Source of the DNA: Phycisphaerales bacterium | Lineage (GTDB): Bacteria; Planctomycetota; Phycisphaerae; UBA1845 | Reading direction: 5' to 3' | Assembly (NCBI GenBank): GCA_013140575.1 | Contig: JABFSN010000070.1 | Span: forward strand, 1 to 64,000 | DNA: 64,000 nucleotides | Shown: positions 1 to 64,000 of the stretch, piece after piece | Layout: every line of letters begins with the position of its first letter | How positions within the stretch are numbered: position 1 is the stretch's first letter | The notes under the pieces: generated by a model | Told to the model about the DNA's origin: nothing | What the model saw: only the letters and a program-made list of their open reading frames with translations | Databases searched by the model: none | Program-made: the position numbers and the translations under genes

Positions 1-212
<212 letters not shown>

Positions 213-269
213 TCACCCGACCTCCGAAAACCTAACACATACCTAATTTAGCCGACCGGCCAACCGCGG

Positions 270-1226
270 TCAAGCGCTAACTGCGGAATCTGTATCATCC
301 GATTCATCGACCTCGGATTCCGCCGCCAATACTCCCGGCCGCACCCATCCCCATCGTCGTGCGACCGATAATACAGGCCCGCTTAATGCGTACAATCCAC
401 ATAACACCGCCAACGTTTGCGCCTGGTACAGCAGGCAAACGCCAAAAACGACCAGCAACACAATTAAGTGCCCGAACGGCCGCCGCCGGATCAGCAACAC
501 CTGCGCCACCCGCACATATCGAATCCGCCCGGTCATCAGGAATCCCAGCGACAACAACACAAACGGCAACGCCGCCAAAATCACCGACCCGAAACCCGCC
601 CCCACGTGTTCATGAAGCGTCACCAGCGACACAACGACTGCGGCCGCCCCGGGGCTGGGCAATCCCCGAAAATCTCCCGGACTGGAATCCGGCCGATCGT
701 GCTCCACGTTGTAGCGCGCCAGACGAATGGCCGCGCACACACAGTACATGGCCGCGCACACCCATATCGCCCGTCCTACGGCATGGTGGCTCAACGGGGT
801 CGGCACCAGTTCCCCATCCCACTCCCGCAGGATCAACGCCAGTGCCAACGTCGCCGGCGCCGCGCCGAACGTCACGATGTCCGCCAGCGAATCCAGCTCC
901 GCGCCGAACGGGCTTGCCTGGCCCGTCAACCGCGCGGCCAATCCGTCCAGCATGTCCAGCAACATTCCCACGAACACCAGAATGGCGCCGATGGCCAGGA
1001 ACGATGGCAAAATGCGTTCAATCAGGGCGCTGTTCAACGTCGTCTGCACCGATGCGTCCACCCCCGCACCCGCCGAAAACGTCTCGCGCATGCTGAAGTG
1101 GATGGCCGCGAATCCGCACAACAGGTTGCCCAACGTCAACAACGTGGGCAGCACCACGATACTTCGCAACCGCCGCCTACGGCGTCGCCGCGGCGATTCG
1201 CCGTTCATTTTGACGATGTTGACCAT
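270..1226 (-). CDS. pssA: CDP-diacylglycerol-serine O-phosphatidyltransferase
   Basis: Integral membrane enzyme that makes phosphatidylserine from CDP-diacylglycerol and serine. The CDP-alcohol phosphotransferase signature D-G-x2-A-R-x8-G-x3-D-x3-D is visible as DGLAARLTGQASPFGAELDS followed by LAD. Several hydrophobic stretches follow, and an arginine-rich N-terminus (eight Arg in a row region) precedes the first helix. Length (about 310 residues) suits the Gram-positive/planctomycete type II enzyme. The ORF opens at 1226, but the second Met (MNGESP, 1208) is equally likely. It overlaps the end of psd, so the two are translated together and together make phosphatidylethanolamine. Confidence 0.92.
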   Translation of the reverse strand: MVNIVKMNGESPRRRRRRRLRSIVVLPTLLTLGNLLCGFAAIHFSMRETFSAGAGVDASVQTTLNSALIERILPSFLAIGAILVFVGMLLDMLDGLAARLTGQASPFGAELDSLADIVTFGAAPATLALALILREWDGELVPTPLSHHAVGRAIWVCAAMYCVCAAIRLARYNVEHDRPDSSPGDFRGLPSPGAAAVVVSLVTLHEHVGAGFGSVILAALPFVLLSLGFLMTGRIRYVRVAQVLLIRRRPFGHLIVLLVVFGVCLLYQAQTLAVLCGLYALSGPVLSVARRWGWVRPGVLAAESEVDESDDTDSAVSA

Positions 1227-1899
1227 GACCCACCGATTCCGCGGGCACCGCCGATTGCCGGACCAACGCCGTCAAACCCGCCTGCACCCTGTCACCAACA
1301 CCGACCAGCACCTGCGTGCCCTCCATTCGTGGCACGATCAATTCCGTTCGCGATCCAAATTTGATCAGCCCGAACCGTTCTCCCGTCGTCAAACGCGTCC
1401 CCGGCTCCGCGTGGCACACGATCCGTCGCGCCGCCACCCCCACGATTTGCCGCACGATCACCGGTCCCGGCAACGGCGTCTCCGGATCGATCACCAGCGT
1501 GTTGGATTCGTTCAGTTCTCCGGCCGCCGGATTCATCGCCGCCAGAAACCGCCCCGGTTTGAATTGGACGCTACGAACCGTCCCCGCGCACGGTGAACGA
1601 TTGATATGCACGTTGAACAGGCTCAAAAAAATCCCGACCCGCACGGCCGGTCCGCCGATCGTCGGGTCACCATCCAGCATCGTAATATCCTGTACGGTTC
1701 CATCGGCGGGCGCGCACATCGTCCGGTCGTCAAAAACGGTTTCCCGTCGGGGATCACGAAAAAACGCAACCGACCATATCCAAATCAGCGCCGGTGGAAT
1801 CGCCGCGGGCCAGAACCAGATCGCCGCGGCCCAGATCGCGCCTCCCAGCACCACGGTGCTCAACACGATCTGCGGAAGACCTTCACGCGCGATTCGCAC
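1177..1899 (-). CDS. psd: Phosphatidylserine decarboxylase, short type
   Basis: Pyruvoyl-dependent enzyme that converts phosphatidylserine to phosphatidylethanolamine. An N-terminal hydrophobic segment (residues about 10-45) is followed by FFRDPRR, CAPADGTV, the FLSLFNVHINRSP strand and, near the C-terminus, FGLIKFGSRTEL, where the Gly-Ser bond is the self-cleavage site that creates the pyruvoyl group. At about 240 residues it matches the short archaeal/Bacteroidetes-like form (PSD-A). It lies directly upstream of pssA and overlaps it by about 50 bases, which fits a two-step phospholipid operon. The upstream TerB-like gene ends only two bases before its start. Confidence 0.93.
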   Translation of the reverse strand: MRIAREGLPQIVLSTVVLGGAIWAAAIWFWPAAIPPALIWIWSVAFFRDPRRETVFDDRTMCAPADGTVQDITMLDGDPTIGGPAVRVGIFLSLFNVHINRSPCAGTVRSVQFKPGRFLAAMNPAAGELNESNTLVIDPETPLPGPVIVRQIVGVAARRIVCHAEPGTRLTTGERFGLIKFGSRTELIVPRMEGTQVLVGVGDRVQAGLTALVRQSAVPAESVGHGQHRQNERRIAAATP

Positions 1900-1901
1900 G
1901 G

Positions 1902-2303
1902 CTACGTACCCAATCCGCCCGGCCGCGGCACCCGTTTCGCCGCCGCCATCCCCACCTGAAAAATCTCGCCGAACCGCCGTGCGGGTATGTTCAATATCGC
2001 GGATACGTCCACCAGCATTTCCCGTTCCGGCTCGCTGATGTGTCCGTCCACCATTGCCGCCGCCACCAGCAATTGCATCGCCTGTTCGCCATCCTTGATC
2101 GCGCGGTCGAACATCGCCACGCGCGAATCCGGATCGCCCGACGCCCGCTCGATCATCGCGTCCAGCGACGCACCGCCGACGCCCGCGCGATCGGCAAGCG
2201 CCTTGGCCAGCCCCTTCTCGCGACCGCTGATCCGGCCATCCGACGCCGCCAGCGCGATTACGGCCTTCAGTAGCTCGAAACTGTCCGTATTATTCAATGC
2301 CAT
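1902..2303 (-). CDS. TerB-like helical protein
   Basis: A 133-residue protein starting MALNNTDSFELLKAVIA. Two helical repeats each carry an Asp-Gly-x-Ile-Ser turn (ASDGRIS and MVDGHIS), the acidic metal-binding pattern of TerB/DjlA-type domains. No signal peptide. A longer in-frame opening exists to 2456, but its extra 51 residues overlap the upstream PEGA gene and have no domain character, so the ATG at 2301-2303 was chosen. It sits between a PEGA lipoprotein gene and psd on the same strand. TerB domains are linked to membrane stress, but the substrate is not known and no function beyond that is claimed. Confidence 0.75.
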   Translation of the reverse strand: MALNNTDSFELLKAVIALAASDGRISGREKGLAKALADRAGVGGASLDAMIERASGDPDSRVAMFDRAIKDGEQAMQLLVAAAMVDGHISEPEREMLVDVSAILNIPARRFGEIFQVGMAAAKRVPRPGGLGT

Positions 2304-2415
2304 CACCGCACCCGCGATCCCCGCTTGCTTCGCTGAAACCGACTGTATTCCGGCTGGAATCGTACCACGAGACGTGCCCCGGCGACAGTGTGCCGGGGCT
2401 CGGCGATGGTCGGCG

Positions 2416-2832
2416 CTAATGCGGCTGATCGGCCAGCGCCCGGGCGCGGAGTTCATCGGCGCGTTGGCGGACTTCGTCGGGAGTGGGGGGCGTCCAGGGT
2501 TCGAGCGTGAACGACGCGTGGTGTACGTCGTGGATACGGCCGGGGTAGAGGGCGTCGAAATAGAAGTCGATGGGCGGAACCTGGTACCACGGCTCCTTCA
2601 CCTCGACGTGGGTGATCAGCGTTTTGTAGCCCGGTTTGCGGAGGACCACGTCGTAGTCGCCGTACCATGTGAAATCGGTCGACGCGGGCGTGGCCCCGAT
2701 TTCCTGGTCGTTCAGGTGGACGGTCGCCCCCTGCGGGTCGGTGTCGATGGTCAGCGTGCGGCGGACGCAGCCGGGCAACGCGGCTGTCACAGTCGTCGAA
2801 CCCATTAGAAATGCCGTCGTAAGACGATTCAT
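2416..2832 (-). CDS. PEGA-domain lipoprotein
   Basis: A 138-residue exported protein. The N-terminus has a short hydrophobic run ending LPGC, a lipobox with Cys at about residue 22, so it is probably lipidated. The mature part has one PEGA-type beta domain: TLTIDTDPQGATVHLNDQ then IGATP, then WYGDYDVVLRKPGYKT. The C-terminal tail is helical and charged. PEGA domains are extracytoplasmic beta folds thought to bind cell-surface polymers. The start codon overlaps the end of the phosphoesterase gene by four bases, so translation is coupled. Confidence 0.82.
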   Translation of the reverse strand: MNRLTTAFLMGSTTVTAALPGCVRRTLTIDTDPQGATVHLNDQEIGATPASTDFTWYGDYDVVLRKPGYKTLITHVEVKEPWYQVPPIDFYFDALYPGRIHDVHHASFTLEPWTPPTPDEVRQRADELRARALADQPH

Positions 2833-3311
2833 ACGATTTCCAGATCGAGAATCTCGGCCGACGGGCCGTCGGTGTCAAGGATGGCGAGGGTACACCGGCC
2901 GGTGACCCAGCCGCAGGCCTCGCCGGGGTTCAGGATCAGCCGATCGCCATCGAACCGGTTCACGACCTGATGCGTGTGGCCGGTGATGACGATGTCGGCC
3001 GAGGCGATGTCGGCCGGGAGGCACCAGTCAATGAAATGGTGGACGAGAATCCGCCGGCCGCCCAGCTCGACGAACAGCGGCCCCTTCACGATCTGGGGCA
3101 GTACGGATTTCAACCCGTGGTGTTCGCCGTCGTTGTTGCCGTAGGTGATGTGCAGCGGGCCGGTCCAGGTCAACAGGCGCTTGGCGGCAAATGGGGAGAT
3201 GATATCACCGGGATGGATGACGGCCTCGACGTTGCGGCGTTGGAATAGGGCGATGCCGGCGTCGATGGCGGGGAGGCGGTCGTGGGTGTCGGAGATGACG
3301 CCGATGATCAC
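2829..3311 (-). CDS. YfcE/MJ0936-type metallophosphoesterase
   Basis: Cytosolic metal-dependent phosphodiesterase of 160 residues. The motifs occur in order: GVISDTHD (residues 4-11), HPGDI, GNND (phosphoesterase GNHD variant), and VITGHTHQ. All carry the expected Asp, His and Asn metal ligands. Size and motif spacing match the YfcE/MJ0936 family, which hydrolyses artificial phosphodiesters. The natural substrate is not known. First gene of a run (phosphoesterase, PEGA, TerB, psd, pssA) on the minus strand with overlaps or short gaps. Confidence 0.9.
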   Translation of the reverse strand: MIIGVISDTHDRLPAIDAGIALFQRRNVEAVIHPGDIISPFAAKRLLTWTGPLHITYGNNDGEHHGLKSVLPQIVKGPLFVELGGRRILVHHFIDWCLPADIASADIVITGHTHQVVNRFDGDRLILNPGEACGWVTGRCTLAILDTDGPSAEILDLEIV

Positions 3312-3465
3312 GTGACGATTCCCACCCGACGAATCAGTCGCCCACCCCCGGGACGGGGTGGGGCACCTGATCGCGGCTGCGCCGACGTTTTACCGGCGCT
3401 TGGGGCGCGTCGCAAGAAACGCGGTGTGATTCGACGAACCCGTCGTTGGAACGGGGTGGGCGGCG

Positions 3466-3705
3466 TCAGGCCGGTTCGGGGATGGGGTTCCGCGTACCGC
3501 CGGGCGGCCGGGCGCAGCGGCAGTTCGGGGGGTGATGTCCCCCCAGCGAGTCGATCAGGCTCCACAATTGACGCAGTTCGTCCTCGATTTGATGGATTGT
3601 CCCGGCCGGTTCGCGGCGTTCCCAGGCGACGGCGAGCCGCTCGCGGAGGCGGCGGCGTCTGGTGTGCAGTTCCTCGGTCGTTTTCTGATTGATCGTGGCG
3701 TCCAT
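3466..3705 (-). CDS. Small coiled-coil hypothetical protein
   Basis: Seventy-nine residues starting MDATINQKTTEELHTRRRRL. The first 60 residues are charged and heptad-like (ERLAVAWERREP..QIEDELRQLWSLIDSL), and the tail is Pro/Cys rich and ends NPIPEPA. It vaguely resembles DUF2630-type small proteins (the ELRQLWSLID stretch), without certainty. An earlier in-frame Met exists at 3732. Upstream is unusually AT-rich for this genome and carries TTGACA on the minus strand at 3792-3797, so a promoter is likely there. No function can be assigned. Confidence 0.55.
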   Translation of the reverse strand: MDATINQKTTEELHTRRRRLRERLAVAWERREPAGTIHQIEDELRQLWSLIDSLGGHHPPNCRCARPPGGTRNPIPEPA

Positions 3706-4025
3706 GCTTTCGTTCCTTTGCGTGGTTATCACGCCTCAATAATGATCTACAATATGGACGTCACGTTGGTGTGAATATCCTATAAAAAACTTGTCAATTC
3801 CTGCGGGGTGGCGTTTTGGGGGGCAAAAATGCGGATCGCGTTGCCGTTTCCGTTATCGCGACTTTTTTCGGACACCGATTCATCGCGGTCTTAGGGAGTG
3901 CGGCGAAACGGTCGACGGGCGGCGACAACGCCAATCGACGCGACCATACCCCACTATCGGCTGGGAGGGGTCAGCTGCGGGAGGGGATTCCCGCGCAGAA
4001 CGCTCCCGCCTGGGTCGCGTTCTGG

Positions 4026-4171
4026 GTGCGAGAATGGACTCTCGCACCAGCAACGGGTCGGGTGGCACGGACAACGGTACTCCGTTGTCCGTGTGCGATC
4101 GGTCGGGACGTCGAAATCGCAGTGCACGCCGAAAGTCGGAGACCACGGGCAAGCGAGTACGCTTGCCCGTG
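4026..4171. repeat. Cluster of three REP-like hairpins in a 469-base gap
   Basis: The gap 3733-4201 has no convincing gene. It holds three palindromes: GTGCGAGA/TCTCGCAC (4026-4047), CGGACAACGG-tact-CCGTTGTCCG (within 4066-4093) and CACGGGCAAGCG-agta-CGCTTGCCCGTG (4144-4171). The last recurs at 26488-26515 with the same 12-base arms and a different 4-base loop. Such stems fit REP-type dispersed elements. They are not followed by a T-run, so terminator function is not supported. Confidence 0.8.
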
Positions 4172-4201
4172 CCACTCCGAAGATTTAGCCGCGACGAAGC
4201 A

Positions 4202-4882
4202 CTAGGGGATGAATTTGTAGCCGATGGTATGCACCGTGATGATGTGCTGGGGGTTTTTGGCGTCGTCCTCGATTTTGCGGCGCAGCGATACAATGTGGTT
4301 GTCCACGGTGCGGTTGGTGGGGAAGCCGTCGAGACCCCAGATTTTGTCGAGCAGGTCGTTCCGTGGCACGGGCTGTTCGGCCTTGTCGATCAGCATCTTG
4401 AGCATTTCGATTTCGAAGAACCCCAGGTTGAAGGTCAGGTCGCCGCGGGTGACCTTGCCCTTGATCAGGTCCACGTCGGCGTTGCCGATCTTGAGTACGC
4501 GGGACTGGGTGGGCTTGGCGCCGCTGTGCCGCAGGGCGACCTTGATGCGGGCGAGCAGTTCGCGGACGCTGAATGGCTTGGTGATGTAATCATCGGCCCC
4601 CAGTTCCAGACCGCGGACAACGTCCATTTCCTGCGCTCGGGCGGTCAGCATGATGATGGGCACGGTATGGCCATGTTCGCGAACGCGCTTGCAGACCTCG
4701 AATCCGTCGACCTTGGGCATCATGATGTCGAGCAGGATCAGGTCGGGGCGCTGTTTGAGGGCGATGTCCAGGGCTTTTTCCCCGTCGCCGGCCTCGAGAA
4801 CCTCGTATCCCTCGAACTGGAGGTTTTCGCGAAGCCCCATGGCCATGTCCGGTTCGTCTTCGGCGATGAGAATGCGTGCCAT
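4202..4882 (-). CDS. OmpR/PhoB-family response regulator
   Basis: DNA-binding two-component regulator of 226 residues. The receiver domain has the acidic pocket E8-D9, the phosphoacceptor D52 (LILLDIMMP), T80 and K102 (YITKPF). The C-terminal winged helix (about residues 130-226) ends with the usual RTVDNHIVSLRRKIE recognition helix and HTIGYKFIP. It follows the kinase gene with a 27-base gap, so this kinase is the likely partner. The target genes are not evident. Confidence 0.95.
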   Translation of the reverse strand: MARILIAEDEPDMAMGLRENLQFEGYEVLEAGDGEKALDIALKQRPDLILLDIMMPKVDGFEVCKRVREHGHTVPIIMLTARAQEMDVVRGLELGADDYITKPFSVRELLARIKVALRHSGAKPTQSRVLKIGNADVDLIKGKVTRGDLTFNLGFFEIEMLKMLIDKAEQPVPRNDLLDKIWGLDGFPTNRTVDNHIVSLRRKIEDDAKNPQHIITVHTIGYKFIP

Positions 4883-4909
4883 ACGGCGGTTCCTTTCATC
4901 TGGACGGGT

Positions 4910-6466
4910 TCAAGGGGCTGGGCTGGCCGCGCTCGTCGGCGCGTCGACCGGCGTGCCCACCGGTAAGAATACGCGAAAAGTGGTGCCCTTGACCAGTCTG
5001 GATTCGACGTCGACGGACCCGCCGTGGGCCTCGACCATGTGCCGGACGAGGTTCAGGCCGATGCCGGCGCCGCGTTTTTTCCGGACGCGGTCGTCGTCGG
5101 CCCGGAAGAAGCCGTCGAAGAGGTGGCTGCGGTCTTCCGGTCGGATGCCGATGCCGCTGTCGCTGACGGAGATGAGGACGCCGTGCTTGCCGCGGCGGGT
5201 CTCGCGAACGACTTCGATGTCGAGCTTTTTCTCGTCGTGACTGTACTTGACGGCGTTGGTGATCAGGTTGATGAGAATCTGGGCAAGGGCGTCGGCGTCG
5301 GCGTGCATGCGGGGCAGGTCGTCGGCCAACGTCAATCGGTGATCGAAGCCCTGCCGGTCGAGGTCGAGGCGGTAGCTGTTGTAGGTTTCCGTCAGGACGG
5401 CGGCGACGTCGATTGGTTCGAACGTGTAGCGGCGCTTGCCGGCATCGGCGCTGGCGAAATCGAGCATGTTGTCAATCAGATGGGTCAGGCGTGCGCTTTC
5501 GCGGGTGATGATGGCGTAATACTCCTGTTTTTTCTTGTCGGAAGGCACGCGACCATCGCTGAGCATCTCGCTGAACATGCGAATGAGGGCCAAGGGCGTT
5601 TTCAGTTCGTGGGACACGTCGGCTACGAAGTTGGTTTTGATGCGCGACAGTTCGACCTCGCGTTGCACGAGGCGGATGAACTTGCGCATCATAACCAGCA
5701 GGGAGAATAAAAAAAATACGGTCATCGCCACGTAGGCCGCGATACGCACGGCGAGGGCCCGGCGTTGCCCGCTGATGAACGAGGGAGCGGGTTCGACGAC
5801 CCAAGGCGCGAGAAACGCGGATAGCGGTTCGTGCCACAGTCCGCGATTCGCCGACTGCTCGTCGACGACGTGGAGAAGTCCGTCGGCGCCGAAATGGGGA
5901 TCGAGATAGTCGGCGCGAAGACGGGCGGGATCGATCAGGACGGCGGCGACGAAGGGCCGGTCGAGCCGGTCATACAACACGCTGCCGACGAAGCGCAAGG
6001 GGGGGTTGGCGGTCCGATCGTGAAAGAACTGGACGTCGGCGCCCATGGCGGGGGTGAAGGAATCGAGAAAGTGCGCCAGGCGACGTTGAACACGATCGGC
6101 GTCCACCGACCGCAGGAACGCGTCGTCGGCACGGGACGCGTCGATGCGGGCCAGCCGATCGCCGTTCCACATGAAACCGGCGGGGGTCCATGTGGGCAGG
6201 GCAGGCCGCCGGGTTGGAACGCCGGTGCGAACGCGGTCAAGGACGGACTGGATGGCGGATTCCGATTCACGGCGAAGATGGGAGTCGGCGGCGACCTGGC
6301 GTTTGACGGCCACTTCATGCAGGGCGTTGATGGTCACGTCGGTGAGCAAGGTGGTGTGGGCGATGGCAAAGTAGAGACCGAAGGCGGCCAGGACGGCGGC
6401 CAACGCAACGACGGCCCACCCCGCGGCGGTCCAACTGCGGCTGGGTTTGGAGGAGATCAGGGTCAT
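4910..6466 (-). CDS. Membrane sensor histidine kinase
   Basis: A 518-residue kinase. One membrane helix at about residues 14-37, a roughly 200-residue extracytoplasmic sensor region, and a second helix at about 241-260. HisKA follows with VADVSHELKTPLALIR (phosphoacceptor H286), then the ATPase domain with the N box (LINLITNAVKYS), DSGIGI and a GAGIGLNLV lid. The sensor region is not a recognised domain. The kinase is first in a two-gene unit with the OmpR-type regulator. The stimulus is unknown. Confidence 0.94.
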   Translation of the reverse strand: MTLISSKPSRSWTAAGWAVVALAAVLAAFGLYFAIAHTTLLTDVTINALHEVAVKRQVAADSHLRRESESAIQSVLDRVRTGVPTRRPALPTWTPAGFMWNGDRLARIDASRADDAFLRSVDADRVQRRLAHFLDSFTPAMGADVQFFHDRTANPPLRFVGSVLYDRLDRPFVAAVLIDPARLRADYLDPHFGADGLLHVVDEQSANRGLWHEPLSAFLAPWVVEPAPSFISGQRRALAVRIAAYVAMTVFFLFSLLVMMRKFIRLVQREVELSRIKTNFVADVSHELKTPLALIRMFSEMLSDGRVPSDKKKQEYYAIITRESARLTHLIDNMLDFASADAGKRRYTFEPIDVAAVLTETYNSYRLDLDRQGFDHRLTLADDLPRMHADADALAQILINLITNAVKYSHDEKKLDIEVVRETRRGKHGVLISVSDSGIGIRPEDRSHLFDGFFRADDDRVRKKRGAGIGLNLVRHMVEAHGGSVDVESRLVKGTTFRVFLPVGTPVDAPTSAASPAP

Positions 6467-6516
6467 GTGCTCCGGTGTATTGTATCGGCGTGATGGGAAT
6501 CGTCGCGGGAACGGAA

Positions 6517-6544
6517 GGGAAAGGCGAAAGGCGAAACGTCGAAA
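6517..6544. repeat. GAAAGGCGAAA dispersed simple repeat
   Basis: A short run of GAAAGGCG and GAAACGTCG units lies just upstream of the kinase gene. The same motif, on the opposite strand, follows the stop codons of both dockerin-tailed proteins (21402-21437 and 61185-61209). Confidence 0.6.
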
Positions 6545-6765
6545 TCGGGCGGGACGTCTGCGAAGGCCAATGGTCGTGCGCGGCCATCGAACCCCGGCTG
6601 GTCGTTGGAGCGGGGGCTGTCATGCAGACCAACAGGCGTTTACAGCGATCACGGGCGATGGTATTTCAACGCGACGTGGCTCGAATGGCCGGAAGACATC
6701 GCCGAGCGGTGGTGATTGCACGGCGGCGCGGGATGGGGCGCGGACACGTGGGGGGAGTGTGAATC

Positions 6766-7266
6766 GTGTCGATTGCGAATTGGGTCGCGGAACAGGTGGA
6801 CGTCAGCCGCGACTGGACGAAGAAGCTGCTGGCTGATGTAACCGGAGAGGAATGGACGTTTCAACCGGCGCCGGGAATTCAGCATGTTCTGTGGCTGTGC
6901 GGGCATCTGGCGGTGTCCGAACATCTGCTGGTGGTGACGCGGGCGTTGGGGGGCGAGCCGCCGGACGCGAAGTTCGCGGAGCATTTCGCCATTGGCAAGC
7001 CGGTGTCGGCGGCGGGCGATCATTCGTATCCGTTGGCGCACGCGGTGATCGCACAGATGGACGCGACGCACGCGAAGGCACTGGCGGCGATCCGCGGGGC
7101 GAGCGACGCGAAATTGGCCGAGCCGTGTTTCGGGAAGGACGGGGTCATTCACCCGCATTACAAGACGGTGTACGGGGCGATCGCGCATTGTGCGCGGCAC
7201 GAGAGTTTTCACGCGGGACAGATTGCGATGTTGAGACGTCTGCAGGGAAAAGCGTTTTTACGGTGA
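6766..7266 (+). CDS. DinB-like four-helix protein
   Basis: A 166-residue soluble protein of the DinB/YfiT superfamily, starting at a GTG. It has the expected helical layout and three metal-binding histidine positions: H47-type in LWLCGHLAVSEH, and HCARHESFHAGQI near the C-terminus. Members bind a divalent metal and several are thiol S-transferases, but the substrate of this one is not predictable. It is the first of three plus-strand genes, though the next one lies almost 200 bases downstream past a one-armed repeat. Confidence 0.82.
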   Translation: MSIANWVAEQVDVSRDWTKKLLADVTGEEWTFQPAPGIQHVLWLCGHLAVSEHLLVVTRALGGEPPDAKFAEHFAIGKPVSAAGDHSYPLAHAVIAQMDATHAKALAAIRGASDAKLAEPCFGKDGVIHPHYKTVYGAIAHCARHESFHAGQIAMLRRLQGKAFLR

Positions 7267-7273
7267 TGGGTGG

Positions 7274-7305
7274 AATAGACAGGATTGACAAGATTAACAA
7301 GATGG
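7274..7305 (+). repeat. Single arm of the ACAGGATT..ACAAGAT repeat family
   Basis: A 32-base copy of the left arm of the hairpin element seen complete at 18409-18512, 20170-20269 and 43201-43316. No matching right arm was found within the next 200 bases, so this is a solo or decayed copy. It lies between the DinB-like gene and the moaD-moaE fusion. Confidence 0.75.
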
Positions 7306-7448
7306 GAAAAGTCCGGAAGGATGATGGTCATTCGGGCGAGACCGGCCGGCATCCAAATCTGGATAATCGGATCCGCGATTGCGTGTCCATGCACTTCTCG
7401 ATCGGATCGGGGCGCGGTGAACCTGCCAACGGCGGGCTGAACGAGTGA

Positions 7449-8150
7449 TTGGACGGAAGCGAATTGGCGGTGAGGGTGGTTTATCTGGGGCCGGCTCGGG
7501 ATTGGGCGGGGGTGCACGACGAGCGTGTTCCAGTGGACGCGCCGGTTCGGCTGGCGGAGCTGGCGGCGCGGCTGTGCGTCGGTCATCCCAAGCTGGGCGA
7601 CGCCCGAAAGAGCCTGCGTTTCGCGATCAATGGCCGATTCGCGGATGAATCGGAGATGGTAGAGCCTGGCGACGAGGTGGGGGTGATTCCGCCGGTTTCC
7701 GGCGGCGCGGACGCGGATTTCGCGGCGTTGCAACACGAGGCGATCGACGTTTCGGCCGTCCGCGGGCATGTGCAATCGGCCGGGGCGTGCGGCGGAATCG
7801 TGGTGTTCGAGGGGGTGACACGACGGGAAGTGCATCCGCGACACGGGTCGCTGGTACGATTGTCGTACGAGGCGTATGCGGAGATGGCCGTTTCGGAGAT
7901 GCAGCGGTTGATCGCGACGGTCCGGCAGCGATGGACGGTGGAACGGGTGGCGCTGGTGCATCGGGTGGGGAACGTGGGAATCGGTGAGACGAGCGTGGTG
8001 GTCGCGGTCGGGGCCGGGCATCGCGGGCCGGCGTTCGAGGCGTGCCGGTGGTTGATCGACGCATTGAAACGCGACGTGCCCATCTGGAAGGAAGAGGTGT
8101 GGGACGACGGAGCGTCGAGCTGGTCGGATCCGGCGAAGCATGGTGGTTAA
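7449..8150 (+). CDS. moaX: Fused molybdopterin synthase (MoaD-MoaE)
   Basis: Single polypeptide with the small ubiquitin-like MoaD (residues about 7-86, ending IPPVSGG) joined to the catalytic MoaE (about 90-233, with GGIVVFEGVTR and KRDVPIWKEE, which holds the catalytic lysines). Together they insert the dithiolene sulfurs into precursor Z to make molybdopterin. The Gly-Gly normally carries the thiocarboxylate at a free C-terminus, so processing after Gly86 is expected, as known for mycobacterial MoaX. The start is uncertain: TTG at 7449, TTG at 7464 or GTG at 7470. The last gives the usual MoaD beginning MRVVYLG and fits the GGACGGAAG upstream. Overlaps nth. Confidence 0.9.
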   Translation: MDGSELAVRVVYLGPARDWAGVHDERVPVDAPVRLAELAARLCVGHPKLGDARKSLRFAINGRFADESEMVEPGDEVGVIPPVSGGADADFAALQHEAIDVSAVRGHVQSAGACGGIVVFEGVTRREVHPRHGSLVRLSYEAYAEMAVSEMQRLIATVRQRWTVERVALVHRVGNVGIGETSVVVAVGAGHRGPAFEACRWLIDALKRDVPIWKEEVWDDGASSWSDPAKHGG

Positions 8151-8835
8151 GGCACGGTCATCGGTCGACACAGCTGAGTCGCCGGGGGGGCGCCGGGCAC
8201 GGGCGGGGAAGATTCTGCGCGGATTGAAGAGACTGTATCCCGACGCGAACTGCGCGCTATCGCACGGAAGCGCGATGGAGTTGCTGGTTTCGACGATTCT
8301 GTCGGCGCAGTCGACCGACGACGCGGTCAACAAAGTGACGCCGACGTTGTTCGGTGACTATCCAACGGCCGAGGCGATCGCGAATGCGGACATCGCGGAA
8401 TTGGAACGCATCGTTCACCCGACGGGGTTTTTCAGGCAGAAGAGCAAGAACATCCGGCGGACCTGCGCACTGATTGTGAGCGAACACGGCGGGCAGGTGC
8501 CGGACACGATGGAAGCGTTGACAGCGCTGCCGGGAGTGGCCCGCAAGACGGCGAACGTGGTGCTGGGAACATGGTTCGGCAAGAACGAGGGCGTGGTCGT
8601 CGACACGCACATCGGGCGATTGGCCACCCGGATGGGTTTGACTTGGAACAGCAAGGATCAAAAGGACGCGGTGCGGATCGAGCAGGATTTGATGGAAGTT
8701 GTGCCGAGGGAGGATTGGACCTATTTCGGGCACGCGATGATTCGACATGGCCGACGGGTGTGTTCGGCCAGAAAACCGGCCTGCGGAGAGTGCGCCCTGG
8801 CCGCGCAATGTCCGTCGGCGGGTACAATCGGATGA
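8140..8835 (+). CDS. nth: Endonuclease III
   Basis: Base-excision repair DNA glycosylase and AP lyase for oxidised pyrimidines. The helix-hairpin-helix LPGVARKTANVVLG holds the catalytic lysine (K136) and VVVDTHIGRL the catalytic aspartate (D155). The C-terminal 4Fe-4S loop has the canonical spacing C-x6-C-x2-C-x5-C (CSARKPACGECALAAQC). The 231-residue length is normal with a slightly long N-terminus. Its ATG lies inside the last codons of moaX, so the two genes are translationally coupled despite unrelated roles. Confidence 0.96.
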   Translation: MVVKARSSVDTAESPGGRRARAGKILRGLKRLYPDANCALSHGSAMELLVSTILSAQSTDDAVNKVTPTLFGDYPTAEAIANADIAELERIVHPTGFFRQKSKNIRRTCALIVSEHGGQVPDTMEALTALPGVARKTANVVLGTWFGKNEGVVVDTHIGRLATRMGLTWNSKDQKDAVRIEQDLMEVVPREDWTYFGHAMIRHGRRVCSARKPACGECALAAQCPSAGTIG

Positions 8836-8873
8836 ACGCGTAAACGCATAAACGCGGCGGGGAGTTGGCGCGG

Positions 8874-8902
8874 TTGACAAATTGTCCGGTCACGGGTAAA
8901 CA
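8874..8902 (+). promoter_or_regulatory. Putative sigma70-type promoter for rpmF
   Basis: A perfect TTGACA (8874-8879) is followed after 17 bases by TAAACA (8897-8902), a weak -10 match. It lies about 95 bases before the rpmF start codon and after the nth stop. It is a prediction by eye from consensus and spacing only. Confidence 0.4.
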
Positions 8903-8995
8903 GGCTGGGTTCAAGACAGGGACCGGTGAGGTTGTCAATGCGGCGTGCGCGGGCACGTCGATCCAAGCGGCGGGGATACTGAGGATCAAGGCGAC

Positions 8996-9184
8996 ATGCT
9001 ACCAGCTAAGAAAAAATCCAAAAACGACAAGCGGAAACGGCGCGCGCATCACGCGCTGACGCCGGCGCACATTGTGGCCTGCCCCAAATGCGGCAACGCG
9101 CGGCTGCCGCATTGCGCGTGCGGGCGGTGCGGGTACGTTAGCCGGAAACTGGTGCTACAAACGCATACAGCAGCAGAAGAATAG
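8996..9184 (+). CDS. rpmF: Ribosomal protein bL32
   Basis: A 62-residue very basic protein starting MLPAKKKSKNDKRKRRAHHA, the classic bL32 N-terminus. The zinc-ribbon type is retained: ACPKCGNARLPHCACGRCGY has two CxxC pairs. The ATG at 8996 was chosen over an upstream in-frame opening at 8945, because family members begin two to four residues before the Lys/Arg tract. As in many bacteria it heads the fatty-acid cluster, but plsX, which usually follows it, is absent here. Confidence 0.93.
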   Translation: MLPAKKKSKNDKRKRRAHHALTPAHIVACPKCGNARLPHCACGRCGYVSRKLVLQTHTAAEE

Positions 9185-9267
9185 GGCGGCTGCAGGGTTC
9201 GCCGCGCGGCCGGGTTTGTGGCGCGATGGGTCCTGAGACTGGTGCGGTCGTCCGTGAATCGGTGCTC

Positions 9268-9351
9268 GTGCGCCCCCCGGGCGGAAAAGAGAGAGGTGGC
9301 GCCCATCCCAGGGACTGAAGTCCCTGGGTAATAACGTGCGCCCTCCGGGCG
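9268..9351. repeat. 84-base composite palindromic repeat, copy 1
   Basis: The unit has three nested short palindromes: GCGCCCCCCGGGCG, then CAGGGACTGAAGTCCCTG, then GCGCCCTCCGGGC. A second copy of 82 bases lies at 10677-10758 after fabH, so the pair brackets that gene. The gap 9185-9557 holds no gene. It also has GGTCG-rich imperfect short repeats from 9367 to 9495. Confidence 0.8.
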
Positions 9352-9557
9352 AGGAGTTCAACGGCGGTCGCACGGCGGGCGATTGGCGGGCGGTCGCGGG
9401 GCGGTCGACGGCCGATCGGTGGGCGGTCGCGGGGCAGTCGGCGCGCAAACCAGTCGTTTGATCAGTCGTTTGATCAGTCGGTCGAACAGTCGGGTGCGCG
9501 ATTGATCGTGAGGTCCGTCATTCGATCCAACGTTCGCCGGAAGGGCTCGACACCACC

Positions 9558-10550
9558 ATGAAGATCAAAACGCCGGTGGTGATTCGCGGAACCGGGTCCT
9601 ACGCGCCGGAAGACGTGGTGACCAACGATTTTTTCGCCAGCTATCTCGATACCAGCGACGAATGGATTACGCAGCGATCGGGGATCAAGCGGCGGCATCG
9701 TGCCGGCCCAAAGGAGTCGTCGTCGACCATGGGGGCGGAGGCCGCCCGGCGAGCGATCGCGAACGCCGGTCTGAGCCCGAACGACATCGATCTGATCCTG
9801 CTGGCGACGGCCACGCCGGACGTGCCCATCCCGTCAACGGCGTGCCTGATGCAGCACGAGTTGGGTATTACGAATGTGCCGGCGTTGGACCTGTCGGCCG
9901 CGTGCGCCGGATTGATTTACGGTCTGATCATCGGCGGAAACATGATCGCGTCCGGCGGTCACGAAAACGTTTTGGTGGTGGGATCGGAGACGTTGACGCG
10001 CTACATGGATATGGAGGACCGATCGACGTGCGTGCTGTTCGGCGACGGGGCGGGGGCGGTGGTGCTGGGCCGTTCGCCCGATCCGGACCGTGGGTTTCTG
10101 TACACGCATTTCGGCGCCGACGGCAGCCTGTGGCGGATGATCTGGGTGCCGGCGGGGGGCAGTCGCGAGCCGACGTCGATGCGCACGGTCAACGAGAAGC
10201 TGCACTACATTCGCATGATGGGCCGCGACGTGTTCAAGGTCGTGGTGACCAAGATGGAGCAGTTGATCGACGAGGCGCTGGCGGCGACCGGATTGCACCC
10301 CGACCAGTTGACGTTGGTGTTGCCGCACCAATCGAATCTGCGGATTATTGAGTCGTTCCGTCGGCGGCTGGACCTGCCCGCGGACAAAGTCGCGGTGAAC
10401 ATTCATGAATACGGGAACACCAGCGCCGCATCGATCGGATTGGCGCTGGATGAAGCCCGGCGAACGGGGCGGGTGAAAGAGGGCGACCTGGTGTTGATGG
10501 TGGCGTTCGGCGCGGGTGTGACGTGGGGAACGATCGTGGCGCGATTGTAG
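9558..10550 (+). CDS. fabH: 3-oxoacyl-[ACP] synthase III (KAS III)
   Basis: Starts fatty-acid synthesis by condensing acetyl-CoA with malonyl-ACP. The Cys-His-Asn triad is present: C116 in DLSAACAGLI, H257 in LPHQSNLRI and N287 in EYGNTSAAS. The N-terminal thiolase-like half has SDEWITQRSGI. At 330 residues the length is normal. The start ATG at 9558 follows the weak ribosome-binding sequence AAGGG 14 bases upstream. It belongs to the cluster fabH-fabD-fabG-acpP-fabF on the same strand. It is bracketed by two copies of an 84-base palindromic repeat. Confidence 0.96.
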   Translation: MKIKTPVVIRGTGSYAPEDVVTNDFFASYLDTSDEWITQRSGIKRRHRAGPKESSSTMGAEAARRAIANAGLSPNDIDLILLATATPDVPIPSTACLMQHELGITNVPALDLSAACAGLIYGLIIGGNMIASGGHENVLVVGSETLTRYMDMEDRSTCVLFGDGAGAVVLGRSPDPDRGFLYTHFGADGSLWRMIWVPAGGSREPTSMRTVNEKLHYIRMMGRDVFKVVVTKMEQLIDEALAATGLHPDQLTLVLPHQSNLRIIESFRRRLDLPADKVAVNIHEYGNTSAASIGLALDEARRTGRVKEGDLVLMVAFGAGVTWGTIVARL

Positions 10551-10676
10551 GTCGGTCGGGCGGTCGGGTGACGTCAGAATGGTCGCGTGCGTTTCGTGTT
10601 TCCGAAGCCCACGGCATGTCCACGAGATTGGGACTGCGGGGTCCGTTTGCGACGCCACCAATCGAGGGTGATTTCC

Positions 10677-10758
10677 GTCCGCCCTCCGGGCGGGGGGGAA
10701 ATAGGGGCGGTCATCCTGGGACTGAAGTCCCTGGCCATGATCGTGCGCCCTACGGGCG
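10677..10758. repeat. Composite palindromic repeat, copy 2
   Basis: Same three-palindrome organisation as 9268-9351 (GCCCTCCGGGCG, CTGGGACTGAAGTCCCTGG, GCGCCCTACGGGC). It fills most of the 293-base gap between fabH and fabD and raises the question of whether fabD is cotranscribed with fabH. Confidence 0.8.
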
Positions 10759-10843
10759 GAATCGGGTGCGGGCGGTTTCGACCCGGAATCGGGGATTGAA
10801 GAACGTAGCAGCATTCGTGCGTCGTACGGGCGCAGGGAGTTGT

Positions 10844-11797
10844 ATGTCCCGCAGTGTGGTGATATTTCCGGGGCAGGGGGCGCAGGCGGTGGGGATGGGC
10901 CGCGACGTCGCGAAGAAAAGCGCGGCGGCCGCCGGCATATTTGAACGGGCCGACCGCGTGCTGGGGATCGAACTGTCGCGATGGTGTTTCGAGGGACCAG
11001 AGGATCGGCTGACGCGCACGGACATTCAGCAGCCGGCGATATTCACGACCAGCGCGGCGATCTGGGAGGCGATGGTGGAAGGCGGCGCTTCACGCGACAA
11101 TCTGCTGGGGGCGACGGCCGGATTGAGCCTGGGCGAATACACGGCGTTGTACGCGGCCGGGGCGATTTCGTTCGAGGACGGTTTGCGGCTGGTGCATCGC
11201 CGGGGGCAGTATATGCAGGAGGCGGCCGAGGCGTCGAAAGGGGGCATGGTGTCGATCGTGGGCGGCGATCGGCAAGCCGTCGAGGCGTTGTGCCGTGCGG
11301 CGGCGGGCAGCGACGAATTGGCGCCGGCCAATTTCAACTGTCCGGGCCAGATCGTGATCAGCGGTTCGATGGCGGCGTGCGAACGGGCCGTGGGCATGGC
11401 GAGCGAACACGGGGTGCGAGCGGTGATGTTGAAAGTGGCCGGCGCGTTCCATTCGGCGCTGATGGCGCCGGCGGCCGAGCGGTTGGCGGCGGCGTTGGCC
11501 GAGACGGCGATTCGGCCGCCGACGTGCCCGGTGGTATCCAACGTCGACGCGAAGCCGCACGGCGATCCGGCGTCGATTCGTGCCAAGCTGGCCCAACAAC
11601 TGACGCGCGCGGTGCGCTGGCAGGAATCGATAGAACGGTTGATCGCGGACGGCGCGACGCGGTTCATCGAAATCGGGCCCGGGCGGGTGTTGACCGGGCT
11701 GATGCGGAAGATCAATCGCGACGTGAAAACGATGAACGTAAGCGACGCGGCCGGGCTGGAGCAGGCATTGGCCGGGGTCGCGGCCATGCGGTCGTAG
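10844..11797 (+). CDS. fabD: Malonyl-CoA:ACP transacylase
   Basis: Loads malonyl groups on to acyl-carrier protein. The protein starts [19 protein letters not shown], with the oxyanion-hole Gln in PGQGAQ. The nucleophile S95 is in [12 protein letters not shown] and H203 in AGAFHSALM. The usual GHSLGE has Leu in place of the first His, a common variant. The ATG at 10844 was chosen because GCAGGGAG precedes it; an in-frame opening extends upstream to 10523 through a palindromic repeat and has no domain character. Ten bases separate it from fabG. Confidence 0.96.
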
Positions 11798-11807
11798 GGC
11801 GATTTCA

Positions 11808-12557
11808 ATGTCGAAGGAAAAGAACCCCGTCGCCATCGTCACCGGTGCGAGCCGGGGGATCGGTCACGCCATTGCCATGCGGTTGGCCGCCGATGGGGCG
11901 ACGGTGATCGCCTGCGCACGTGATGAAAGCAAGCTGATCGCGTTGGCGGCCGCGTCGAAGGAGGCGGGCCACGCGGGTTCGATCGAGGCGCTGGCGCTCG
12001 ACGTGTCGGATCGGGCGGCGATCGACCGCGCGGTGGGAACGGTGATCGATCGTCATGCCAGGATCGACGTGCTGGTGAACAACGCGGGGATCACGCGTGA
12101 CGGACTGGTCATGGCCATGGACGACGAGCAGTTCGACGCGGTGCTGACCACGAATTTGAAGTCGGTGTTCTGGCTGACGCGGGCGGTGAGCCGGCACATG
12201 TTGCGGGCCCGGCACGGGCGGATCATCAACATCAGCAGCATCAGCGGGGTGATGGGCAACGCGGGGCAGGCGAACTACGCGGCCAGCAAGGCTGGTGTCA
12301 TTGGGTTCAGCAAATCGGTGGCCAAGGAGTTGGCCAAGCGCGGGGTGACGTGTAACGTGGTGGCGCCGGGGTTCATCACCACGGACATGACCGAGGTGCT
12401 GCCGGCAGAAGTCAAGGAGACGTTCCTGAATCTGGTTCCGATGAAGCGGTTCGGCGGACCGGATGAAATCGCGTCGGTGGTGGCGTTCCTGGCGAGCGAC
12501 GCGTCATCGTACATGACCGGTCAGGTGCTGGTGGTCGATGGGGGGTTGCACATGTAG
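11808..12557 (+). CDS. fabG: 3-oxoacyl-[ACP] reductase
   Basis: NADPH-dependent short-chain dehydrogenase that reduces 3-oxoacyl-ACP in elongation. Cofactor motif TGASRGIG (12-19), NNAG (91-94), catalytic S144 in NISSISG, Y157 and K161 in NYAASKAG, and the C-terminal GQVLVVDGG. At 249 residues it is typical. It lies directly after fabD. Placement in the fab cluster supports FabG over the many other SDR paralogues. Confidence 0.95.
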
Positions 12558-12615
12558 CGTCGGGCGATTCGGGGGGGGCGGCTTGTTGCCGGTCGGACGG
12601 GGGTCGTTGGACAGG

Positions 12616-12644
12616 TTGCGGGGCGCAGGTGGGGACATTATATT
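12616..12644 (+). promoter_or_regulatory. Possible sigma70-type promoter upstream of acpP
   Basis: TTGCGG (12616-12621), a 17-base spacer, then TATATT (12639-12644), in the 147-base gap between fabG and acpP. TATATT is conspicuous in this G+C-rich stretch. acpP often has its own strong promoter. Prediction by eye. Confidence 0.4.
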
Positions 12645-12704
12645 CCCGCGTGCCTGCGTCACGGAGACGAGGGTTCGTTGGGCTGATCTGCAGGAGGAGC
12701 GCCG

Positions 12705-12956
12705 GTGCCGACACCTGAAGAAATAAAAGAAAAAGTCGTGAGCATTGTGAGCGAGCAGCTCAGCGTGGACAAGAACGAGATTCAGATGGAAACCTCGTTC
12801 GTCAACGATCTGAACGCGGACTCGCTGGATACCGTCGAACTGGTGATGGAGCTGGAGGACGAGTTCGACATCAACATTCCTGACGATGAGGCCGAGAAGC
12901 TGCAAACCGTCGGCCAGGCGATCCAGTACATCCAGAACCATTTCAAGGGCAAATGA
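12705..12956 (+). CDS. acpP: Acyl carrier protein
   Basis: An 83-residue acidic four-helix carrier. The phosphopantetheine attachment serine is S40 in [13 protein letters not shown]. The following helix II ([18 protein letters not shown]) is the usual partner-recognition helix. It starts at a GTG (12705), preceded by GGAGGAGCG. It lies between fabG and fabF, the common order. It carries the growing acyl chain in fatty-acid synthesis. Confidence 0.97.
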
Positions 12957-12986
12957 CGCGTTCGTCGGGCACGTTGGAGTGAGGAC

Positions 12987-14228
12987 ATGTCGCGACGTCG
13001 CGTGGTGGTGACGGGGATGGGCGTCATCACGCCCCTCGGCGAGAGCGTGGATGCGTTCTGGGACCAGCTTCTGCTGGGCCGCAGCGGCATCCGCGAAGTC
13101 ACGCTGTTCGACACCACGGGATTCGACGTGCGCATCGGCGGAGAATGCACGGGTTTCGACGCGGACGCATGGATCGACCGCAAGGTCAACAAGCGGCTGG
13201 ATCGGTTCGCCCATTTTGCGCTGGCGGCCGCACAACAGGCCATGAAGGCGTCGGGGCTTGAACCCGCGGCTATGGATCTGGACCGCGCGGGGGTCATCAT
13301 CGGATCGGGCATCGGCGGGCTGATGGAACTGGAGACGCAGAAGCAGCGCCTCCTCGAAAAAGGCCCGAGCAAGGTGTCGGCGTTTACCATTCCCAAGCTG
13401 ATGGTCAACGCCGCCAGCGGGAACGTGTCGATCGAATTCGGGTTCCGCGGACCGTCCAACGCCGTGGCGACGGCGTGCGCGTCGGCCGCGGACGCGATGG
13501 GCGTGGCGTTGTCGTTTATCCGCAGCAACGTGGCGGACGTGATGATTACGGGTGGATCGGAGGCGGCGTTGACGCCGCTGGGTCTGACGGCGTTCGCGGC
13601 CATGAAGGCGCTGAGCAGCCGGGAGGCGCCGCCGACGGAGGCGTCCTGCCCGTTCGACGTGCGTCGCGATGGGTTCGTGCTTGCGGAAGGGGCGGGCGTG
13701 CTGGTGTTCGAGGAACTGGACCACGCCCGGTCGCGCGGCGCTCGAATTCTGGCCGAGGTGGTCGGCTATGGCGCGTCGGCCGACGCCAATCACATTACCC
13801 AGCCGCTGGAGGACGGGCGCGGCGCGGCGTCGGCGATGCGCCACGCGTTCCGCGATGCCGGCATGGAGCCCACGCAGGTGGCCTACGTCAACGCCCACGG
13901 CACGAGCACGCCGCTGGGCGACGTGGCCGAGACCGTGGCCATCAAAAACGTGTTCGGCGCCCACGCGCGGCGGTTGGCGGTCAGCAGCACGAAGAGTTCG
14001 ATCGGTCATTCGCTGGGCGCCAGCGGCGGCATCGAGATGGTGGTTTCGGTGCTGGCGGTGACCAACGGCGTCGCCCCGCCGACCATCAATTTGCAGTCGC
14101 CGGACCCGGCCTGTGACTTGGACTATGTGCCCAACACGCCCCGCGACCTGCGCATCGACGCGGTTATGAGCAATTCGTTCGGTTTCGGCGGGCACAACGC
14201 CAGCCTGATCGTCAAACGGTTCCCGTAA
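12987..14228 (+). CDS. fabF: 3-oxoacyl-[ACP] synthase II (KAS II)
   Basis: Chain-elongating ketoacyl synthase of 413 residues. The Cys-His-His triad is present: C164 in VATACASAADA, H304 in NAHGTSTPLGD and H341 in SSIGHSLGASGG. The N-terminus RRVVVTGMGVITPLG is typical. It is the last gene of the fab cluster, 30 bases after acpP. The next gene (FliN-like) begins about 110 bases on. Confidence 0.96.
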   Translation: MSRRRVVVTGMGVITPLGESVDAFWDQLLLGRSGIREVTLFDTTGFDVRIGGECTGFDADAWIDRKVNKRLDRFAHFALAAAQQAMKASGLEPAAMDLDRAGVIIGSGIGGLMELETQKQRLLEKGPSKVSAFTIPKLMVNAASGNVSIEFGFRGPSNAVATACASAADAMGVALSFIRSNVADVMITGGSEAALTPLGLTAFAAMKALSSREAPPTEASCPFDVRRDGFVLAEGAGVLVFEELDHARSRGARILAEVVGYGASADANHITQPLEDGRGAASAMRHAFRDAGMEPTQVAYVNAHGTSTPLGDVAETVAIKNVFGAHARRLAVSSTKSSIGHSLGASGGIEMVVSVLAVTNGVAPPTINLQSPDPACDLDYVPNTPRDLRIDAVMSNSFGFGGHNASLIVKRFP

Positions 14229-14336
14229 GCTGCTAAACAGGGTCCACGGTCGCGACGATAGGATCGGAAGCGGGCGCCGGTCGGGTTCCGTGGTTCGCGG
14301 GAACGCGGACCCGCACGCCCGCCGGACGAGGTTTTC

Positions 14337-14762
14337 GTGAGCTTTCTGGATCAGTCCGATATTGATTCGCTGTTGTCCGCCGGTGGTGCGCCCGGCGACG
14401 CGGGCGGCGACGCAGGCGGCGACGGAGCGGCCCGGACGGGGCGTTCACGTCCGTCGGCGCAGTTGCCGGCGCAGTTCCGTCTGGCGGCGTCGCGGAACCA
14501 GATTCAACGCATCATGCCCATTCGCGTGGCGTTGACCGTCCGCCTGGCCGAGCGGGTGATGCCGCTGGATAATGTTCTGGAGGTCAACATCGGAACGATT
14601 ATCGAATTCGAGCGCCATGCGGACGCGGAGTTGAATCTGATGGTCAACAACACTCCGATCGGCGTGGGCAACGCGGTCAAGTGCGGCGAGAACTTCGGAC
14701 TGCGGGTGGTGCGGATCGAGCCGTGGGCCATGCGCCTGCTGGAAGCCGGTCTGCTGCGGTAG
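14337..14762 (+). CDS. FliN/SpoA-domain protein, isolated
   Basis: A 141-residue protein starting at GTG with MSFLDQSDIDSLLSAGG, the DIDxLL-type N-terminal motif of FliN and FliM switch proteins. A Gly/Asp/Ala linker with GDAGGDAGGDG precedes a C-terminal SpoA domain (about residues 58-141: IMPIRVALTVRLAERVMPL, then VNNTPIGVGNAVKCGENFGLRVV). In flagellated bacteria this would be the C-ring subunit FliN, but no other flagellar or type III secretion gene is visible, so the role is open. It converges on the CCA-type gene with a two-base gap. Confidence 0.85.
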   Translation: MSFLDQSDIDSLLSAGGAPGDAGGDAGGDGAARTGRSRPSAQLPAQFRLAASRNQIQRIMPIRVALTVRLAERVMPLDNVLEVNIGTIIEFERHADAELNLMVNNTPIGVGNAVKCGENFGLRVVRIEPWAMRLLEAGLLR

Positions 14763-14764
14763 CG

Positions 14765-16033
14765 TCATTTCGAGCGAATCCGTTCGTCCATCAGAACCAT
14801 TGCGGCCGATCGATCGCGGACCGATTCGTTGAGTTGGGACCGGTAAACGGCGTCCAGGATGCGTCCGATATCCGGCCCCGCGGGCACGCCGCGGGCGAGA
14901 ACGTCCTCGCCGGTGATGAACGGCGCCGGGGCCACCGCGTCGCGCGGAATCGCCCGGGCGCGGGCCATCAACGCATCCCATGGGCCGAGCCCGGCGCCGT
15001 CGGCCAACAGGTCGCCGCGCAGCAACTCCGCGAGGTCGTCGAAATCGTCGTCGGCCATCAGCATTTTCAGGTCGGCCAATTCGAGCGAACGGGGATCGTG
15101 CACGCGCGGCAGCGATCGCAGCAACCATGCCACGCTACGCACCTCGTCGTTCGTGCATCGCAACGACCGGCAGACGGACTGGGCATCCGCGGGGGAACGG
15201 TCGCGGAGTACGACCGCCAGCGCCGGCGCGAAGCCGATGCCGCCCTCGATCGACGCCAGACGCGCAGCGATGCGGGCGCGCTCCGGTGCCGGCCAGTTCA
15301 ATCCCGCGACCAGGTGATTGGCCAATCCCGTTGACGTCAACCAACCCCACCCGTCGGCCCGCGTCGGATGCGTCAGGATCAGTTTCAGTTCCTCGCGAAT
15401 CCGTTCGGCGCTAATCGTCGGCAGGCGGTCCGCGTGCCGGGCGATGGCCGCCACCGTGTCCGCGTGAATGTCGAACCCCAGCCGCGCGGCGAAACGGACG
15501 GCCCGCAACAGGCGCAGATGGTCCTCGGCGAACCGGCGGTCGGGACCGCCGACGGTACGAATCAGACGGGCGTCCAGATCGGCCCGCCCGCCGACGTGAT
15601 CAATGACCCGATGGTCCGCAGGATCGTAGAATATGGCGTTGACGGTGAAATCGCGCCGGTGGGCGTCCTCAATCTCGCCGCCGAACACGACCTCGTCGGG
15701 ATGACGGCCGTCGCTGTAGGTTCCGTCGGCGCGGAAGGTGGCCACTTCGGTCATCACCCCGTGAAGCCGGACGATGACCACGCCGAATTTGGCCCCGACC
15801 AGTTCCGTTCTGCGAAACAGCCCACGGATGTCGTTCGGGCGGGCGTCGGTCACCACGTCGTAATCCTTGGGAGGCTGCCCCAGCAGCATGTCGCGGACAC
15901 ATCCGCCCGCCAGGTACGCCGTGTGACCGGCGTGGCGCAACGTACCGATGATGGATTCGGCCGTCTGCCGGACGCGATCATCCACCGGGTACGCCCTCCA
16001 CGGCCGGCGCGTTCGTGTCCGAACCGAGATCAT
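14765..16033 (-). CDS. CCA tRNA nucleotidyltransferase / poly(A) polymerase family
   Basis: Class II nucleotidyltransferase. The head domain has YLAGGCVRDMLLGQPPKDYD (GG plus the D-x-D metal ligands), then DFTVNAIFYD, then the helical neck EDHLRLLRAVRFAARLGF. The C-terminal part is helical with no HD domain. Substrate (CCA addition, A addition only, or poly(A)) cannot be settled by eye. The ORF opens at 16033 inside rsmD; the GTG at 15985 gives VDDRVRQTAESIIG and only an eight-base overlap, so it is the more likely start. Confidence 0.88.
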   Translation of the reverse strand: MISVRTRTRRPWRAYPVDDRVRQTAESIIGTLRHAGHTAYLAGGCVRDMLLGQPPKDYDVVTDARPNDIRGLFRRTELVGAKFGVVIVRLHGVMTEVATFRADGTYSDGRHPDEVVFGGEIEDAHRRDFTVNAIFYDPADHRVIDHVGGRADLDARLIRTVGGPDRRFAEDHLRLLRAVRFAARLGFDIHADTVAAIARHADRLPTISAERIREELKLILTHPTRADGWGWLTSTGLANHLVAGLNWPAPERARIAARLASIEGGIGFAPALAVVLRDRSPADAQSVCRSLRCTNDEVRSVAWLLRSLPRVHDPRSLELADLKMLMADDDFDDLAELLRGDLLADGAGLGPWDALMARARAIPRDAVAPAPFITGEDVLARGVPAGPDIGRILDAVYRSQLNESVRDRSAAMVLMDERIRSK

Positions 16034-16670
16034 CGCGCGGGCTCGCGGTCATCGATTCACGCGAATCGGCCGGCGGGGGGGTGGCCGTCACAAACGTGAT
16101 GCCGGTCGAACCGTAGACTCGTCGATCGGCCACGCACCACGCCGAACCGGGAATCACATCGGGCTGCACGCGGTCCTCGTGATGAAGGACGACGACGGAT
16201 TCGCCAGCGGCCCATGCGGCCAGATACAGGTCATTCAACAGCCGCGGAACGCGACCGGTCGGCGACGTATCGCGGGCATCCGCGTAGGGGGGGTCCACGA
16301 ACAGAATTCCGTATGGCGACGGCGGACGGGGTGTGGTCAAGGGACACGTCCAGGCGTTGACCCGCAGGACGCGGCATTCCGGTCCGGTGTCGAGGTCGTG
16401 CAGGTTGGATTTCAAGGTGGCCAACGCCGACCCCGCCCGTTCAAAAAAATCACAACCCGACGCCCCGCGTGACACCGCTTCCAGCCCCAGGCTGCCGCTA
16501 CCCGCGAACATGTCGGCCACGGCGACCGCCGGTATTCCGCCGGGCAGATCAAACCACGACGCGAGAATATCGAAGACGGCCTCGCGGACCCGATCGGGCA
16601 TGGGGCGGGTGCGGACGGTGGGCGGGTGTTCAATCCGGCGTGACCGCCATTTTCCGGCAATGATCCGCAT
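15978..16670 (-). CDS. rsmD: 16S rRNA (guanine966-N2)-methyltransferase
   Basis: SAM-dependent methyltransferase of small-subunit rRNA, 230 residues. It starts MRIIAGKWRSRRIEHPP, the typical RsmD N-terminus, with ADMFAGSGSLGLEAVSRGA (motif I) and LFVDPPYADA (the catalytic DPPY). The end overlaps the next gene on the strand (CCA-type). The C-terminal 25 residues (RESMTASPRDD...) are a low-complexity extension beyond the usual end. Confidence 0.93.
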   Translation of the reverse strand: MRIIAGKWRSRRIEHPPTVRTRPMPDRVREAVFDILASWFDLPGGIPAVAVADMFAGSGSLGLEAVSRGASGCDFFERAGSALATLKSNLHDLDTGPECRVLRVNAWTCPLTTPRPPSPYGILFVDPPYADARDTSPTGRVPRLLNDLYLAAWAAGESVVVLHHEDRVQPDVIPGSAWCVADRRVYGSTGITFVTATPPPADSRESMTASPRDDLGSDTNAPAVEGVPGG

Positions 16671-16753
16671 GTGCTCGCCTGCGTTTCCAAATCGACCCGT
16701 CGCATCAACGTCACATGGCGCCCGTCGATCAAATCCCGCTTCGGGCGGACGGA

Positions 16754-16921
16754 TTCACCGCGGAGGCGCGGAGGACGCGGAGAAAAAACCGGACTGTTAC
16801 CGGCGCAGAGCCGGAAATCGAGGCGGTCATAAAAGAACAAAAAAATAGGTTTGTGACGTTCCGCCGGTTAAGCTTCATTCATCACGTTCTTCCTCCGCGC
16901 TCTCCGCGCCTCCGCGGTGAA
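16754..16921. repeat. 168-base inverted-repeat element, copy 1
   Basis: The element is bounded by near-perfect terminal inverted repeats, TTCACCGCGGAGGCGCGGAG at the left and its complement ending GCCTCCGCGGTGAA at the right. The interior has an A-rich middle. A second copy of exactly the same length lies at 19219-19386, and a third with a longer interior at 58010-58258. It occupies the 426-base gap between rsmD and the YkgJ-like gene. No coding capacity. Confidence 0.85.
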
Positions 16922-16934
16922 CTCCCCCCATCGG

Positions 16935-16957
16935 GTCGCCCGCCCAAACCGGCTGAT
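16935..16957 (+). repeat. Short direct repeat GGTCGCCCGCCCAAACCGGC
   Basis: A 23-base sequence that recurs at 19157-19179 on the same strand. At the second site it encodes the last codons and stop of the HYExAFE gene. Here it lies 13 bases after the 168-base element; there it lies 39 bases before it. Confidence 0.75.
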
Positions 16958-17096
16958 CCGCCGGCTGCTAAGTCGCCGTATGCACGCGAATGGCGGGCCG
17001 TACGAAACCGGCGTCCACTTCCAGGACGATTGCGTGACGCGGTTCCCGTTTCTATAATCCGCCGCCACCCGACCCGTGGCAAGGAGAACCACCGCG

Positions 17097-17558
17097 ATGG
17101 GCTGCACGCTATGCGAACATTGCACGGCCGTCTGCTGCCAGTACGTCGCCCTGCCCATCGACAAGCCGGAAAACCGGCGTGATTTCGACGACATGCGTTG
17201 GTATCTGATGCACGAGGGCGTCACGGTGTTCGTCGAGGAAGGGGACTGGTACATCCAGTTTCGCACCCGCTGCCGCAACCTGCGGCCCGATTTCAAGTGC
17301 GGCGTTTACGAAACCCGCCCGACCATCTGCCGCGAATACAAGGCCCAGGATTGCGACTACGTCGGCGGCGACTATGTCTACGAACACCTGTTCACCGAAC
17401 CCGAGCAGCTTGTCGCCTTCGGCAAGGAGTTTTTGGCCAAACTGCGGAAACGCCCGCGGACGCGCAAACGATCGGCCCGTCCCGGCGTGTTGTCCCGCGG
17501 TCGGTCGAAATCGACCGCTGCGGGCAACGAGCGGTCGAAACGGGTCGCGGTCGGGTAG
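17097..17558 (+). CDS. YkgJ-family CxxCxxCC protein
   Basis: A 153-residue cytosolic protein starting MGCTLCEHCTAVCCQYVALP. The Cys cluster C-x2-C-x2-C-x4-CC is followed by RCRNLRPDFKCGVYETRPTIC, giving eight or more conserved Cys typical of the YkgJ/UPF0153 family, thought to bind iron-sulfur or zinc. The C-terminal 40 residues are Arg/Lys/Ser-rich and probably disordered. The ATG at 17097 follows AAGGAGAACC. Function unknown. The next gene (a lipoprotein) begins 20 bases later. Confidence 0.85.
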   Translation: MGCTLCEHCTAVCCQYVALPIDKPENRRDFDDMRWYLMHEGVTVFVEEGDWYIQFRTRCRNLRPDFKCGVYETRPTICREYKAQDCDYVGGDYVYEHLFTEPEQLVAFGKEFLAKLRKRPRTRKRSARPGVLSRGRSKSTAAGNERSKRVAVG

Positions 17559-17578
17559 CGGGCCGCGGGGAGACGGTC

Positions 17579-18355
17579 ATGGGGCATCCCGACGGTGGGT
17601 GGCGATGGACGGCGATCATCTGCTTGGCGCTGTCGTTTTCGCAGACCGGCTGCGCCACGGTTCGCGGGTATCTGGCCACCGATTCGGGCCCCAGTTCGGT
17701 GGGCTGGTCCACGCTTGACGAGCAATTCGTACACGCCGGTGAGCGCGTGGCGTTCAGTTTCGTCATTTCCAAAAGCGCGAACGCCGCCGCCCCCCTCGAC
17801 CCCGTGGGCATCGTCGATTACTGCGACGCAACCATTGACGGTCGGCATGTTGCGGTTGAGCTCGACGACGGCGGGCATTTCCGTTTCGGGGGCGACGTCG
17901 GCGACCGGGCTCACGGCGCCGGCATCGTGGTCACTGCGGCCGTGTACCGGCAGGACGGTCAGCAGGATGCGATGCTGATCGGCGACGAATGGGTGCAGGC
18001 CGAAAACCCCTACGACCAGCACGATCGGCTGCTGGCCGGGGATTCGGTTCGCCTGATCGTCTACCGCAGCGAGATCGACCTGCCCGTGCGTCCGCCCGAC
18101 GGCGTCCCACTCGACCTGTCGCGCGGGCGGCTCGAAATTCTTCGCAAGGACGGGTCGTCCACGCACATTGCCACCGGCGGCGCGGCGTCCGACGGATTTG
18201 AATACTCCGGACCCAACGCCGACGGTGCGTTCCACGTCCATTATCTGCCGGCGGCTGGTCAGCTTAACAAGACCGGCTCCACCACGGTGCGATTCACAGC
18301 CCCTCTCCCCGACGGCGGTGAATACGCCGTGGAGGCCTACCTCGCGACGCCGTAA
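17579..18355 (+). CDS. Putative lipoprotein, function unknown
   Basis: A 258-residue exported protein starting MGHPDGGWRWTAIICLALSF. The hydrophobic segment ends SQTGC, a plausible lipobox with Gln instead of Leu at -3. The rest looks all-beta with Gly/Asp turns (ELDDGGHFRFGGDVGDRAHG, then DSVRLIVYRSEIDLP). No known domain recognised. The ATG follows GGGGAGACGG, 20 bases after the YkgJ-like stop; the coding stretch also continues upstream in frame, but that part overlaps the YkgJ gene. Confidence 0.7.
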   Translation: MGHPDGGWRWTAIICLALSFSQTGCATVRGYLATDSGPSSVGWSTLDEQFVHAGERVAFSFVISKSANAAAPLDPVGIVDYCDATIDGRHVAVELDDGGHFRFGGDVGDRAHGAGIVVTAAVYRQDGQQDAMLIGDEWVQAENPYDQHDRLLAGDSVRLIVYRSEIDLPVRPPDGVPLDLSRGRLEILRKDGSSTHIATGGAASDGFEYSGPNADGAFHVHYLPAAGQLNKTGSTTVRFTAPLPDGGEYAVEAYLATP

Positions 18356-18408
18356 CCTCCGCTGCCGAACTCCCCGGCCGTGCGTTACCTCCTGCTGACG
18401 ACCTTCAA

Positions 18409-18512
18409 ATGGACAGGATTTACAAGATTCACAAGATGAGCAGGCCGATTGCACCCGAACGCGGCCGGATTCCAGTCCCTTCCATCTTGTGAATCTTGTA
18501 AATCCTGTCCAT
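18409..18512. repeat. Hairpin element with perfect 30-base arms
   Basis: Left arm 18409-18438 and right arm 18483-18512 are exact reverse complements, beginning ATGGACAGGATTTACAAG. The 44-base loop has no visible feature. It belongs to a dispersed family with paired copies at 20170-20269 and 43201-43316 and single arms at 7274-7305 and 49800-49832. It lies between the lipoprotein and HYExAFE genes. Confidence 0.9.
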
Positions 18513-18629
18513 CCTCCGCGTATGAACACGGCTCGGCGACAGATTCTGTCACCGGTGATTCCGAATTCCCGATCGTTCCCACCTTGCCAGCACAGCCAGG
18601 GACCCTATCATGTCCGACTGACACGTAAC

Positions 18630-19178
18630 ATGACCCGACGCCACATCCATTACGAAGCCGCGTTCGAGGACTACCTGCGGTCCGAAGGCACGGCCTACGT
18701 CGCCGTCGACGAGCAGCGCCGCGCGGTCTTCGCCGGGGCGTCTGTCAAGTCGTTCGATTTTCTGATCTACCGCGAACCGGGCGAAACATGGCTGGTCGAC
18801 GTGAAGGGCCGCAAGTTTCCCTACGAAATCGACCGGCAAAAACGCTATTGGGAGAACTGGCTCACCGACGAGGACCTGGCCGGTTTGTGTCGCTGGGAAA
18901 CGGTCTTTGGGCGCGGGTTCCGATCGATCGTCGTTTTCGCCTACATTTTGCTGGGTTCGTCCAATCGCCAGCCGACCCGCCACGTCCACCCCTTCGGCGA
19001 CCATTACTACGCCTTCATGGCCATTCCGGCCGACACCTACGCGGCCCACGCCCGCCGCCGGTCGTCGCGCTGGGGCACCCGTTCCATGCCCGTACGCCAA
19101 TTCCGATCGCTGGCCCAACCCATCCAGGAATGCGGCCGCCAGGCTCCTCCGCATTGGTCGCCCGCCCAAACCGGCTGA
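18630..19178 (+). CDS. HYExAFE-family protein, nuclease-like core
   Basis: A 182-residue protein starting MTRRHIHYEAAFEDYLRSEG, the name-giving HYExAFE motif of a planctomycete family. Next come VKSFDFLIYREPGETWLVDV and KGRKFPYE, giving the pattern D-x(n)-D-x-K usual in PD-(D/E)XK nucleases, with the helix Glu before it. This suggests a nuclease fold by inference; no activity is established. The ATG at 18630 is the only one beginning before the motif. The final codons and stop fall inside a 23-base repeat also seen at 16935-16957, so the C-terminus may have been set by repeat insertion. Confidence 0.78.
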   Translation: MTRRHIHYEAAFEDYLRSEGTAYVAVDEQRRAVFAGASVKSFDFLIYREPGETWLVDVKGRKFPYEIDRQKRYWENWLTDEDLAGLCRWETVFGRGFRSIVVFAYILLGSSNRQPTRHVHPFGDHYYAFMAIPADTYAAHARRRSSRWGTRSMPVRQFRSLAQPIQECGRQAPPHWSPAQTG

Positions 19179-19179
19179 C
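19157..19179 (+). repeat. Short direct repeat, second copy
   Basis: Same 23-base core as at 16935-16957 (GGTCGCCCGCCCAAACCGGC and following TGA). It supplies the stop codon of the HYExAFE gene. Confidence 0.75.
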
Positions 19180-19218
19180 CGGCCGGCCGCGAAGCCGCCT
19201 TGCGCTCGTGCAGACGGA

Positions 19219-19386
19219 TTCACCGCAGAGGCGCAGAGGACGCCGGGAAAAGACCGGACGTTCACCAACTCCGAGGTCAGGGCTCAATATCTTCGAAGGA
19301 AAGTAAAAAACAGGTATTTGAAGTTAGGCGGGCCACGATTCCTCCATCATTCTCCTCCTCTGCGCCCTCCGCGCCTCCGCGGTGAA
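19219..19386. repeat. 168-base inverted-repeat element, copy 2
   Basis: Ends TTCACCGCAGAGGCGCAGAG and GCGCCTCCGCGGTGAA match those of copy 1 (16754-16921), and the length is identical. Interiors are diverged but alignable (for example GAAAAGACCGGAC against GAAAAAACCGGAC, and an A-rich block before AGGT). It fills the gap between the HYExAFE gene and the small membrane protein. Confidence 0.85.
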
Positions 19387-19449
19387 ATCTTCCGGGCGGT
19401 GTTATCAATTGACGTGTACGAATCGTCCGAACCGGGTATACTGCCCGAC

Positions 19450-19674
19450 ATGCGAAGATGGTTAACCGTGATGACGCGATCGGCCGCTGCCCGGCTGGCG
19501 GGGGCGATCGTGGCCGTCGGGTTTTTCATGGCCCAACCGGCGCTGGCCCAGAACACCGTCGGTCCTCCGGACGAGGAGGGCAAGCCCATTGTGCAGTGGG
19601 TTTGCGTGATCCTGTTCACCGGCGTCACCGTGGCCATCTCCTCCAAGAACCCCAAACGCACCCACCAGACGTGA
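19450..19674 (+). CDS. Small exported or membrane protein
   Basis: Seventy-four residues starting MRRWLTVMTRSAAARLAGAI. A signal-type hydrophobic stretch ends ALAQ, followed by a short Pro/Gly region and a second hydrophobic helix (VQWVCVILFTGVTVAISSK) with a basic end. It would leave a small membrane protein with one or two helices. No family recognised. It is the first of three small exported-protein genes. Confidence 0.6.
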   Translation: MRRWLTVMTRSAAARLAGAIVAVGFFMAQPALAQNTVGPPDEEGKPIVQWVCVILFTGVTVAISSKNPKRTHQT

Positions 19675-19741
19675 TCCGGCCGGGTGCGCCCCGATCGAGG
19701 GCGGGCCGGCCTAAAAACCATAACCACGGGAGGCAACCATC

Positions 19742-20029
19742 ATGCTGACGAGACGGACCGTGTTGGCCGCGTTGGTCGCGGTCAACCTCATGCTGCTGAC
19801 CGGGCTGTTGTTGAGCGTCAACAGCCTGCCCCAAGCCCATGCCCAGCGCCGCGGGGCCGCGGGCGATTACGTGGCCGTCACCTGCCGCGCGGACAAGGAC
19901 TACGACGCCCTTTACATCGTGGACCTGTCCACCCGCAACCTGCACTGTTTCGTGCCCAACCGCCAGCGCACCGGCCAGATGGCCTACGGCGGCATGCGGA
20001 ATCTGGAACGCGATTTCAAAGCAAAATGA
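19742..20029 (+). CDS. Small secreted protein, paralogue A
   Basis: Ninety-five residues with a clear signal peptide (MLTRRTVLAALVAVNLMLLT, cleavage likely after AHA). The mature 60 residues have GDYVAVTCRADKDYDALYIV then DLSTRNLHCF. The same pattern (G-D-Y, ten to fifteen residues, LY-V/I-D, then an aromatic strand) occurs in the protein at 20324-20653, so the two are likely paralogues. Preceded by GGGAGGCAACC. Function unknown. Confidence 0.7.
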   Translation: MLTRRTVLAALVAVNLMLLTGLLLSVNSLPQAHAQRRGAAGDYVAVTCRADKDYDALYIVDLSTRNLHCFVPNRQRTGQMAYGGMRNLERDFKAK

Positions 20030-20169
20030 CGGCCCATGACCGCGATTGCGGAAGCGACCGTCTCGAAACCGTCGCACACGTATCCGGCCCGGTGCATCGG
20101 AGTCGATTCGGGATGACCCTTGATCGTTTTCCGTCCATGGGAACTGCCCGGCAACGGGATGGACGGATC

Positions 20170-20269
20170 GGATTGGACAGGATTTACAAGATTGACAAGA
20201 TGGCGGGTCTCACCGGCAAGGCGATCAGATCACCTGAATCCTGTCAATCTTGTAAATCCTGTCCAATCC
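20170..20269. repeat. Hairpin element with 32-base arms, second copy
   Basis: Left arm 20170-20201 and right arm 20238-20269 match with one mismatch. Sequence is of the same family as 18409-18512 but with GATTGACAAG instead of GATTCACAAG, changed in both arms. It lies between the two small secreted paralogues. Confidence 0.9.
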
Positions 20270-20323
20270 AAAAACCAATGTCCTAGTTTTCCTGACTACG
20301 TTTTTGTTGACGAAGGATCTCTC

Positions 20324-20653
20324 ATGAATTCAAAAGACCTCGCCATCGGCGTCCTCAGCACTACCGCCACCGTTTTGTTCGTCGGTTTGATTGTGATCCA
20401 CACCCGGCCGCAACCGGCCTTCGCCTCCGGCATGGGCGACACCGGCGGCGACTACAAGGTGCTCACCGGCGAAATGTTCGATCAGGAGGAATACCTGTAC
20501 GTCATCGACACGGCCACCGCCGCGCTGGCCGTCTATCGCTACAACATGACCACCGGCCAGATCGAATACAAGGACGGCGGCGCCCTCGCCCGTTTCTTCG
20601 AACAAGGCCAAGCCGCCCCGCCCGCGAAACCCGCCGGCCGCGGAAAACCGTAG
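20324..20653 (+). CDS. Small secreted protein, paralogue B
   Basis: A 109-residue protein starting MNSKDLAIGVLSTTATVLFV, a signal peptide or anchor ending AFASG. Next come GGDYKVLTGEMFDQEEYLYV then IDTATAALAVYRYNMTTGQI, similar to paralogue A at 19742. The C-terminus is Ala/Pro/Gly-rich and ends with basic residues. ATG preceded by GAAGGATCTCTC. Function unknown. Confidence 0.7.
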   Translation: MNSKDLAIGVLSTTATVLFVGLIVIHTRPQPAFASGMGDTGGDYKVLTGEMFDQEEYLYVIDTATAALAVYRYNMTTGQIEYKDGGALARFFEQGQAAPPAKPAGRGKP

Positions 20654-20711
20654 CATCGGCCGTCCACCAGGCGACGATCGGCGGAACGGTTGGGTTGCGG
20701 AAGGCTGGGGT

Positions 20712-20741
20712 GGCATGGTCCACGCTCGCGTGGCCATGCCC
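20712..20741. repeat. REP-like palindrome in the 20654-20931 gap
   Basis: GGCATGGTCCACGC then TC then GCGTGGCCATGCC form a near-perfect stem with one bulge. The gap has nothing else beyond a fragment AATCTGTGGAT near 20903 that resembles the arms at 61013-61082. Confidence 0.55.
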
Positions 20742-20931
20742 GCGCCGCAACAACGCTTCGAACCGCTGCCCGCTGGTGCGAGATTCCCGCCTGCCCTTGG
20801 CATCGCGAAGCGATGTCAAGGGTCTCGCACGCCTCTTCGCGGAAGTCCCTTCCCGCGACTCACAATGCGCTCGCGACGCCTCTTCATCTGCGTCAATCTG
20901 CGAAATCTGTGGATGATTTCTTCGCGAGGCG

Positions 20932-21240
20932 TTACGTCTCAGTCCCGCACTCCGAGCATTTACCCGTCGTGTTCCCCGTCAGATCGTACCCGCACCGCCG
21001 GCAATGTTTCGGCAGCCCCCAATACCACACCACCACGACCCCCTCGCCGAGGTCCGACGAATGCGAAATGGTCACCAGCTTCGACGGATCAATCGACCCC
21101 GCAAACGCCGCCGCCTCCGAAAACAACGCTTCCCACGGTTTGATCGTCGCCCGAAAAACCCTGTGCAACACGCGTTCCGGAGTCGTCGTTGTCCGCGCAA
21201 CCCGCCGGCCGCTCGAATCTCGCGCCACGCCATCGTCCAT
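20932..21240 (-). CDS. Small protein with C-terminal zinc ribbon
   Basis: About 102 residues from the ATG at 21238-21240. The C-terminus WYWGLPKHCRRCGYDLTGN then TTGKCSECGTET has two CxxC pairs and the CGYDLTGN phrase abundant at the ends of planctomycete proteins. The N-terminal part is basic and featureless; an earlier in-frame ATG is at 21315. The gene lies downstream of the FG-GAP protein on the same strand. Function unknown, but the ribbon is a strong sign that the frame is real. Confidence 0.65.
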   Translation of the reverse strand: MDDGVARDSSGRRVARTTTTPERVLHRVFRATIKPWEALFSEAAAFAGSIDPSKLVTISHSSDLGEGVVVVWYWGLPKHCRRCGYDLTGNTTGKCSECGTET

Positions 21241-21401
21241 GGCGTGGATACTACCGCCCGGACCGCCTAATCGTCTACCGGTCCGCGATGAAACTCGATT
21301 GAGCCTTCGCCGCATGGGGGATTCGCCCGCAAAAGTATGCGCGACCCCCCCCGCCACGACTCTTGCCACGCGCCGCTCTCGCTCCGTACTCCCCTTCCCG
21401 C

Positions 21402-21437
21402 TTTTTCGCCTTTCGCCGTTTCGCCTTTCGACTTTCC
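21402..21437. repeat. TTTCGCCTTTCG simple repeat after the FG-GAP gene
   Basis: CTTTTTCGCCTTTCGCCG and TTTCGCCTTTCGAC blocks lie immediately downstream of the stop codon at 21440. A similar block follows the stop of the other dockerin protein at 61210, and a reverse copy occurs at 6517-6544. Confidence 0.6.
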
Positions 21438-21439
21438 CG

Positions 21440-24400
21440 TCACGGCCCCGCCGGGCAATTGCAGAGGTTGACGCCCGCAAAGGCGTCCAGCACGGCCAGT
21501 ACGTCGAAAATGTCACTGATCGAATCGCCGTCGCAGGGCGCGAGATCGACGTTGCTCTTCGTGCAGGACGGACCAAAGACCCCGGCGAAGCCGTCGAGCA
21601 CGCATAAGATGTCGAAAATGTCCACCCCTCCGTCGAAGGTCGCGTCGCCGAACATCCGCGGAATATACGTGCAGGGCGCGTTGCACACGTCCTGCGTGCA
21701 CGCGTCATCGTCGTCGCACTCGTCATTCGAGACGCAGACGGTCGAACTGCAGTTGGGTCCGAACCACCCCGGGTCGCAATCGCAGCCGCCAAGAACCGTG
21801 CACGTGCCATTGCCCGAGCACGTCGTCGCCGCCAGGCACAACGTGCACGTCGGGTAGTTGTAGTGGTTCGCCGCGCACTGATCGCACGCCGCTCCCGCGT
21901 AGCCCGCAACGCACACACACGCGCCGTCCACGCACGTCGCGTGGTCGCCGCAATCGGGTGGGGAGCACGGCGCACTGCACCGGAACACATACGCCGAGCC
22001 GGCATTGACCCCACCCGCGTGGCTGTTACTTCTCGCCCCGACCAAGGCCGTGTCCCCGCTCATCGCGACGGAAGACCCGAAACCCCCCGCCGCGGTCAAC
22101 TTCTGACGCTGCCCCCACACGCCCCCGAAGCGGGCAAAGACATAAGCGGAGGAGTCAGCACCGACAACGGCCGAGTCCCCGCTTAGAAAGACCGGTCCAG
22201 CACAGTCATCTATCCCGCCCGCGTCCGCACAAGTCAGCCTTTGCTCCAGGTTCCACATTCCGGCCGAGCGGACGAAGACGTATGGCTCGCGACAGCTGAC
22301 TAAGATCGAATCCCCACTGAGCGAGATTGATCTCCCGAAGGATCCGACGAGCCCGTTCTGAGCGGGTTGGATGAGCTTCGGCTGCTGCGTCCACACCCCA
22401 CCCGACCGGACGAAGACATACGCCGCACCAAAGTTGAGGCCCAGCCCGTCGGCGGCGCTCGCCCCCACCACGGCCGTGTCACCGTCTACAGAGACGGATT
22501 CTCCGAACCGGTCACCCGCACCAGCATCCGCGGCGATCAGCTTCTGCTGCTCGGTCCACACTCCTCCCGTGCGGACGAACACATATGCCGCGCCGGGCGG
22601 AAACAGATCGCCCGGATCGCCGTTCAGGTACGCCCCGACCACGATCGTGTCACCGCTCACCGAGACGGCCCCCCCGAACCGGTGGCCGATACCCGCATCC
22701 GATGCCGTTAGCTTCTGCTGCTCGATCCACAATCCCCCGGTGTGGACGAAGACGTACGCGGCGCCCGCATCCACGGTCGCGTTGTCGTCCCAGTACGACC
22801 CGATCACGGCCGTATCCCCGCTCACCGAGACGGCGTTCCCAAACCCGTCAACCAAGCCTGCATCCGACGCGGTCAGCTTCTGCACCTCGCTCCACACCCC
22901 ACCCGAGCGACCGAATACGTACACCGCGTCGGAATTGGTGCTCGTGCCGTTGAGGTTGGTCGCCCCCACCATGGCCGTGTCACCACCCACCCAGACGGAA
23001 TACCCGAAAAAGGCTTTCGCAGCCGCGTCCGACGCGATCAGGTTCTGTTCCTCGCCGCAAGGCCCGCTGCAGGGCGGATCGATCGTCGCGCATACGGAAT
23101 CGTCCCCGCCGTATCGCCCGCCGGAAAGCAGGCAGTCGGCCTGGGTTTCATTCTCGCCGCAGGTTCCGCTGCCCTCGTGGCAGCAGGCGCCCACCGGAGG
23201 GTCCGGCGTGCACAAGATCACCTGCGCCAAGCCGACGTCGATCCCGGCCGCGAGGTCTTCGCCGTTCGCCCCCATCACGAACACATCTCCGTTCACCGCG
23301 ACCGAGTATCCGAACTGGCCCTCCGAGACCGACCCGTTGTGCGTCTGCCACCGGTACTGCCAAGCCCCGTCCAAGCGGATGTATCCGTACGCCGTGCCCT
23401 GGTCGTTGGTCGCGGTTTCAAATTCCCAGAAGGGTGCCCCGATCACGACGCGATCCCCGCTGACGGAGACGGAGAACCCGAACTGCCCGCCAGACGCGCC
23501 CGCGTTAAACGGGGCCAGCTTCTGCTGCTGCGTCCACACGCCCCCGGAGCGAACGAACACGTACGCCGAGCCCGCGTCGGTCCCGCCGGCGTGGTCGTCA
23601 AGGCGCGCCCCGATGATGACTGTGTCCCCGCTCACCGAGACGGAATTCCCGAACTGGTCAAACGCAGCCGCGTCCAACGCCGCCAACTTCTGCTGCTGCG
23701 TCCACACCCCCACGGAGCGAACGAAAACATACGCCGACCCCGCGTCGGTTCCGGCCGCGTTGTTGTCCAGGAACGACCCGACCACGATCGTCTCCCCGCT
23801 CACCGCGACGGAACTCCCGAACTGGTCATTGGAGGCCGCGTCCGACGCGATCAGTTTCTGCTGCTGGCTCCACATGCCGCCGCTGCGGACGAAGACGTAC
23901 GCCGACCCGGCGGCAGTCCCGCCCATTCCGCCGTTGTGGTCCAAACCCGCCCCGACCACGATCGTGTCCCCATCCACGGAGACCGAAATCCCGAACACGT
24001 CGTTCGCCGCCGCGTCCGAGGCCGTGAGCTTCTGCTCCTGCGTCCACACGCCCCCCGATCGGACGAAGACGTACGCCGAGCCGGACGATGTTCCCGCGTC
24101 GTCGTCGAGCAGGGCCCCGACAACCGCCGTGTCCCCGCTCACCGAGACGGACCATCCGAAACCATCACCATCCGCCCCGTCCGACGCGCTCAGCGCCTGT
24201 TGCTCGGTCCACGCGCCCCCGGACAGGACGTACACGTACGCCGAGCCGGCGTCCGGGACCGCCCCGTCGCCCTCGTACGCCCCGACCACGACCGTGTCCC
24301 CGCTCAGCGCAACGGACTGCCCAAACGCATCGCCCGCCGCCCCGTCCGAAGCGGTCAGTGTCACCTGCAACTCGCACTGCTCCGCCGCCGCCCGCCCCGC

Positions 24401-24460
24401 CCAAATTGTGCCCAACAGAACCAGCCGCACCAAGCATGAACGCGCATGAACAGTTCCCAT
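21440..24460 (-). CDS. Secreted FG-GAP repeat protein with EGF-like and dockerin-like tail
   Basis: About 1006 residues from the ATG giving MGTVHARSCLVRLVLLGTIW, a signal peptide ending AAA-EQC. The main part is roughly fourteen FG-GAP/integrin-type repeats of 55-60 residues, each like DGFGWSVSVSGDTAVVGA then GSAYVFVRSGG. In the middle sits a Cys-rich insert (GACCHEGSGTCGENETQADC). Near the C-terminus are EGF-like stretches (CGDHATCVDGACVCVAGYAG), then two dockerin-like repeats (GGVDIFDILCVLDGFAG and SDIFDVLAVLDAFAG) and the end CNCPAGP. Extracellular, probably surface-attached. A GTG-initiated extension to 24604 is possible but less likely. Confidence 0.85.
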   Translation of the reverse strand: MGTVHARSCLVRLVLLGTIWAGRAAAEQCELQVTLTASDGAAGDAFGQSVALSGDTVVVGAYEGDGAVPDAGSAYVYVLSGGAWTEQQALSASDGADGDGFGWSVSVSGDTAVVGALLDDDAGTSSGSAYVFVRSGGVWTQEQKLTASDAAANDVFGISVSVDGDTIVVGAGLDHNGGMGGTAAGSAYVFVRSGGMWSQQQKLIASDAASNDQFGSSVAVSGETIVVGSFLDNNAAGTDAGSAYVFVRSVGVWTQQQKLAALDAAAFDQFGNSVSVSGDTVIIGARLDDHAGGTDAGSAYVFVRSGGVWTQQQKLAPFNAGASGGQFGFSVSVSGDRVVIGAPFWEFETATNDQGTAYGYIRLDGAWQYRWQTHNGSVSEGQFGYSVAVNGDVFVMGANGEDLAAGIDVGLAQVILCTPDPPVGACCHEGSGTCGENETQADCLLSGGRYGGDDSVCATIDPPCSGPCGEEQNLIASDAAAKAFFGYSVWVGGDTAMVGATNLNGTSTNSDAVYVFGRSGGVWSEVQKLTASDAGLVDGFGNAVSVSGDTAVIGSYWDDNATVDAGAAYVFVHTGGLWIEQQKLTASDAGIGHRFGGAVSVSGDTIVVGAYLNGDPGDLFPPGAAYVFVRTGGVWTEQQKLIAADAGAGDRFGESVSVDGDTAVVGASAADGLGLNFGAAYVFVRSGGVWTQQPKLIQPAQNGLVGSFGRSISLSGDSILVSCREPYVFVRSAGMWNLEQRLTCADAGGIDDCAGPVFLSGDSAVVGADSSAYVFARFGGVWGQRQKLTAAGGFGSSVAMSGDTALVGARSNSHAGGVNAGSAYVFRCSAPCSPPDCGDHATCVDGACVCVAGYAGAACDQCAANHYNYPTCTLCLAATTCSGNGTCTVLGGCDCDPGWFGPNCSSTVCVSNDECDDDDACTQDVCNAPCTYIPRMFGDATFDGGVDIFDILCVLDGFAGVFGPSCTKSNVDLAPCDGDSISDIFDVLAVLDAFAGVNLCNCPAGP

Positions 24461-24603
24461 GGAATCCGTCCCTTCACCTTGAGCCGCCGTGAAATGTCCA
24501 ACTTGGATACTATCCCATTCGCCCACGCTCGTGCAATGCGAAATCCGGGTTTCAGGTGCGGGTCGGCGGTCGGCGAGGCGGGAAGGGCAAGCCGGGACGG
24601 GCA

Positions 24604-26019
24604 CTAATGCCCGGCGTGACCAGTAAGCTGTTTGGCGATGTCGCCGACGACGACCTTGGCGTCGCCGAAGACCATCAGCGTGTTGTCCATGTAGTAGAGC
24701 TCGTTGTCGATGCCCGCGAAGCCGGGGTTCATGCTGCGTTTGATGGCCAGCACCGCACGGGCCTTGTCGGCCTCAATGATGGGCATGCCGTAGATCGGAC
24801 TGGTCTTGTCGTGCCTTGCGGCGGGGTTGACCACGTCGTTGGCGCCGATGACCAGCACCACGTCGGTCTGTGGCATGTCCGTGTTGATTTCCTCCATCTC
24901 GATCAGCCGATCGTAGGGGATGTCGGCCTCGGCCAGCAGCACGTTCATGTGACCGGGCATGCGCCCCGCGACGGGGTGAATGGCGAACTTCACGTCCACG
25001 CCGCGCTTGGACAACTGGTCGTACAATTCCCGCACACGGTGCTGCGCCTGGGCGACGGCCATGCCATACCCCGGCACAATCACCACGCGCCCGGCCATGC
25101 CCAGCATTTGGGCGGCCTCTTCCGCCGAGGCGCTCTTGGCCGACTTGCGTTCGCCTTCCTTGGCGCCGGCCGCGATCTGCCCGAACGCGCCGAACAACAC
25201 GTTGAAGAACGAGCGGTTCATTGCCCGGCACATGATGATGGACAGGATCAACCCCGACGAACCGTCGAGCGCGCCCGCGGTGATCAGCAGCTTGTTGTCG
25301 AGCACGAAGCCCATGGCCACGGCCGACAGACCGGCGTACGAATTCAGGATGGAAATGACCGTGGGCATGTCCGCCCCGCCGATGGGCATGACCATCATCC
25401 AACCGAAATTGAGCGCCAGCGGAATGATCACCAGGCCGAACACCCACGGCGCCCAACCCGTCGTCGGCCGGACGATCAACAGGACGCCCAGCAGGATCGC
25501 CAGCGCCAACGCCCCCAGATTCACGAAATTCTGTCCGCGGTAGGTCCACGGTCGCTGCGGGATCCATTTGACCTCCTGCAACTTGCCGGCCGCGATCAGG
25601 CTTCCGGTGAAGGTCAGGTAGCCGAGAATCACCTCGGCGATGATCGCGGTCATGCGGAACGCGGACAGTTGCTCGGGCTCGTGGCTGAACCAGTAATAAT
25701 ACTCCGCCGTTCCCACCAAACCGGCCGCCAGTCCGCCGAACGCGTGCGACAACGCGGTCCGCTGGGGAACCGCGGTCAACGGCACCATCGACAGCCACAC
25801 GCCGGGGATAATTGCGGCCGCGATGGGGATGATGATCCACCAGTGCTCAACGATCTTGTTTCCCGCCCACGTCGCCAGCACGGCGGCGAGCATGGCCGCG
25901 ATGCCCGCGAAGACGCCGCGTCGGGCGGTCTTCGGATCGCTCATCCAATGCAGCGAGAAGATGAACAACGCCGTGGCGACGAGGTAGGCGGTCGTGATCG
26001 CGTAGCTCTGCATGTTCAT
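24604..26019 (-). CDS. pntB: NAD(P) transhydrogenase subunit beta
   Basis: The beta subunit of proton-translocating transhydrogenase, which moves hydride between NADH and NADP at the expense of the proton gradient. Eight to nine hydrophobic helices occupy residues 1-260. The C-terminal NADP-binding domain III has VIVPGYGMAVAQAQH, GRMPGHMNVLLAEADIPYD, GANDVVNPAA and a final GDAKV. At 471 residues it is typical. It is the last gene of pntAA-pntAB-pntB, 84 bases after pntAB. Confidence 0.96.
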   Translation of the reverse strand: MNMQSYAITTAYLVATALFIFSLHWMSDPKTARRGVFAGIAAMLAAVLATWAGNKIVEHWWIIIPIAAAIIPGVWLSMVPLTAVPQRTALSHAFGGLAAGLVGTAEYYYWFSHEPEQLSAFRMTAIIAEVILGYLTFTGSLIAAGKLQEVKWIPQRPWTYRGQNFVNLGALALAILLGVLLIVRPTTGWAPWVFGLVIIPLALNFGWMMVMPIGGADMPTVISILNSYAGLSAVAMGFVLDNKLLITAGALDGSSGLILSIIMCRAMNRSFFNVLFGAFGQIAAGAKEGERKSAKSASAEEAAQMLGMAGRVVIVPGYGMAVAQAQHRVRELYDQLSKRGVDVKFAIHPVAGRMPGHMNVLLAEADIPYDRLIEMEEINTDMPQTDVVLVIGANDVVNPAARHDKTSPIYGMPIIEADKARAVLAIKRSMNPGFAGIDNELYYMDNTLMVFGDAKVVVGDIAKQLTGHAGH

Positions 26020-26103
26020 GCCGTCCGTTGCGGGGTAACGATGGTCTTCGCCGTCGTCATCGCGGTGTCAAACTTCATGATCGCCCATGCCTGCCTGGTC
26101 ATT

Positions 26104-26433
26104 CTATCCCTGCGTTTTGCCCGGCGTCTTGAACATCTTCAGCATCCGGTCGGTGATCAAAAACCCGCTGATGATGTTGGTCATGGACGCGAACAATGCG
26201 ATGGCGCCCAGCACGCGCATGTACGTCGGATGGTTCTCTCCGCCGGCCACGATGATCGACCCGACCACAGCGATGGCCGAAATGGCGTTGGTCAGCGACA
26301 TCAGCGGGGTGTGCAGCAGACGCGACACCCGCCGAATGACCCCGATGCCGATGAACGTCGACAACATGAAGACGAACACCATCGACTCGAGGTCGAGTTT
26401 GAGGTCCAGATTGGATTGCAGCACTATCCGCAC
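26104..26433 (-). CDS. pntAB: NAD(P) transhydrogenase alpha subunit, membrane part
   Basis: About 109 residues from the GTG at 26431-26433 (VRIVLQSNLDLKL), preceded by GGAAAGGTGGG. Hydrophobic helices MVFVFMLSTFIGIGV, ISAIAVVGSIIVAGG and VLGAIALFASMTNIISGF match the small membrane part of the alpha subunit that is split off as PntAB in some bacteria. It pairs with pntAA and pntB. The reading frame is open upstream to 26547 through a REP hairpin, so the start is inferred from the ribosome-binding site. Confidence 0.88.
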   Translation of the reverse strand: MRIVLQSNLDLKLDLESMVFVFMLSTFIGIGVIRRVSRLLHTPLMSLTNAISAIAVVGSIIVAGGENHPTYMRVLGAIALFASMTNIISGFLITDRMLKMFKTPGKTQG

Positions 26434-26487
26434 GCGCCCACCTTTCCTTTCCGATTGCCGCGCGACCGAGCGGAACCCCTCGGGTGG

Positions 26488-26604
26488 CACGGGCAAGCGT
26501 GCTCGCTTGCCCGTGTTCCTGGCCTCGGACTCGCGCTCCGCGCTCATCCATCCACGCCCGCCGTACGCGGACCAAGGGCTACCGTTGTTCGTGCCGCTTC
26601 ACCG
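26488..26604. repeat. REP hairpins inside the pnt operon
   Basis: CACGGGCAAGCG-tgct-CGCTTGCCCGTG (26488-26515) has the same arms as 4144-4171. About 55 bases on is GGGCTACCGTTGTTCGTGCC, a decayed relative of the GGACAACGG hairpin at 4066-4093. The pair is in opposite orientation to the 4-kb cluster. It sits in the 200-base gap between pntAA and pntAB. Confidence 0.8.
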
Positions 26605-26633
26605 CGGATCCGACACACGCTCACACGAGCGAC

Positions 26634-27809
26634 TTACGATGCGCCCACCGGCGCCGCGTGCCGCTTCCGCGTCGCCTCGTGAACCGTTTCTCCGTTGTGG
26701 GTGATTAACGCGCCGGCCACCACCTCGTCCGAGCGGTCCAGGCGCAACGCCCCGTCCTTGTGCAAATCCAGCACCAGCGTCGACACGTTGCGGCTGAACA
26801 TCTGGCTGGCGTGGACCGGCAGCAGGGCGGGCAGGTTTAGCGTGCCACAGATGGTCACTCCGTGCTTCACCGTCACCTGACCGGGCTCCGTGCATGCACA
26901 ATTGCCGCCCCGTTCCGCGGCCAGGTCCACCACCACCGATCCGCGGCGCATCGACTTGACCATATCCTCGGTCACCAGCACCGGCGCCTTCCGCCCCGGC
27001 ACCAGCGCCGTGGCGATCACCACGTCCGCGTCCTTCACGTGCCGGGCCAGCAATTCCTGTTCCTTCTGGTGTTGATCGGCCGACAGTGCCTTCGCGTACC
27101 CTCCCTTGTCCTGCGCGTCGCCGTGGCCCAATTCCAACTCGACGAACCGCGCCCCCAGGCTTTGCACCTGCTCCTTCACCGCCGCCCGGGTGTCGAACGC
27201 CTCCACCACCGCGCCCAATCGCTTGGCCGTCGCGATTGCCTGCAATCCCGCGACCCCCGCGCCCAGCACGAACACCCGCGCCGCCGCCAACGTGCCGGCC
27301 GCGGTCATCAACATCGGCAACATCTTGGGCAGCGCGTCGGCCGCCATCAAAACCGCCTTGTATCCCGAAATTGTCGCCTGCGACGACAACACATCCATGC
27401 TCTGTGCCCGGGTAATCCGCGGCACGCAGTCCAGCGACAGGGCGCTAATGCGCCGTCCGTTCAATCGATCCAGAAGCCCCATGTCCTCCAAACCACCCAA
27501 TGCGGATAAATGGGCGATCAACGCGCTCCCTTCACGCAATAATTCCACCTCGTGCCGCCCGGCAGTCGGGTGTTGAATTGGCGCGAAAACCTTGACCACC
27601 ACGTCCACCGAAGCCAACAGCGGCTCGACGCCGGTTTCAATCGTCGCACCCTTGGCCGTGTAATCGGAATCGGCGCAACCAGCCGCGTGACCCGCTCCGG
27701 ACTCCACCGCCACTGAAATTCCCGCCTTCACCAGCCGGGCGACATCCTGCGGCACAAGCGCGACGCGTGTTTCACCGGGTGCGACTTCCTTTGGGACCGC
27801 AATCTTCAT
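26634..27809 (-). CDS. pntAA: NAD(P) transhydrogenase alpha subunit, NAD-binding part
   Basis: A 391-residue soluble domain I from the ATG giving MKIAVPKEVAPGETRVALVP, which is the standard start. The NAD site has VLGAGVAGLQAIATAKRLGA. Next come FDTRAAVKEQVQSLGARFVE and RGSVVVDLAAERGGNC, all typical of PntA domain I and alanine dehydrogenase-like folds. The membrane helices of the alpha subunit are encoded separately as pntAB. First gene of the pnt operon; earlier Met codons at 27815 and 27836 are less likely. Confidence 0.95.
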   Translation of the reverse strand: MKIAVPKEVAPGETRVALVPQDVARLVKAGISVAVESGAGHAAGCADSDYTAKGATIETGVEPLLASVDVVVKVFAPIQHPTAGRHEVELLREGSALIAHLSALGGLEDMGLLDRLNGRRISALSLDCVPRITRAQSMDVLSSQATISGYKAVLMAADALPKMLPMLMTAAGTLAAARVFVLGAGVAGLQAIATAKRLGAVVEAFDTRAAVKEQVQSLGARFVELELGHGDAQDKGGYAKALSADQHQKEQELLARHVKDADVVIATALVPGRKAPVLVTEDMVKSMRRGSVVVDLAAERGGNCACTEPGQVTVKHGVTICGTLNLPALLPVHASQMFSRNVSTLVLDLHKDGALRLDRSDEVVAGALITHNGETVHEATRKRHAAPVGAS

Positions 27810-28104
27810 AGCCATCCAACGCGCCCGGGCAATCAAGCACGAACGCGACCCAAACGAGATTCCCGATCGCCCGCCCGTGAATCCACGCGACCGCCCTACT
27901 GCTCTGGCCGAGTTTCATAAGCACTTTCCGTTCCGCACGCAACCGCTCGGGCCTTTTTTTGCGGCCGCCGCCAAATGTTCCAAACGCCCGTCTTTCGCGT
28001 CGAAAAACCGCCCGGCTGCGACAAAACGAACAGGGCCGAACGCCGTGTCCGACGTTCGGCCCCCTGATTTCGAATGCGATCGACGACCGCCTTTCAGCAC
28101 GTCA

Positions 28105-30843
28105 TCAACTTCGTTGTTCGAATTCAGCCTCGAGCGCCTTGCGGATCATCTCCCCGGCCTCGTCCAGATGGGCCAGGCTGTACGTGTCCAATTCGTTTTT
28201 CGACGACTCCAGAACCTTGCCGATCTTCTCGCCGAGGTCCTTCATGGTCATGCGCACCACGGCCCGCGTATCCGCGTTCCAACCGACGCCGGACTCGGAT
28301 ACCAACACGTCGCTCAAACGCCGCAGATGGTCCCGTTGCAGGTTGCGGCGGAAACTGGTGATCCGCGGCCGGCGGTTGGTCCATTGACCGCGGTCGTTCT
28401 GGTCCAATTCCGACCAGATCGACTTGGTCAACGACGACACCAGTTCGTGCATGGTCATGGCGTCCTGCTCGGAAGCCACTTTCAGCTCGGCGTCGTAAAT
28501 GCGATTGACCGTCATCGGATTCAGAAGCAAGGTCAGCACCCGCGACTGGATCCGCAGAACCGTTTCGTGGAGATCGTAATCGAGGTCCGTATCCAGTTCG
28601 TCGCTGTCCCAGTGCCAAAATCGCCCCGCCCCCAATCGGTTCAGCAGGTCCGGCGGAAACTGAAACGACTTGCTTGAAAAGACCGTGTCGGCCAGAAACG
28701 ACAACGCTTCCCGCTGTTTGGCCGCCGGCAGGATTTCGAACGGCGTCCGCCCGTTGGGATCGCCCTTGTGGTCGCGGTTCACCAGTTGCCCGCCGACCGT
28801 CCGGGCGGCCATGCGTGCCGCGAACGAATACTCGCCCAACACGATGTTGAACGCACGGCGAAGACGCGCGTAGCTTTCGCCATCGTCGACGGCGCGATCC
28901 ACCAGGTCTTTCGTCAGCGTGTCCACCATCCTCATTCGGTGTTTGGCGAACGCCACCGGATCGGAACCGTTGTCGAACCGGTACACAAGCGGGTCCGGCC
29001 CGAAATCAGACGTGTCCTCGTCCGTCGCGTACGCCAAGCCGGCGTCGGCCGCCCGCGACGCGATCGACTTCAGCATATCCGCTTCCGACTTCAGCTCGCC
29101 GCCCTTCATCAGCGGACGATAGCCGTATTCAATCGCCCAGTAGTCATACGGTCCCAGCGTCCTGGTGATGAAATTGCCCTGCTCGCCTTCGGTCCCGGCG
29201 AACTCGGCCGGGTTGTAATCCATCACCGACCCCGTCAGCGGTTGGTCTTGCGCACTGTTCGAGGTAATCTCTTCCACGCTCTTCCACGCGCTGGCCTTGA
29301 AATTGTGCCGCAGACCCAGCGTATGGCCCACCTCGTGCATCACCACTTCCTTGATTACCTGCCCGATAAACTCTTCCGGGAGATTGCGGCCGCCCGCCCC
29401 ATGTGCGTTCGCCAGTTGCCCGAACGCCATTTGCCGCACCATTCCGCCGCCCAGCTCGCACGGGTCCTCGTGCTGCGACCGCAGCCATTGAACCGGGTCC
29501 GGCGCGTCCCGCGTTCCGATGGAGCGCGCCGCCCGGTAGTATTCCGGCGTCAGCGCCTCACGCGGCGATACGAATTGAAACTCCGGATGCCGATCGTAAA
29601 ACGCCTCGGCCACCGGATCGGAAAGACTGTCCGTCCCCGGCGGGCCCATTAAACTGTAATCCTGTAGGTAGTATCGGGCCATTGAATCGTCGAACACAAT
29701 ATCCGCGTCCAGGATTTGCCCGGTGAATGGGTTCGCGTGCGACGGTCCGCGCGCGAACGCCCTCCCGCTGACGATCCACCGGAAGAAGTTGTAGCGCACG
29801 TCTTCCGGATCCATGTCTTTCCATTCATTCGCGTCGGTCTGCTGCCGCACCTGCACGGCGGCCAGGAAACCACACTTCTCGAACGCCTTATTCCATTCCA
29901 GAATTCCGTCGCGCACGTGCCGACGATACCGCACCGGCACCGTCTTCTCGATATAGAACACGATCGGATCCTTCACGGGCGACACTTCCGCGTCGGGATC
30001 CTGCTTTTCCAGATTCCATCGGTGGACGTACCTCTTGAATACCGTCTTGCTCTCGTGATCCGTCGCCCAGTCCTGTTTGGCCGACAGGATATAGCCGACG
30101 CGGTCGTCGGCTTCACGTGGCGTATACCCGTTCTTCGGCAACCGCGACATGCTGGCATAGACCGATGAAATCAACCCGCCGCTCGCGTCCATCATCGCCG
30201 CATCCACGGCCAACTCCACGTTGTCCGGAAACGCCTTCTTCGTCCGCCAACGGCTCAACGACGCGTCGAGCTTGCGCTGCCCGTACATCTCCCCCAGCCC
30301 GATCAGATCGTTCTTCAATAGATCGCCCAAATCCACGACCGGGTCGCCGCCCGACGCTTCCGTCTTTACCTCCAGCGCCCGAATGATCGCATCCGTGTAC
30401 GTTCGCCCGATGACGTCCTCGACCGTGCTTCCCTTGCCGCGGTCCTGTCGCGTGTTCGATTCCATCAACAGCAATTTGTTATTGTGCCTCTGCCAATAGA
30501 CGGCCGCCTCCCCCATCATCCAGCTCGCAAACGTCGGCCCTCTTGGAATCGAAATGCTCACCAGAAACGGCTCGTCGAGCATTGTCTTGGGTATCTGTGC
30601 CAGCAGGGTGTCCTTCTTCTTGTCGTAGTACAACGTGAAGAACCCCTCCTTGACCTCCATGTCTTTCGTCACGTCTTCGAACTTCGGCAGTTCATCCTTG
30701 TCCTTGCCCTCTTTTCCGTCCTTGCCTCCGCCACCCGGTCCGGCCGCCGACACCACCGGGGCGCCGACCATGACCAACGACCCCGTCATGCACAGGATCA
30801 GCCGTCGTTTCTTGATTACTTCTTTCACGGTATGTCCTTTCAT
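28105..30843 (-). CDS. Secreted zinc metalloprotease (DUF5117/DUF5118 type), paralogue 1
   Basis: A 912-residue exported protein with signal peptide (ending VVSAAG) and a Gly/Lys/Asp linker. N-terminal regions match DUF5118 and DUF5117-like layout (FFTLYYDKKKDTLLAQIPKT, then YNFFRWIVSGRAFARGPS). The catalytic metzincin motif HEVGHTLGLRHNF supplies three zinc ligands, and SVMDYNP is the Met-turn. A C-terminal helical domain follows. It lies directly upstream in sequence order of a 917-residue paralogue on the same strand. Substrate unknown; extracytoplasmic protein digestion is the family inference. Confidence 0.9.
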   Translation of the reverse strand: MKGHTVKEVIKKRRLILCMTGSLVMVGAPVVSAAGPGGGGKDGKEGKDKDELPKFEDVTKDMEVKEGFFTLYYDKKKDTLLAQIPKTMLDEPFLVSISIPRGPTFASWMMGEAAVYWQRHNNKLLLMESNTRQDRGKGSTVEDVIGRTYTDAIIRALEVKTEASGGDPVVDLGDLLKNDLIGLGEMYGQRKLDASLSRWRTKKAFPDNVELAVDAAMMDASGGLISSVYASMSRLPKNGYTPREADDRVGYILSAKQDWATDHESKTVFKRYVHRWNLEKQDPDAEVSPVKDPIVFYIEKTVPVRYRRHVRDGILEWNKAFEKCGFLAAVQVRQQTDANEWKDMDPEDVRYNFFRWIVSGRAFARGPSHANPFTGQILDADIVFDDSMARYYLQDYSLMGPPGTDSLSDPVAEAFYDRHPEFQFVSPREALTPEYYRAARSIGTRDAPDPVQWLRSQHEDPCELGGGMVRQMAFGQLANAHGAGGRNLPEEFIGQVIKEVVMHEVGHTLGLRHNFKASAWKSVEEITSNSAQDQPLTGSVMDYNPAEFAGTEGEQGNFITRTLGPYDYWAIEYGYRPLMKGGELKSEADMLKSIASRAADAGLAYATDEDTSDFGPDPLVYRFDNGSDPVAFAKHRMRMVDTLTKDLVDRAVDDGESYARLRRAFNIVLGEYSFAARMAARTVGGQLVNRDHKGDPNGRTPFEILPAAKQREALSFLADTVFSSKSFQFPPDLLNRLGAGRFWHWDSDELDTDLDYDLHETVLRIQSRVLTLLLNPMTVNRIYDAELKVASEQDAMTMHELVSSLTKSIWSELDQNDRGQWTNRRPRITSFRRNLQRDHLRRLSDVLVSESGVGWNADTRAVVRMTMKDLGEKIGKVLESSKNELDTYSLAHLDEAGEMIRKALEAEFEQRS

Positions 30844-30858
30844 GCGCGATCGCCGTTA

Positions 30859-33612
30859 TTACAGTTTGTATTCCGCTTGCAGCGCCTTCTCGATCCGCGT
30901 CTTCGCGTCATCCAGATGCGCGCGCGTGGACGGGTCCAGTTTCCCGCCGGCATCGGCCGTCAGCACCTGGCCGATCTGCTGCACCAGCCCCTTCAACGTC
31001 ATCCGCGCCAACGCGTGAATATCAGCCGGCATGTCCCGCCCCGGCGGGGCCAACACCATGTCCGTCAACATGTTCAAATGCGTCCGTTGCAGCGTCCGCC
31101 GGACGCTGCTCACGAACGGCTTCCGCGTCGACCACGTTCCTTCGCCTGCGTCCCGCGTCAATTCCGACCAGATCGCCGCCGTCGTCCGCGTCATCACCTC
31201 CGGCACCGTCACCGCGTCTTGATCGGCGGGCACCTTGATCTCCGCGTCATAGACCCGGCCCAGCGTGAACGGATTCATCAGATAGAACAACGGCCAATAC
31301 TGCACGGCCGCGATCCGGTCGTGAATCGGATACTCCCGCTGGCTGTCGAAATCGTCCGATTCCCAGTGACCCCACCGGCCGGCCGCCAGCTTGTTCAACA
31401 ACGCCGCGTCAAACGTGAACGCCTTGTCGCTGAACACGTGCTCAATCACGAATTCCAGCGATTCCCGCTGCTTCGCCACCGGCACGATGGTGATCGGTGT
31501 CTTTTCGTCCGCGTCGCCCTTGTGATTGCGATTGGCGTACTGACCGCCCACCAGCCGCACGGCGAACTGCGCCGACCGGCCGTACTCCGCCAGCAACGCG
31601 TCAAAAGCCCGCCGCAAATACGTGTACGGCTCGCCGTCCTTGACCGCCCAATCGGCCAACGTCGATTGCAGCCGCTGGATCAACTCCATCCGGTGCTTCG
31701 CGTACGCCACCGGGTCGCTCCCATTGTCCCAGCGATTCACCAGCGGATCGGGCGCGAACAGACCGGTGTCCTCGTCCGTGCCGTAGGCCAGACCGTCCTG
31801 ATTCCCGCGCGACGCGATGGCCGCCAGTAACGCCGGCTCCTCCTTGTACTCCTCATCCGTGTGCCGGTAGCCGTATTCGATCGCCCACAGGTCGTACGGG
31901 CCGACGCTCGGCGTGAAAAACCGCGGCTGGTTGTCCTTCGAATCGGTATAGATCCCCGCGTTGTAATCCATGACCGATGCAGACGTCGGCAGGTGCGCGT
32001 CTTTCGCCCCCAGCAACGCATCCATCGGCTTCCACGAACTCGCTTTGAAATTGTGCCGCAGACCCAGCGTGTGACCCACTTCATGGCAGGTTACGTACCG
32101 GATGAACTCCCCGATGAACTCCTCGGTCAGCCCTTCCATGCCCTGGGCCTGCAGCGCGAACCCCGCCAGTGCCAGCTCGTGTCGCAACCCGTCGGCCATG
32201 TTGCAGTTGGTGTGCATCCCCTGCCCCATGGGGTCGTTCGCCGGCAGCGCCCGCGACAGGTCCGCGCCGCCGATGTGAACCGTGCCGGGCGTCAACAGCT
32301 CCTCCTGCATTTGGAAATTCCATTCCGGACGCCGCGCCAGGAATTCGTTCAGCTGCGGGTCGTACGACGCGGCCGGCCCCCGCGCCGCCAGGTTCGCATA
32401 CTGCGTCAACAGCGAACGCACCAGCGAGTCGTCCCACACAATGTCCGCGTCCAGAATCTGCCCCGTCCGCGGATCGACCCGCGACGGCCCCATGGCGAAC
32501 GCCCGCCCGCTGACGATCCATCGGAAGAAGTTGTACCGTACGTCCTCCGGGTCCATGTCCTTGAATTCGTTCGTATCCGTCTGCTGCCGAACGGCCATCA
32601 CGTTCCGCAGCCCCGCCTTCTCGAACGCCTCGTTCCACAGCAAAATGCCCTCACGCACGTAGCGCCGGTACTGCACCGGAACCGTCTGCTCGATGTAAAA
32701 AACGACCTGATCGTCCGGATGAACGTCCGACACCTTCTCGGCCGCATCCGCCTTCCGCAGTTGCCACCGGTGAATGTACCGGTCGAACACGGTCTTCTCG
32801 TCGTGCTTCCTGCCCCAGTTCATCCGCGCCGTCAGCGCGTACCCCACCCGTGGATCCGCCTGCCGCGGCTTGTAGTCGCCGTTGGGCAACTCGCTGATGC
32901 TGAAATGCACCCGCGCCCGTGTGCCGCCCTCCTGGCCGGACATGATGGCCGCGTCCACGCTCAACTCCACGTTCTTCTCGAACCCCTTGATCTTGGCCCA
33001 TCGGCTCAGCGCCGGGTTCATCGACCCCTCGTAAATCTGTTCCAGCCCCGCCCGGTCGGACTTGAACACGCTGTCCATGTCGATCACCGGATCGCCGTCG
33101 CGCTTGGACACGATCGGCGTGTGCAAAACGATCCGTTGCGTGTACGTCCGGGCCACCACGTCCGCCACCGTCGAATCCTTCGCTTCCGCGTAGCGCAGGT
33201 CCGGCTCAATCAGCACCAGCTTCTTGTCCATCTCCTGCCACTGCACGACCTGCGTCTCCCACATGAACCCCGTCGCCACCGGCCCGCCCGCGATGCTCTG
33301 CGCGATCAGGAATTCCTTCCCCAGCATCGACTTGGGAATCACCGCCAGCAGGTGGTCCTTCTTTTCATCGTGGTACAACTCGATGAACCCCGGGATCTTC
33401 TTATGATCCTTGCTCACTTCCTCGAACGGCGGAAACTCCGGCGGCTTCTTCTCGGCATCCTTCGCCGCATCCGGCGGCGCGACCGCCGGGACCGCGCCCG
33501 CATCCTTCGGCGGCTCGTCCGCCCGCGCCGACGCAGGTCCAACCCAATGCGCCGCGCCGACCGTTACGGCTCCGACCAACAACAATTCAAACATCCGGTT
33601 CTTGGTTCTCAT
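30859..33612 (-). CDS. Secreted zinc metalloprotease (DUF5117/DUF5118 type), paralogue 2
   Basis: About 917 residues from the ATG giving MRTKNRMFELLLVGAVTVGA (signal peptide ending ARADE), preferred to an upstream in-frame Met at 33825. It has the same layout as the neighbouring gene: FIELYHDEKKDHLLAVIPKS near the N-terminus, YNFFRWIVSGRAFAMGPSR, the zinc motif CHEVGHTLGLRHNFKAS and Met-turn ASVMDYNAG. The 15-base gap to paralogue 1 implies cotranscription after tandem duplication. The 318 bases upstream (33613-33930) hold no gene or repeat that I could recognise. Confidence 0.9.
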   Translation of the reverse strand: MRTKNRMFELLLVGAVTVGAAHWVGPASARADEPPKDAGAVPAVAPPDAAKDAEKKPPEFPPFEEVSKDHKKIPGFIELYHDEKKDHLLAVIPKSMLGKEFLIAQSIAGGPVATGFMWETQVVQWQEMDKKLVLIEPDLRYAEAKDSTVADVVARTYTQRIVLHTPIVSKRDGDPVIDMDSVFKSDRAGLEQIYEGSMNPALSRWAKIKGFEKNVELSVDAAIMSGQEGGTRARVHFSISELPNGDYKPRQADPRVGYALTARMNWGRKHDEKTVFDRYIHRWQLRKADAAEKVSDVHPDDQVVFYIEQTVPVQYRRYVREGILLWNEAFEKAGLRNVMAVRQQTDTNEFKDMDPEDVRYNFFRWIVSGRAFAMGPSRVDPRTGQILDADIVWDDSLVRSLLTQYANLAARGPAASYDPQLNEFLARRPEWNFQMQEELLTPGTVHIGGADLSRALPANDPMGQGMHTNCNMADGLRHELALAGFALQAQGMEGLTEEFIGEFIRYVTCHEVGHTLGLRHNFKASSWKPMDALLGAKDAHLPTSASVMDYNAGIYTDSKDNQPRFFTPSVGPYDLWAIEYGYRHTDEEYKEEPALLAAIASRGNQDGLAYGTDEDTGLFAPDPLVNRWDNGSDPVAYAKHRMELIQRLQSTLADWAVKDGEPYTYLRRAFDALLAEYGRSAQFAVRLVGGQYANRNHKGDADEKTPITIVPVAKQRESLEFVIEHVFSDKAFTFDAALLNKLAAGRWGHWESDDFDSQREYPIHDRIAAVQYWPLFYLMNPFTLGRVYDAEIKVPADQDAVTVPEVMTRTTAAIWSELTRDAGEGTWSTRKPFVSSVRRTLQRTHLNMLTDMVLAPPGRDMPADIHALARMTLKGLVQQIGQVLTADAGGKLDPSTRAHLDDAKTRIEKALQAEYKL

Positions 33613-33930
33613 GACTGGCAACTCCTTGTGACAACCCCCATCGGGGGGTAGGCTGGACCGTGCTTCTGCGGGTCGATCGTTCATGGACTGGTCGCCCCCT
33701 CCGTGCGGTCGTTCGACGTCGTGTTCGACGCGCCTCGGCCGACTGGCGTGGATGTCGAGTATATCAACGCCACGTTTCTGTGTCCCGTTCCGATCGGCTC
33801 GGAAGGGTGATTGCGGACAGAACATTACAGCTTTCTACATCGGCATGATCGACCGTTCCGCAATGCCGCAATTGGAAGCGCGATGCGAATTCAGTAACGC
33901 GACGGCACCGGTCCCGGCAGCGGAATAGAC

Positions 33931-36087
<2,157 letters not shown>

Positions 36088-36149
36088 TTTTACAACGCCA
36101 CCACGATCCCGCGCGCGATCGGCGGGATACTAACTATGGCAGTGCGGCG

Positions 36150-36340
36150 CTCTTCCCAGCCCCGGAGGGGCTACAGTCAATAGCCGGGGGTCTAGTCCGC
36201 GACAGCGGACGTAACCCCTGGAATCGTCCACGTGGCAAGAACCAGCCCCAGCGGGGCGAAGGAAGGCATGACCGGGGACGCACTCGTGGCTTTGTCGGAA
36301 TTAGGACGCGGCCGCAGAATCTTCGCCCCTGCGGCGCGGG
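36150..36340. repeat. Intergenic repeat-like stretch with palindromes
   Basis: The 370-base gap 36088-36457 has no gene. It contains AGCCCCGGAGGGGCTACAG (36160-36178), AGCCGGGGGTCTAGTCCGCG, AACCCCTGG and CCAGCCCCAGCGGGGCGAAG, i.e. several CCCCGNNGGGG-type palindromes. The phrase resembles a repeat common in planctomycete genomes. Only one copy is in this window. Confidence 0.55.
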
Positions 36341-36457
36341 CGCAAACGTATCGATTCGAGTGGCCGGCGCGCACTCGCCACTTGACGACTGCTCACCATT
36401 GCGCGACACTTCGCGCGCGCTCTTCCGAACTCGTATTGCGTTAAAAGGAGTATCGCC

Positions 36458-38269
36458 ATGTGGTTTACCACGATGTCTTCCTTCCGTCGGACCGTCACTG
36501 TACTGATGCTGTTGGCCGGGACTGTCCTCGCCCAACGCCGACCCGACGCTCCCAACGTGGAAGCCCCATCGAAACCCGACTTCCTGCCCATCTACGAAGC
36601 CCTCGGCGAGCCCCGCATGTTAATCCGCGCCGTCCCCATGGAAGGCGTCCTCGACGTGACGGCGGAGGCCTTCGAGAACCGGCTGACCACCCAGTTCCGC
36701 GACGACCGCGGCATTGTGCAGTTGATCCACCCCGATTCGGACCAGCAACGCAACGCCCGCGACACGGAAGTGCTGCTCGGCAACAATCTCGACGGCGCCG
36801 CCCGCATCCTGGCCAATCGCGAGCGCGCCGACGTCGTCGTTCTGCTGAAACTCGTCGGCCTGGGCGATCGCATTGAGGCGTCCTACGTCATCTACGACGC
36901 CCAGCGCGGCACGGAAATGGGCAGCCATAGCTGGTCCGTTCCGATTCTGACCGACGGCACCGTCGACCAGCCGACCATTCAAACGAATTGCGACGCACTT
37001 TTCATACGCATGACCGGCGAACTGGCCAAATTCAGCGGCGGCGAATGGCGACACACTATTTCGATCATCAACCTTCCGCCCATGCTTGACGGCGAACTTC
37101 GCGCCAATCTCGAGAAAATGCAGAACGTCAGCGGCAAGGTCCGTGTCGAACAGGACCGTGGCCACGGAACCTCGTTCACGTCGTTTTCGCTGCGCTACGC
37201 CAACGGAGACGAACTCGACCTTCGCGACCGCGCCCTGGACGTCCTCTCGCGCATGCTGAACGACCCCATCCAGATTCTGACCACCCGCGCCGGGGCCATC
37301 GTGTTCAACGTCCTTCCTCCCCGACCTGCGCCGGCCCAGGACTGGCTCACCCGCACGCCCACCCCGGGCGACGATTCGTCCGGCGCGCGAAACGAGCGTA
37401 CCCGATTCCAGGACGCCTACCGCAAGGCTGGGCAGCCCAAGACCGCGATTGTCATCAACGAAAACGCCCCGACCAGCGTTACGGGCGCGGCCCAGGAGGG
37501 TCAGTCGGGCGCCACCCAGCAAGGCCATACGGGCGGCGACGGGCAGCGCACCCGCTTCGAGCTGCTTCAATCGCACGAAATCGAAGGCCAAATGATCAAG
37601 TGGTTGAACGACCTTGGCGTACGCAATACCGACATCCGCAGTGCCGTGCAACAGGCCGCCAAGGATGGCAACCTCCAACTCAAAGTCTTTGAAGACTATG
37701 AACTGGCGCTCCTGACGGTGGACAAAGACCTCATCGATTTGATAATCGTCGGACTCGGCGAACAGATCGAAGCCGGCGAGGAATACCAGGTGCGTTACAC
37801 GTTTCGAGCCTACACCGTCAAAGACAGCAGGATTCTGGCCACCTCCAACGCCAATGCGTCCATTCCCATCGCCCAGAAGACTTCCAACGAAATCCTCAGC
37901 CAGGCCGTTCAAAACATCGCACGAACGGCCATCGGTGATCTGACCGTCCAATTGGGCAACCGCTGGGAGCCGCCCAGCACAATCCTGGTCGAGGTTTCGA
38001 AAGTGGGCTCCCATCGCCAGTTGCAGGGTATTCAGGACTGGCTGCGGAGCAACATGAGTACGGAGATTGTCTACATCCTCTCTCGCGAATTCGCACAGCT
38101 CCCCGAATCACAGAGCGGCAAGGGGGATTTTGAAATTGTCTATAACACGGAATTCGACGAGTTCATGCGAGCCCTGCACGCCGCCTCCGCCAAACCCGAC
38201 GCCCCCTTCGCCCTCAATGGCCAGTTGGTCAGCCGGCAACTCGTCCGGCTCGAAGCCACGCCGAAATGA
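36458..38269 (+). CDS. Exported protein with internal duplication, function unknown
   Basis: A 603-residue protein with a signal peptide (MWFTTMSSFRRTVTVLMLLA ending VLAQ). Two halves look alike. The N-half has VVVLLKLVGLGDRIEASYVI then YDAQRGTEM, followed by a beta-alpha module starting ISIINLPPMLDGELRANLEK. The C-half has LIIVGLGEQIEAGEEYQVRY then AYTVKDSRILATS, followed by TILVEVSKVGSHRQLQGIQD. The first module of each half recalls LpoB/CsgG-like folds. A Ser/Thr/Gly/Gln linker (EGQSGATQQGHTGG) joins them. Converges on the TIR operon with an 11-base gap. Not assigned a function. Confidence 0.8.
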   Translation: MWFTTMSSFRRTVTVLMLLAGTVLAQRRPDAPNVEAPSKPDFLPIYEALGEPRMLIRAVPMEGVLDVTAEAFENRLTTQFRDDRGIVQLIHPDSDQQRNARDTEVLLGNNLDGAARILANRERADVVVLLKLVGLGDRIEASYVIYDAQRGTEMGSHSWSVPILTDGTVDQPTIQTNCDALFIRMTGELAKFSGGEWRHTISIINLPPMLDGELRANLEKMQNVSGKVRVEQDRGHGTSFTSFSLRYANGDELDLRDRALDVLSRMLNDPIQILTTRAGAIVFNVLPPRPAPAQDWLTRTPTPGDDSSGARNERTRFQDAYRKAGQPKTAIVINENAPTSVTGAAQEGQSGATQQGHTGGDGQRTRFELLQSHEIEGQMIKWLNDLGVRNTDIRSAVQQAAKDGNLQLKVFEDYELALLTVDKDLIDLIIVGLGEQIEAGEEYQVRYTFRAYTVKDSRILATSNANASIPIAQKTSNEILSQAVQNIARTAIGDLTVQLGNRWEPPSTILVEVSKVGSHRQLQGIQDWLRSNMSTEIVYILSREFAQLPESQSGKGDFEIVYNTEFDEFMRALHAASAKPDAPFALNGQLVSRQLVRLEATPK

Positions 38270-38280
38270 GACCGCGGCGG

Positions 38281-39465
38281 TTACGGCAGGGCGACGATGG
38301 TGACGTATTCATCAACGGCGAGCACGTACCGCCCCACGATTTCCGTGACTTTCGCTTTCATCGCCGCGTCCCCAGTGCATTCGATCGTGATTGTTCGCGG
38401 ATCGTTTCGCCTTTCGGTCAGACGAACGACGAGGCCGGGCACTCCTTGCCGGCGTAGTGCCTCTTGAATTCTCGATCGAACCGTTTCGGGGGCGACCTCG
38501 ACGTCGACACGGACACACTTCTCGTCGGTGTAGATGAACTGGACTCGTTCTTTTTCTTCCTCACGCAATACGTACCCGCCCACGCGGACGCGACCGTCGC
38601 CGACCTGATAAACCAGGTCCGCAAGCGGTCGATCGTCAAGCAGCCTGCCCCTCAATCCCTGCAGATCCGCAGCCGAACCGGTGCAATCCACCGTGTGCGA
38701 CGGCGGGAATGGGGGTCGTCGGCCGGGCTCGGCTTCGACCGTTGTCTCGGCACCTTCTTTCGCCGGCGGGGTATTGTCGTTTTCAGTTCCTGCTGGGATC
38801 GACGAACCGGTGGGCTCCCCGTTTTTCGGAACCGGCATTGTCTCCGGTTTCGTCGGCGAAATGGAGTCACCGGGCAAATCCCCGTCCCTGCGCCACCGGC
38901 TCTTCAACTCAATGCCGACCCACGACACCAACACGACGAGGACCACGGCCCGGACCAAAACTTCCGCACTCCACCTCGTTCGGCGCTGAACCGCTCGAGG
39001 CACGGTCGCCTGGTGTCCCGGCGCCGCGGACTGCGGACTTCCCCGGACCGCCGCCACCAGCGCCGGCACTCGCTCGTCAAACGTCTCGCGCGAAATCAAG
39101 AACGACACCGTCCCGCCCAGGCAGTGCCGCCACCCCGGCGCTCTCTCCTGAAACTCCTCGTGTGCCAGGCCGATCAGTATCGGGATGATGCGTTTCCGCC
39201 GTTCAAACGCCTGAACCAGCTCGTTTTCAACCTGTTGCGACGGCAGCGAATGCTCCGAAACGAGAATCAACACCGTCGGCGCACGGGCCAGCGCGTCGGC
39301 CACTTTCTCCGGGTATTTATCACCCGGCAAAACGTCGGTGTGATACCGCCACGGCCGAAACCCGACCGCGGCAAGCGCCTCGCCGATCCGCTCCGCCGCG
39401 TCGCCGTCCTCTTCGGCATAGCTGATGAATACCAGCGGTCTGTTTTCGGCGGCGGCATCGCTCAT
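38281..39465 (-). CDS. Membrane-anchored TIR-domain protein
   Basis: About 394 residues from MSDAAAENRPLVFISYAEED. TIR domain about residues 9-140: VFISYAEEDGDAAERIGEAL, LVSEHSLPSQQVENELVQAF with the candidate catalytic Glu at 82, and IIPILIGL. A single membrane helix at about 169-187 follows, then a Pro/Glu-rich linker and a C-terminal domain (about 265-394) with two beta-alpha-beta units resembling BON-type modules (EALRRQGVPGLVVRLTER). The TIR part would lie in the cytoplasm and the tail outside. Last gene of a four-gene, low-G+C unit. NAD cleavage is an inference from the Glu. Confidence 0.85.
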   Translation of the reverse strand: MSDAAAENRPLVFISYAEEDGDAAERIGEALAAVGFRPWRYHTDVLPGDKYPEKVADALARAPTVLILVSEHSLPSQQVENELVQAFERRKRIIPILIGLAHEEFQERAPGWRHCLGGTVSFLISRETFDERVPALVAAVRGSPQSAAPGHQATVPRAVQRRTRWSAEVLVRAVVLVVLVSWVGIELKSRWRRDGDLPGDSISPTKPETMPVPKNGEPTGSSIPAGTENDNTPPAKEGAETTVEAEPGRRPPFPPSHTVDCTGSAADLQGLRGRLLDDRPLADLVYQVGDGRVRVGGYVLREEEKERVQFIYTDEKCVRVDVEVAPETVRSRIQEALRRQGVPGLVVRLTERRNDPRTITIECTGDAAMKAKVTEIVGRYVLAVDEYVTIVALP

Positions 39466-39504
39466 GCGCAGCCCTTTGCCATCTCTCACGCCGCCGCGGT
39501 AGCA

Positions 39505-40017
39505 CTACTCTCGATAATAGTGGTGCCGGACTTCCGCCGTCCATTTTTGAAACACGGCTCTAAACGCCTTCTTCTCGTTGTACTCAGGGTCTGCAGGGGG
39601 CATTGGGAGTACGAATACATCCGTGACACCTTCGTCGAACACGCCGCCCGAGATGTTTTGCTCGCGAAAAATTAGCAGAGGTACGCCAAGGGCAAAAAGA
39701 ACTCCGGCCTCCAATTGATTCCACGGTGTCGCAAAAGCAACGGTCGCGCCCTTCTTGACCCTTTTCTGGTAGGCAGTTCCTCTTTTCAGGATACCGGCCG
39801 TCGCTTCGAATTGAGAGAAGCCGAGTATGACGCCGCCGGAACAATGCCGCGCGAGCGTCTGAACTTCGCGAAGCGGAAGAATTGTTGGGAAATCAGTCTT
39901 TCCGATCGCGCGAGCTTCAAGCCCGTGGTGACCCAACTCGCCGAGAATTGCGCGCCGAACAGTTTCTTGTTGCTCGCTGAGAAATGTCGGTGCAGATACA
40001 AAAACAGGGATGAGCAT
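39505..40017 (-). CDS. Nucleoside deoxyribosyltransferase/TIR-like protein
   Basis: A 170-residue soluble protein, starting MLIPVFVSAPTFLSEQQETV. Conserved-looking stretches are FPTILPLREVQTLARHCSGG, TPWNQLEAGVLFALGVPLLI (candidate catalytic E103) and GGVFDEGVTDVFVLPMP. The P-loop-free alpha-beta pattern with Glu-Ala-Gly before a hydrophobic strand fits the NDT/TIR-like superfamily whose members bind or cleave nucleotides; this is inference from pattern only. It lies 32 bases after the SLATT gene and about 40 before the membrane TIR gene, so they are likely one transcript. Confidence 0.7.
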   Translation of the reverse strand: MLIPVFVSAPTFLSEQQETVRRAILGELGHHGLEARAIGKTDFPTILPLREVQTLARHCSGGVILGFSQFEATAGILKRGTAYQKRVKKGATVAFATPWNQLEAGVLFALGVPLLIFREQNISGGVFDEGVTDVFVLPMPPADPEYNEKKAFRAVFQKWTAEVRHHYYRE

Positions 40018-40048
40018 GTCGGCACCAAACTCCCGTACGCAGCACTGA

Positions 40049-40510
40049 TCAGTCTTGTTTCGGAGCCGCGTTCGCTTGGTCCTCGGACTTTACATGGCGG
40101 GCGTAGAAGTTCGAACTCTCTCTGGCGAGAATGGCTTCCACGCGCTCCACAAAGAGCGCATCTCGACCCTCGGCAATCCGGTACTCGTGAATTCCGGCCG
40201 AATGGAGCTCCCTTTCACGCGCCAGCGCATCCCACGTTAACCGGTATGACAGCCAGTTTTCGTGGCTTTTGTAGTGCGCAAGGAGCCCGGTCGCGACGAC
40301 CAGGCTTGCGGACAAAACGGCTGACCCGGCCCTCCAACCGAACTCCGGTGGAACGAGAGAAACGAAAGCGGTCAGGAAGGCGGATGCGATAATCACGTAG
40401 ACAGAGAGTCCGCGATACCATCGCTTGTGCATTGTCGCACGGCTGTCGTAGAACGCAAGCGAGCCAGCATATCGTGCGTCAAGATATCGCTGAATGGTGT
40501 CGTTATCCAT
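40049..40510 (-). CDS. DUF4231 (SLATT) two-helix membrane protein
   Basis: A 153-residue protein of the DUF4231/SLATT type. The N-terminal RYLDARYAGSLAFYDSRA and W-R-G leads to two membrane helices (about 34-53 and 59-80). Next come HYKSHENWLSYRLTWDALAR and RDALFVERVEAILARESSNF, the family's diagnostic C-terminal helices. SLATT proteins occur beside nucleotide-signal sensors and are predicted to form pores that kill the cell once triggered. It overlaps the upstream TIR-like gene by eight bases, so the two are coupled. Confidence 0.87.
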   Translation of the reverse strand: MDNDTIQRYLDARYAGSLAFYDSRATMHKRWYRGLSVYVIIASAFLTAFVSLVPPEFGWRAGSAVLSASLVVATGLLAHYKSHENWLSYRLTWDALARERELHSAGIHEYRIAEGRDALFVERVEAILARESSNFYARHVKSEDQANAAPKQD

Positions 40511-40937
40511 GAGCGCGGTCCCTCTTAACGCCCCGGGGTTTGGCGACGACTAACGAGCGCATCGTGCGAACAATTTCATTGATATTCCAAGGGACGAGCG
40601 GATGCCCCGCAAGGGGCTCCGGGTATTTCGGAACTTCGGCTGGGTTGTACAAGTAAACGCCCATGATCGGCTTTCCGAGGTCCATTGTCTTGCGTAGTTC
40701 CCAATCGACCCACTTGCTCGTGTAGGTCGTTGGACCACACAGGCAGATGGTGAGAGCAACGAGCTTGATCTGATCGGCCAGGCCTCGTGCAACGTATCCA
40801 GAGCTCAGGCTGTCAAACGGAATCTTGATTGAGAAATCCGCAAATTCGATGTCGGAAGCCTGGTTCTTGGCCTGTCCACGGAAAAGATTGACGAGATTCA
40901 AATCCTCTTCCACGAAGCTCAAAAACGCCCGTATCAC
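40503..40937 (-). CDS. DUF1863 TIR-like protein (ThsB-like fold)
   Basis: A 144-residue protein starting at GTG, preceded by AAGGGGTG. The sequence MIRAFLSFVEEDLNLVNLFR, the phrase SSGYVARGLADQIKLVALTI and YTSKWVDWELRKTMDLGKPI match the MTH538/DUF1863 TIR-like domain found in Thoeris ThsB. The candidate catalytic glutamate is E80 in VDWEL. It is the first gene of the four-gene unit. Lower G+C than its neighbours (a hand-counted 60-base line at 40801 has 29 G/C) suggests transfer. It may sense infection and make or cleave an NAD-derived signal; that role is inferred. Confidence 0.87.
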   Translation of the reverse strand: MIRAFLSFVEEDLNLVNLFRGQAKNQASDIEFADFSIKIPFDSLSSGYVARGLADQIKLVALTICLCGPTTYTSKWVDWELRKTMDLGKPIMGVYLYNPAEVPKYPEPLAGHPLVPWNINEIVRTMRSLVVAKPRGVKRDRAHG

Positions 40938-41111
40938 GGTTTACACCCCTTGGACCCGATATTCCAAGTTCTTCACATAGGAAGTCGGCATAGTACCCCG
41001 AGACGCTGGGTCGAACAAGTTAAACCGCCGGCGCCGGACCCGGCCGGCTTGCGGAAACGCAGACCAAGGCCTCATCGGGACTGGTGCTTCGCGGTTCGAA
41101 CTGATGATGCG

Positions 41112-41969
41112 TCACAACGCGGCTTCGCCGTCCACGTCGGCGGGGACGGCAAGGGTTTCCTGTTCCGGAACCGGTGTATACACGCGCGCCTGTTTTTCCG
41201 GCGGAACCAATTCTTCGACCTTCGGCAAGTCATCCAGCGACGCCAACCCGAACACTTCCAGAAACCGCTTCGTCGTGCCGTACAACAGCGGCCGGCCGAT
41301 CTCCTCCGCCCGGCCCACGATTTTGACCAGGTTCATCTCGCGGAGCTTCTGCAGAATGACCCCGGCCCCGACGCCGCGGATTTCCTCGATCTCCACCCGC
41401 ATCGCCGGCTGCCGATAGGCCACCACGGCCAGCGTCTCGAGCGACGCCTGGCTCAATTTCGTCTCCCGCCGCACCTTCAAAAGCTGGCCTACCCACACGT
41501 TGTACTGCGGAAGGGTCATCATCTGGTAACCCTTGGCGATCTCCTCGATGCGAAACGACGCCCCGGTTTGCCCGTAGCGCACGTTCAACGCCGCGACGTG
41601 CTTGCGAACCTCGCCCACGCCCCCCGCCCCCAAAATCTGCGCGATCCGCAACGGCGTGATCGGCGAGTCCGACGCAAACAGCATGGCCTCCACGATCGAC
41701 TCGGTGGTCAGTTCCGACGCGTCGGCCGTCAATTCCGGCGGATCGGGCGCTTCGTCGTATCCGCCCTCGACGGCCGCGTCGGCCCCGATGCCGCTCGAAC
41801 CGTCGACATCGGTTGCTACGCCCACCCCGTCCTCGTCGGCGACGGAATCGGTCTCGTCATCCGTCCGCGGACCGAGATGCCCGCGCTCGTCGACAATGTC
41901 GACCGCCTGCACGCTGCCCGCCGTGTCTTCCGCGTCCAACTGCGTTGGGATGTTGTGCCGTTTCCTCAT
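41112..41969 (-). CDS. scpB: Segregation and condensation protein B
   Basis: Kleisin-associated winged-helix subunit of the SMC-ScpAB condensin that compacts the chromosome. The conserved core (about residues 85-250) has ESIVEAMLFASDSPITPLRI, KGYQMMTLPQYNVWV, LSQASLETLAVVAYRQP and YGTTKRFLEVFGLASLDDLP. A roughly 80-residue acidic N-terminal extension is variable in this phylum. No scpA is adjacent, but smc lies 2.4 kb downstream on the same strand. Confidence 0.95.
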   Translation of the reverse strand: MRKRHNIPTQLDAEDTAGSVQAVDIVDERGHLGPRTDDETDSVADEDGVGVATDVDGSSGIGADAAVEGGYDEAPDPPELTADASELTTESIVEAMLFASDSPITPLRIAQILGAGGVGEVRKHVAALNVRYGQTGASFRIEEIAKGYQMMTLPQYNVWVGQLLKVRRETKLSQASLETLAVVAYRQPAMRVEIEEIRGVGAGVILQKLREMNLVKIVGRAEEIGRPLLYGTTKRFLEVFGLASLDDLPKVEELVPPEKQARVYTPVPEQETLAVPADVDGEAAL

Positions 41970-42055
41970 AGCCGCTCATCGTATCGCCTGCCCGTCGCCT
42001 TGGCGACAATCACCGGGCAAATCAACCCCGTCGCATTCGACTTGTCGGGCGGATT

Positions 42056-42439
42056 TCACCCGCCGTCCCACCCCGAATCCGTCAACAGCCACGATCCATC
42101 GGGTTGTTCTTCCACGGTCATTCCCTGCCCCCGTCCGATCGCCCTTAGCATGTTCGATAGCCGTGTCGGTGGATTCATTATCACTAGCGATGGAATCCCA
42201 GCGTTCACGCCCGCCCCAACCAATTCTTTGAATACAAACACGAACTCATCAGCGCATGATGGGGCGCAGGTCGCGACGCCATCGAAATCGACGACCGCGC
42301 CCACGGAACCCCGCACCGTGCCATTGGCGGCCGCGTCTCGCAGCAACTCGCCCAGACGGATTCCAATCGAGCGCGCGGAATCCCGGCTGATCAACACCGG
42401 GTCGGCGAGTAGTTCCCGTATGCGTAAATGGGCGGTCAT
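42056..42439 (-). CDS. STAS-like protein (DUF4325-like)
   Basis: A 127-residue protein with VGAVVDFDGVATCAPSCADE, then FVFVFKELVGAG and IPSLVIMNPP, a pattern (DFxGV, S-x-ADE) that fits DUF4325/STAS-like folds. These act in regulation with anti-sigma or kinase partners. No partner gene is nearby. It starts immediately after the membrane-protein stop at 42440, so the two are probably cotranscribed. Confidence 0.7.
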   Translation of the reverse strand: MTAHLRIRELLADPVLISRDSARSIGIRLGELLRDAAANGTVRGSVGAVVDFDGVATCAPSCADEFVFVFKELVGAGVNAGIPSLVIMNPPTRLSNMLRAIGRGQGMTVEEQPDGSWLLTDSGWDGG

Positions 42440-43078
42440 CTACCGCATCCATCGCGTCGCCACCAGCAACACCCACGCGTAGCTCGACTGCACTCCCGCG
42501 ATCTTCAAATAGAACGGCACGCTGGCGTTCGCCGGCATGCCCCCGTATCGGATCGCAAGCTCGATGCCGACGACTGTTACGACGGCCGACAGGATCACCA
42601 GCCACGCCGCCTGACGGTGCAGCTTCACGCTCGCCGCCCGCCCGGTCAGCCCCACCAGACCCGCCATCGCCAGCCACAGGCCGGCCAATCCGGTCAGCGC
42701 CTTCCAGATGTAAAAGTCGGCCCACAGAATCGACACGCGCCGTTGCAATGCCTGTTCGTCAATCAACCGCCTCGCCCGTTGCTCTTCGAGCGACACCCCC
42801 GGTGTTTTCGGCGCGGGCGACAGTCCCAGCGCCACCCACGGATTATCCTGCGACCCCATCGTGTCGATCGACTGGCTGGCCGACGACATCAGCAGCCGCC
42901 CCTTCAACCACCGCTCCAGCGTGTTGTGACCCATCACCCGCCACGGATAGAGGCACTCCATCAACCACACGATGGCCACCACCATGCTGATCATGGCCAG
43001 CACTCGCCGCGCGCGCCGCCGCTCCGGCGACCCGCCGGCCGAATAAATGGTCACGATCTGGATCGCATCACCCGTCAT
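42440..43078 (-). CDS. Multi-pass membrane protein, function unknown
   Basis: A 212-residue protein with about four membrane helices (near residues 25-43, 125-145, 158-178 and 190-210). A long hydrophilic part between the first two includes NTLERWLKGRLLMSSASQSI. No family recognised. It starts MTGDAIQIVTIYSAGG. It is followed directly by the STAS-like gene and preceded by a hairpin element of the ACAAGATT family. Confidence 0.65.
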   Translation of the reverse strand: MTGDAIQIVTIYSAGGSPERRRARRVLAMISMVVAIVWLMECLYPWRVMGHNTLERWLKGRLLMSSASQSIDTMGSQDNPWVALGLSPAPKTPGVSLEEQRARRLIDEQALQRRVSILWADFYIWKALTGLAGLWLAMAGLVGLTGRAASVKLHRQAAWLVILSAVVTVVGIELAIRYGGMPANASVPFYLKIAGVQSSYAWVLLVATRWMR

Positions 43079-43200
43079 TCGATCGCTTTCCCGCCCGCAT
43101 TTCTACCCCACCGACCCCGCGTGCGCCTCATCGTGCGACCCCATCGCACCCGGGTTTTGCGAACGCCGACAACCGCATGAACACAAGCCGGACAACGGAC

Positions 43201-43316
43201 ATGGACACGATTTACAAGATTAACAAGATTGGCTGATGAAATGGTCCATCTTACGCCGCGGCCGACCCATCCAGCATTGTCCTCCCAATCATGTAAATCT
43301 TGTAAATCGTGTCCAT
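43201..43316. repeat. Hairpin element with 32-base arms, third copy
   Basis: Left arm 43201-43232, right arm 43285-43316, with two or three mismatches. It reads GGACACGATTT in the left arm and AAATCGTGTCC in the right, where the copies at 18 and 20 kb read GGACAGG and CCTGTCC. The change is matched in both arms, so the stem is kept. Confidence 0.9.
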
Positions 43317-43376
43317 ACGGCTTGTGAATGCTGTCCCCCCCGGAAGCGCCCGCTGGGGCTAGTCTTGACCGTGCCT

Positions 43377-43958
43377 TCACGACCGCAGCCGCGTGATCAA
43401 CGCCACGAGGTCGCGGGCGAGTTGTTCCACCTTCGCTCGCTGCTTCTCGTCCTTCATCGAACCATCCGCGGCGAACGACTCGAACGCACTTGGGACGGCC
43501 ACCTGATCGGGCATGACCAGCACCCCGATGTTTCCCAGAATGGCCCGCAAATGGACCAGTCCGCGTAGTCCGCCGAGCGCCCCCGGCGATGCGCTCATCA
43601 GCGCGGCCGCCTTTCCGCGGAATGCGACCAGCGGCGCCTCACCGGGCGCTGGCCGCGACGCCCAGTCGATCGCGTTCTTCAACGCCGCGGTGACCGAACT
43701 GTTGTATTCCGGCGACGCGATTAGAAACCCGTCGCACTCCACCATCATCTTCTTGAGCCGCACCGCGCCGGCCGGCGGACCGCTTGCCGCTTCCAGGTCC
43801 TCGTCGAACAACGGCAAAGCCAGGTCGCGCAAATCGACCACCGTCACCTCCGCCCCGGCCTTGACCGCCGCCGCCGCCGCGACGCGTACCAGCTTCTTAT
43901 TGACCGAATCCCCGCGCGTGCTCCCCGCGAACGCCAGAATCCTCGCCCGATGTGCCAT
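43377..43958 (-). CDS. NADPH-dependent FMN reductase
   Basis: A 193-residue flavodoxin-fold reductase. FMN-binding motifs LAFAGSTRGDSVNKKLV (phosphate loop) and FLIASPEYNSSVTAALKNAI (SPEYN) are clear. It belongs to the WrbA/azoreductase-like NADPH-dependent FMN reductase group; substrate may be a quinone or flavin. No cofactor partner genes nearby. Confidence 0.9.
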   Translation of the reverse strand: MAHRARILAFAGSTRGDSVNKKLVRVAAAAAVKAGAEVTVVDLRDLALPLFDEDLEAASGPPAGAVRLKKMMVECDGFLIASPEYNSSVTAALKNAIDWASRPAPGEAPLVAFRGKAAALMSASPGALGGLRGLVHLRAILGNIGVLVMPDQVAVPSAFESFAADGSMKDEKQRAKVEQLARDLVALITRLRS

Positions 43959-44057
43959 GTCCTGTCCCTCCTGCCGCGCTCATGGACCGCATCCCGCCCC
44001 GGCCCTTTGCACGAGTTCAGCCGCCAGCGCGGGTTTCCGAGATTGTGTTTAACCCCT

Positions 44058-44172
44058 CCCCTGCCGCTACAGACCCGTTTCCCCGGCCACGGCAGACCCG
44101 CTTCCTCAACCGCGGCAGCCCCGCTTCCCAAGCCGCTTCAGACTCGCTCCCCAGGCCGCGGCAGCGGCGACC
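44058..44172. repeat. Imperfect ~23-base tandem repeat
   Basis: Five diverged copies of a unit like CCGCGGCAGACCCGCTTCC occur in a row in the 375-base gap 43959-44333. The unit has length 22-23, so frames differ between copies. No gene in the gap. Confidence 0.65.
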
Positions 44173-44333
44173 GTCGCTAGCCCACGGCGGAATCCGTGGG
44201 ACTCGACAACATCCAGACACCCAAGCCCCGGCAGGGGCGGCAGAACCGCCGACGGCTCGTGCGACTATCCCCGTTTGCACCCTTTGCAGTCCACCGTCGG
44301 GTCATCCAACCGACGCGGATTCCGCCGCGACTC

Positions 44334-47300
44334 CTACGCCACCGCGTGCCGCTCGCCCGAACCGTCGGCCGCGAACTTCACGCTGACCCGCGACGACACC
44401 CCCGGCTCCTGCATGGTGATTCCGTATAAATGATCCGCGATGCTCATGGTCCGCTTCGAGTGCGTCACCACGATGAACTGCGACCGGTCCAGAAACTCCT
44501 GAATGATGGTGTTGAACCGCACGTTGTTGGCCTCGTCCAGCGCCGCGTCCACCTCATCCAGGATGGCGAACGGCGCCGGTCGCGAACGGAAAATGCTCAT
44601 CACCAGCGCGATCGCGGTCATGGTCTTCTCGCCGCCGGACATCAGACTGATCCGCTGCGGCTCCTTGCCCGGCGGCTTGGCCACGATTTCAATGCCGCAT
44701 TCCAGCGGGTCGTTCGGATCCTCCAGAATGATGTCGGCCTTGCCCCCGCCGAACAGCTTGCGGAACAACTCGTGGAAATTCTCGCGGATGGCCTCGAACA
44801 CGGAGTTAAATCGCGAAATCGACTCGCGGTCCAAATCCTGAATCAACGCCTGCAACTGCGCCTTGGCCTCATCCAAATCCCGCTTCTGCGTGGTCAGAAA
44901 CTTGTCCCGCTCTTCCAGTTCGTCGAGTTCTGCGATGGCATCCAGATTGACGTGCCCCAGCCTCTCCAGCTTCGACCGCAAATCGGCGATCTCCTCGCCC
45001 ACCGCGGTCAGGTCGATCTCGCCCTTGGCGTACGACTCGTACAGATCGGTCAACGCCAATCCCAGTTCATCCCGCACCCGCGTGTTCAGTTCGTCGCGCT
45101 GAACCTGCGCCGTCTGCAATTCCAACTGCCGCGCGTGATAGCCCGCTTCGATTTCCTCCAGACGAGTGCGGCATGTCTTCACCGCCGCGGCCAGCGACTC
45201 CGATTCCTGACGCAGCAATTCCCGCTTGCGGCGCAGCCCGATCGCGTCGGCCTCCGCCTGTTCGGCCTCGGCGGCCAATACGGCCAGCCGCTCCCGCGCC
45301 GCCTCGATCGTCCGCTGCGAATCCTCGATTCGCCCGGCCGCCTCGCGACGCTCCTGTTCCACCGATTTCAACCCCTCGCCGGCCGCCCGTTGATGATCAC
45401 GCAGTTGTTCCAGCGCCAACGCTGTCGCCGACCGTTTCTCGGCCAGCTTGCCCGACATCACCCGGGCCTCGGTCAACGCGAACTGACTCCGCTCGCGCTG
45501 TTCGCCCAACGACTCGATCCGTTCCACCAGCGCTGCGATGCGTTGCTCGCGATCCCGGTTCTCCTGATCGAGACGGTTCACCGATGCCTGCCCCGCCGAT
45601 GCCCGCGTCGCCGCCTCCTCGATCTGCTGCTCCAGCAACCGAACTTCGCCCGCGATCAGCGGCCGCTCTTCCGACAGCCGCCGAACGGCCTCGTTGACCC
45701 GTTCCAAACCCGATCGCGCCTCCACCCGTGTCGCCCGCGCCTGCTCGATCGCGTTGGTCAACTCCTTTTGCATCTTCACCAGATGCTCGCCGGCCGCCGT
45801 CAGCTCACGCTGTTGCTCGGTCAGCGCCTGAATGCGGCGCTCCACCGCGTCCAGATCGTCGGCCACCTGCCGCCGCTCGCTCTTGCGGGCGATCAAGCCC
45901 GCCTCGCTCGACGCCGGGCCGACGGAAACGCACCCATTGGGCTCGACCACCTCGCCATTCAACGTGACGAACCGCCGGTCGGATGTGTCTTCCTTCGACA
46001 ACGCCAACGCCGTCGCCAGCGAATCCACAACCACGGTCTTGCCCAGCAGGTGCTTGACCAACCGTTCGTACCGCGACTCGTAACGCACCAGGTCGCACGC
46101 GTGGGCCACGAAACCCGGATGATTCTGCTCTCCATATTCGTTGATGACCGGCGGCAGGCGATCCAGACAGACCGCCCGCAACCGACCCGGCAGATCGGCG
46201 AACAACGCTTCCTGCGACAGAAACGCATCGCTTTCGCTCAGCACCAGAAACTGATCGACCTCGCCCACCGCGGCCTCGACGATTCGCGCGTGCATCACGT
46301 CCGCGTCAAACAACTCGCCCACCATGCCCCGCACCCCGGTCAACGTCTTGTCGTCCGGTTGCGTCAATACTCGATCCAGCAACGCCCGTACGCCGGCCCC
46401 GACGCCCTCCCGCTTGCGCTGCAGGTCGTCCAGCAATTCCAGCCGCGAGCGCAGCCCGCTGCGCTCCTCCTTCGCCCCGCCCAGTTCCTCGATTACCCGC
46501 TGACGTTTCGATTCCGTGCATTCCCCCTCCGCACGCTTCTCGTTCAGACAGGTCATCTCGCGGTCGATCAACGCGTCGATTTCGCCCGTCCGGTCGGTCA
46601 ACGCCGACTGCTGCCGCAGGTACTCGCCCAGTTCATCGCGGATCGCCGACTCGCGTCGGCCCAGCCGTTCATGTTCGCCGGCCAGCTTCTCGCGATGCGA
46701 ACTCAAGCTCACCACTTCGTTGCGGATCTGCGCCGACCGCCGCACCAGATCCACCAGCCCGGTCTTCTCGTCCTCCACCGACGCCCGTGTTTCGTTCAAC
46801 GCCACCGCCAGCGACGCGTCCGTCGCCTCCAATTCAACGACCCGTCTGCCCAACGCCGTCGCATCGCGCTCCAGCCCTTCGGCCGATTCCGTAATCCGCC
46901 CGATCTGCGCCTCGTAATCGCTCCGTTGCCGCTCCAACTGCTCGCGCCGCGTCCCCACCCGGTCCAGATGGGCCTGCTGTTCAGCGATCCGCCGTCCGGC
47001 CGCGTCCACCCGCTCCTCGTGCGCCGCGATGTCCGCCCGAATCTTCATCAACCCCTGCTCGGTCGAGGCCAGACCCCGGTCGATTTCGTTGATGGTGACG
47101 GCGAACGTCACTCCGTCGGCTTCATGTTGATCGATTTCCGTCCGCACCGCCGTCGCCGCGTCCGTAGCCTCGTCCACGGCCCGCCGGAATCCCGCGATAG
47201 CCTCCGTCAGCCGGTGGTACTCCGCCAACGAATAACTCGCCCGCAGTTCCTTCAGCCGCGAATCGTATTCCTGAAACTTCCGGGCCTTGGTCGCCTGCAA

Positions 47301-47918
47301 ACGCACGCTGCGCAGGCGCTTCTGCACCTCGTCCATGATGTCCACGACCCGCAGCAGATTCTGATCGGTGCGCTCCAGCTTGCGCTCCGCCTCCCGCTTG
47401 CGGGCCTTGTACTTGGCGATCCCCGCCGCCTCTTCAAACACCGCCCGCCGCTCGACCGATGACGCCGTCAGCAGATGATCCACCCGCCCCTGCTCGATGA
47501 CCGAATAGGTGTCCGCCCCCACGCCGGTGTCCAGGAACAGCTCGCGGATGTCCTTCAGCCGCGCCGCCTCCTTGTTCAGCAGGTATTCGCTCTCGCCCGA
47601 TCGAAACAGTTTCCGCGTGACCAGCACCTCGTCGCGATCCAGCCCCAACGCCCGGTCGGCGTTGTCAAACAACAAATCGACCTCGGCCATCCCGCTGCTC
47701 CGCCGAGTGCTCGACCCGTTGAAAATCATGTCCAGCATCTGCCGACCGCGCAGCAACTTGGCCGACTGCTCGCCCAGCACCCATTTGAACGCGTCGACGA
47801 CGTTGCTCTTGCCGCACCCGTTGGGTCCGACGATGCACGTCACCCCCGGCGAAAAATCGAATTCGACCCGCTCCGCGAACGACTTGAATCCCGACATGGA
47901 GATGCGTTTGAGGTACAT
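44334..47918 (-). CDS. smc: Chromosome segregation ATPase SMC
   Basis: A 1194-residue SMC protein starting MYLKRISMSGFKSFAERVEF. N-terminal Walker A GPNGCGKSNVVDAFKWVL, long coiled coils, a hinge at about residues 490-640, and the C-terminal head with LMSGGEKTMTAIALVMSIFR and AILDEVDAALDEANN (Walker B with catalytic Glu). Organises and segregates the chromosome with ScpAB. The ATG at 47916-47918 was chosen; the frame continues upstream without domain character. Confidence 0.96.
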   Translation of the reverse strand: MYLKRISMSGFKSFAERVEFDFSPGVTCIVGPNGCGKSNVVDAFKWVLGEQSAKLLRGRQMLDMIFNGSSTRRSSGMAEVDLLFDNADRALGLDRDEVLVTRKLFRSGESEYLLNKEAARLKDIRELFLDTGVGADTYSVIEQGRVDHLLTASSVERRAVFEEAAGIAKYKARKREAERKLERTDQNLLRVVDIMDEVQKRLRSVRLQATKARKFQEYDSRLKELRASYSLAEYHRLTEAIAGFRRAVDEATDAATAVRTEIDQHEADGVTFAVTINEIDRGLASTEQGLMKIRADIAAHEERVDAAGRRIAEQQAHLDRVGTRREQLERQRSDYEAQIGRITESAEGLERDATALGRRVVELEATDASLAVALNETRASVEDEKTGLVDLVRRSAQIRNEVVSLSSHREKLAGEHERLGRRESAIRDELGEYLRQQSALTDRTGEIDALIDREMTCLNEKRAEGECTESKRQRVIEELGGAKEERSGLRSRLELLDDLQRKREGVGAGVRALLDRVLTQPDDKTLTGVRGMVGELFDADVMHARIVEAAVGEVDQFLVLSESDAFLSQEALFADLPGRLRAVCLDRLPPVINEYGEQNHPGFVAHACDLVRYESRYERLVKHLLGKTVVVDSLATALALSKEDTSDRRFVTLNGEVVEPNGCVSVGPASSEAGLIARKSERRQVADDLDAVERRIQALTEQQRELTAAGEHLVKMQKELTNAIEQARATRVEARSGLERVNEAVRRLSEERPLIAGEVRLLEQQIEEAATRASAGQASVNRLDQENRDREQRIAALVERIESLGEQRERSQFALTEARVMSGKLAEKRSATALALEQLRDHQRAAGEGLKSVEQERREAAGRIEDSQRTIEAARERLAVLAAEAEQAEADAIGLRRKRELLRQESESLAAAVKTCRTRLEEIEAGYHARQLELQTAQVQRDELNTRVRDELGLALTDLYESYAKGEIDLTAVGEEIADLRSKLERLGHVNLDAIAELDELEERDKFLTTQKRDLDEAKAQLQALIQDLDRESISRFNSVFEAIRENFHELFRKLFGGGKADIILEDPNDPLECGIEIVAKPPGKEPQRISLMSGGEKTMTAIALVMSIFRSRPAPFAILDEVDAALDEANNVRFNTIIQEFLDRSQFIVVTHSKRTMSIADHLYGITMQEPGVSSRVSVKFAADGSGERHAVA

Positions 47919-48318
47919 ACGTCCCGCAGCCTCCCTGCATAACGGGAGCGCCACCTGAACAACCCCTCCCGAATCCCCGCCCCGGTTGGGGGCGGCACGA
48001 TTCGGTTTCGGCGTTACGGGTTGCGCTCCAACCCCTAGGCCATCCTTGGCGCCATGGGACTCCACCCATTTAGCCCGGCTAACCCCCGCAGCCTACCAGT
48101 TTTCATGCGCTCCCGCAAAATCTTTTTTCGCAAATCCGAAGGCGTGAAATGGCCGCCAATCGAGAGCGGCATGACCATGCGATCTGGATTCGGTTCGGAG
48201 GAACGCCTGTCGGCTGTGAAATCTGAAACCACAGCCACCGTGCCGACGCCGCGCCGGTCGCGACGCCATCCGCCCGGCCGTGTTTGGTTGTACCCGCGCA
48301 GCCGCGAGTCGATGCCCG

Positions 48319-49500
48319 TCAAAACGGCCGGAACGTGATGCGATCACCACCCGCCAGCGGCGCCAGAACCACCCGTCGTTCCGGGTTCACCCACGCCACG
48401 CGGGAACCGATCACCCGCGTCTGACCCGCCAACCCATCCGCACGGAACGACGCCAACTGCCGCATCCGCCCATCGGCGTCATAACGCCGGATTACCAGCT
48501 TGTCCGGCGCCTGCGGCAACCGATACACCGTCTCCTCGGTGACGAAAAACTCGTCCGACGCACCCGCCATCCGGCCCACCACCCCGTCGACCCACAACCG
48601 CTTCGTTCCGGTGGGAATGTCAAACCGCCAGACACGCCGCGTGTCTCCCAATCCATATTCGGCCCAAACCACGGAATTGTCGGCCAACCCCAGTTCAAAC
48701 ACGACGGCCGTACCCCCCTCGTCGACGATCGTCTCCTCATCCGTGGCCAGGTTCCGCAACACGACCACCGCCCCCCCATCAATCGTCGCGGCGCTGTAAA
48801 CCAGACGGTCGCCGCGCACGGAGAACGACCCGAACCACGCGGCCTCGATCTCGATATCCGGCGCCTCGTCATGCAAATCGACGACACGCAACCGATCGAC
48901 GTCGGCCGACGTATCCGAATACGAAAACACCAGGCGTCCATAGCCGATGGCCAATCCGGGCAGGATTTCGATCGATTCGTCGGCCGCTTCATCCATGATC
49001 ACCCGCGTCTCGCCGAATCCGCCCAACCAGCCCGCCACGATCCGCGACGCGTCGAACAGCCCCCCGTCCAGAATGCTGCCGCCCTCCGTCGACTGATAGG
49101 CCACGAACACCCCGTCCGTCGCCACCCGCCCCAACTCCGCCGACACCCCGGCCGGCACCAACGGCGCCAGCAATTCCCGCTCCTTCCCCGACACGTCGTA
49201 GTGGTACACGTTGCTGGGTCCAACGCCGGAAAACACCACGTCGTTGGTCGGCCCGGTGAAATTCACGCGGATGTCCGTCAGGTTTGTCGCGTAATAAACC
49301 CGGGCTTCGTTCCCCCCGATCAGCACCGGGAAGGGTCTCGCGTCCAACGGGTCGGCCACCGCGTTGTCGATCTCGTTTCCGATTCGATCGATGGCCGAGT
49401 CGATCGGTGCAAACGCGCTTGCGGGATCAAACGGAACGTTGACGTCACAGGCCCCAAGCAACGCCAGAACTGCAACCGCCGGAAGTGCATACCGCGTCAT
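48319..49500 (-). CDS. Beta-propeller-like lipoprotein
   Basis: About 393 residues from MTRYALPAVAVLALLGACDV, with lipobox LLGAC. The rest is beta-rich with repeated blade-like motifs such as VRGDRLVYSAATIDGGAVVV and GLADNSVVWAEYGLGDTRRV, suggesting a WD/YVTN-type or TolB-like propeller. Function unknown. An in-frame Met at 49545 adds 15 residues and is less likely. The 400-base gap to smc (47919-48318) has no recognisable feature. Confidence 0.8.
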   Translation of the reverse strand: MTRYALPAVAVLALLGACDVNVPFDPASAFAPIDSAIDRIGNEIDNAVADPLDARPFPVLIGGNEARVYYATNLTDIRVNFTGPTNDVVFSGVGPSNVYHYDVSGKERELLAPLVPAGVSAELGRVATDGVFVAYQSTEGGSILDGGLFDASRIVAGWLGGFGETRVIMDEAADESIEILPGLAIGYGRLVFSYSDTSADVDRLRVVDLHDEAPDIEIEAAWFGSFSVRGDRLVYSAATIDGGAVVVLRNLATDEETIVDEGGTAVVFELGLADNSVVWAEYGLGDTRRVWRFDIPTGTKRLWVDGVVGRMAGASDEFFVTEETVYRLPQAPDKLVIRRYDADGRMRQLASFRADGLAGQTRVIGSRVAWVNPERRVVLAPLAGGDRITFRPF

Positions 49501-49799
49501 TTTTGGTCTCCCACCGTTGGATTTGAATGTCGCGGGCGTCGCCATCCGCCCGTCGGCATATTATCGCCGATCAACCTCGCCGTTGGCTATAGATTCCGTT
49601 CCCCCAACCGTCCGGTCAAGCCATTTGGTGTGTTCGCCCTACAACCGGCTGTGTGATTCCACGCCCCCCTATTAATCCCGCGCCCGAACCCACCCCGGGT
49701 AACCGCCCAATAACAACCGGGAACGCCTGAATCGGAACCAAGTTTTACGGTCCGGGCGGCAACACCGGCCCAGCCACCCGGGCGACCAATCCTCCAAGT

Positions 49800-49832
49800 A
49801 TCTTGTAAATCTTGTGAATCCTGTCCATTCCG
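49800..49832 (-). repeat. Single arm of the ACAGGATT..ACAAGAT repeat
   Basis: A right-arm copy (AATCTTGTGAATCCTGTCCA) with no left arm found upstream. It lies in the 537-base gap 49501-50037 between the lipoprotein and malic enzyme genes, which holds no other feature. Confidence 0.75.
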
Positions 49833-50037
49833 AATCAAGTTTCCCAGATGTGTGCCCTGCGCTGCGTAGCGACGCGTTTCCGCCCGTCTGGAACGCAACG
49901 TGCTGGGTACTTAATTGAGGTTCGAGGGCACCCAATCGCGGCGGGCGCCCCCGGCGATGGTGCACTCGCACGAACGCGGCCAGCGTGCCGTCGAACATAC
50001 CGGCCGGTCGGAACCCCGGCCAACGGGAGAACCAGCG

Positions 50038-51744
50038 ATGATCAAAACCATGCAACGACCGGCGGCGAATGTCGGCGCACGCCGCGACACCGGACAGCCG
50101 TTCTTCTGCGACCCCCGCCGCAACAAGGGGTCCGCATTCACCGAAACCGAACGCGACGACCTGGGTTTGCGCGGATTGCTGCCGCCGCGCGTCTTGAACA
50201 TCGAGGAACAGGTCAAGCTCGAACTTGAGCACATCGGCAACAAGGCCGGCGACCTCGAAAAGTTCATCGGGCTGATCGCCCTTCTGGACCGCAACGAAAC
50301 CCTGTTCTATCGCGTGCTGGTGGAAAACCTGCCCCAACTGATGCCCATCGTCTACACGCCAACCGTCGGTCAGGCCTGCGAGCGGTTCAGCCACATCTTC
50401 CGTCAGCCGCACGGCATCTGGCTGACGCCCGACGACTGCGGTCACATGACCGACGTCCTTCGTAACGCCCCCGATCAGGACATCCGCTTGATCGTGGCCA
50501 CCGACAACGAACGCATTTTAGGCTTGGGCGATCAGGGGGCGGGCGGAATGGGCATCCCCATCGGCAAGCTGGCGCTTTACACCGCGGCCGCGGGCATCCA
50601 TCCGTCGCACTGCCTGCCGGTCAGTCTGGACGTGGGCACCGACAACGCCGAATTGCTGCACGACCCGTTCTATCTCGGTCATCGCGCCCGGCGGCTGCGC
50701 GGCCGACCCTACGACGAGTTCATCGAGGAGTTCGTCGAGGCCGTCAAGGAGGTCTTTCCGCGAGCCCTCGTGCAATGGGAGGATTTTCTAAAAAACACCG
50801 CGTTTCGCGTGCTGGACCGATATCGCAAACGCATCCCGTCATTCAACGACGACATCCAGGGAACGTCAGCCGTCGCCCTAGGCGGCATTTTGTCCGCGTT
50901 GCGCATTACCGGTGAATCGCTGGCCGAGCAGCGGATCGTCTACTGCGGATCGGGCGCGGCCGGCGTGGGCATCGCCCGCTTGGTGCGATCGGCCATGCGC
51001 GAGGACGGCATTCCCGACGCCGTCATTGCCGCGTCGCAGGTCATGGTGGACACCCGTGGCTTGCTGCACGAAGCGCGCGAGGCCATGGACGTTCAGAAAC
51101 GCGAATTCGCCCTGACCGGCGATCTGATGACCCGTTATGGTTTCCGCGGCATCGGCCCGTTCGATCTGCTCGACGTGGTGCGGCACGTCCGTCCGACCAT
51201 TCTGATCGGCACCACCGCCCAGCCCGGCACGTTTACGAAAGAAATCATCGCGGAAATGGCCCGCCACGTCCGCCGCCCGCTGATCCTGCCCTTCAGCAAT
51301 CCGACCAGCAAAGCCGAATGCACCCCCGCCGAAGCCGTCGAATGGACCGACGGCCGGGCGCTCATCGGAACGGGCAGCCCGTTCGCGCCGGTCGTTCACC
51401 GCGGCCGCACCATCCGCATCGGGCAGGGCAACAACGTCTACATCTTCCCCGGCGTCGGCCTGGGGGCCCTCGTTTCCGAGGCCCACGAAATCACAGACCG
51501 CATGTTCCTGTCCGCCGCTCGTGCATTGGCCGAATGCGTGTCATCCGACGACATTGAGCAGGGCGCCATCTACCCCGATCAGTCCCTGCTGCGGAAGGTG
51601 AGCGCCCGCATCGCCGCGGCCGTGGTCCGCGAAGCCCGCGACAGCGGCGTCGGCCGTCAAATCCCCGACGACGCCATCGACGCGGCCGTTTCGCAGGCCA
51701 TGTGGTTCCCGGATTACGCGCCCGTCGGAACCAACGGGGGATGA
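50038..51744 (+). CDS. NAD(P)-dependent malic enzyme
   Basis: A 568-residue malate decarboxylating dehydrogenase. Motifs: catalytic Tyr in [35 protein letters not shown] with the catalytic Lys, [24 protein letters not shown] and the nucleotide-binding [10 protein letters not shown]. Length and layout match the long form, as in SfcA/MaeA. The ATG at 50038 is preceded by ACGGGAGA. A longer in-frame opening exists to 49915. Converts malate to pyruvate and CO2. Confidence 0.94.
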
Positions 51745-51769
51745 TCGTTGATCCCGTTCGAGTACCTCC

Positions 51770-51796
51770 GTAGGTCGGGTCATCGACCCGACCTAC
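51770..51796. repeat. Palindrome flanking the ATPase-TOPRIM pair, left
   Basis: GTAGGTCGGGTC-ATC-GACCCGACCTAC, with perfect 12-base arms. The same core reappears at 53613-53635 and, inverted, at 53674-53692, on the other side of the two genes. Confidence 0.9.
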
Positions 51797-51908
51797 GCTG
51801 TCTATGAACTTCGATTCGTCATCTTTCACCAGACCGGCGGCGTGATTCGTGACCCAGGCTCCCCACAGGGGCATGGCCGGCCGGACTCCTTGGGACTCGT
51901 TGACGACA

Positions 51909-52397
51909 TCAGTCAAACAAAAATGGCTTGACGCTCTGTAGAAGGCGAAGCCGGTCCGCCTCATTGTGTCGAAGCAGTTCGTGATCCCACGTCTCCTTGA
52001 GATCACCGTCGCAATCATCCGCGAGTAAACGTCCAATGTCCTCATACCCCCGCCCAAGCGATTGCTTGAGGGACACGGGCGTGTCCCGCGGCCCGATCAC
52101 AAAGACGCGGGTTCGAAGTGCCTCCGGGATTTCGGCTTCAAAGTTCGCCCGACGTCCTAGGTGTTTCCCGTCAAAGTCGATGAGCATGACAACATGCGTA
52201 TAGGCATTCTGCTGCAGCAATGGTACGTATTCTTTGTTGAATGTTTCGAGCACACGAGCCCAGCCGCCGGCCGGTTCAACCACTTGCACTTGCCGCGCGG
52301 CAACGCGAGGGTGCAGCACGAAGCCATCCGCGATCTGCCGGTCGGCGTCATCTTCCGGGATCACATAGAGGTGGGGTCTGTATCTGTTCACGCTCAT
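51909..52397 (-). CDS. Small TOPRIM-like protein
   Basis: A 162-residue protein starting MSVNRYRPHLYVIPEDDADR. The acidic motif E15-D16-D17 after a strand and HVVMLIDFDGKHLGRR with D74-x-D76 give the Glu and DxD pattern of TOPRIM nucleases. The gene overlaps the ATPase gene by four bases (ATGA), so the products are made together. Predicted to cut nucleic acid when loosed or aided by the ATPase; this is inference. Hand-counted lines nearby are about 53% G+C against 73% in malic enzyme. Confidence 0.72.
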   Translation of the reverse strand: MSVNRYRPHLYVIPEDDADRQIADGFVLHPRVAARQVQVVEPAGGWARVLETFNKEYVPLLQQNAYTHVVMLIDFDGKHLGRRANFEAEIPEALRTRVFVIGPRDTPVSLKQSLGRGYEDIGRLLADDCDGDLKETWDHELLRHNEADRLRLLQSVKPFLFD

Positions 52398-53509
52398 CCG
52401 ATGATCTCGTCGCGAACAAGGGCATGAATCAGATCGCCCTTGTAGCTGTACGCATTGAGCGGCTTGACGACCGTCGGTTCCAGGTGAGACCTCCGGGTGA
52501 GCACGAAAGTGTTGTCGTCGGAAAACTTCCGAATGGTCTCGGGGTGATGCGTTGTCGCAATGAACTGTCCGCCCTGATTGGTCATCTTTCGCAGGGATGT
52601 GATGAAATGCCCGACCTCTGAAAGCGAGAGGTGGCTGTCCGGCTCATCCCACACACATACGACAGGCGGATCCGTGGGCGAACGAACCGCGTTGGCTGCG
52701 GCAATGTGGGCGGTGATCAAGATGCACTTTTCTCCGTCCGAGAGCGCATCGAACTCCAGTTGTACCGTCTGGTGCGGCTTCGGTTGCTCGAAAGTAACAA
52801 CCAACTGGCTGCCGCCTTCCTTTCCGCGATCAATGTTCTCGATCGAAGAAAAGTCGGGAAGGACGCTCTTGACGAATGAGTCAAACTCACTGTACGCCTT
52901 GGGCTTCTTCTGCAGCATGGCGCGCAGACACGACGCGTAGTTCAAGGCGTACCAATCCAGCTCGGTTGCAGGCTCCTCAGAGAATCCTTCCATCCTCTGT
53001 GGGATTGGCGCCATCAGGATCATGCTCTTAAGGAACGCCTTGACATCTTGGATCGAACGCTCCGATTGCTTTTCATTGATGACGGGCAAAGCGAACACGT
53101 GCCAATCAAGTCCGAATGGCGATCTGCCCGCAAGATTAACTTGCGCCGGTTCACGGGTGAAGACTGTCGCGCCATCCTTCCACAGCGATTCTTCTGCAAT
53201 GCGAGCCTCGTAGAAGTCTGCGGGCCACTCGAACGAGATCGCGTACTTGAATCGGCTCTGCCCGAGAATCGCCTCGATTTCGAACCGCATGGGCCGGCTC
53301 TTGTCAAACCTCGTGAAGTCCTTCGCGCGGATCACGTCTTTGACTCGGTTGGGTCCCCGGCTGATGGACTGAAACACACGGAGCGCATGCAGGACGGTCG
53401 ATTTGCCCGCGCCGTTCTTGCCGATCAGGAGGGCTGAACGCTGGCCGGCAAAGTCGAGCGTGAAGTTTTCCAGGCAGCGGAAGTTATTGACGTACAGGCG
53501 TTCGATCAT
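52394..53509 (-). CDS. OLD/AAA_21-type ATPase
   Basis: A 371-residue SMC/RecF-like ATPase starting MIERLYVNNFRCLENFTLDF. Walker A IGKNGAGKSTVLHALR, ABC-type signature LSDGEKCILI, Walker B VCVWDEPDSHLSLSEV and the histidine switch ATTHHPETI are all present. Such ATPases in split OLD, Gabija, PARIS and related systems pair with a TOPRIM nuclease, here the overlapping downstream gene. Likely a phage-defence or conflict module; lower G+C and flanking palindromes support acquisition. Confidence 0.85.
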   Translation of the reverse strand: MIERLYVNNFRCLENFTLDFAGQRSALLIGKNGAGKSTVLHALRVFQSISRGPNRVKDVIRAKDFTRFDKSRPMRFEIEAILGQSRFKYAISFEWPADFYEARIAEESLWKDGATVFTREPAQVNLAGRSPFGLDWHVFALPVINEKQSERSIQDVKAFLKSMILMAPIPQRMEGFSEEPATELDWYALNYASCLRAMLQKKPKAYSEFDSFVKSVLPDFSSIENIDRGKEGGSQLVVTFEQPKPHQTVQLEFDALSDGEKCILITAHIAAANAVRSPTDPPVVCVWDEPDSHLSLSEVGHFITSLRKMTNQGGQFIATTHHPETIRKFSDDNTFVLTRRSHLEPTVVKPLNAYSYKGDLIHALVRDEIIG

Positions 53510-53612
53510 CGCGTTTCACCAGTAGGCATCGCCAGAAGGATAGCGAGGCCTGCCGCCCCTGCAACCCCCACACCCTCCGTTGAGCCGTCAACGGCGATCG
53601 TTGTTGAGTCAA

Positions 53613-53692
53613 GTAGGTCGGGTCATCGACCCGACGTTTCGTGGTCTCACCAGGTCCGCTCCATCGGGCGGGTGTCGGGTCGATGACCCGAT
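53613..53692. repeat. Palindrome flanking the ATPase-TOPRIM pair, right
   Basis: GTAGGTCGGGTCATCGACCC at 53613 and the inverted core GTCGGGTCGATGACCCGAT at 53674-53692, 38 bases apart. Both match the single palindrome at 51770-51796. The distance from each repeat to the nearest gene end is similar (about 110 bases on the left, 103 on the right). Confidence 0.9.
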
Positions 53693-53713
53693 CAGCGATC
53701 TGAACGACGTTGA

Positions 53714-55144
53714 TCACAAAAGGTGTACCTTCGTCCCACGATCGAGTTGCAACGGACAGGATGGAAGATTTGCCAATTCCTCCGAGTCCATCGCCGCCAG
53801 CGGGCTGATTTCAACGGCGCAGTCCGGTTGGCCTTGACCGTCGCGGGGGACATTCACGCCGCAGCGCTCCAGCCAGCGGGCGGCGCGGGCGATCATGTCC
53901 CGTTGCGCGGTGGCCACGCTGTCCACCCCCGCCGCGTTCTTGACCGGGCTGAACACTTCCGCCCGGTCGGCCTCCAGCAGCATGGTGCGTTCGGCCCGCG
54001 GCAATGCGTCAAAAACGAACATCTCGCATTTGACCGCGTTGGGTTCGGCCGGTTCCACGCGCCGGCCGGTCGTGGTGTCAATATATGGCACCTTCTTGAC
54101 CGCCCGATGCCATGGCAGGCGATTCACCGCCCCCTGGGCCACCAGCGATTCCAGGAATAAACGCTCGAACACGTGTACCGCGATGTTGGCCAGGTCGCAC
54201 AGGCGTTCGCCGTTCGCCGTCCGCCGCCGGGCCATGGCTTCCGGCATCGACGTATATTCCAGCACCCGCAACCGGCCGCCCGCGGTCACGAAAACGCCCA
54301 CCTTCTCGTCGTCCGACGCCTTCCGCACCGTCAAACTCGACGCCTGCGACTTCTCCAACGCGTGCAGGCCGACGAACAGCGGGTCAATCGGCCGCACCAG
54401 CGGATTGTCCACCTGAAAATAACTGACGTGCTCGACTCCGCGGCGGCGCATGTCGTCCAACATGCCGGTCTCGGCCAACGCGGTCAGGCTGCCCCCGTGC
54501 CCGTTGGGCGCCATGGCCACCCGGTGCTTTTCGTCCAGCAGAATCCGGCCGGACGTGTCCGCGATGGGGAACATTCCCTGTTGAAAGAACGCCACGTCGG
54601 CCGCGCTCAAACCGAAATAACCGTGGTCGCGGAAAAACCGGACGGTCTCGTCGTGATTGGCGTCCGACGTCATCACGTACCACGCGACGCCGCACCCCCA
54701 CCGCCGGTTGGTGGCCAGAATCGACTCCGCGAAAATCTGAAACAGGCTGTTCCCCGATACGGGCCCTATCGGAAACGCCCCCTTGGGACCGTCGATGCCC
54801 AGGCGCGTGGCCTGTCCCCCCGCAACCACCATCGCCGCGACGCGGCTCGCGCGGATCAATTCGATGCCCAGTTCATTGGCCCGGCGGTATTGGTCAGCCA
54901 GCGCGTGACTTGGCGTCGCCGGAAACGAAACCGGCACGCCGGGTCCGTCGACCGACTCGTCGGCCCCGTCGTCCTTCCCGGTCTGAAACGCGGCCATCAA
55001 GCCTGCGAATTGTTCAAAATCGATCCGCGCGATGTCGGCCGACAGTTGGTCGCGCTGCGCCGCGTTCAGTTCATCCCAGAACGTCAGCAGATGCGGTTGC
55101 CCGTGTTCCTCAAGAAAGCGCGTCAATTCCGCCTTGTCCGGCAT
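53714..55144 (-). CDS. UDP-sugar (UDP-GlcNAc type) pyrophosphorylase
   Basis: A 476-residue nucleotidyltransferase of the UDPGP family, from MPDKAELTRFLEEHG. Diagnostic: VVAGGQATRLGIDGPKGAFP (the LxxGxGTRLG..PKG nucleotide loop), MTSDANHDETVRFF, GHGGSLTALAETG and YFQVDNPLVRP. The GHGG motif with QVDNPL fits the eukaryote-like UDP-N-acetylhexosamine pyrophosphorylases. It makes UDP-GlcNAc or UDP-GalNAc from the 1-phosphate. The frame is open upstream to 55516, but the conserved start is at the ATG given. Confidence 0.9.
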   Translation of the reverse strand: MPDKAELTRFLEEHGQPHLLTFWDELNAAQRDQLSADIARIDFEQFAGLMAAFQTGKDDGADESVDGPGVPVSFPATPSHALADQYRRANELGIELIRASRVAAMVVAGGQATRLGIDGPKGAFPIGPVSGNSLFQIFAESILATNRRWGCGVAWYVMTSDANHDETVRFFRDHGYFGLSAADVAFFQQGMFPIADTSGRILLDEKHRVAMAPNGHGGSLTALAETGMLDDMRRRGVEHVSYFQVDNPLVRPIDPLFVGLHALEKSQASSLTVRKASDDEKVGVFVTAGGRLRVLEYTSMPEAMARRRTANGERLCDLANIAVHVFERLFLESLVAQGAVNRLPWHRAVKKVPYIDTTTGRRVEPAEPNAVKCEMFVFDALPRAERTMLLEADRAEVFSPVKNAAGVDSVATAQRDMIARAARWLERCGVNVPRDGQGQPDCAVEISPLAAMDSEELANLPSCPLQLDRGTKVHLL

Positions 55145-55317
55145 GCCCTGTCCCCATCTCCCCATTCGCCGTCGCCACGGAAATCCCGACCCCCCCAATG
55201 CTGCGGTTGCGAAAATCCCCTGTCGCACCCGGGACGCGACCAAGGCGGAAGCACCCCTGCTCGCGGGAATCCCATCCCGCCGCCGATATACAGGCGTGAA
55301 CGAAGGATCGTCAATCC

Positions 55318-56313
55318 ATGACTGACGCCCGTCCCACTCGTCGTGATTTCCTCGCCGCCACGGCCGTCGCCGCGGTCGCGCCGCAACTGCCGAATCTCGC
55401 CGCACGAGCCCAGACCGAATCCGCGCCCCATTCATCGCCCGACCAGCCGTCCAAGCCCGACGGCAAGCGGATCGACGTCGTCCACGTTTCCAGCGACCAC
55501 GTCGTCCGCGGCCCACGCGTTCACGCCGGCCTGATGCGTGACATGATTGAGACGGCCTTGATGCGGGTCACGAACAAGGAATCGAGCGGCGACTCCTGGC
55601 GCTCGCTGTTCAAACCCGATGACGTCATCGGGCTGAAACTGAACAGTTCCGGCGCCGGAAAGCTCGGCGTCACCGAGCCGTTCGTGGACACCGTCGTCGA
55701 GTCGATGCTGGCCGCAGGTATTCCCGCGGATCGAATCGTCCTCATCGAGGCCCCGGAAGCGCTGTTCACCCGGCATTCGCTCGTCCGCCCCGTACCCGGC
55801 TGGCGAAAAGAAGAAACCGATTTCGGCAGCGGCCGCGACCAATTCGCCAAGGTGCTGGACCAGATAACAGCCATCGTCAACATCCCGTTCCTGAAAACGC
55901 ACAATATCGCCGGGATCACCTGCTGCCTCAAAAACCTGTCGCACGGACTGGTTCGACACCCGGCCCGCTATCACGGCAACGGCTGCGCGCCGTTCATCGG
56001 CGACATCGTCGCCAGCCCCGCGATTAGAGATAAGTTGATGCTTCATTTAGTGAATGCCCTCCGCGTCGTGTTCGACGGTGGCCCGGAACCCACGGACGGC
56101 GGAACATGGGACGCCGGCGCTGTATTGTGCGGTATCGACCCGGTGGCGATTGATACGTACGGACTGGAAACCATCAACCTGCAACGCGCGATCCTTGGGC
56201 GGCCGGGTATCGGCTTGGGTCGTGGCGGCGCTTGGTATTTACAAATGGCGGCCGACCGCGGACTCGGCGTCGCCGACCTGAATCGACTGGAGATTGTCAA
56301 GTATCGGGTGTAG
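55318..56313 (+). CDS. DUF362 protein with Tat signal
   Basis: A 331-residue protein with a twin-arginine signal: MTDARPTRRDFLAATAVAAV. The DUF362 domain has DVIGLKLNSSGAGK, TAIVNIPFLKTHNIAGITCC and LKNLSHGLV, then a C-terminal GIDPVAIDTYGLE. Some DUF362 proteins bind an iron-sulfur cluster, but here no ferredoxin motif follows. Reaction unknown; exported folded protein. Divergent from the pyrophosphorylase gene. Confidence 0.87.
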   Translation: MTDARPTRRDFLAATAVAAVAPQLPNLAARAQTESAPHSSPDQPSKPDGKRIDVVHVSSDHVVRGPRVHAGLMRDMIETALMRVTNKESSGDSWRSLFKPDDVIGLKLNSSGAGKLGVTEPFVDTVVESMLAAGIPADRIVLIEAPEALFTRHSLVRPVPGWRKEETDFGSGRDQFAKVLDQITAIVNIPFLKTHNIAGITCCLKNLSHGLVRHPARYHGNGCAPFIGDIVASPAIRDKLMLHLVNALRVVFDGGPEPTDGGTWDAGAVLCGIDPVAIDTYGLETINLQRAILGRPGIGLGRGGAWYLQMAADRGLGVADLNRLEIVKYRV

Positions 56314-56950
56314 CCGCCGATGGGGCGATGGTACGCATTCGACGGCAGACAGGTTCGGCGCCATCGTTCAATTGAGAGAAGTCCGGGGGTCCGTCCGTTT
56401 GACAGCACGTTATCAGGCCGATAGCATCAGTTGGAAGTGGTACGGATTTGTCCGATGCTGCTTGCTGCGTCGACCGCGGAACGGGTACTCCGGCATCATA
56501 CAATCCTCTTTTCAGCGGTGCGCGGTCGACAACACAGGCATCCGGGCAGGCCGGGATTTCCGCAGGATTTCCAGTTGATCGGTGAATTCGGCCGACGCTC
56601 GCGTTTCCCCGCGACGGAACGAACCGGAGTGGTCGTTGCCGGTGGGCATCCGCGGTCGGCGCGCCCGGGGGCGGCGTGCCTCAGTATTGACTCGTTGTGA
56701 TTAATGCCGCGGGGGCGTTCTCCGCGGGTTGAAGATGGTGGAGGACGAACGCGGAGTCTTCCGCGTTCACGGTGTGCGGAACGAGGAGCATGGGACCGGC
56801 CATGATGACGGTCACGTCTACCAAGCCCAACCGGGCGGGGATGATCCGTTATTATATTTCGTAACGATACCGAAACCGTCGTCGCGAGGGTCCCTGAAAT
56901 CGCCTGCCGCCGCCTCACGAACACGTGCCCTGGGCACGGGAGGTAGTTCC

Positions 56951-57898
56951 ATGTTGCGGAATCGCTGGAAATGGCGAGGGTTCACCCTCATCGAATTGCT
57001 GGTCGTGATCGCGATCATCGCTCTGCTGATCTCGATCCTGTTGCCGAGCCTTTCAAAGGCCCGGGAGCTGGCCAAGCGGTCGGTGTGCGCGGGCAGCGGT
57101 CTGCGAGCCGCGGGCACGTCGTGCAAGATCTACGCGAACGAGAACGAGGAAGCGTGGCCGGTGCCGCCGTTCAACGAGCAGTTGATCAAGCTGGGCAGCG
57201 GTTCAGGCACGGGGATCAAGTATACGGATACGTTGACCGGCAACAACATTTTCGACGCCCAGAACCTGCTCCGGCACCAGATATCCGATACGACGCAGAA
57301 GGGTGAGTACGTCTCGACCACCCGCGCCTTCTGGATGCTGATTCGCGCGGGCGAAATCACGCCCAAGACCATGGCCTGCCCGAGCAGCGGCGACTCGGCC
57401 GACGATACGGAAGAAATCGACCGGTATTACAATTTCAAGAGCCTGCGGACTATCAGCTACGGCTATCAGGTGCCGTTCGGTCCGTTTGATACGCGGCCCA
57501 GCGAAAACGTGGACACGCGGATGGCCATGGCGGCCGACAAGGGTCCTTTCGGCCCGATCGGTACGGATCAGATTATGATTCCGGATGATTACGACCTCAG
57601 CACGCAGCAACGGCAGTGGATGGCCTACAATTCTGGCAACCACGGCGGCTCGGGCGCCGGCGAAGGCCAGAACGTGCTTTTCGCGGACGGTCACGTCGAC
57701 TTCGAGTTGACGCCCGTCGTGGGCGTCGATCACGACAACATCTACACGCGCATGGCCACCAACGCCAACGAAGAAGGACGAATCGTCGGCGAACAGCCTC
57801 GGGGGACTCCGAAGAACCCCTTCCCCGGACAGGAGACCTTCCAGGGAAGCTCGGGCGGTTCGTTGTACTCATCGACGGACACGTTGATCTGGCCGTAA
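56951..57898 (+). CDS. Type IV pilin-like/prepilin-type secreted protein
   Basis: A 315-residue protein with the prepilin N-terminus [20 protein letters not shown] ([20 protein letters not shown]), cut after Gly by a prepilin peptidase, followed by a long helix. The C-terminal domain ends with [11 protein letters not shown], the H-X9-DG-type tail common in planctomycetes. It may belong to pseudopili of a type II secretion system. GGGCACGGGAGGTAG precedes the ATG. The long gap before it (56314-56950, 637 bases) holds no gene I can support. Confidence 0.9.
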
Positions 57899-58009
57899 GC
57901 CGGGGCGAACCGGTTTGAACCGAAACCAGGCCGGCGGGACGATGGGTTCCGCTGGCCTGTGCCTCGCGCAACGCGCCTCCCGTTCACCCCGCCATCCCCA
58001 CCCGGAAGA

Positions 58010-58258
58010 TTCACCGCGGAGGCGCAGAGGCGAGATGGGAAGGGGATACGGGATGAGGCGTCGGGCTGTCTTCCCGCGGCGGGTGGCCCCGGCGACTGGG
58101 GGATTCGGCAACCACAATCAGAATCGCTTCCGGCAAGCGCTTGGCCCTGATCGTGTTCGCCGGCCGCGGTCACGGCGCGAAATGGCCGTTCGGTTTGAGC
58201 GATTCATCGTGGTTGGATCGTTCAATCGCCGGCGGATCCTCCGCGCCTCCGCGGTGAA
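58010..58258. repeat. Inverted-repeat element, copy 3 (249 bases)
   Basis: Ends TTCACCGCGGAGGCGCAGAG and TCCTCCGCGCCTCCGCGGTG match copies at 16754 and 19219, but the interior is 81 bases longer and not clearly alignable. It lies in the gap between the prepilin-like gene and the DUF885 gene. Confidence 0.8.
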
Positions 58259-58278
58259 TCCGTGTCAACGAACGCCGA

Positions 58279-60027
58279 CTAAAGACCCGGCCCGGCAGTG
58301 GCGCCCAACAGGCGTTCGCGGGTGACGACCAGCGGCGGCATGCCCCGGCTCAGCAGGTCGTCGTGGAACTTCCGCAGGGAAAACGCCTCGCCGGCTTTCT
58401 TGCGGAAGTCGTCACGCAGTCTCAGTATCTGAAGTTTGCCCAGCGTGTATTTGAAGTAGGCCGGGTCGTACGTGCCGCGTTCCGCCTCGCGCTCGGCCAT
58501 CAGCTTGTCCAGGAACGTGTTCTTCTGAAAAAACTTGGTGGCCTCATCGACGGACATGCCGTCGGTGTGCATGCGGATGGCACAGAGGAACCGGCAGTTG
58601 CGCAGCAAGGCATCCTGAATCTGGGCCAGCTCGTACAACGCCATGTCGGCGTGGAAGCCGGCCTCCACCATCATCTGTTCCGTGTAATGGGCCCACCCCT
58701 CGACGGCCGCGTAGCTGCTGAATGCCTTCTGCACGTCGGTCGGCGCCCGCTGCGTGTGCAACCCCTGCACGTAATGCCCCGGATAGGCCTCGTGAACGGA
58801 AACATTCGTCGCGATGTAGCGATTGAAATCGCGCAGCCACTGGTCCTGCTTTTCCTGCGACCACGCCGGGTCCACCGGGGTCACGTCGTAGTAGGCTTCG
58901 GTGGCCACGGTTTCGAACGGCCCGGGGGCGCTCATCATGGCGCTGGCCCAGCGGGCGAACTTGGGTGTCTCGCCGACGGTGGGGCCGACCTTCGACGGAA
59001 TGGTGATCAGGTCGCGGTCGATGCAGAACCGGCGGATGTCGTTCAGTTCCTTGGCGATCGCGGGGATCAGATCGTTGGGCGCGTAGGCGTGGTCCTTCAT
59101 CATGGCCATCGCCCCGCCGACGGTCGTGTCGCGTAGATTCGCGCGCACGATCTCCCCGGCCCGGGCCAGGTTGCGATCCAGATCGGCCTGCCCGATCGCC
59201 AGCAGCCGGTCCAACGGAATGTCGACGCCTTCGGTTTCGCGGAGTAATTCACCGAACAGCTCGGCGCCGATGGCGAACGCGTCATTCGCCTTGGGCTTAC
59301 GCTCGCTCTCCAGAAACCGCACGAACGTGTCAATGGACTCCGCCGCCGTGCCGGCCGCGGACTTGAACGACGATCGCAAAGCGTCATCGGCAACCGGTTT
59401 GAACGCATCGGCCAGATCGCTGCGAATGAAATCGGCCGACCCTTTCAGATTGTCGATCGCGGTGCGCAGGACGACCAGGGGCAGCACCTCGTCCAGATTC
59501 TTCCGCGCCGCCTCCATGACGCCGGGCGTGGCCTCGAGCAATGCGACGGCCGATTTCATCCGCGTCGCGAGCGGCGCGTAGTCGCGACGAATGAAGTTCA
59601 ACAGCCCCCAACTGACGTCGTACGTCATCGGATCGCGACGGTGCGATTTCCGATCGGCGAAATCGAACAGTTGCCCGCCGATCGTGTAACGCAGAATCTC
59701 CCGATCGACGCGCTCGTTTTCGTTCAGGTCCGCCGGCGCGTAATCATCGAGCCGCCGACGTACGGTCCGGTTGAATTCGACCCATCGTTCGATGCCGCCC
59801 GTCGACCAGTCGGGCGCCTTGCCGTCGTATTCGTGCAGACCGGCCTCGGCGGCCGCGAACGGGTGCGCCCGCCAGTAGGCCGTCAGATATTCGCCCGCGA
59901 TCGCCGCGAAAGGCGGCTTCTCGGCATCGACCGGCGTATCCCCCGCCGGCGGCGTTTCGGCCGCGGCCGCCATCGCCAACCCCACGCCGCCGATCAGAAC
60001 GAACAGTGCATGCAGCATTCGAGTCAT
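58279..60027 (-). CDS. Secreted DUF885 peptidase-like protein
   Basis: A 582-residue exported protein with signal peptide (ending AMAAAAET). DUF885 motifs: HEAYPGHYVQGLHTQ, with HExxxGH zinc-type ligands, and SSYAAVEGWAHYTEQMMVEA. Related to putative metallopeptidases of unknown substrate. The end overlaps no other gene; it follows the toxin-antitoxin pair with a 23-base gap on the same strand, but no link is implied. Confidence 0.87.
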   Translation of the reverse strand: MTRMLHALFVLIGGVGLAMAAAAETPPAGDTPVDAEKPPFAAIAGEYLTAYWRAHPFAAAEAGLHEYDGKAPDWSTGGIERWVEFNRTVRRRLDDYAPADLNENERVDREILRYTIGGQLFDFADRKSHRRDPMTYDVSWGLLNFIRRDYAPLATRMKSAVALLEATPGVMEAARKNLDEVLPLVVLRTAIDNLKGSADFIRSDLADAFKPVADDALRSSFKSAAGTAAESIDTFVRFLESERKPKANDAFAIGAELFGELLRETEGVDIPLDRLLAIGQADLDRNLARAGEIVRANLRDTTVGGAMAMMKDHAYAPNDLIPAIAKELNDIRRFCIDRDLITIPSKVGPTVGETPKFARWASAMMSAPGPFETVATEAYYDVTPVDPAWSQEKQDQWLRDFNRYIATNVSVHEAYPGHYVQGLHTQRAPTDVQKAFSSYAAVEGWAHYTEQMMVEAGFHADMALYELAQIQDALLRNCRFLCAIRMHTDGMSVDEATKFFQKNTFLDKLMAEREAERGTYDPAYFKYTLGKLQILRLRDDFRKKAGEAFSLRKFHDDLLSRGMPPLVVTRERLLGATAGPGL

Positions 60028-60050
60028 CGCGGTCCCCTCTCAATCACGCC

Positions 60051-60533
60051 TTATGTCGAATGTTCATTCCGGTAGAGTTTGAGACGTTCGTCCAAGACAG
60101 CGGCCCGAATCCAAAAGTCGGTCTTTTTGAGGCGGTCGAAAGCCTCCTCGAGGTTGAGGAGTTTTTGCCGAGCCGCCCGCTCCAGAACGCCGACGGTGCC
60201 CGTGACGGCAACGTTCCTGGCGCGTGCGGCCTTCTTACCGTCGTCATCGTCGATGAGCAACAAGTCGGCGTGAAGCTCACGGGCCAGGCTGATGGCTTCG
60301 CGTTCCCCGGCGTGAATGTTGGGGATGGACTCAACGATGGACGGCTTTCGGATGGAAAGCCACGAGGGTAGCTTCCTGATGAACTCGCGCACCTTCTCCG
60401 GGCGCGCAGGCCGCGCGAGCTCATCGGCCACCGTGGGCGGTATGGCGATGTGCTGGAAGAGTTCGGGGAGGACTTCGACGTAGCCGATGTTCACCAGCGC
60501 AATGATCGGTGAGCTGTCAGCGATAACCAGCAT
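60051..60533 (-). CDS. PIN-domain toxin (DUF3368)
   Basis: A 160-residue PIN-type RNase toxin. MLVIADSSPIIALVNIGYVE has the first catalytic Asp, NIHAGEREAISLAREL the Glu, and HADLLLIDDDDGKKAARARN the second Asp cluster, typical of DUF3368. The stop-start junction overlaps the antitoxin gene by one base. Its RNA target is unknown. Region G+C is close to that of the rest. Confidence 0.85.
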   Translation of the reverse strand: MLVIADSSPIIALVNIGYVEVLPELFQHIAIPPTVADELARPARPEKVREFIRKLPSWLSIRKPSIVESIPNIHAGEREAISLARELHADLLLIDDDDGKKAARARNVAVTGTVGVLERAARQKLLNLEEAFDRLKKTDFWIRAAVLDERLKLYRNEHST

Positions 60534-60802
60534 CAGCGGATCGGTCCAAGCACGCCGTCCACGGTCCGTTGGTCCGCTTCCAGGTCTTCCAAGGTCGGGC
60601 TGCCCTCGAAGATGTTGTGCCTCTTCAGCACGGCGTCCGTGTCAAAACGGTCGAGATCGAGCGCCCGGCCAAGCTCGTAGTGCGTGAGCTTGCCGTCACG
60701 GAAGGCCTGCAGGAGCAACGCTTCCTTGGCGGCACGGTCGAGGTCGCCCAAGTCTCGTCGAAGTCGCTCCTCAAGGTCGCTGGGGAGCAGGATTCGGATC
60801 AT
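60533..60802 (-). CDS. UPF0175-family antitoxin
   Basis: Eighty-nine residues: MIRILLPSDLEERLRRDLGD, then KEALLLQAFRDGKLTHYELG and DRFDTDAVLKRHNI, the UPF0175 pattern with a helical DNA-binding or dimerisation region. These proteins neutralise DUF3368 PIN toxins. The antitoxin gene is first, as usual. The partner overlaps it by one base. Confidence 0.85.
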   Translation of the reverse strand: MIRILLPSDLEERLRRDLGDLDRAAKEALLLQAFRDGKLTHYELGRALDLDRFDTDAVLKRHNIFEGSPTLEDLEADQRTVDGVLGPIR

Positions 60803-61012
60803 GGCTCACTCCTTGCACGGCAAGATAGCACAGACCCCCCGCCGGTCAAGACAATACCGGAGGGCAGCGTTCATTCTGCCTTGCGAATCGGACGAAGCGG
60901 CTTTCTCGCTGGCCGAAACGAGCTACGGCATGGTCCGAACCGACGCCGCCGATCACCATCCACAGTCCACGCGTCACCAGTGCCATCGTTCAGTCCCTGA
61001 TCATCGAATTTG

Positions 61013-61082
61013 ATCCACAGATGTCACAGATAATTCGTTGTCCGTCTCTTTTTTACTGTGTTCCTCTGTGAAATCTGTGGAT
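61013..61082. repeat. Inverted pair ATCCACAGAT..ATCTGTGGAT
   Basis: Nineteen-base arms 61013-61031 and 61064-61082 with two mismatches, in the gap 60803-61209 that has no gene. A part of one arm also occurs near 20903. Confidence 0.65.
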
Positions 61083-61123
61083 GCTCCTCTGCCTGCTTCA
61101 AGCTTTGAGCCTGTTAGTTGTAG

Positions 61124-61146
61124 GGTGGGCACCGCCCACCTTTTTT
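61124..61146 (+). terminator. Hairpin followed by T-run
   Basis: GGTGGGC-acc-GCCCACC then TTTTTT fits a Rho-independent terminator on the plus strand, but no plus-strand gene ends just before it. It may be a repeat-derived structure rather than a working terminator. Confidence 0.4.
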
Positions 61147-61184
61147 CTTCTGCGTGTTCCTCTGTGTCCTCTGTGGACTTTTTT

Positions 61185-61209
61185 CGCCTTTCGACGTTTC
61201 GCCTTTCCG
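61185..61209. repeat. TTTCGCCTTTCG simple repeat after the beta-helix gene
   Basis: TTTTCGCCTTTCGACGTTTC and GCCTTTCCG lie directly after the stop of the dockerin-tailed protein, like the block at 21402-21437. Confidence 0.6.
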
Positions 61210-64000
61210 TCACGGCCCCGCCGGGCAATTGCACGTATTGACGCCCGCGAAGCCATCGAGCACCGCGAGGATATCGAAAATGTCGATCGAACCGTCCCCG
61301 CCTGGACACCCGGCCAGGTCCAGGTTGGTCAGCGTGCACGGCGGATTGAACGTCCCCGCGAAGCCATCCAGCACGCACAGGATATCGAATATGTCTACCA
61401 TCCCGTCGTTGTTCACGTCGCCGAATTTCCGCGGCGAATTGGCGCAGAAATCCGCGACGCAGGCGTCGTGCGTGCACAGGTCGTCGTCACCGCAATCGTC
61501 CGCGCTCAGGCACGGCGAGCGCTCATACGCCCCCATGTCCACCACGGCCGGATAGTCCGGCGGATCAGCCACGCCCGTGTCGGTCACGCTGGTCATGTCC
61601 GCGAACCGGCTCGAACCGTCCAGGTCGAGCGGCACGCGCTCGGTGGTGTCTGCGTCATTGTCCAAGTCCGCCGAATCCGCGGGAGCGGCCGTGTTGTCGC
61701 CCGCGTCAAAACACGGCGAGCCCATGCCTAAACGCAAGTCGTCATCATCCGTGCCCGCAGTGTCGTCCAGACCATCGGCGTCAACAAACAGCGGGTCGTT
61801 GCCCAGGTTGTTTGTGTTCGAGCCGCTGTCAAAAACCCCGCCCGCACTCAATCCCTGAATGCCGGTGAATCGCACGGTTGGAGCAGTTGCGCCGACGTGG
61901 ATTTGCGCGGACTCGTCCATTCCGCCGCTGTCCTCGTTTTCCCAGAAGATGCAATTGAACACTTTCAACAAAGCGTTCGAACCGCTGCCCGTGGTAAGCC
62001 CTCCGCCGGAACCGCTCGTAGAGTTTCTGCTAAACGTGCAGTTGATCACGTCGGGATTGCTGGATGCACTATTGTCGAGGCCTCCACTGACAACCGTCGC
62101 GAAGTTGCCCGTGAATGCCGAATTCACAATCTTGGGGCTCGAGGAAAAATTAAAAACACCACCTCCCTGATTGGCGTCGTTACCGCCGAACCAGCTGTCG
62201 GAAACGATCGGACCGCTGGCGTTGTTGTACATCCCGCCTCCGTTGGCGCTGGTCGAGTTACGAACGAATCTGCAACCCGTTACCGTGATGATGCCGCCCT
62301 CGAAATTGTACATTCCGCCGCCGTGGCAACCCGCGCCCCCGATCGCCGTGTTCTCCGTGAACAGGCAGTTGGTGACCGTCGTACTGCTACCGGTGTTGAA
62401 CATTCCCGCTCCGCCGTTGCCCATGGCCGCATTTCCACTGAACAGGCAGTTTGTGACAATTGGACCGCTGTTGAAATTGAACATGCCCCCGCCGTCCTGA
62501 CCAGCCGAGTTTCCACTGAACTCACAATGGGTCACTGTGGGGCCGCCGCCGCTGTTGTACATGCCGCCACCCAAGTCGTTGGGATCGGTATTTGCGTTGC
62601 CCCTCGTGACGGTGAATCCATCGAGTATTGCCGACGAGTCCGTGCCGCTACCGGTCACCACGTGGTAGCTGTTCTCGCCGTTGTTCGCGAAAGCCGGGCC
62701 GTCGTCGCCGTTGAGGTCGCCGGTCAGGATTGCCTCGTTGACCGTCCAGTCGCGGGCGTCGCGCGATCCCTCCGACCCCGCGAAGCCGCCGTACAGGCCT
62801 ACGCCGTTCAAGAGTTGAAACGTCGCCGATCGATCGCCCGACGTCCGATTCGATCCCTGATCCGGTCGATAGGTGCCGGCCGCGACCCAGACTTCGACGG
62901 CGGCGTCGAACCGTTCGGCGTCGACCAGACCGTTCTGCAGCGTGGCGTGCGCATCGGCCCAGCTTGATCCGTCATTGGCCCCAATCGCGTCATCGTTGAC
63001 GAACACCGCCCGGCGGAATTCGTACGCCCCCATGTCCACGATGTTGTCGATCATCGGCGGGCCGGGATCGGGCACGCCCGTGTCCGCGTCGGCCGGGTCG
63101 TCGCAGAAGCGGGGCATGTCGGCCAGATCGCGCGGCGTGCGTTCCGACGTGTCCAGGTCGCCGTCGGCGTCCACTGTGTCGAGCGTCACCAAGGTGTTGT
63201 CGCCCGCATCGATGGCCGGCGAGCCGGAAGTCAATCGCAGGTCATCGTCGGGAGTTCCCGCGGTATTGTCCGCGCCGTCGGCGTCGGCAAACAATGGATC
63301 GGTGTTGAGATTCCCGCCGCCGTCGGTGACGCCGACCGGCAATCCACCCTGAACGATACTGCGCCGAACGGTAACGGTGCTCGAACCAGGGTCGGCGACG
63401 ATGATCTGGCCGGAAGTGTTGGCGTGAAGAATGCTATTGTTAATCGTTGTTGACCCACCGGAATCCTGCCGAATGGCGCTTCCAGTCGGTCCGACAATGT
63501 TGTTGGAAAACGCGCAATTGGAAATATCGACGACGCCGCCGCTCAATGCCAGGGTACTCCCACTCGAGCCCACCGCCGTGTTTCCACTGAACACGCAGTG
63601 GGTCAGGGTCAGGGTCCCGAATCCAAAGGTGATCGCCGCACCGGGGTTACTGAAAGAAAACAGATTACGATTACCGGTAAAGGTGCAATGAGCGATCACA
63701 ACGTCGCTTTCGCCGACGAACAGAGCGCCTCCCACCGCGATTTCCACGAAATTGTCGGCGAATGTGCACTGGGAAACGATCGCATTCGACCCGTCTGCAA
63801 AAGCTATGGCGCCGCCGAATTTTGCGGCGGAGTTTTCGCGAAATGTACACCCCGAAATACTGGGGCTGCTGTTGAAGTTGTAAATCGCCCCGCCGAATTG
63901 AGCCCCGGCGTAGTTGTCACGAAATATGCAGTCTCGGATCGTCGGACTGCTGTCCCCGTTAAACATGCCGTGGTTCGACGCATTGCGTATCGTAAACCCC
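61210..64000 (-). CDS. Secreted beta-helix protein with dockerin-like tail, N-terminus beyond window
   Basis: At least 929 residues; the frame is open through the right edge (the last codons before it read GFTIRNASNHGM). Many parallel beta-helix rungs occur, such as NNGENSYHVVTGSG and GGGMYNSGGGPTVTHCEFSG, with alternating CxFxxN and GGGMFN turns as in polymorphic outer-membrane or pectate-lyase-like proteins. Two dockerin-like repeats (NNDGMVDIFDILCVLDGFAG and SIDIFDILAVLDGFAG) and CNCPAGP end the protein. The tail closely matches that of the FG-GAP protein at 21440. Extracellular. Partial because of the window edge. Confidence 0.88.
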   Translation of the reverse strand, partial: GFTIRNASNHGMFNGDSSPTIRDCIFRDNYAGAQFGGAIYNFNSSPSISGCTFRENSAAKFGGAIAFADGSNAIVSQCTFADNFVEIAVGGALFVGESDVVIAHCTFTGNRNLFSFSNPGAAITFGFGTLTLTHCVFSGNTAVGSSGSTLALSGGVVDISNCAFSNNIVGPTGSAIRQDSGGSTTINNSILHANTSGQIIVADPGSSTVTVRRSIVQGGLPVGVTDGGGNLNTDPLFADADGADNTAGTPDDDLRLTSGSPAIDAGDNTLVTLDTVDADGDLDTSERTPRDLADMPRFCDDPADADTGVPDPGPPMIDNIVDMGAYEFRRAVFVNDDAIGANDGSSWADAHATLQNGLVDAERFDAAVEVWVAAGTYRPDQGSNRTSGDRSATFQLLNGVGLYGGFAGSEGSRDARDWTVNEAILTGDLNGDDGPAFANNGENSYHVVTGSGTDSSAILDGFTVTRGNANTDPNDLGGGMYNSGGGPTVTHCEFSGNSAGQDGGGMFNFNSGPIVTNCLFSGNAAMGNGGAGMFNTGSSTTVTNCLFTENTAIGGAGCHGGGMYNFEGGIITVTGCRFVRNSTSANGGGMYNNASGPIVSDSWFGGNDANQGGGVFNFSSSPKIVNSAFTGNFATVVSGGLDNSASSNPDVINCTFSRNSTSGSGGGLTTGSGSNALLKVFNCIFWENEDSGGMDESAQIHVGATAPTVRFTGIQGLSAGGVFDSGSNTNNLGNDPLFVDADGLDDTAGTDDDDLRLGMGSPCFDAGDNTAAPADSADLDNDADTTERVPLDLDGSSRFADMTSVTDTGVADPPDYPAVVDMGAYERSPCLSADDCGDDDLCTHDACVADFCANSPRKFGDVNNDGMVDIFDILCVLDGFAGTFNPPCTLTNLDLAGCPGGDGSIDIFDILAVLDGFAGVNTCNCPAGP

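Follow-up and report, generated by a model that had tools for sequence, protein, structure and literature searches.

A ThsB–SLATT gene cassette with a third protein of an unnamed family, probably an antiviral alarm related to Thoeris, in a Phycisphaerales bacterium

We analysed a stretch of 64,000 nucleotides from contig JABFSN010000070.1 of a Phycisphaerales bacterium (hereafter, the window). A preliminary description had placed four genes on its minus strand, and the map of open reading frames confirmed all of them at those coordinates and on that strand (Table 1). The genes are called P1 to P4 in the order of transcription. As had been reported, the first two overlap by exactly 8 bases. The remaining gaps, given earlier as 15–40 bases, are 31 bases between P2 and P3 and 39 bases between P3 and the ATG of P4 at 39465, or 15 bases if the GTG at 39489 is the start of P4. 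The end of P4 is separated by 11 bases from a convergent gene at 36458-38269. This gene encodes a secreted-type protein of 603 aa that has no Pfam match; among 29 related genomes, only 3 contain relatives of it, and the sole good relative sits elsewhere. The gap between scpB and P1 is the likely place of the cassette promoter. A search for promoters and terminators at the locus returned nothing above chance.

Table 1. Features of the locus in the window
Feature	Coordinates	Strand	Description
P1	40503..40937	-	ThsB-type TIR protein, 144 aa, GTG start
P2	40049..40510	-	SLATT/DUF4231 protein, 153 aa, proposed membrane effector
P3	39505..40017	-	170 aa, unnamed family, TIR/NDT/nucleotide N-glycosidase fold
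P4	38281..39465	-	TIR_2 domain and one transmembrane segment; last of the gene run, membership doubtful
Gap scpB–P1	40938..41111	.	174 bases; upstream boundary of the cassette in the ORF map
scpB	41112-41969	-	Gene upstream of P1

The fall in G+C content that had been noted for the whole run is real for P1–P3 (53.6–57.4%, with 56–65% at third positions) when compared to neighbouring genes (61–67% and 67–86%, respectively). It does not extend to P4, in which values of 63% and 72% are native-like. Using scpB as a synteny anchor, we examined 11 relatives and found no cassette beside this gene in any of them; P3 is missing from 38 of the 39 other genomes of the order. Because of the low G+C of P1–P3 and this absence from relatives, the cassette looks acquired by horizontal transfer. 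A plasmid search at the DNA level gave nothing. In the ORF map of the window, no phage or defence-island genes adjoin the cassette, which has housekeeping genes beside it instead. We counted this location, without a visible defence island, against a Thoeris-like defence function.

The first gene had been called TIR-like of the ThsB kind, and P1 does match the Pfam family ThsB_TIR (PF08937; 63.2 bits at a cut-off of 21.2, E 3e-17) as well as the PADLOC ThsB model (43.5 bits); NCBIfam models gave no match. A phmmer search matched P1 to the solved TIR structure 8fz9 and, weakly, to BcThsB (6lhy). The residue E80, within KWVDWE, stands at the kept position of the catalytic glutamate and is invariant across 14 P3-linked ThsB proteins. 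P1 is a ThsB-type TIR protein, as found in Thoeris of types I and II. The genome of the window carries three further ThsB_TIR matches, on contigs C29, C112 and C253 (L157-L159). The description of the second gene as DUF4231/SLATT is equally sound: P2 scores 87.2 bits with the NCBIfam model NF033634 (cut-off 41, E 8.5e-25) and 39.3 bits with DUF4231 in Pfam (E 9e-10). Hydropathy reveals two hydrophobic segments, at 32-58 and 60-80, so P2 combines the SLATT profile with the two transmembrane helices of the SLATT effector family. A signal-binding domain was not recognisable in P2 with Pfam, and we counted this too against a Thoeris-like function.

P4 is a membrane-anchored TIR protein, as had been proposed, with a TIR_2 match of 68.6 bits (Pfam, E 9e-19), one transmembrane segment at about 163-191 and Glu82 at the catalytic position. 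Its C-terminal domain, of an unnamed kind, found one weak match among 199 genomes; otherwise, homologues in the phylum cover the TIR part only. The sole NCBIfam match of P4, to ThcB4, is far below the cut-off, and the structure model made from the single sequence is poor (pLDDT 48).

P3 matched nothing in Pfam, NCBIfam, PADLOC or PHROGs. Its profile matched no chain among the PDB sequences, and 49 members of its family gave no Pfam family except for single chance matches. From 49 homologues, we built an AlphaFold model of P3, which reached a pLDDT of 91.6 and a pTM of 0.86. The best Foldseek match of this model is the CMP N-glycosidase BcmB (E 1.7e-4), followed by the TIR domains of IL-1RAcP and SARM1, nucleoside deoxyribosyltransferases (NDT) and DNPH1, amid generic flavodoxin folds. 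Since the TM-scores are about 0.5, this is kinship at the level of the fold and not family membership. Named viral matches of P3 are largely deoxyribosyltransferases. Residues F6, S8, P48, C59, W99, N100, E103, P113 and G130 are invariant across the 49 P3 proteins. In the model, Glu103 is located in the helix 98-109, after the third strand (61-66), which corresponds in topology to the position of the catalytic glutamate in TIR and NDT enzymes. We infer that Glu103 is catalytic. P3 shows the marks of the TIR/NDT/N-glycosidase superfamily, namely a Rossmann-like fold with a glutamate on the helix that follows strand three. In sequence profiles, it matches no named member family significantly. 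The earlier label "NDT/TIR-like" therefore stands for the fold of the P3 model; it does not stand for profiles, where neither Pfam NDT nor any other family was matched. The candidates DUF4062, SLOG and Pfam NDT were rejected, with no profile match across the 49 members. We also rejected, on sequence, the idea that P3 is a divergent ThsB: hhalign of P3 against ThsB profiles gave a probability of 4%, and this non-significant alignment was likewise counted against a Thoeris-like reading.

A motif scan for P3 in 84,980 species genomes yielded 94 relatives, and we retained 80 of these loci. With 12 more from viral contigs, the survey covered 92 loci. The P3 family is spread over many phyla. It turned out that the gene order ThsB-SLATT-P3 recurs in Planctomycetota (L021), Gammaproteobacteria (L022), another member of Phycisphaerales (L023) and Omnitrophota (L028). 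The L021 locus, from another planctomycete family, has the same order and strand, and its proteins are 70, 52 and 68% identical to P1, P2 and P3 of the window; L023 has two further ThsB-like genes. A second planctomycete locus (L027) can be added if one accepts the TIR-like gene upstream, which is Pfam-negative but has a homologue in L029 that reaches 31 bits. In L029 itself (Ignavibacteria), the order is rearranged to ThsB-P3-SLATT-TIR, and in L031 (Acidobacteria) a borderline DUF4062 protein is followed by P3 and SLATT. In the P3 phylogeny, L021, L022 and L023 form a group with the window (SH-aLRT 99); all of them are SLATT-linked, and they come from two phyla. Thus, the expectation that the neighbourhood would recur in three or more lineages was borne out for ThsB-SLATT-P3 (planctomycetes, a gammaproteobacterium, an omnitrophote and an ignavibacterium). 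The unit of four genes that had been proposed was not: the conserved unit has three genes, and P4 is missing from the other such loci. We excluded P4 from this unit on account of that absence, its host-like G+C and its nearly unmatched C-terminus. Probably, P4 joined its neighbours later or serves as an optional additional TIR sensor.

ThsB genes are enriched near P3. In 16 of the 92 loci, one lies on the same strand at a distance of up to 4 kb, at an expectation of about 0.07, which is derived from the ThsB density in 149 planctomycete genomes taken, by our own estimate, as ~5.3 Mb each; the counting profile was seeded from P3 neighbours, and key members were confirmed with Pfam. The effector beside ThsB and P3 is exchanged among loci. 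A C14 caspase takes this place in planctomycetes, Nitrospiria, Spirochaetales, Fibrobacter and Anaerobium (L030, L043, L046, L048, L052, L053, L054 and L061), and on a viral contig and among haloarchaea it goes to an 8xMP membrane protein (L101, L059, L177). A locus with P3 and caspase is also present in the window's own taxonomic family. In 71 of the 92 loci, no such partner is found within 4 kb; therefore, P3 can work alone. Lone P3 genes are often membrane-anchored or fused (L018, L019 and L020). The order ThsB-SLATT-ThsB, without P3, is found in a viral contig (L181) and on an Agrobacterium plasmid (L176), so the ThsB/SLATT pair can do without P3. Judged by gene order, the second TIR in the third place there suggests that P3 fills a TIR-like role.

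Several other arrangements were observed during this survey. In Nitrospira (L033:3325-7752), SLATT, a TPR-S protein, P3 and a caspase stand in a row, that is, two effectors around one P3. The Agrobacterium plasmid pTiCFBP4996 (L176:714-5292) encodes TIR-TGT, an Ogg-HhH glycosylase, QueC, a ThsB-type TIR, a double SLATT (SLATT_3 and SLATT_1) and a second ThsB, a deazaguanine-linked TIR-SLATT locus. In a Rhizobium copy of this type of locus (L175:707-3869), SLATT is replaced downstream of ThsB by a gene with a weak match to Mrr nuclease. In Cyanobium and relatives (L081, L082, L084, L089, L094, L095, L099), P3 homologues have 239-284 aa, with a gene of ~970 aa nearby on the other strand and without ThsB, SLATT or caspase. 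No P3 was found in phage records. Viral contigs L106-L112 contain distant P3 homologues (22-28% identity), opposite which genes of ~330, 434, 474 and 370 aa recur in several; these contigs may represent a defence hotspot in one prophage group.

In Thoeris, ThsB proteins make NAD-derived signals (PMC11204291, PMC13232231), and SLATT proteins beside TIR are predicted to be membrane effectors regulated by ADPr derivatives (PMC9503650, PMC7159879). We put a probability of roughly 60% on P1–P3 being a Thoeris-like abortive-infection (suicide) module, in which the ThsB protein signals, P3 works on that signal and the membrane is breached by SLATT. Infection would activate P1, which would use NAD+ to make an ADP-ribose-type signal. 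In response, the two-helix SLATT protein P2 would open or breach the inner membrane, and the infected cell would stop before phage release. P3, as a second nucleotide-glycosidase-type enzyme, would most likely work on the signal by finishing, converting or clearing it. We favour a place for P3 on the signal side because it accompanies effectors as unlike as SLATT, caspase and 8xMP and has a full set of active-site-type residues. A bolder and much more tentative version is that the P3 family is a new immunity enzyme making or converting a novel NAD-derived signal common to the three effectors, one core with three executioners.

P3 could, with some lesser likelihood, be a receiver rather than an enzyme, with a glycosidase-type pocket that binds the ThsB signal, and gate SLATT in place of a macro or SLOG domain. 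This agrees with the lack of a ligand-binding domain in P2, with the role of SLOG domains as signal receivers in type I Thoeris and with the direct adjacency of P3 and SLATT here and in the majority of ThsB-SLATT-P3 loci. However, none of the 49 members departs from Glu103, Trp99 and Asn100, as one expects for a catalyst, and P3 also occurs with caspases and alone. Slightly less likely, P3 is itself a toxic effector of the NADase or nucleotide-depleting type, and the module has two executioners. DUF4062 TIR-like proteins act in this way (PMC13174449), and P3 stands by itself in many genomes, frequently with a membrane anchor at its C-terminus (L050, L065, L067); a planctomycete fusion (L019:4645-5544) joins a P3-like domain to a TIR domain of the CAP12/Pycsar type. 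Two executioners in a unit of three genes are, however, less usual. We consider it unlikely that the operon has four genes and cannot do without P4 as a sensor or effector in the membrane. P4 does lie on the same strand shortly downstream with its glutamate in place, and a non-orthologous TIR_2 protein is found near other loci (L027, a TIR-nSTAND; L029; L052), but no P4 stands beside any other ThsB-SLATT-P3 cassette, and its composition and C-terminus speak against it as described above. A housekeeping or stress cluster for NAD or nucleotide salvage would agree with the resemblance of the P3 fold to salvage enzymes and with the surroundings of the locus, but it is highly improbable given that ThsB and SLATT are conflict-system families, that the cassette is patchily distributed, low in G+C and missing from most relatives, and that P3 has archaeal and virus-borne relatives.

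The view that no described system has this set of genes must be narrowed. Earlier papers had already described TIR next to SLATT (PMC9503650, PMC7159879), and other effectors are known from further Thoeris types. What is new is the P3 family, which looks undescribed. In the searchable literature, to which the 2025 survey of TIR systems does not belong, we found no account of this family or of the swapping of its effectors. SLATT proteins have for years been predicted to be signal-gated membrane effectors, and a cassette of ~1.4 kb with homologues in several phyla makes this prediction directly testable. The P3 family combines an invariant glutamate with a glycosidase-type fold and is nameless in Pfam, NCBIfam and PDB. 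It connects effectors of the SLATT, caspase and 8xMP kinds and could uncover one more step of TIR signalling. Found together across distant bacteria, the three genes probably constitute an antiviral alarm related to Thoeris.

Among known systems, type II Thoeris combines a TIR NADase, a 2TM effector and a second TIR whose active site is NDT-like (PMC11204291). The cassette resembles this type (ThsB1, ThsB2 and TM-macro ThsA of E. coli CFT073) in having a putative TIR NADase, a second protein of the TIR/NDT type and a small two-helix protein as proposed membrane effector. It differs in that the effector is SLATT and the window has no macro domain, and in that neither the P3-linked ThsB proteins nor any PDB chain is detectably related to P3 in sequence. 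The effector of types I and II is lacking: Pfam found no ThsA, either SIR2-SLOG or TM-macro, in P1–P4 or in the flanking genes. Type IV Thoeris consists of TIR and caspase and uses N7-cADPR (PMC12847820). A ThsB-type TIR with a C14 caspase is likewise found in P3-family loci of several phyla, for example L046, whereas the effector in the window is SLATT and Pfam found no caspase-like protein there. Swarozyc and other DUF4062 TIR-like NADases (PMC13174449) share the TIR/NDT-superfamily fold with a catalytic glutamate, and a borderline DUF4062 protein precedes P3 and SLATT in the acidobacterial locus, but P3 matches no DUF4062 profile. TIR-SLATT neighbourhoods have been described in phages (PMC9503650). 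In these, as in L176 and L181, a ThsB-type TIR directly adjoins SLATT, as in the window, with the difference that the third place in L176 and L181 belongs to a second TIR and in the window to P3. The ThsB-SLATT-P3 cassette would work in the manner of Thoeris and may be one more Thoeris type.
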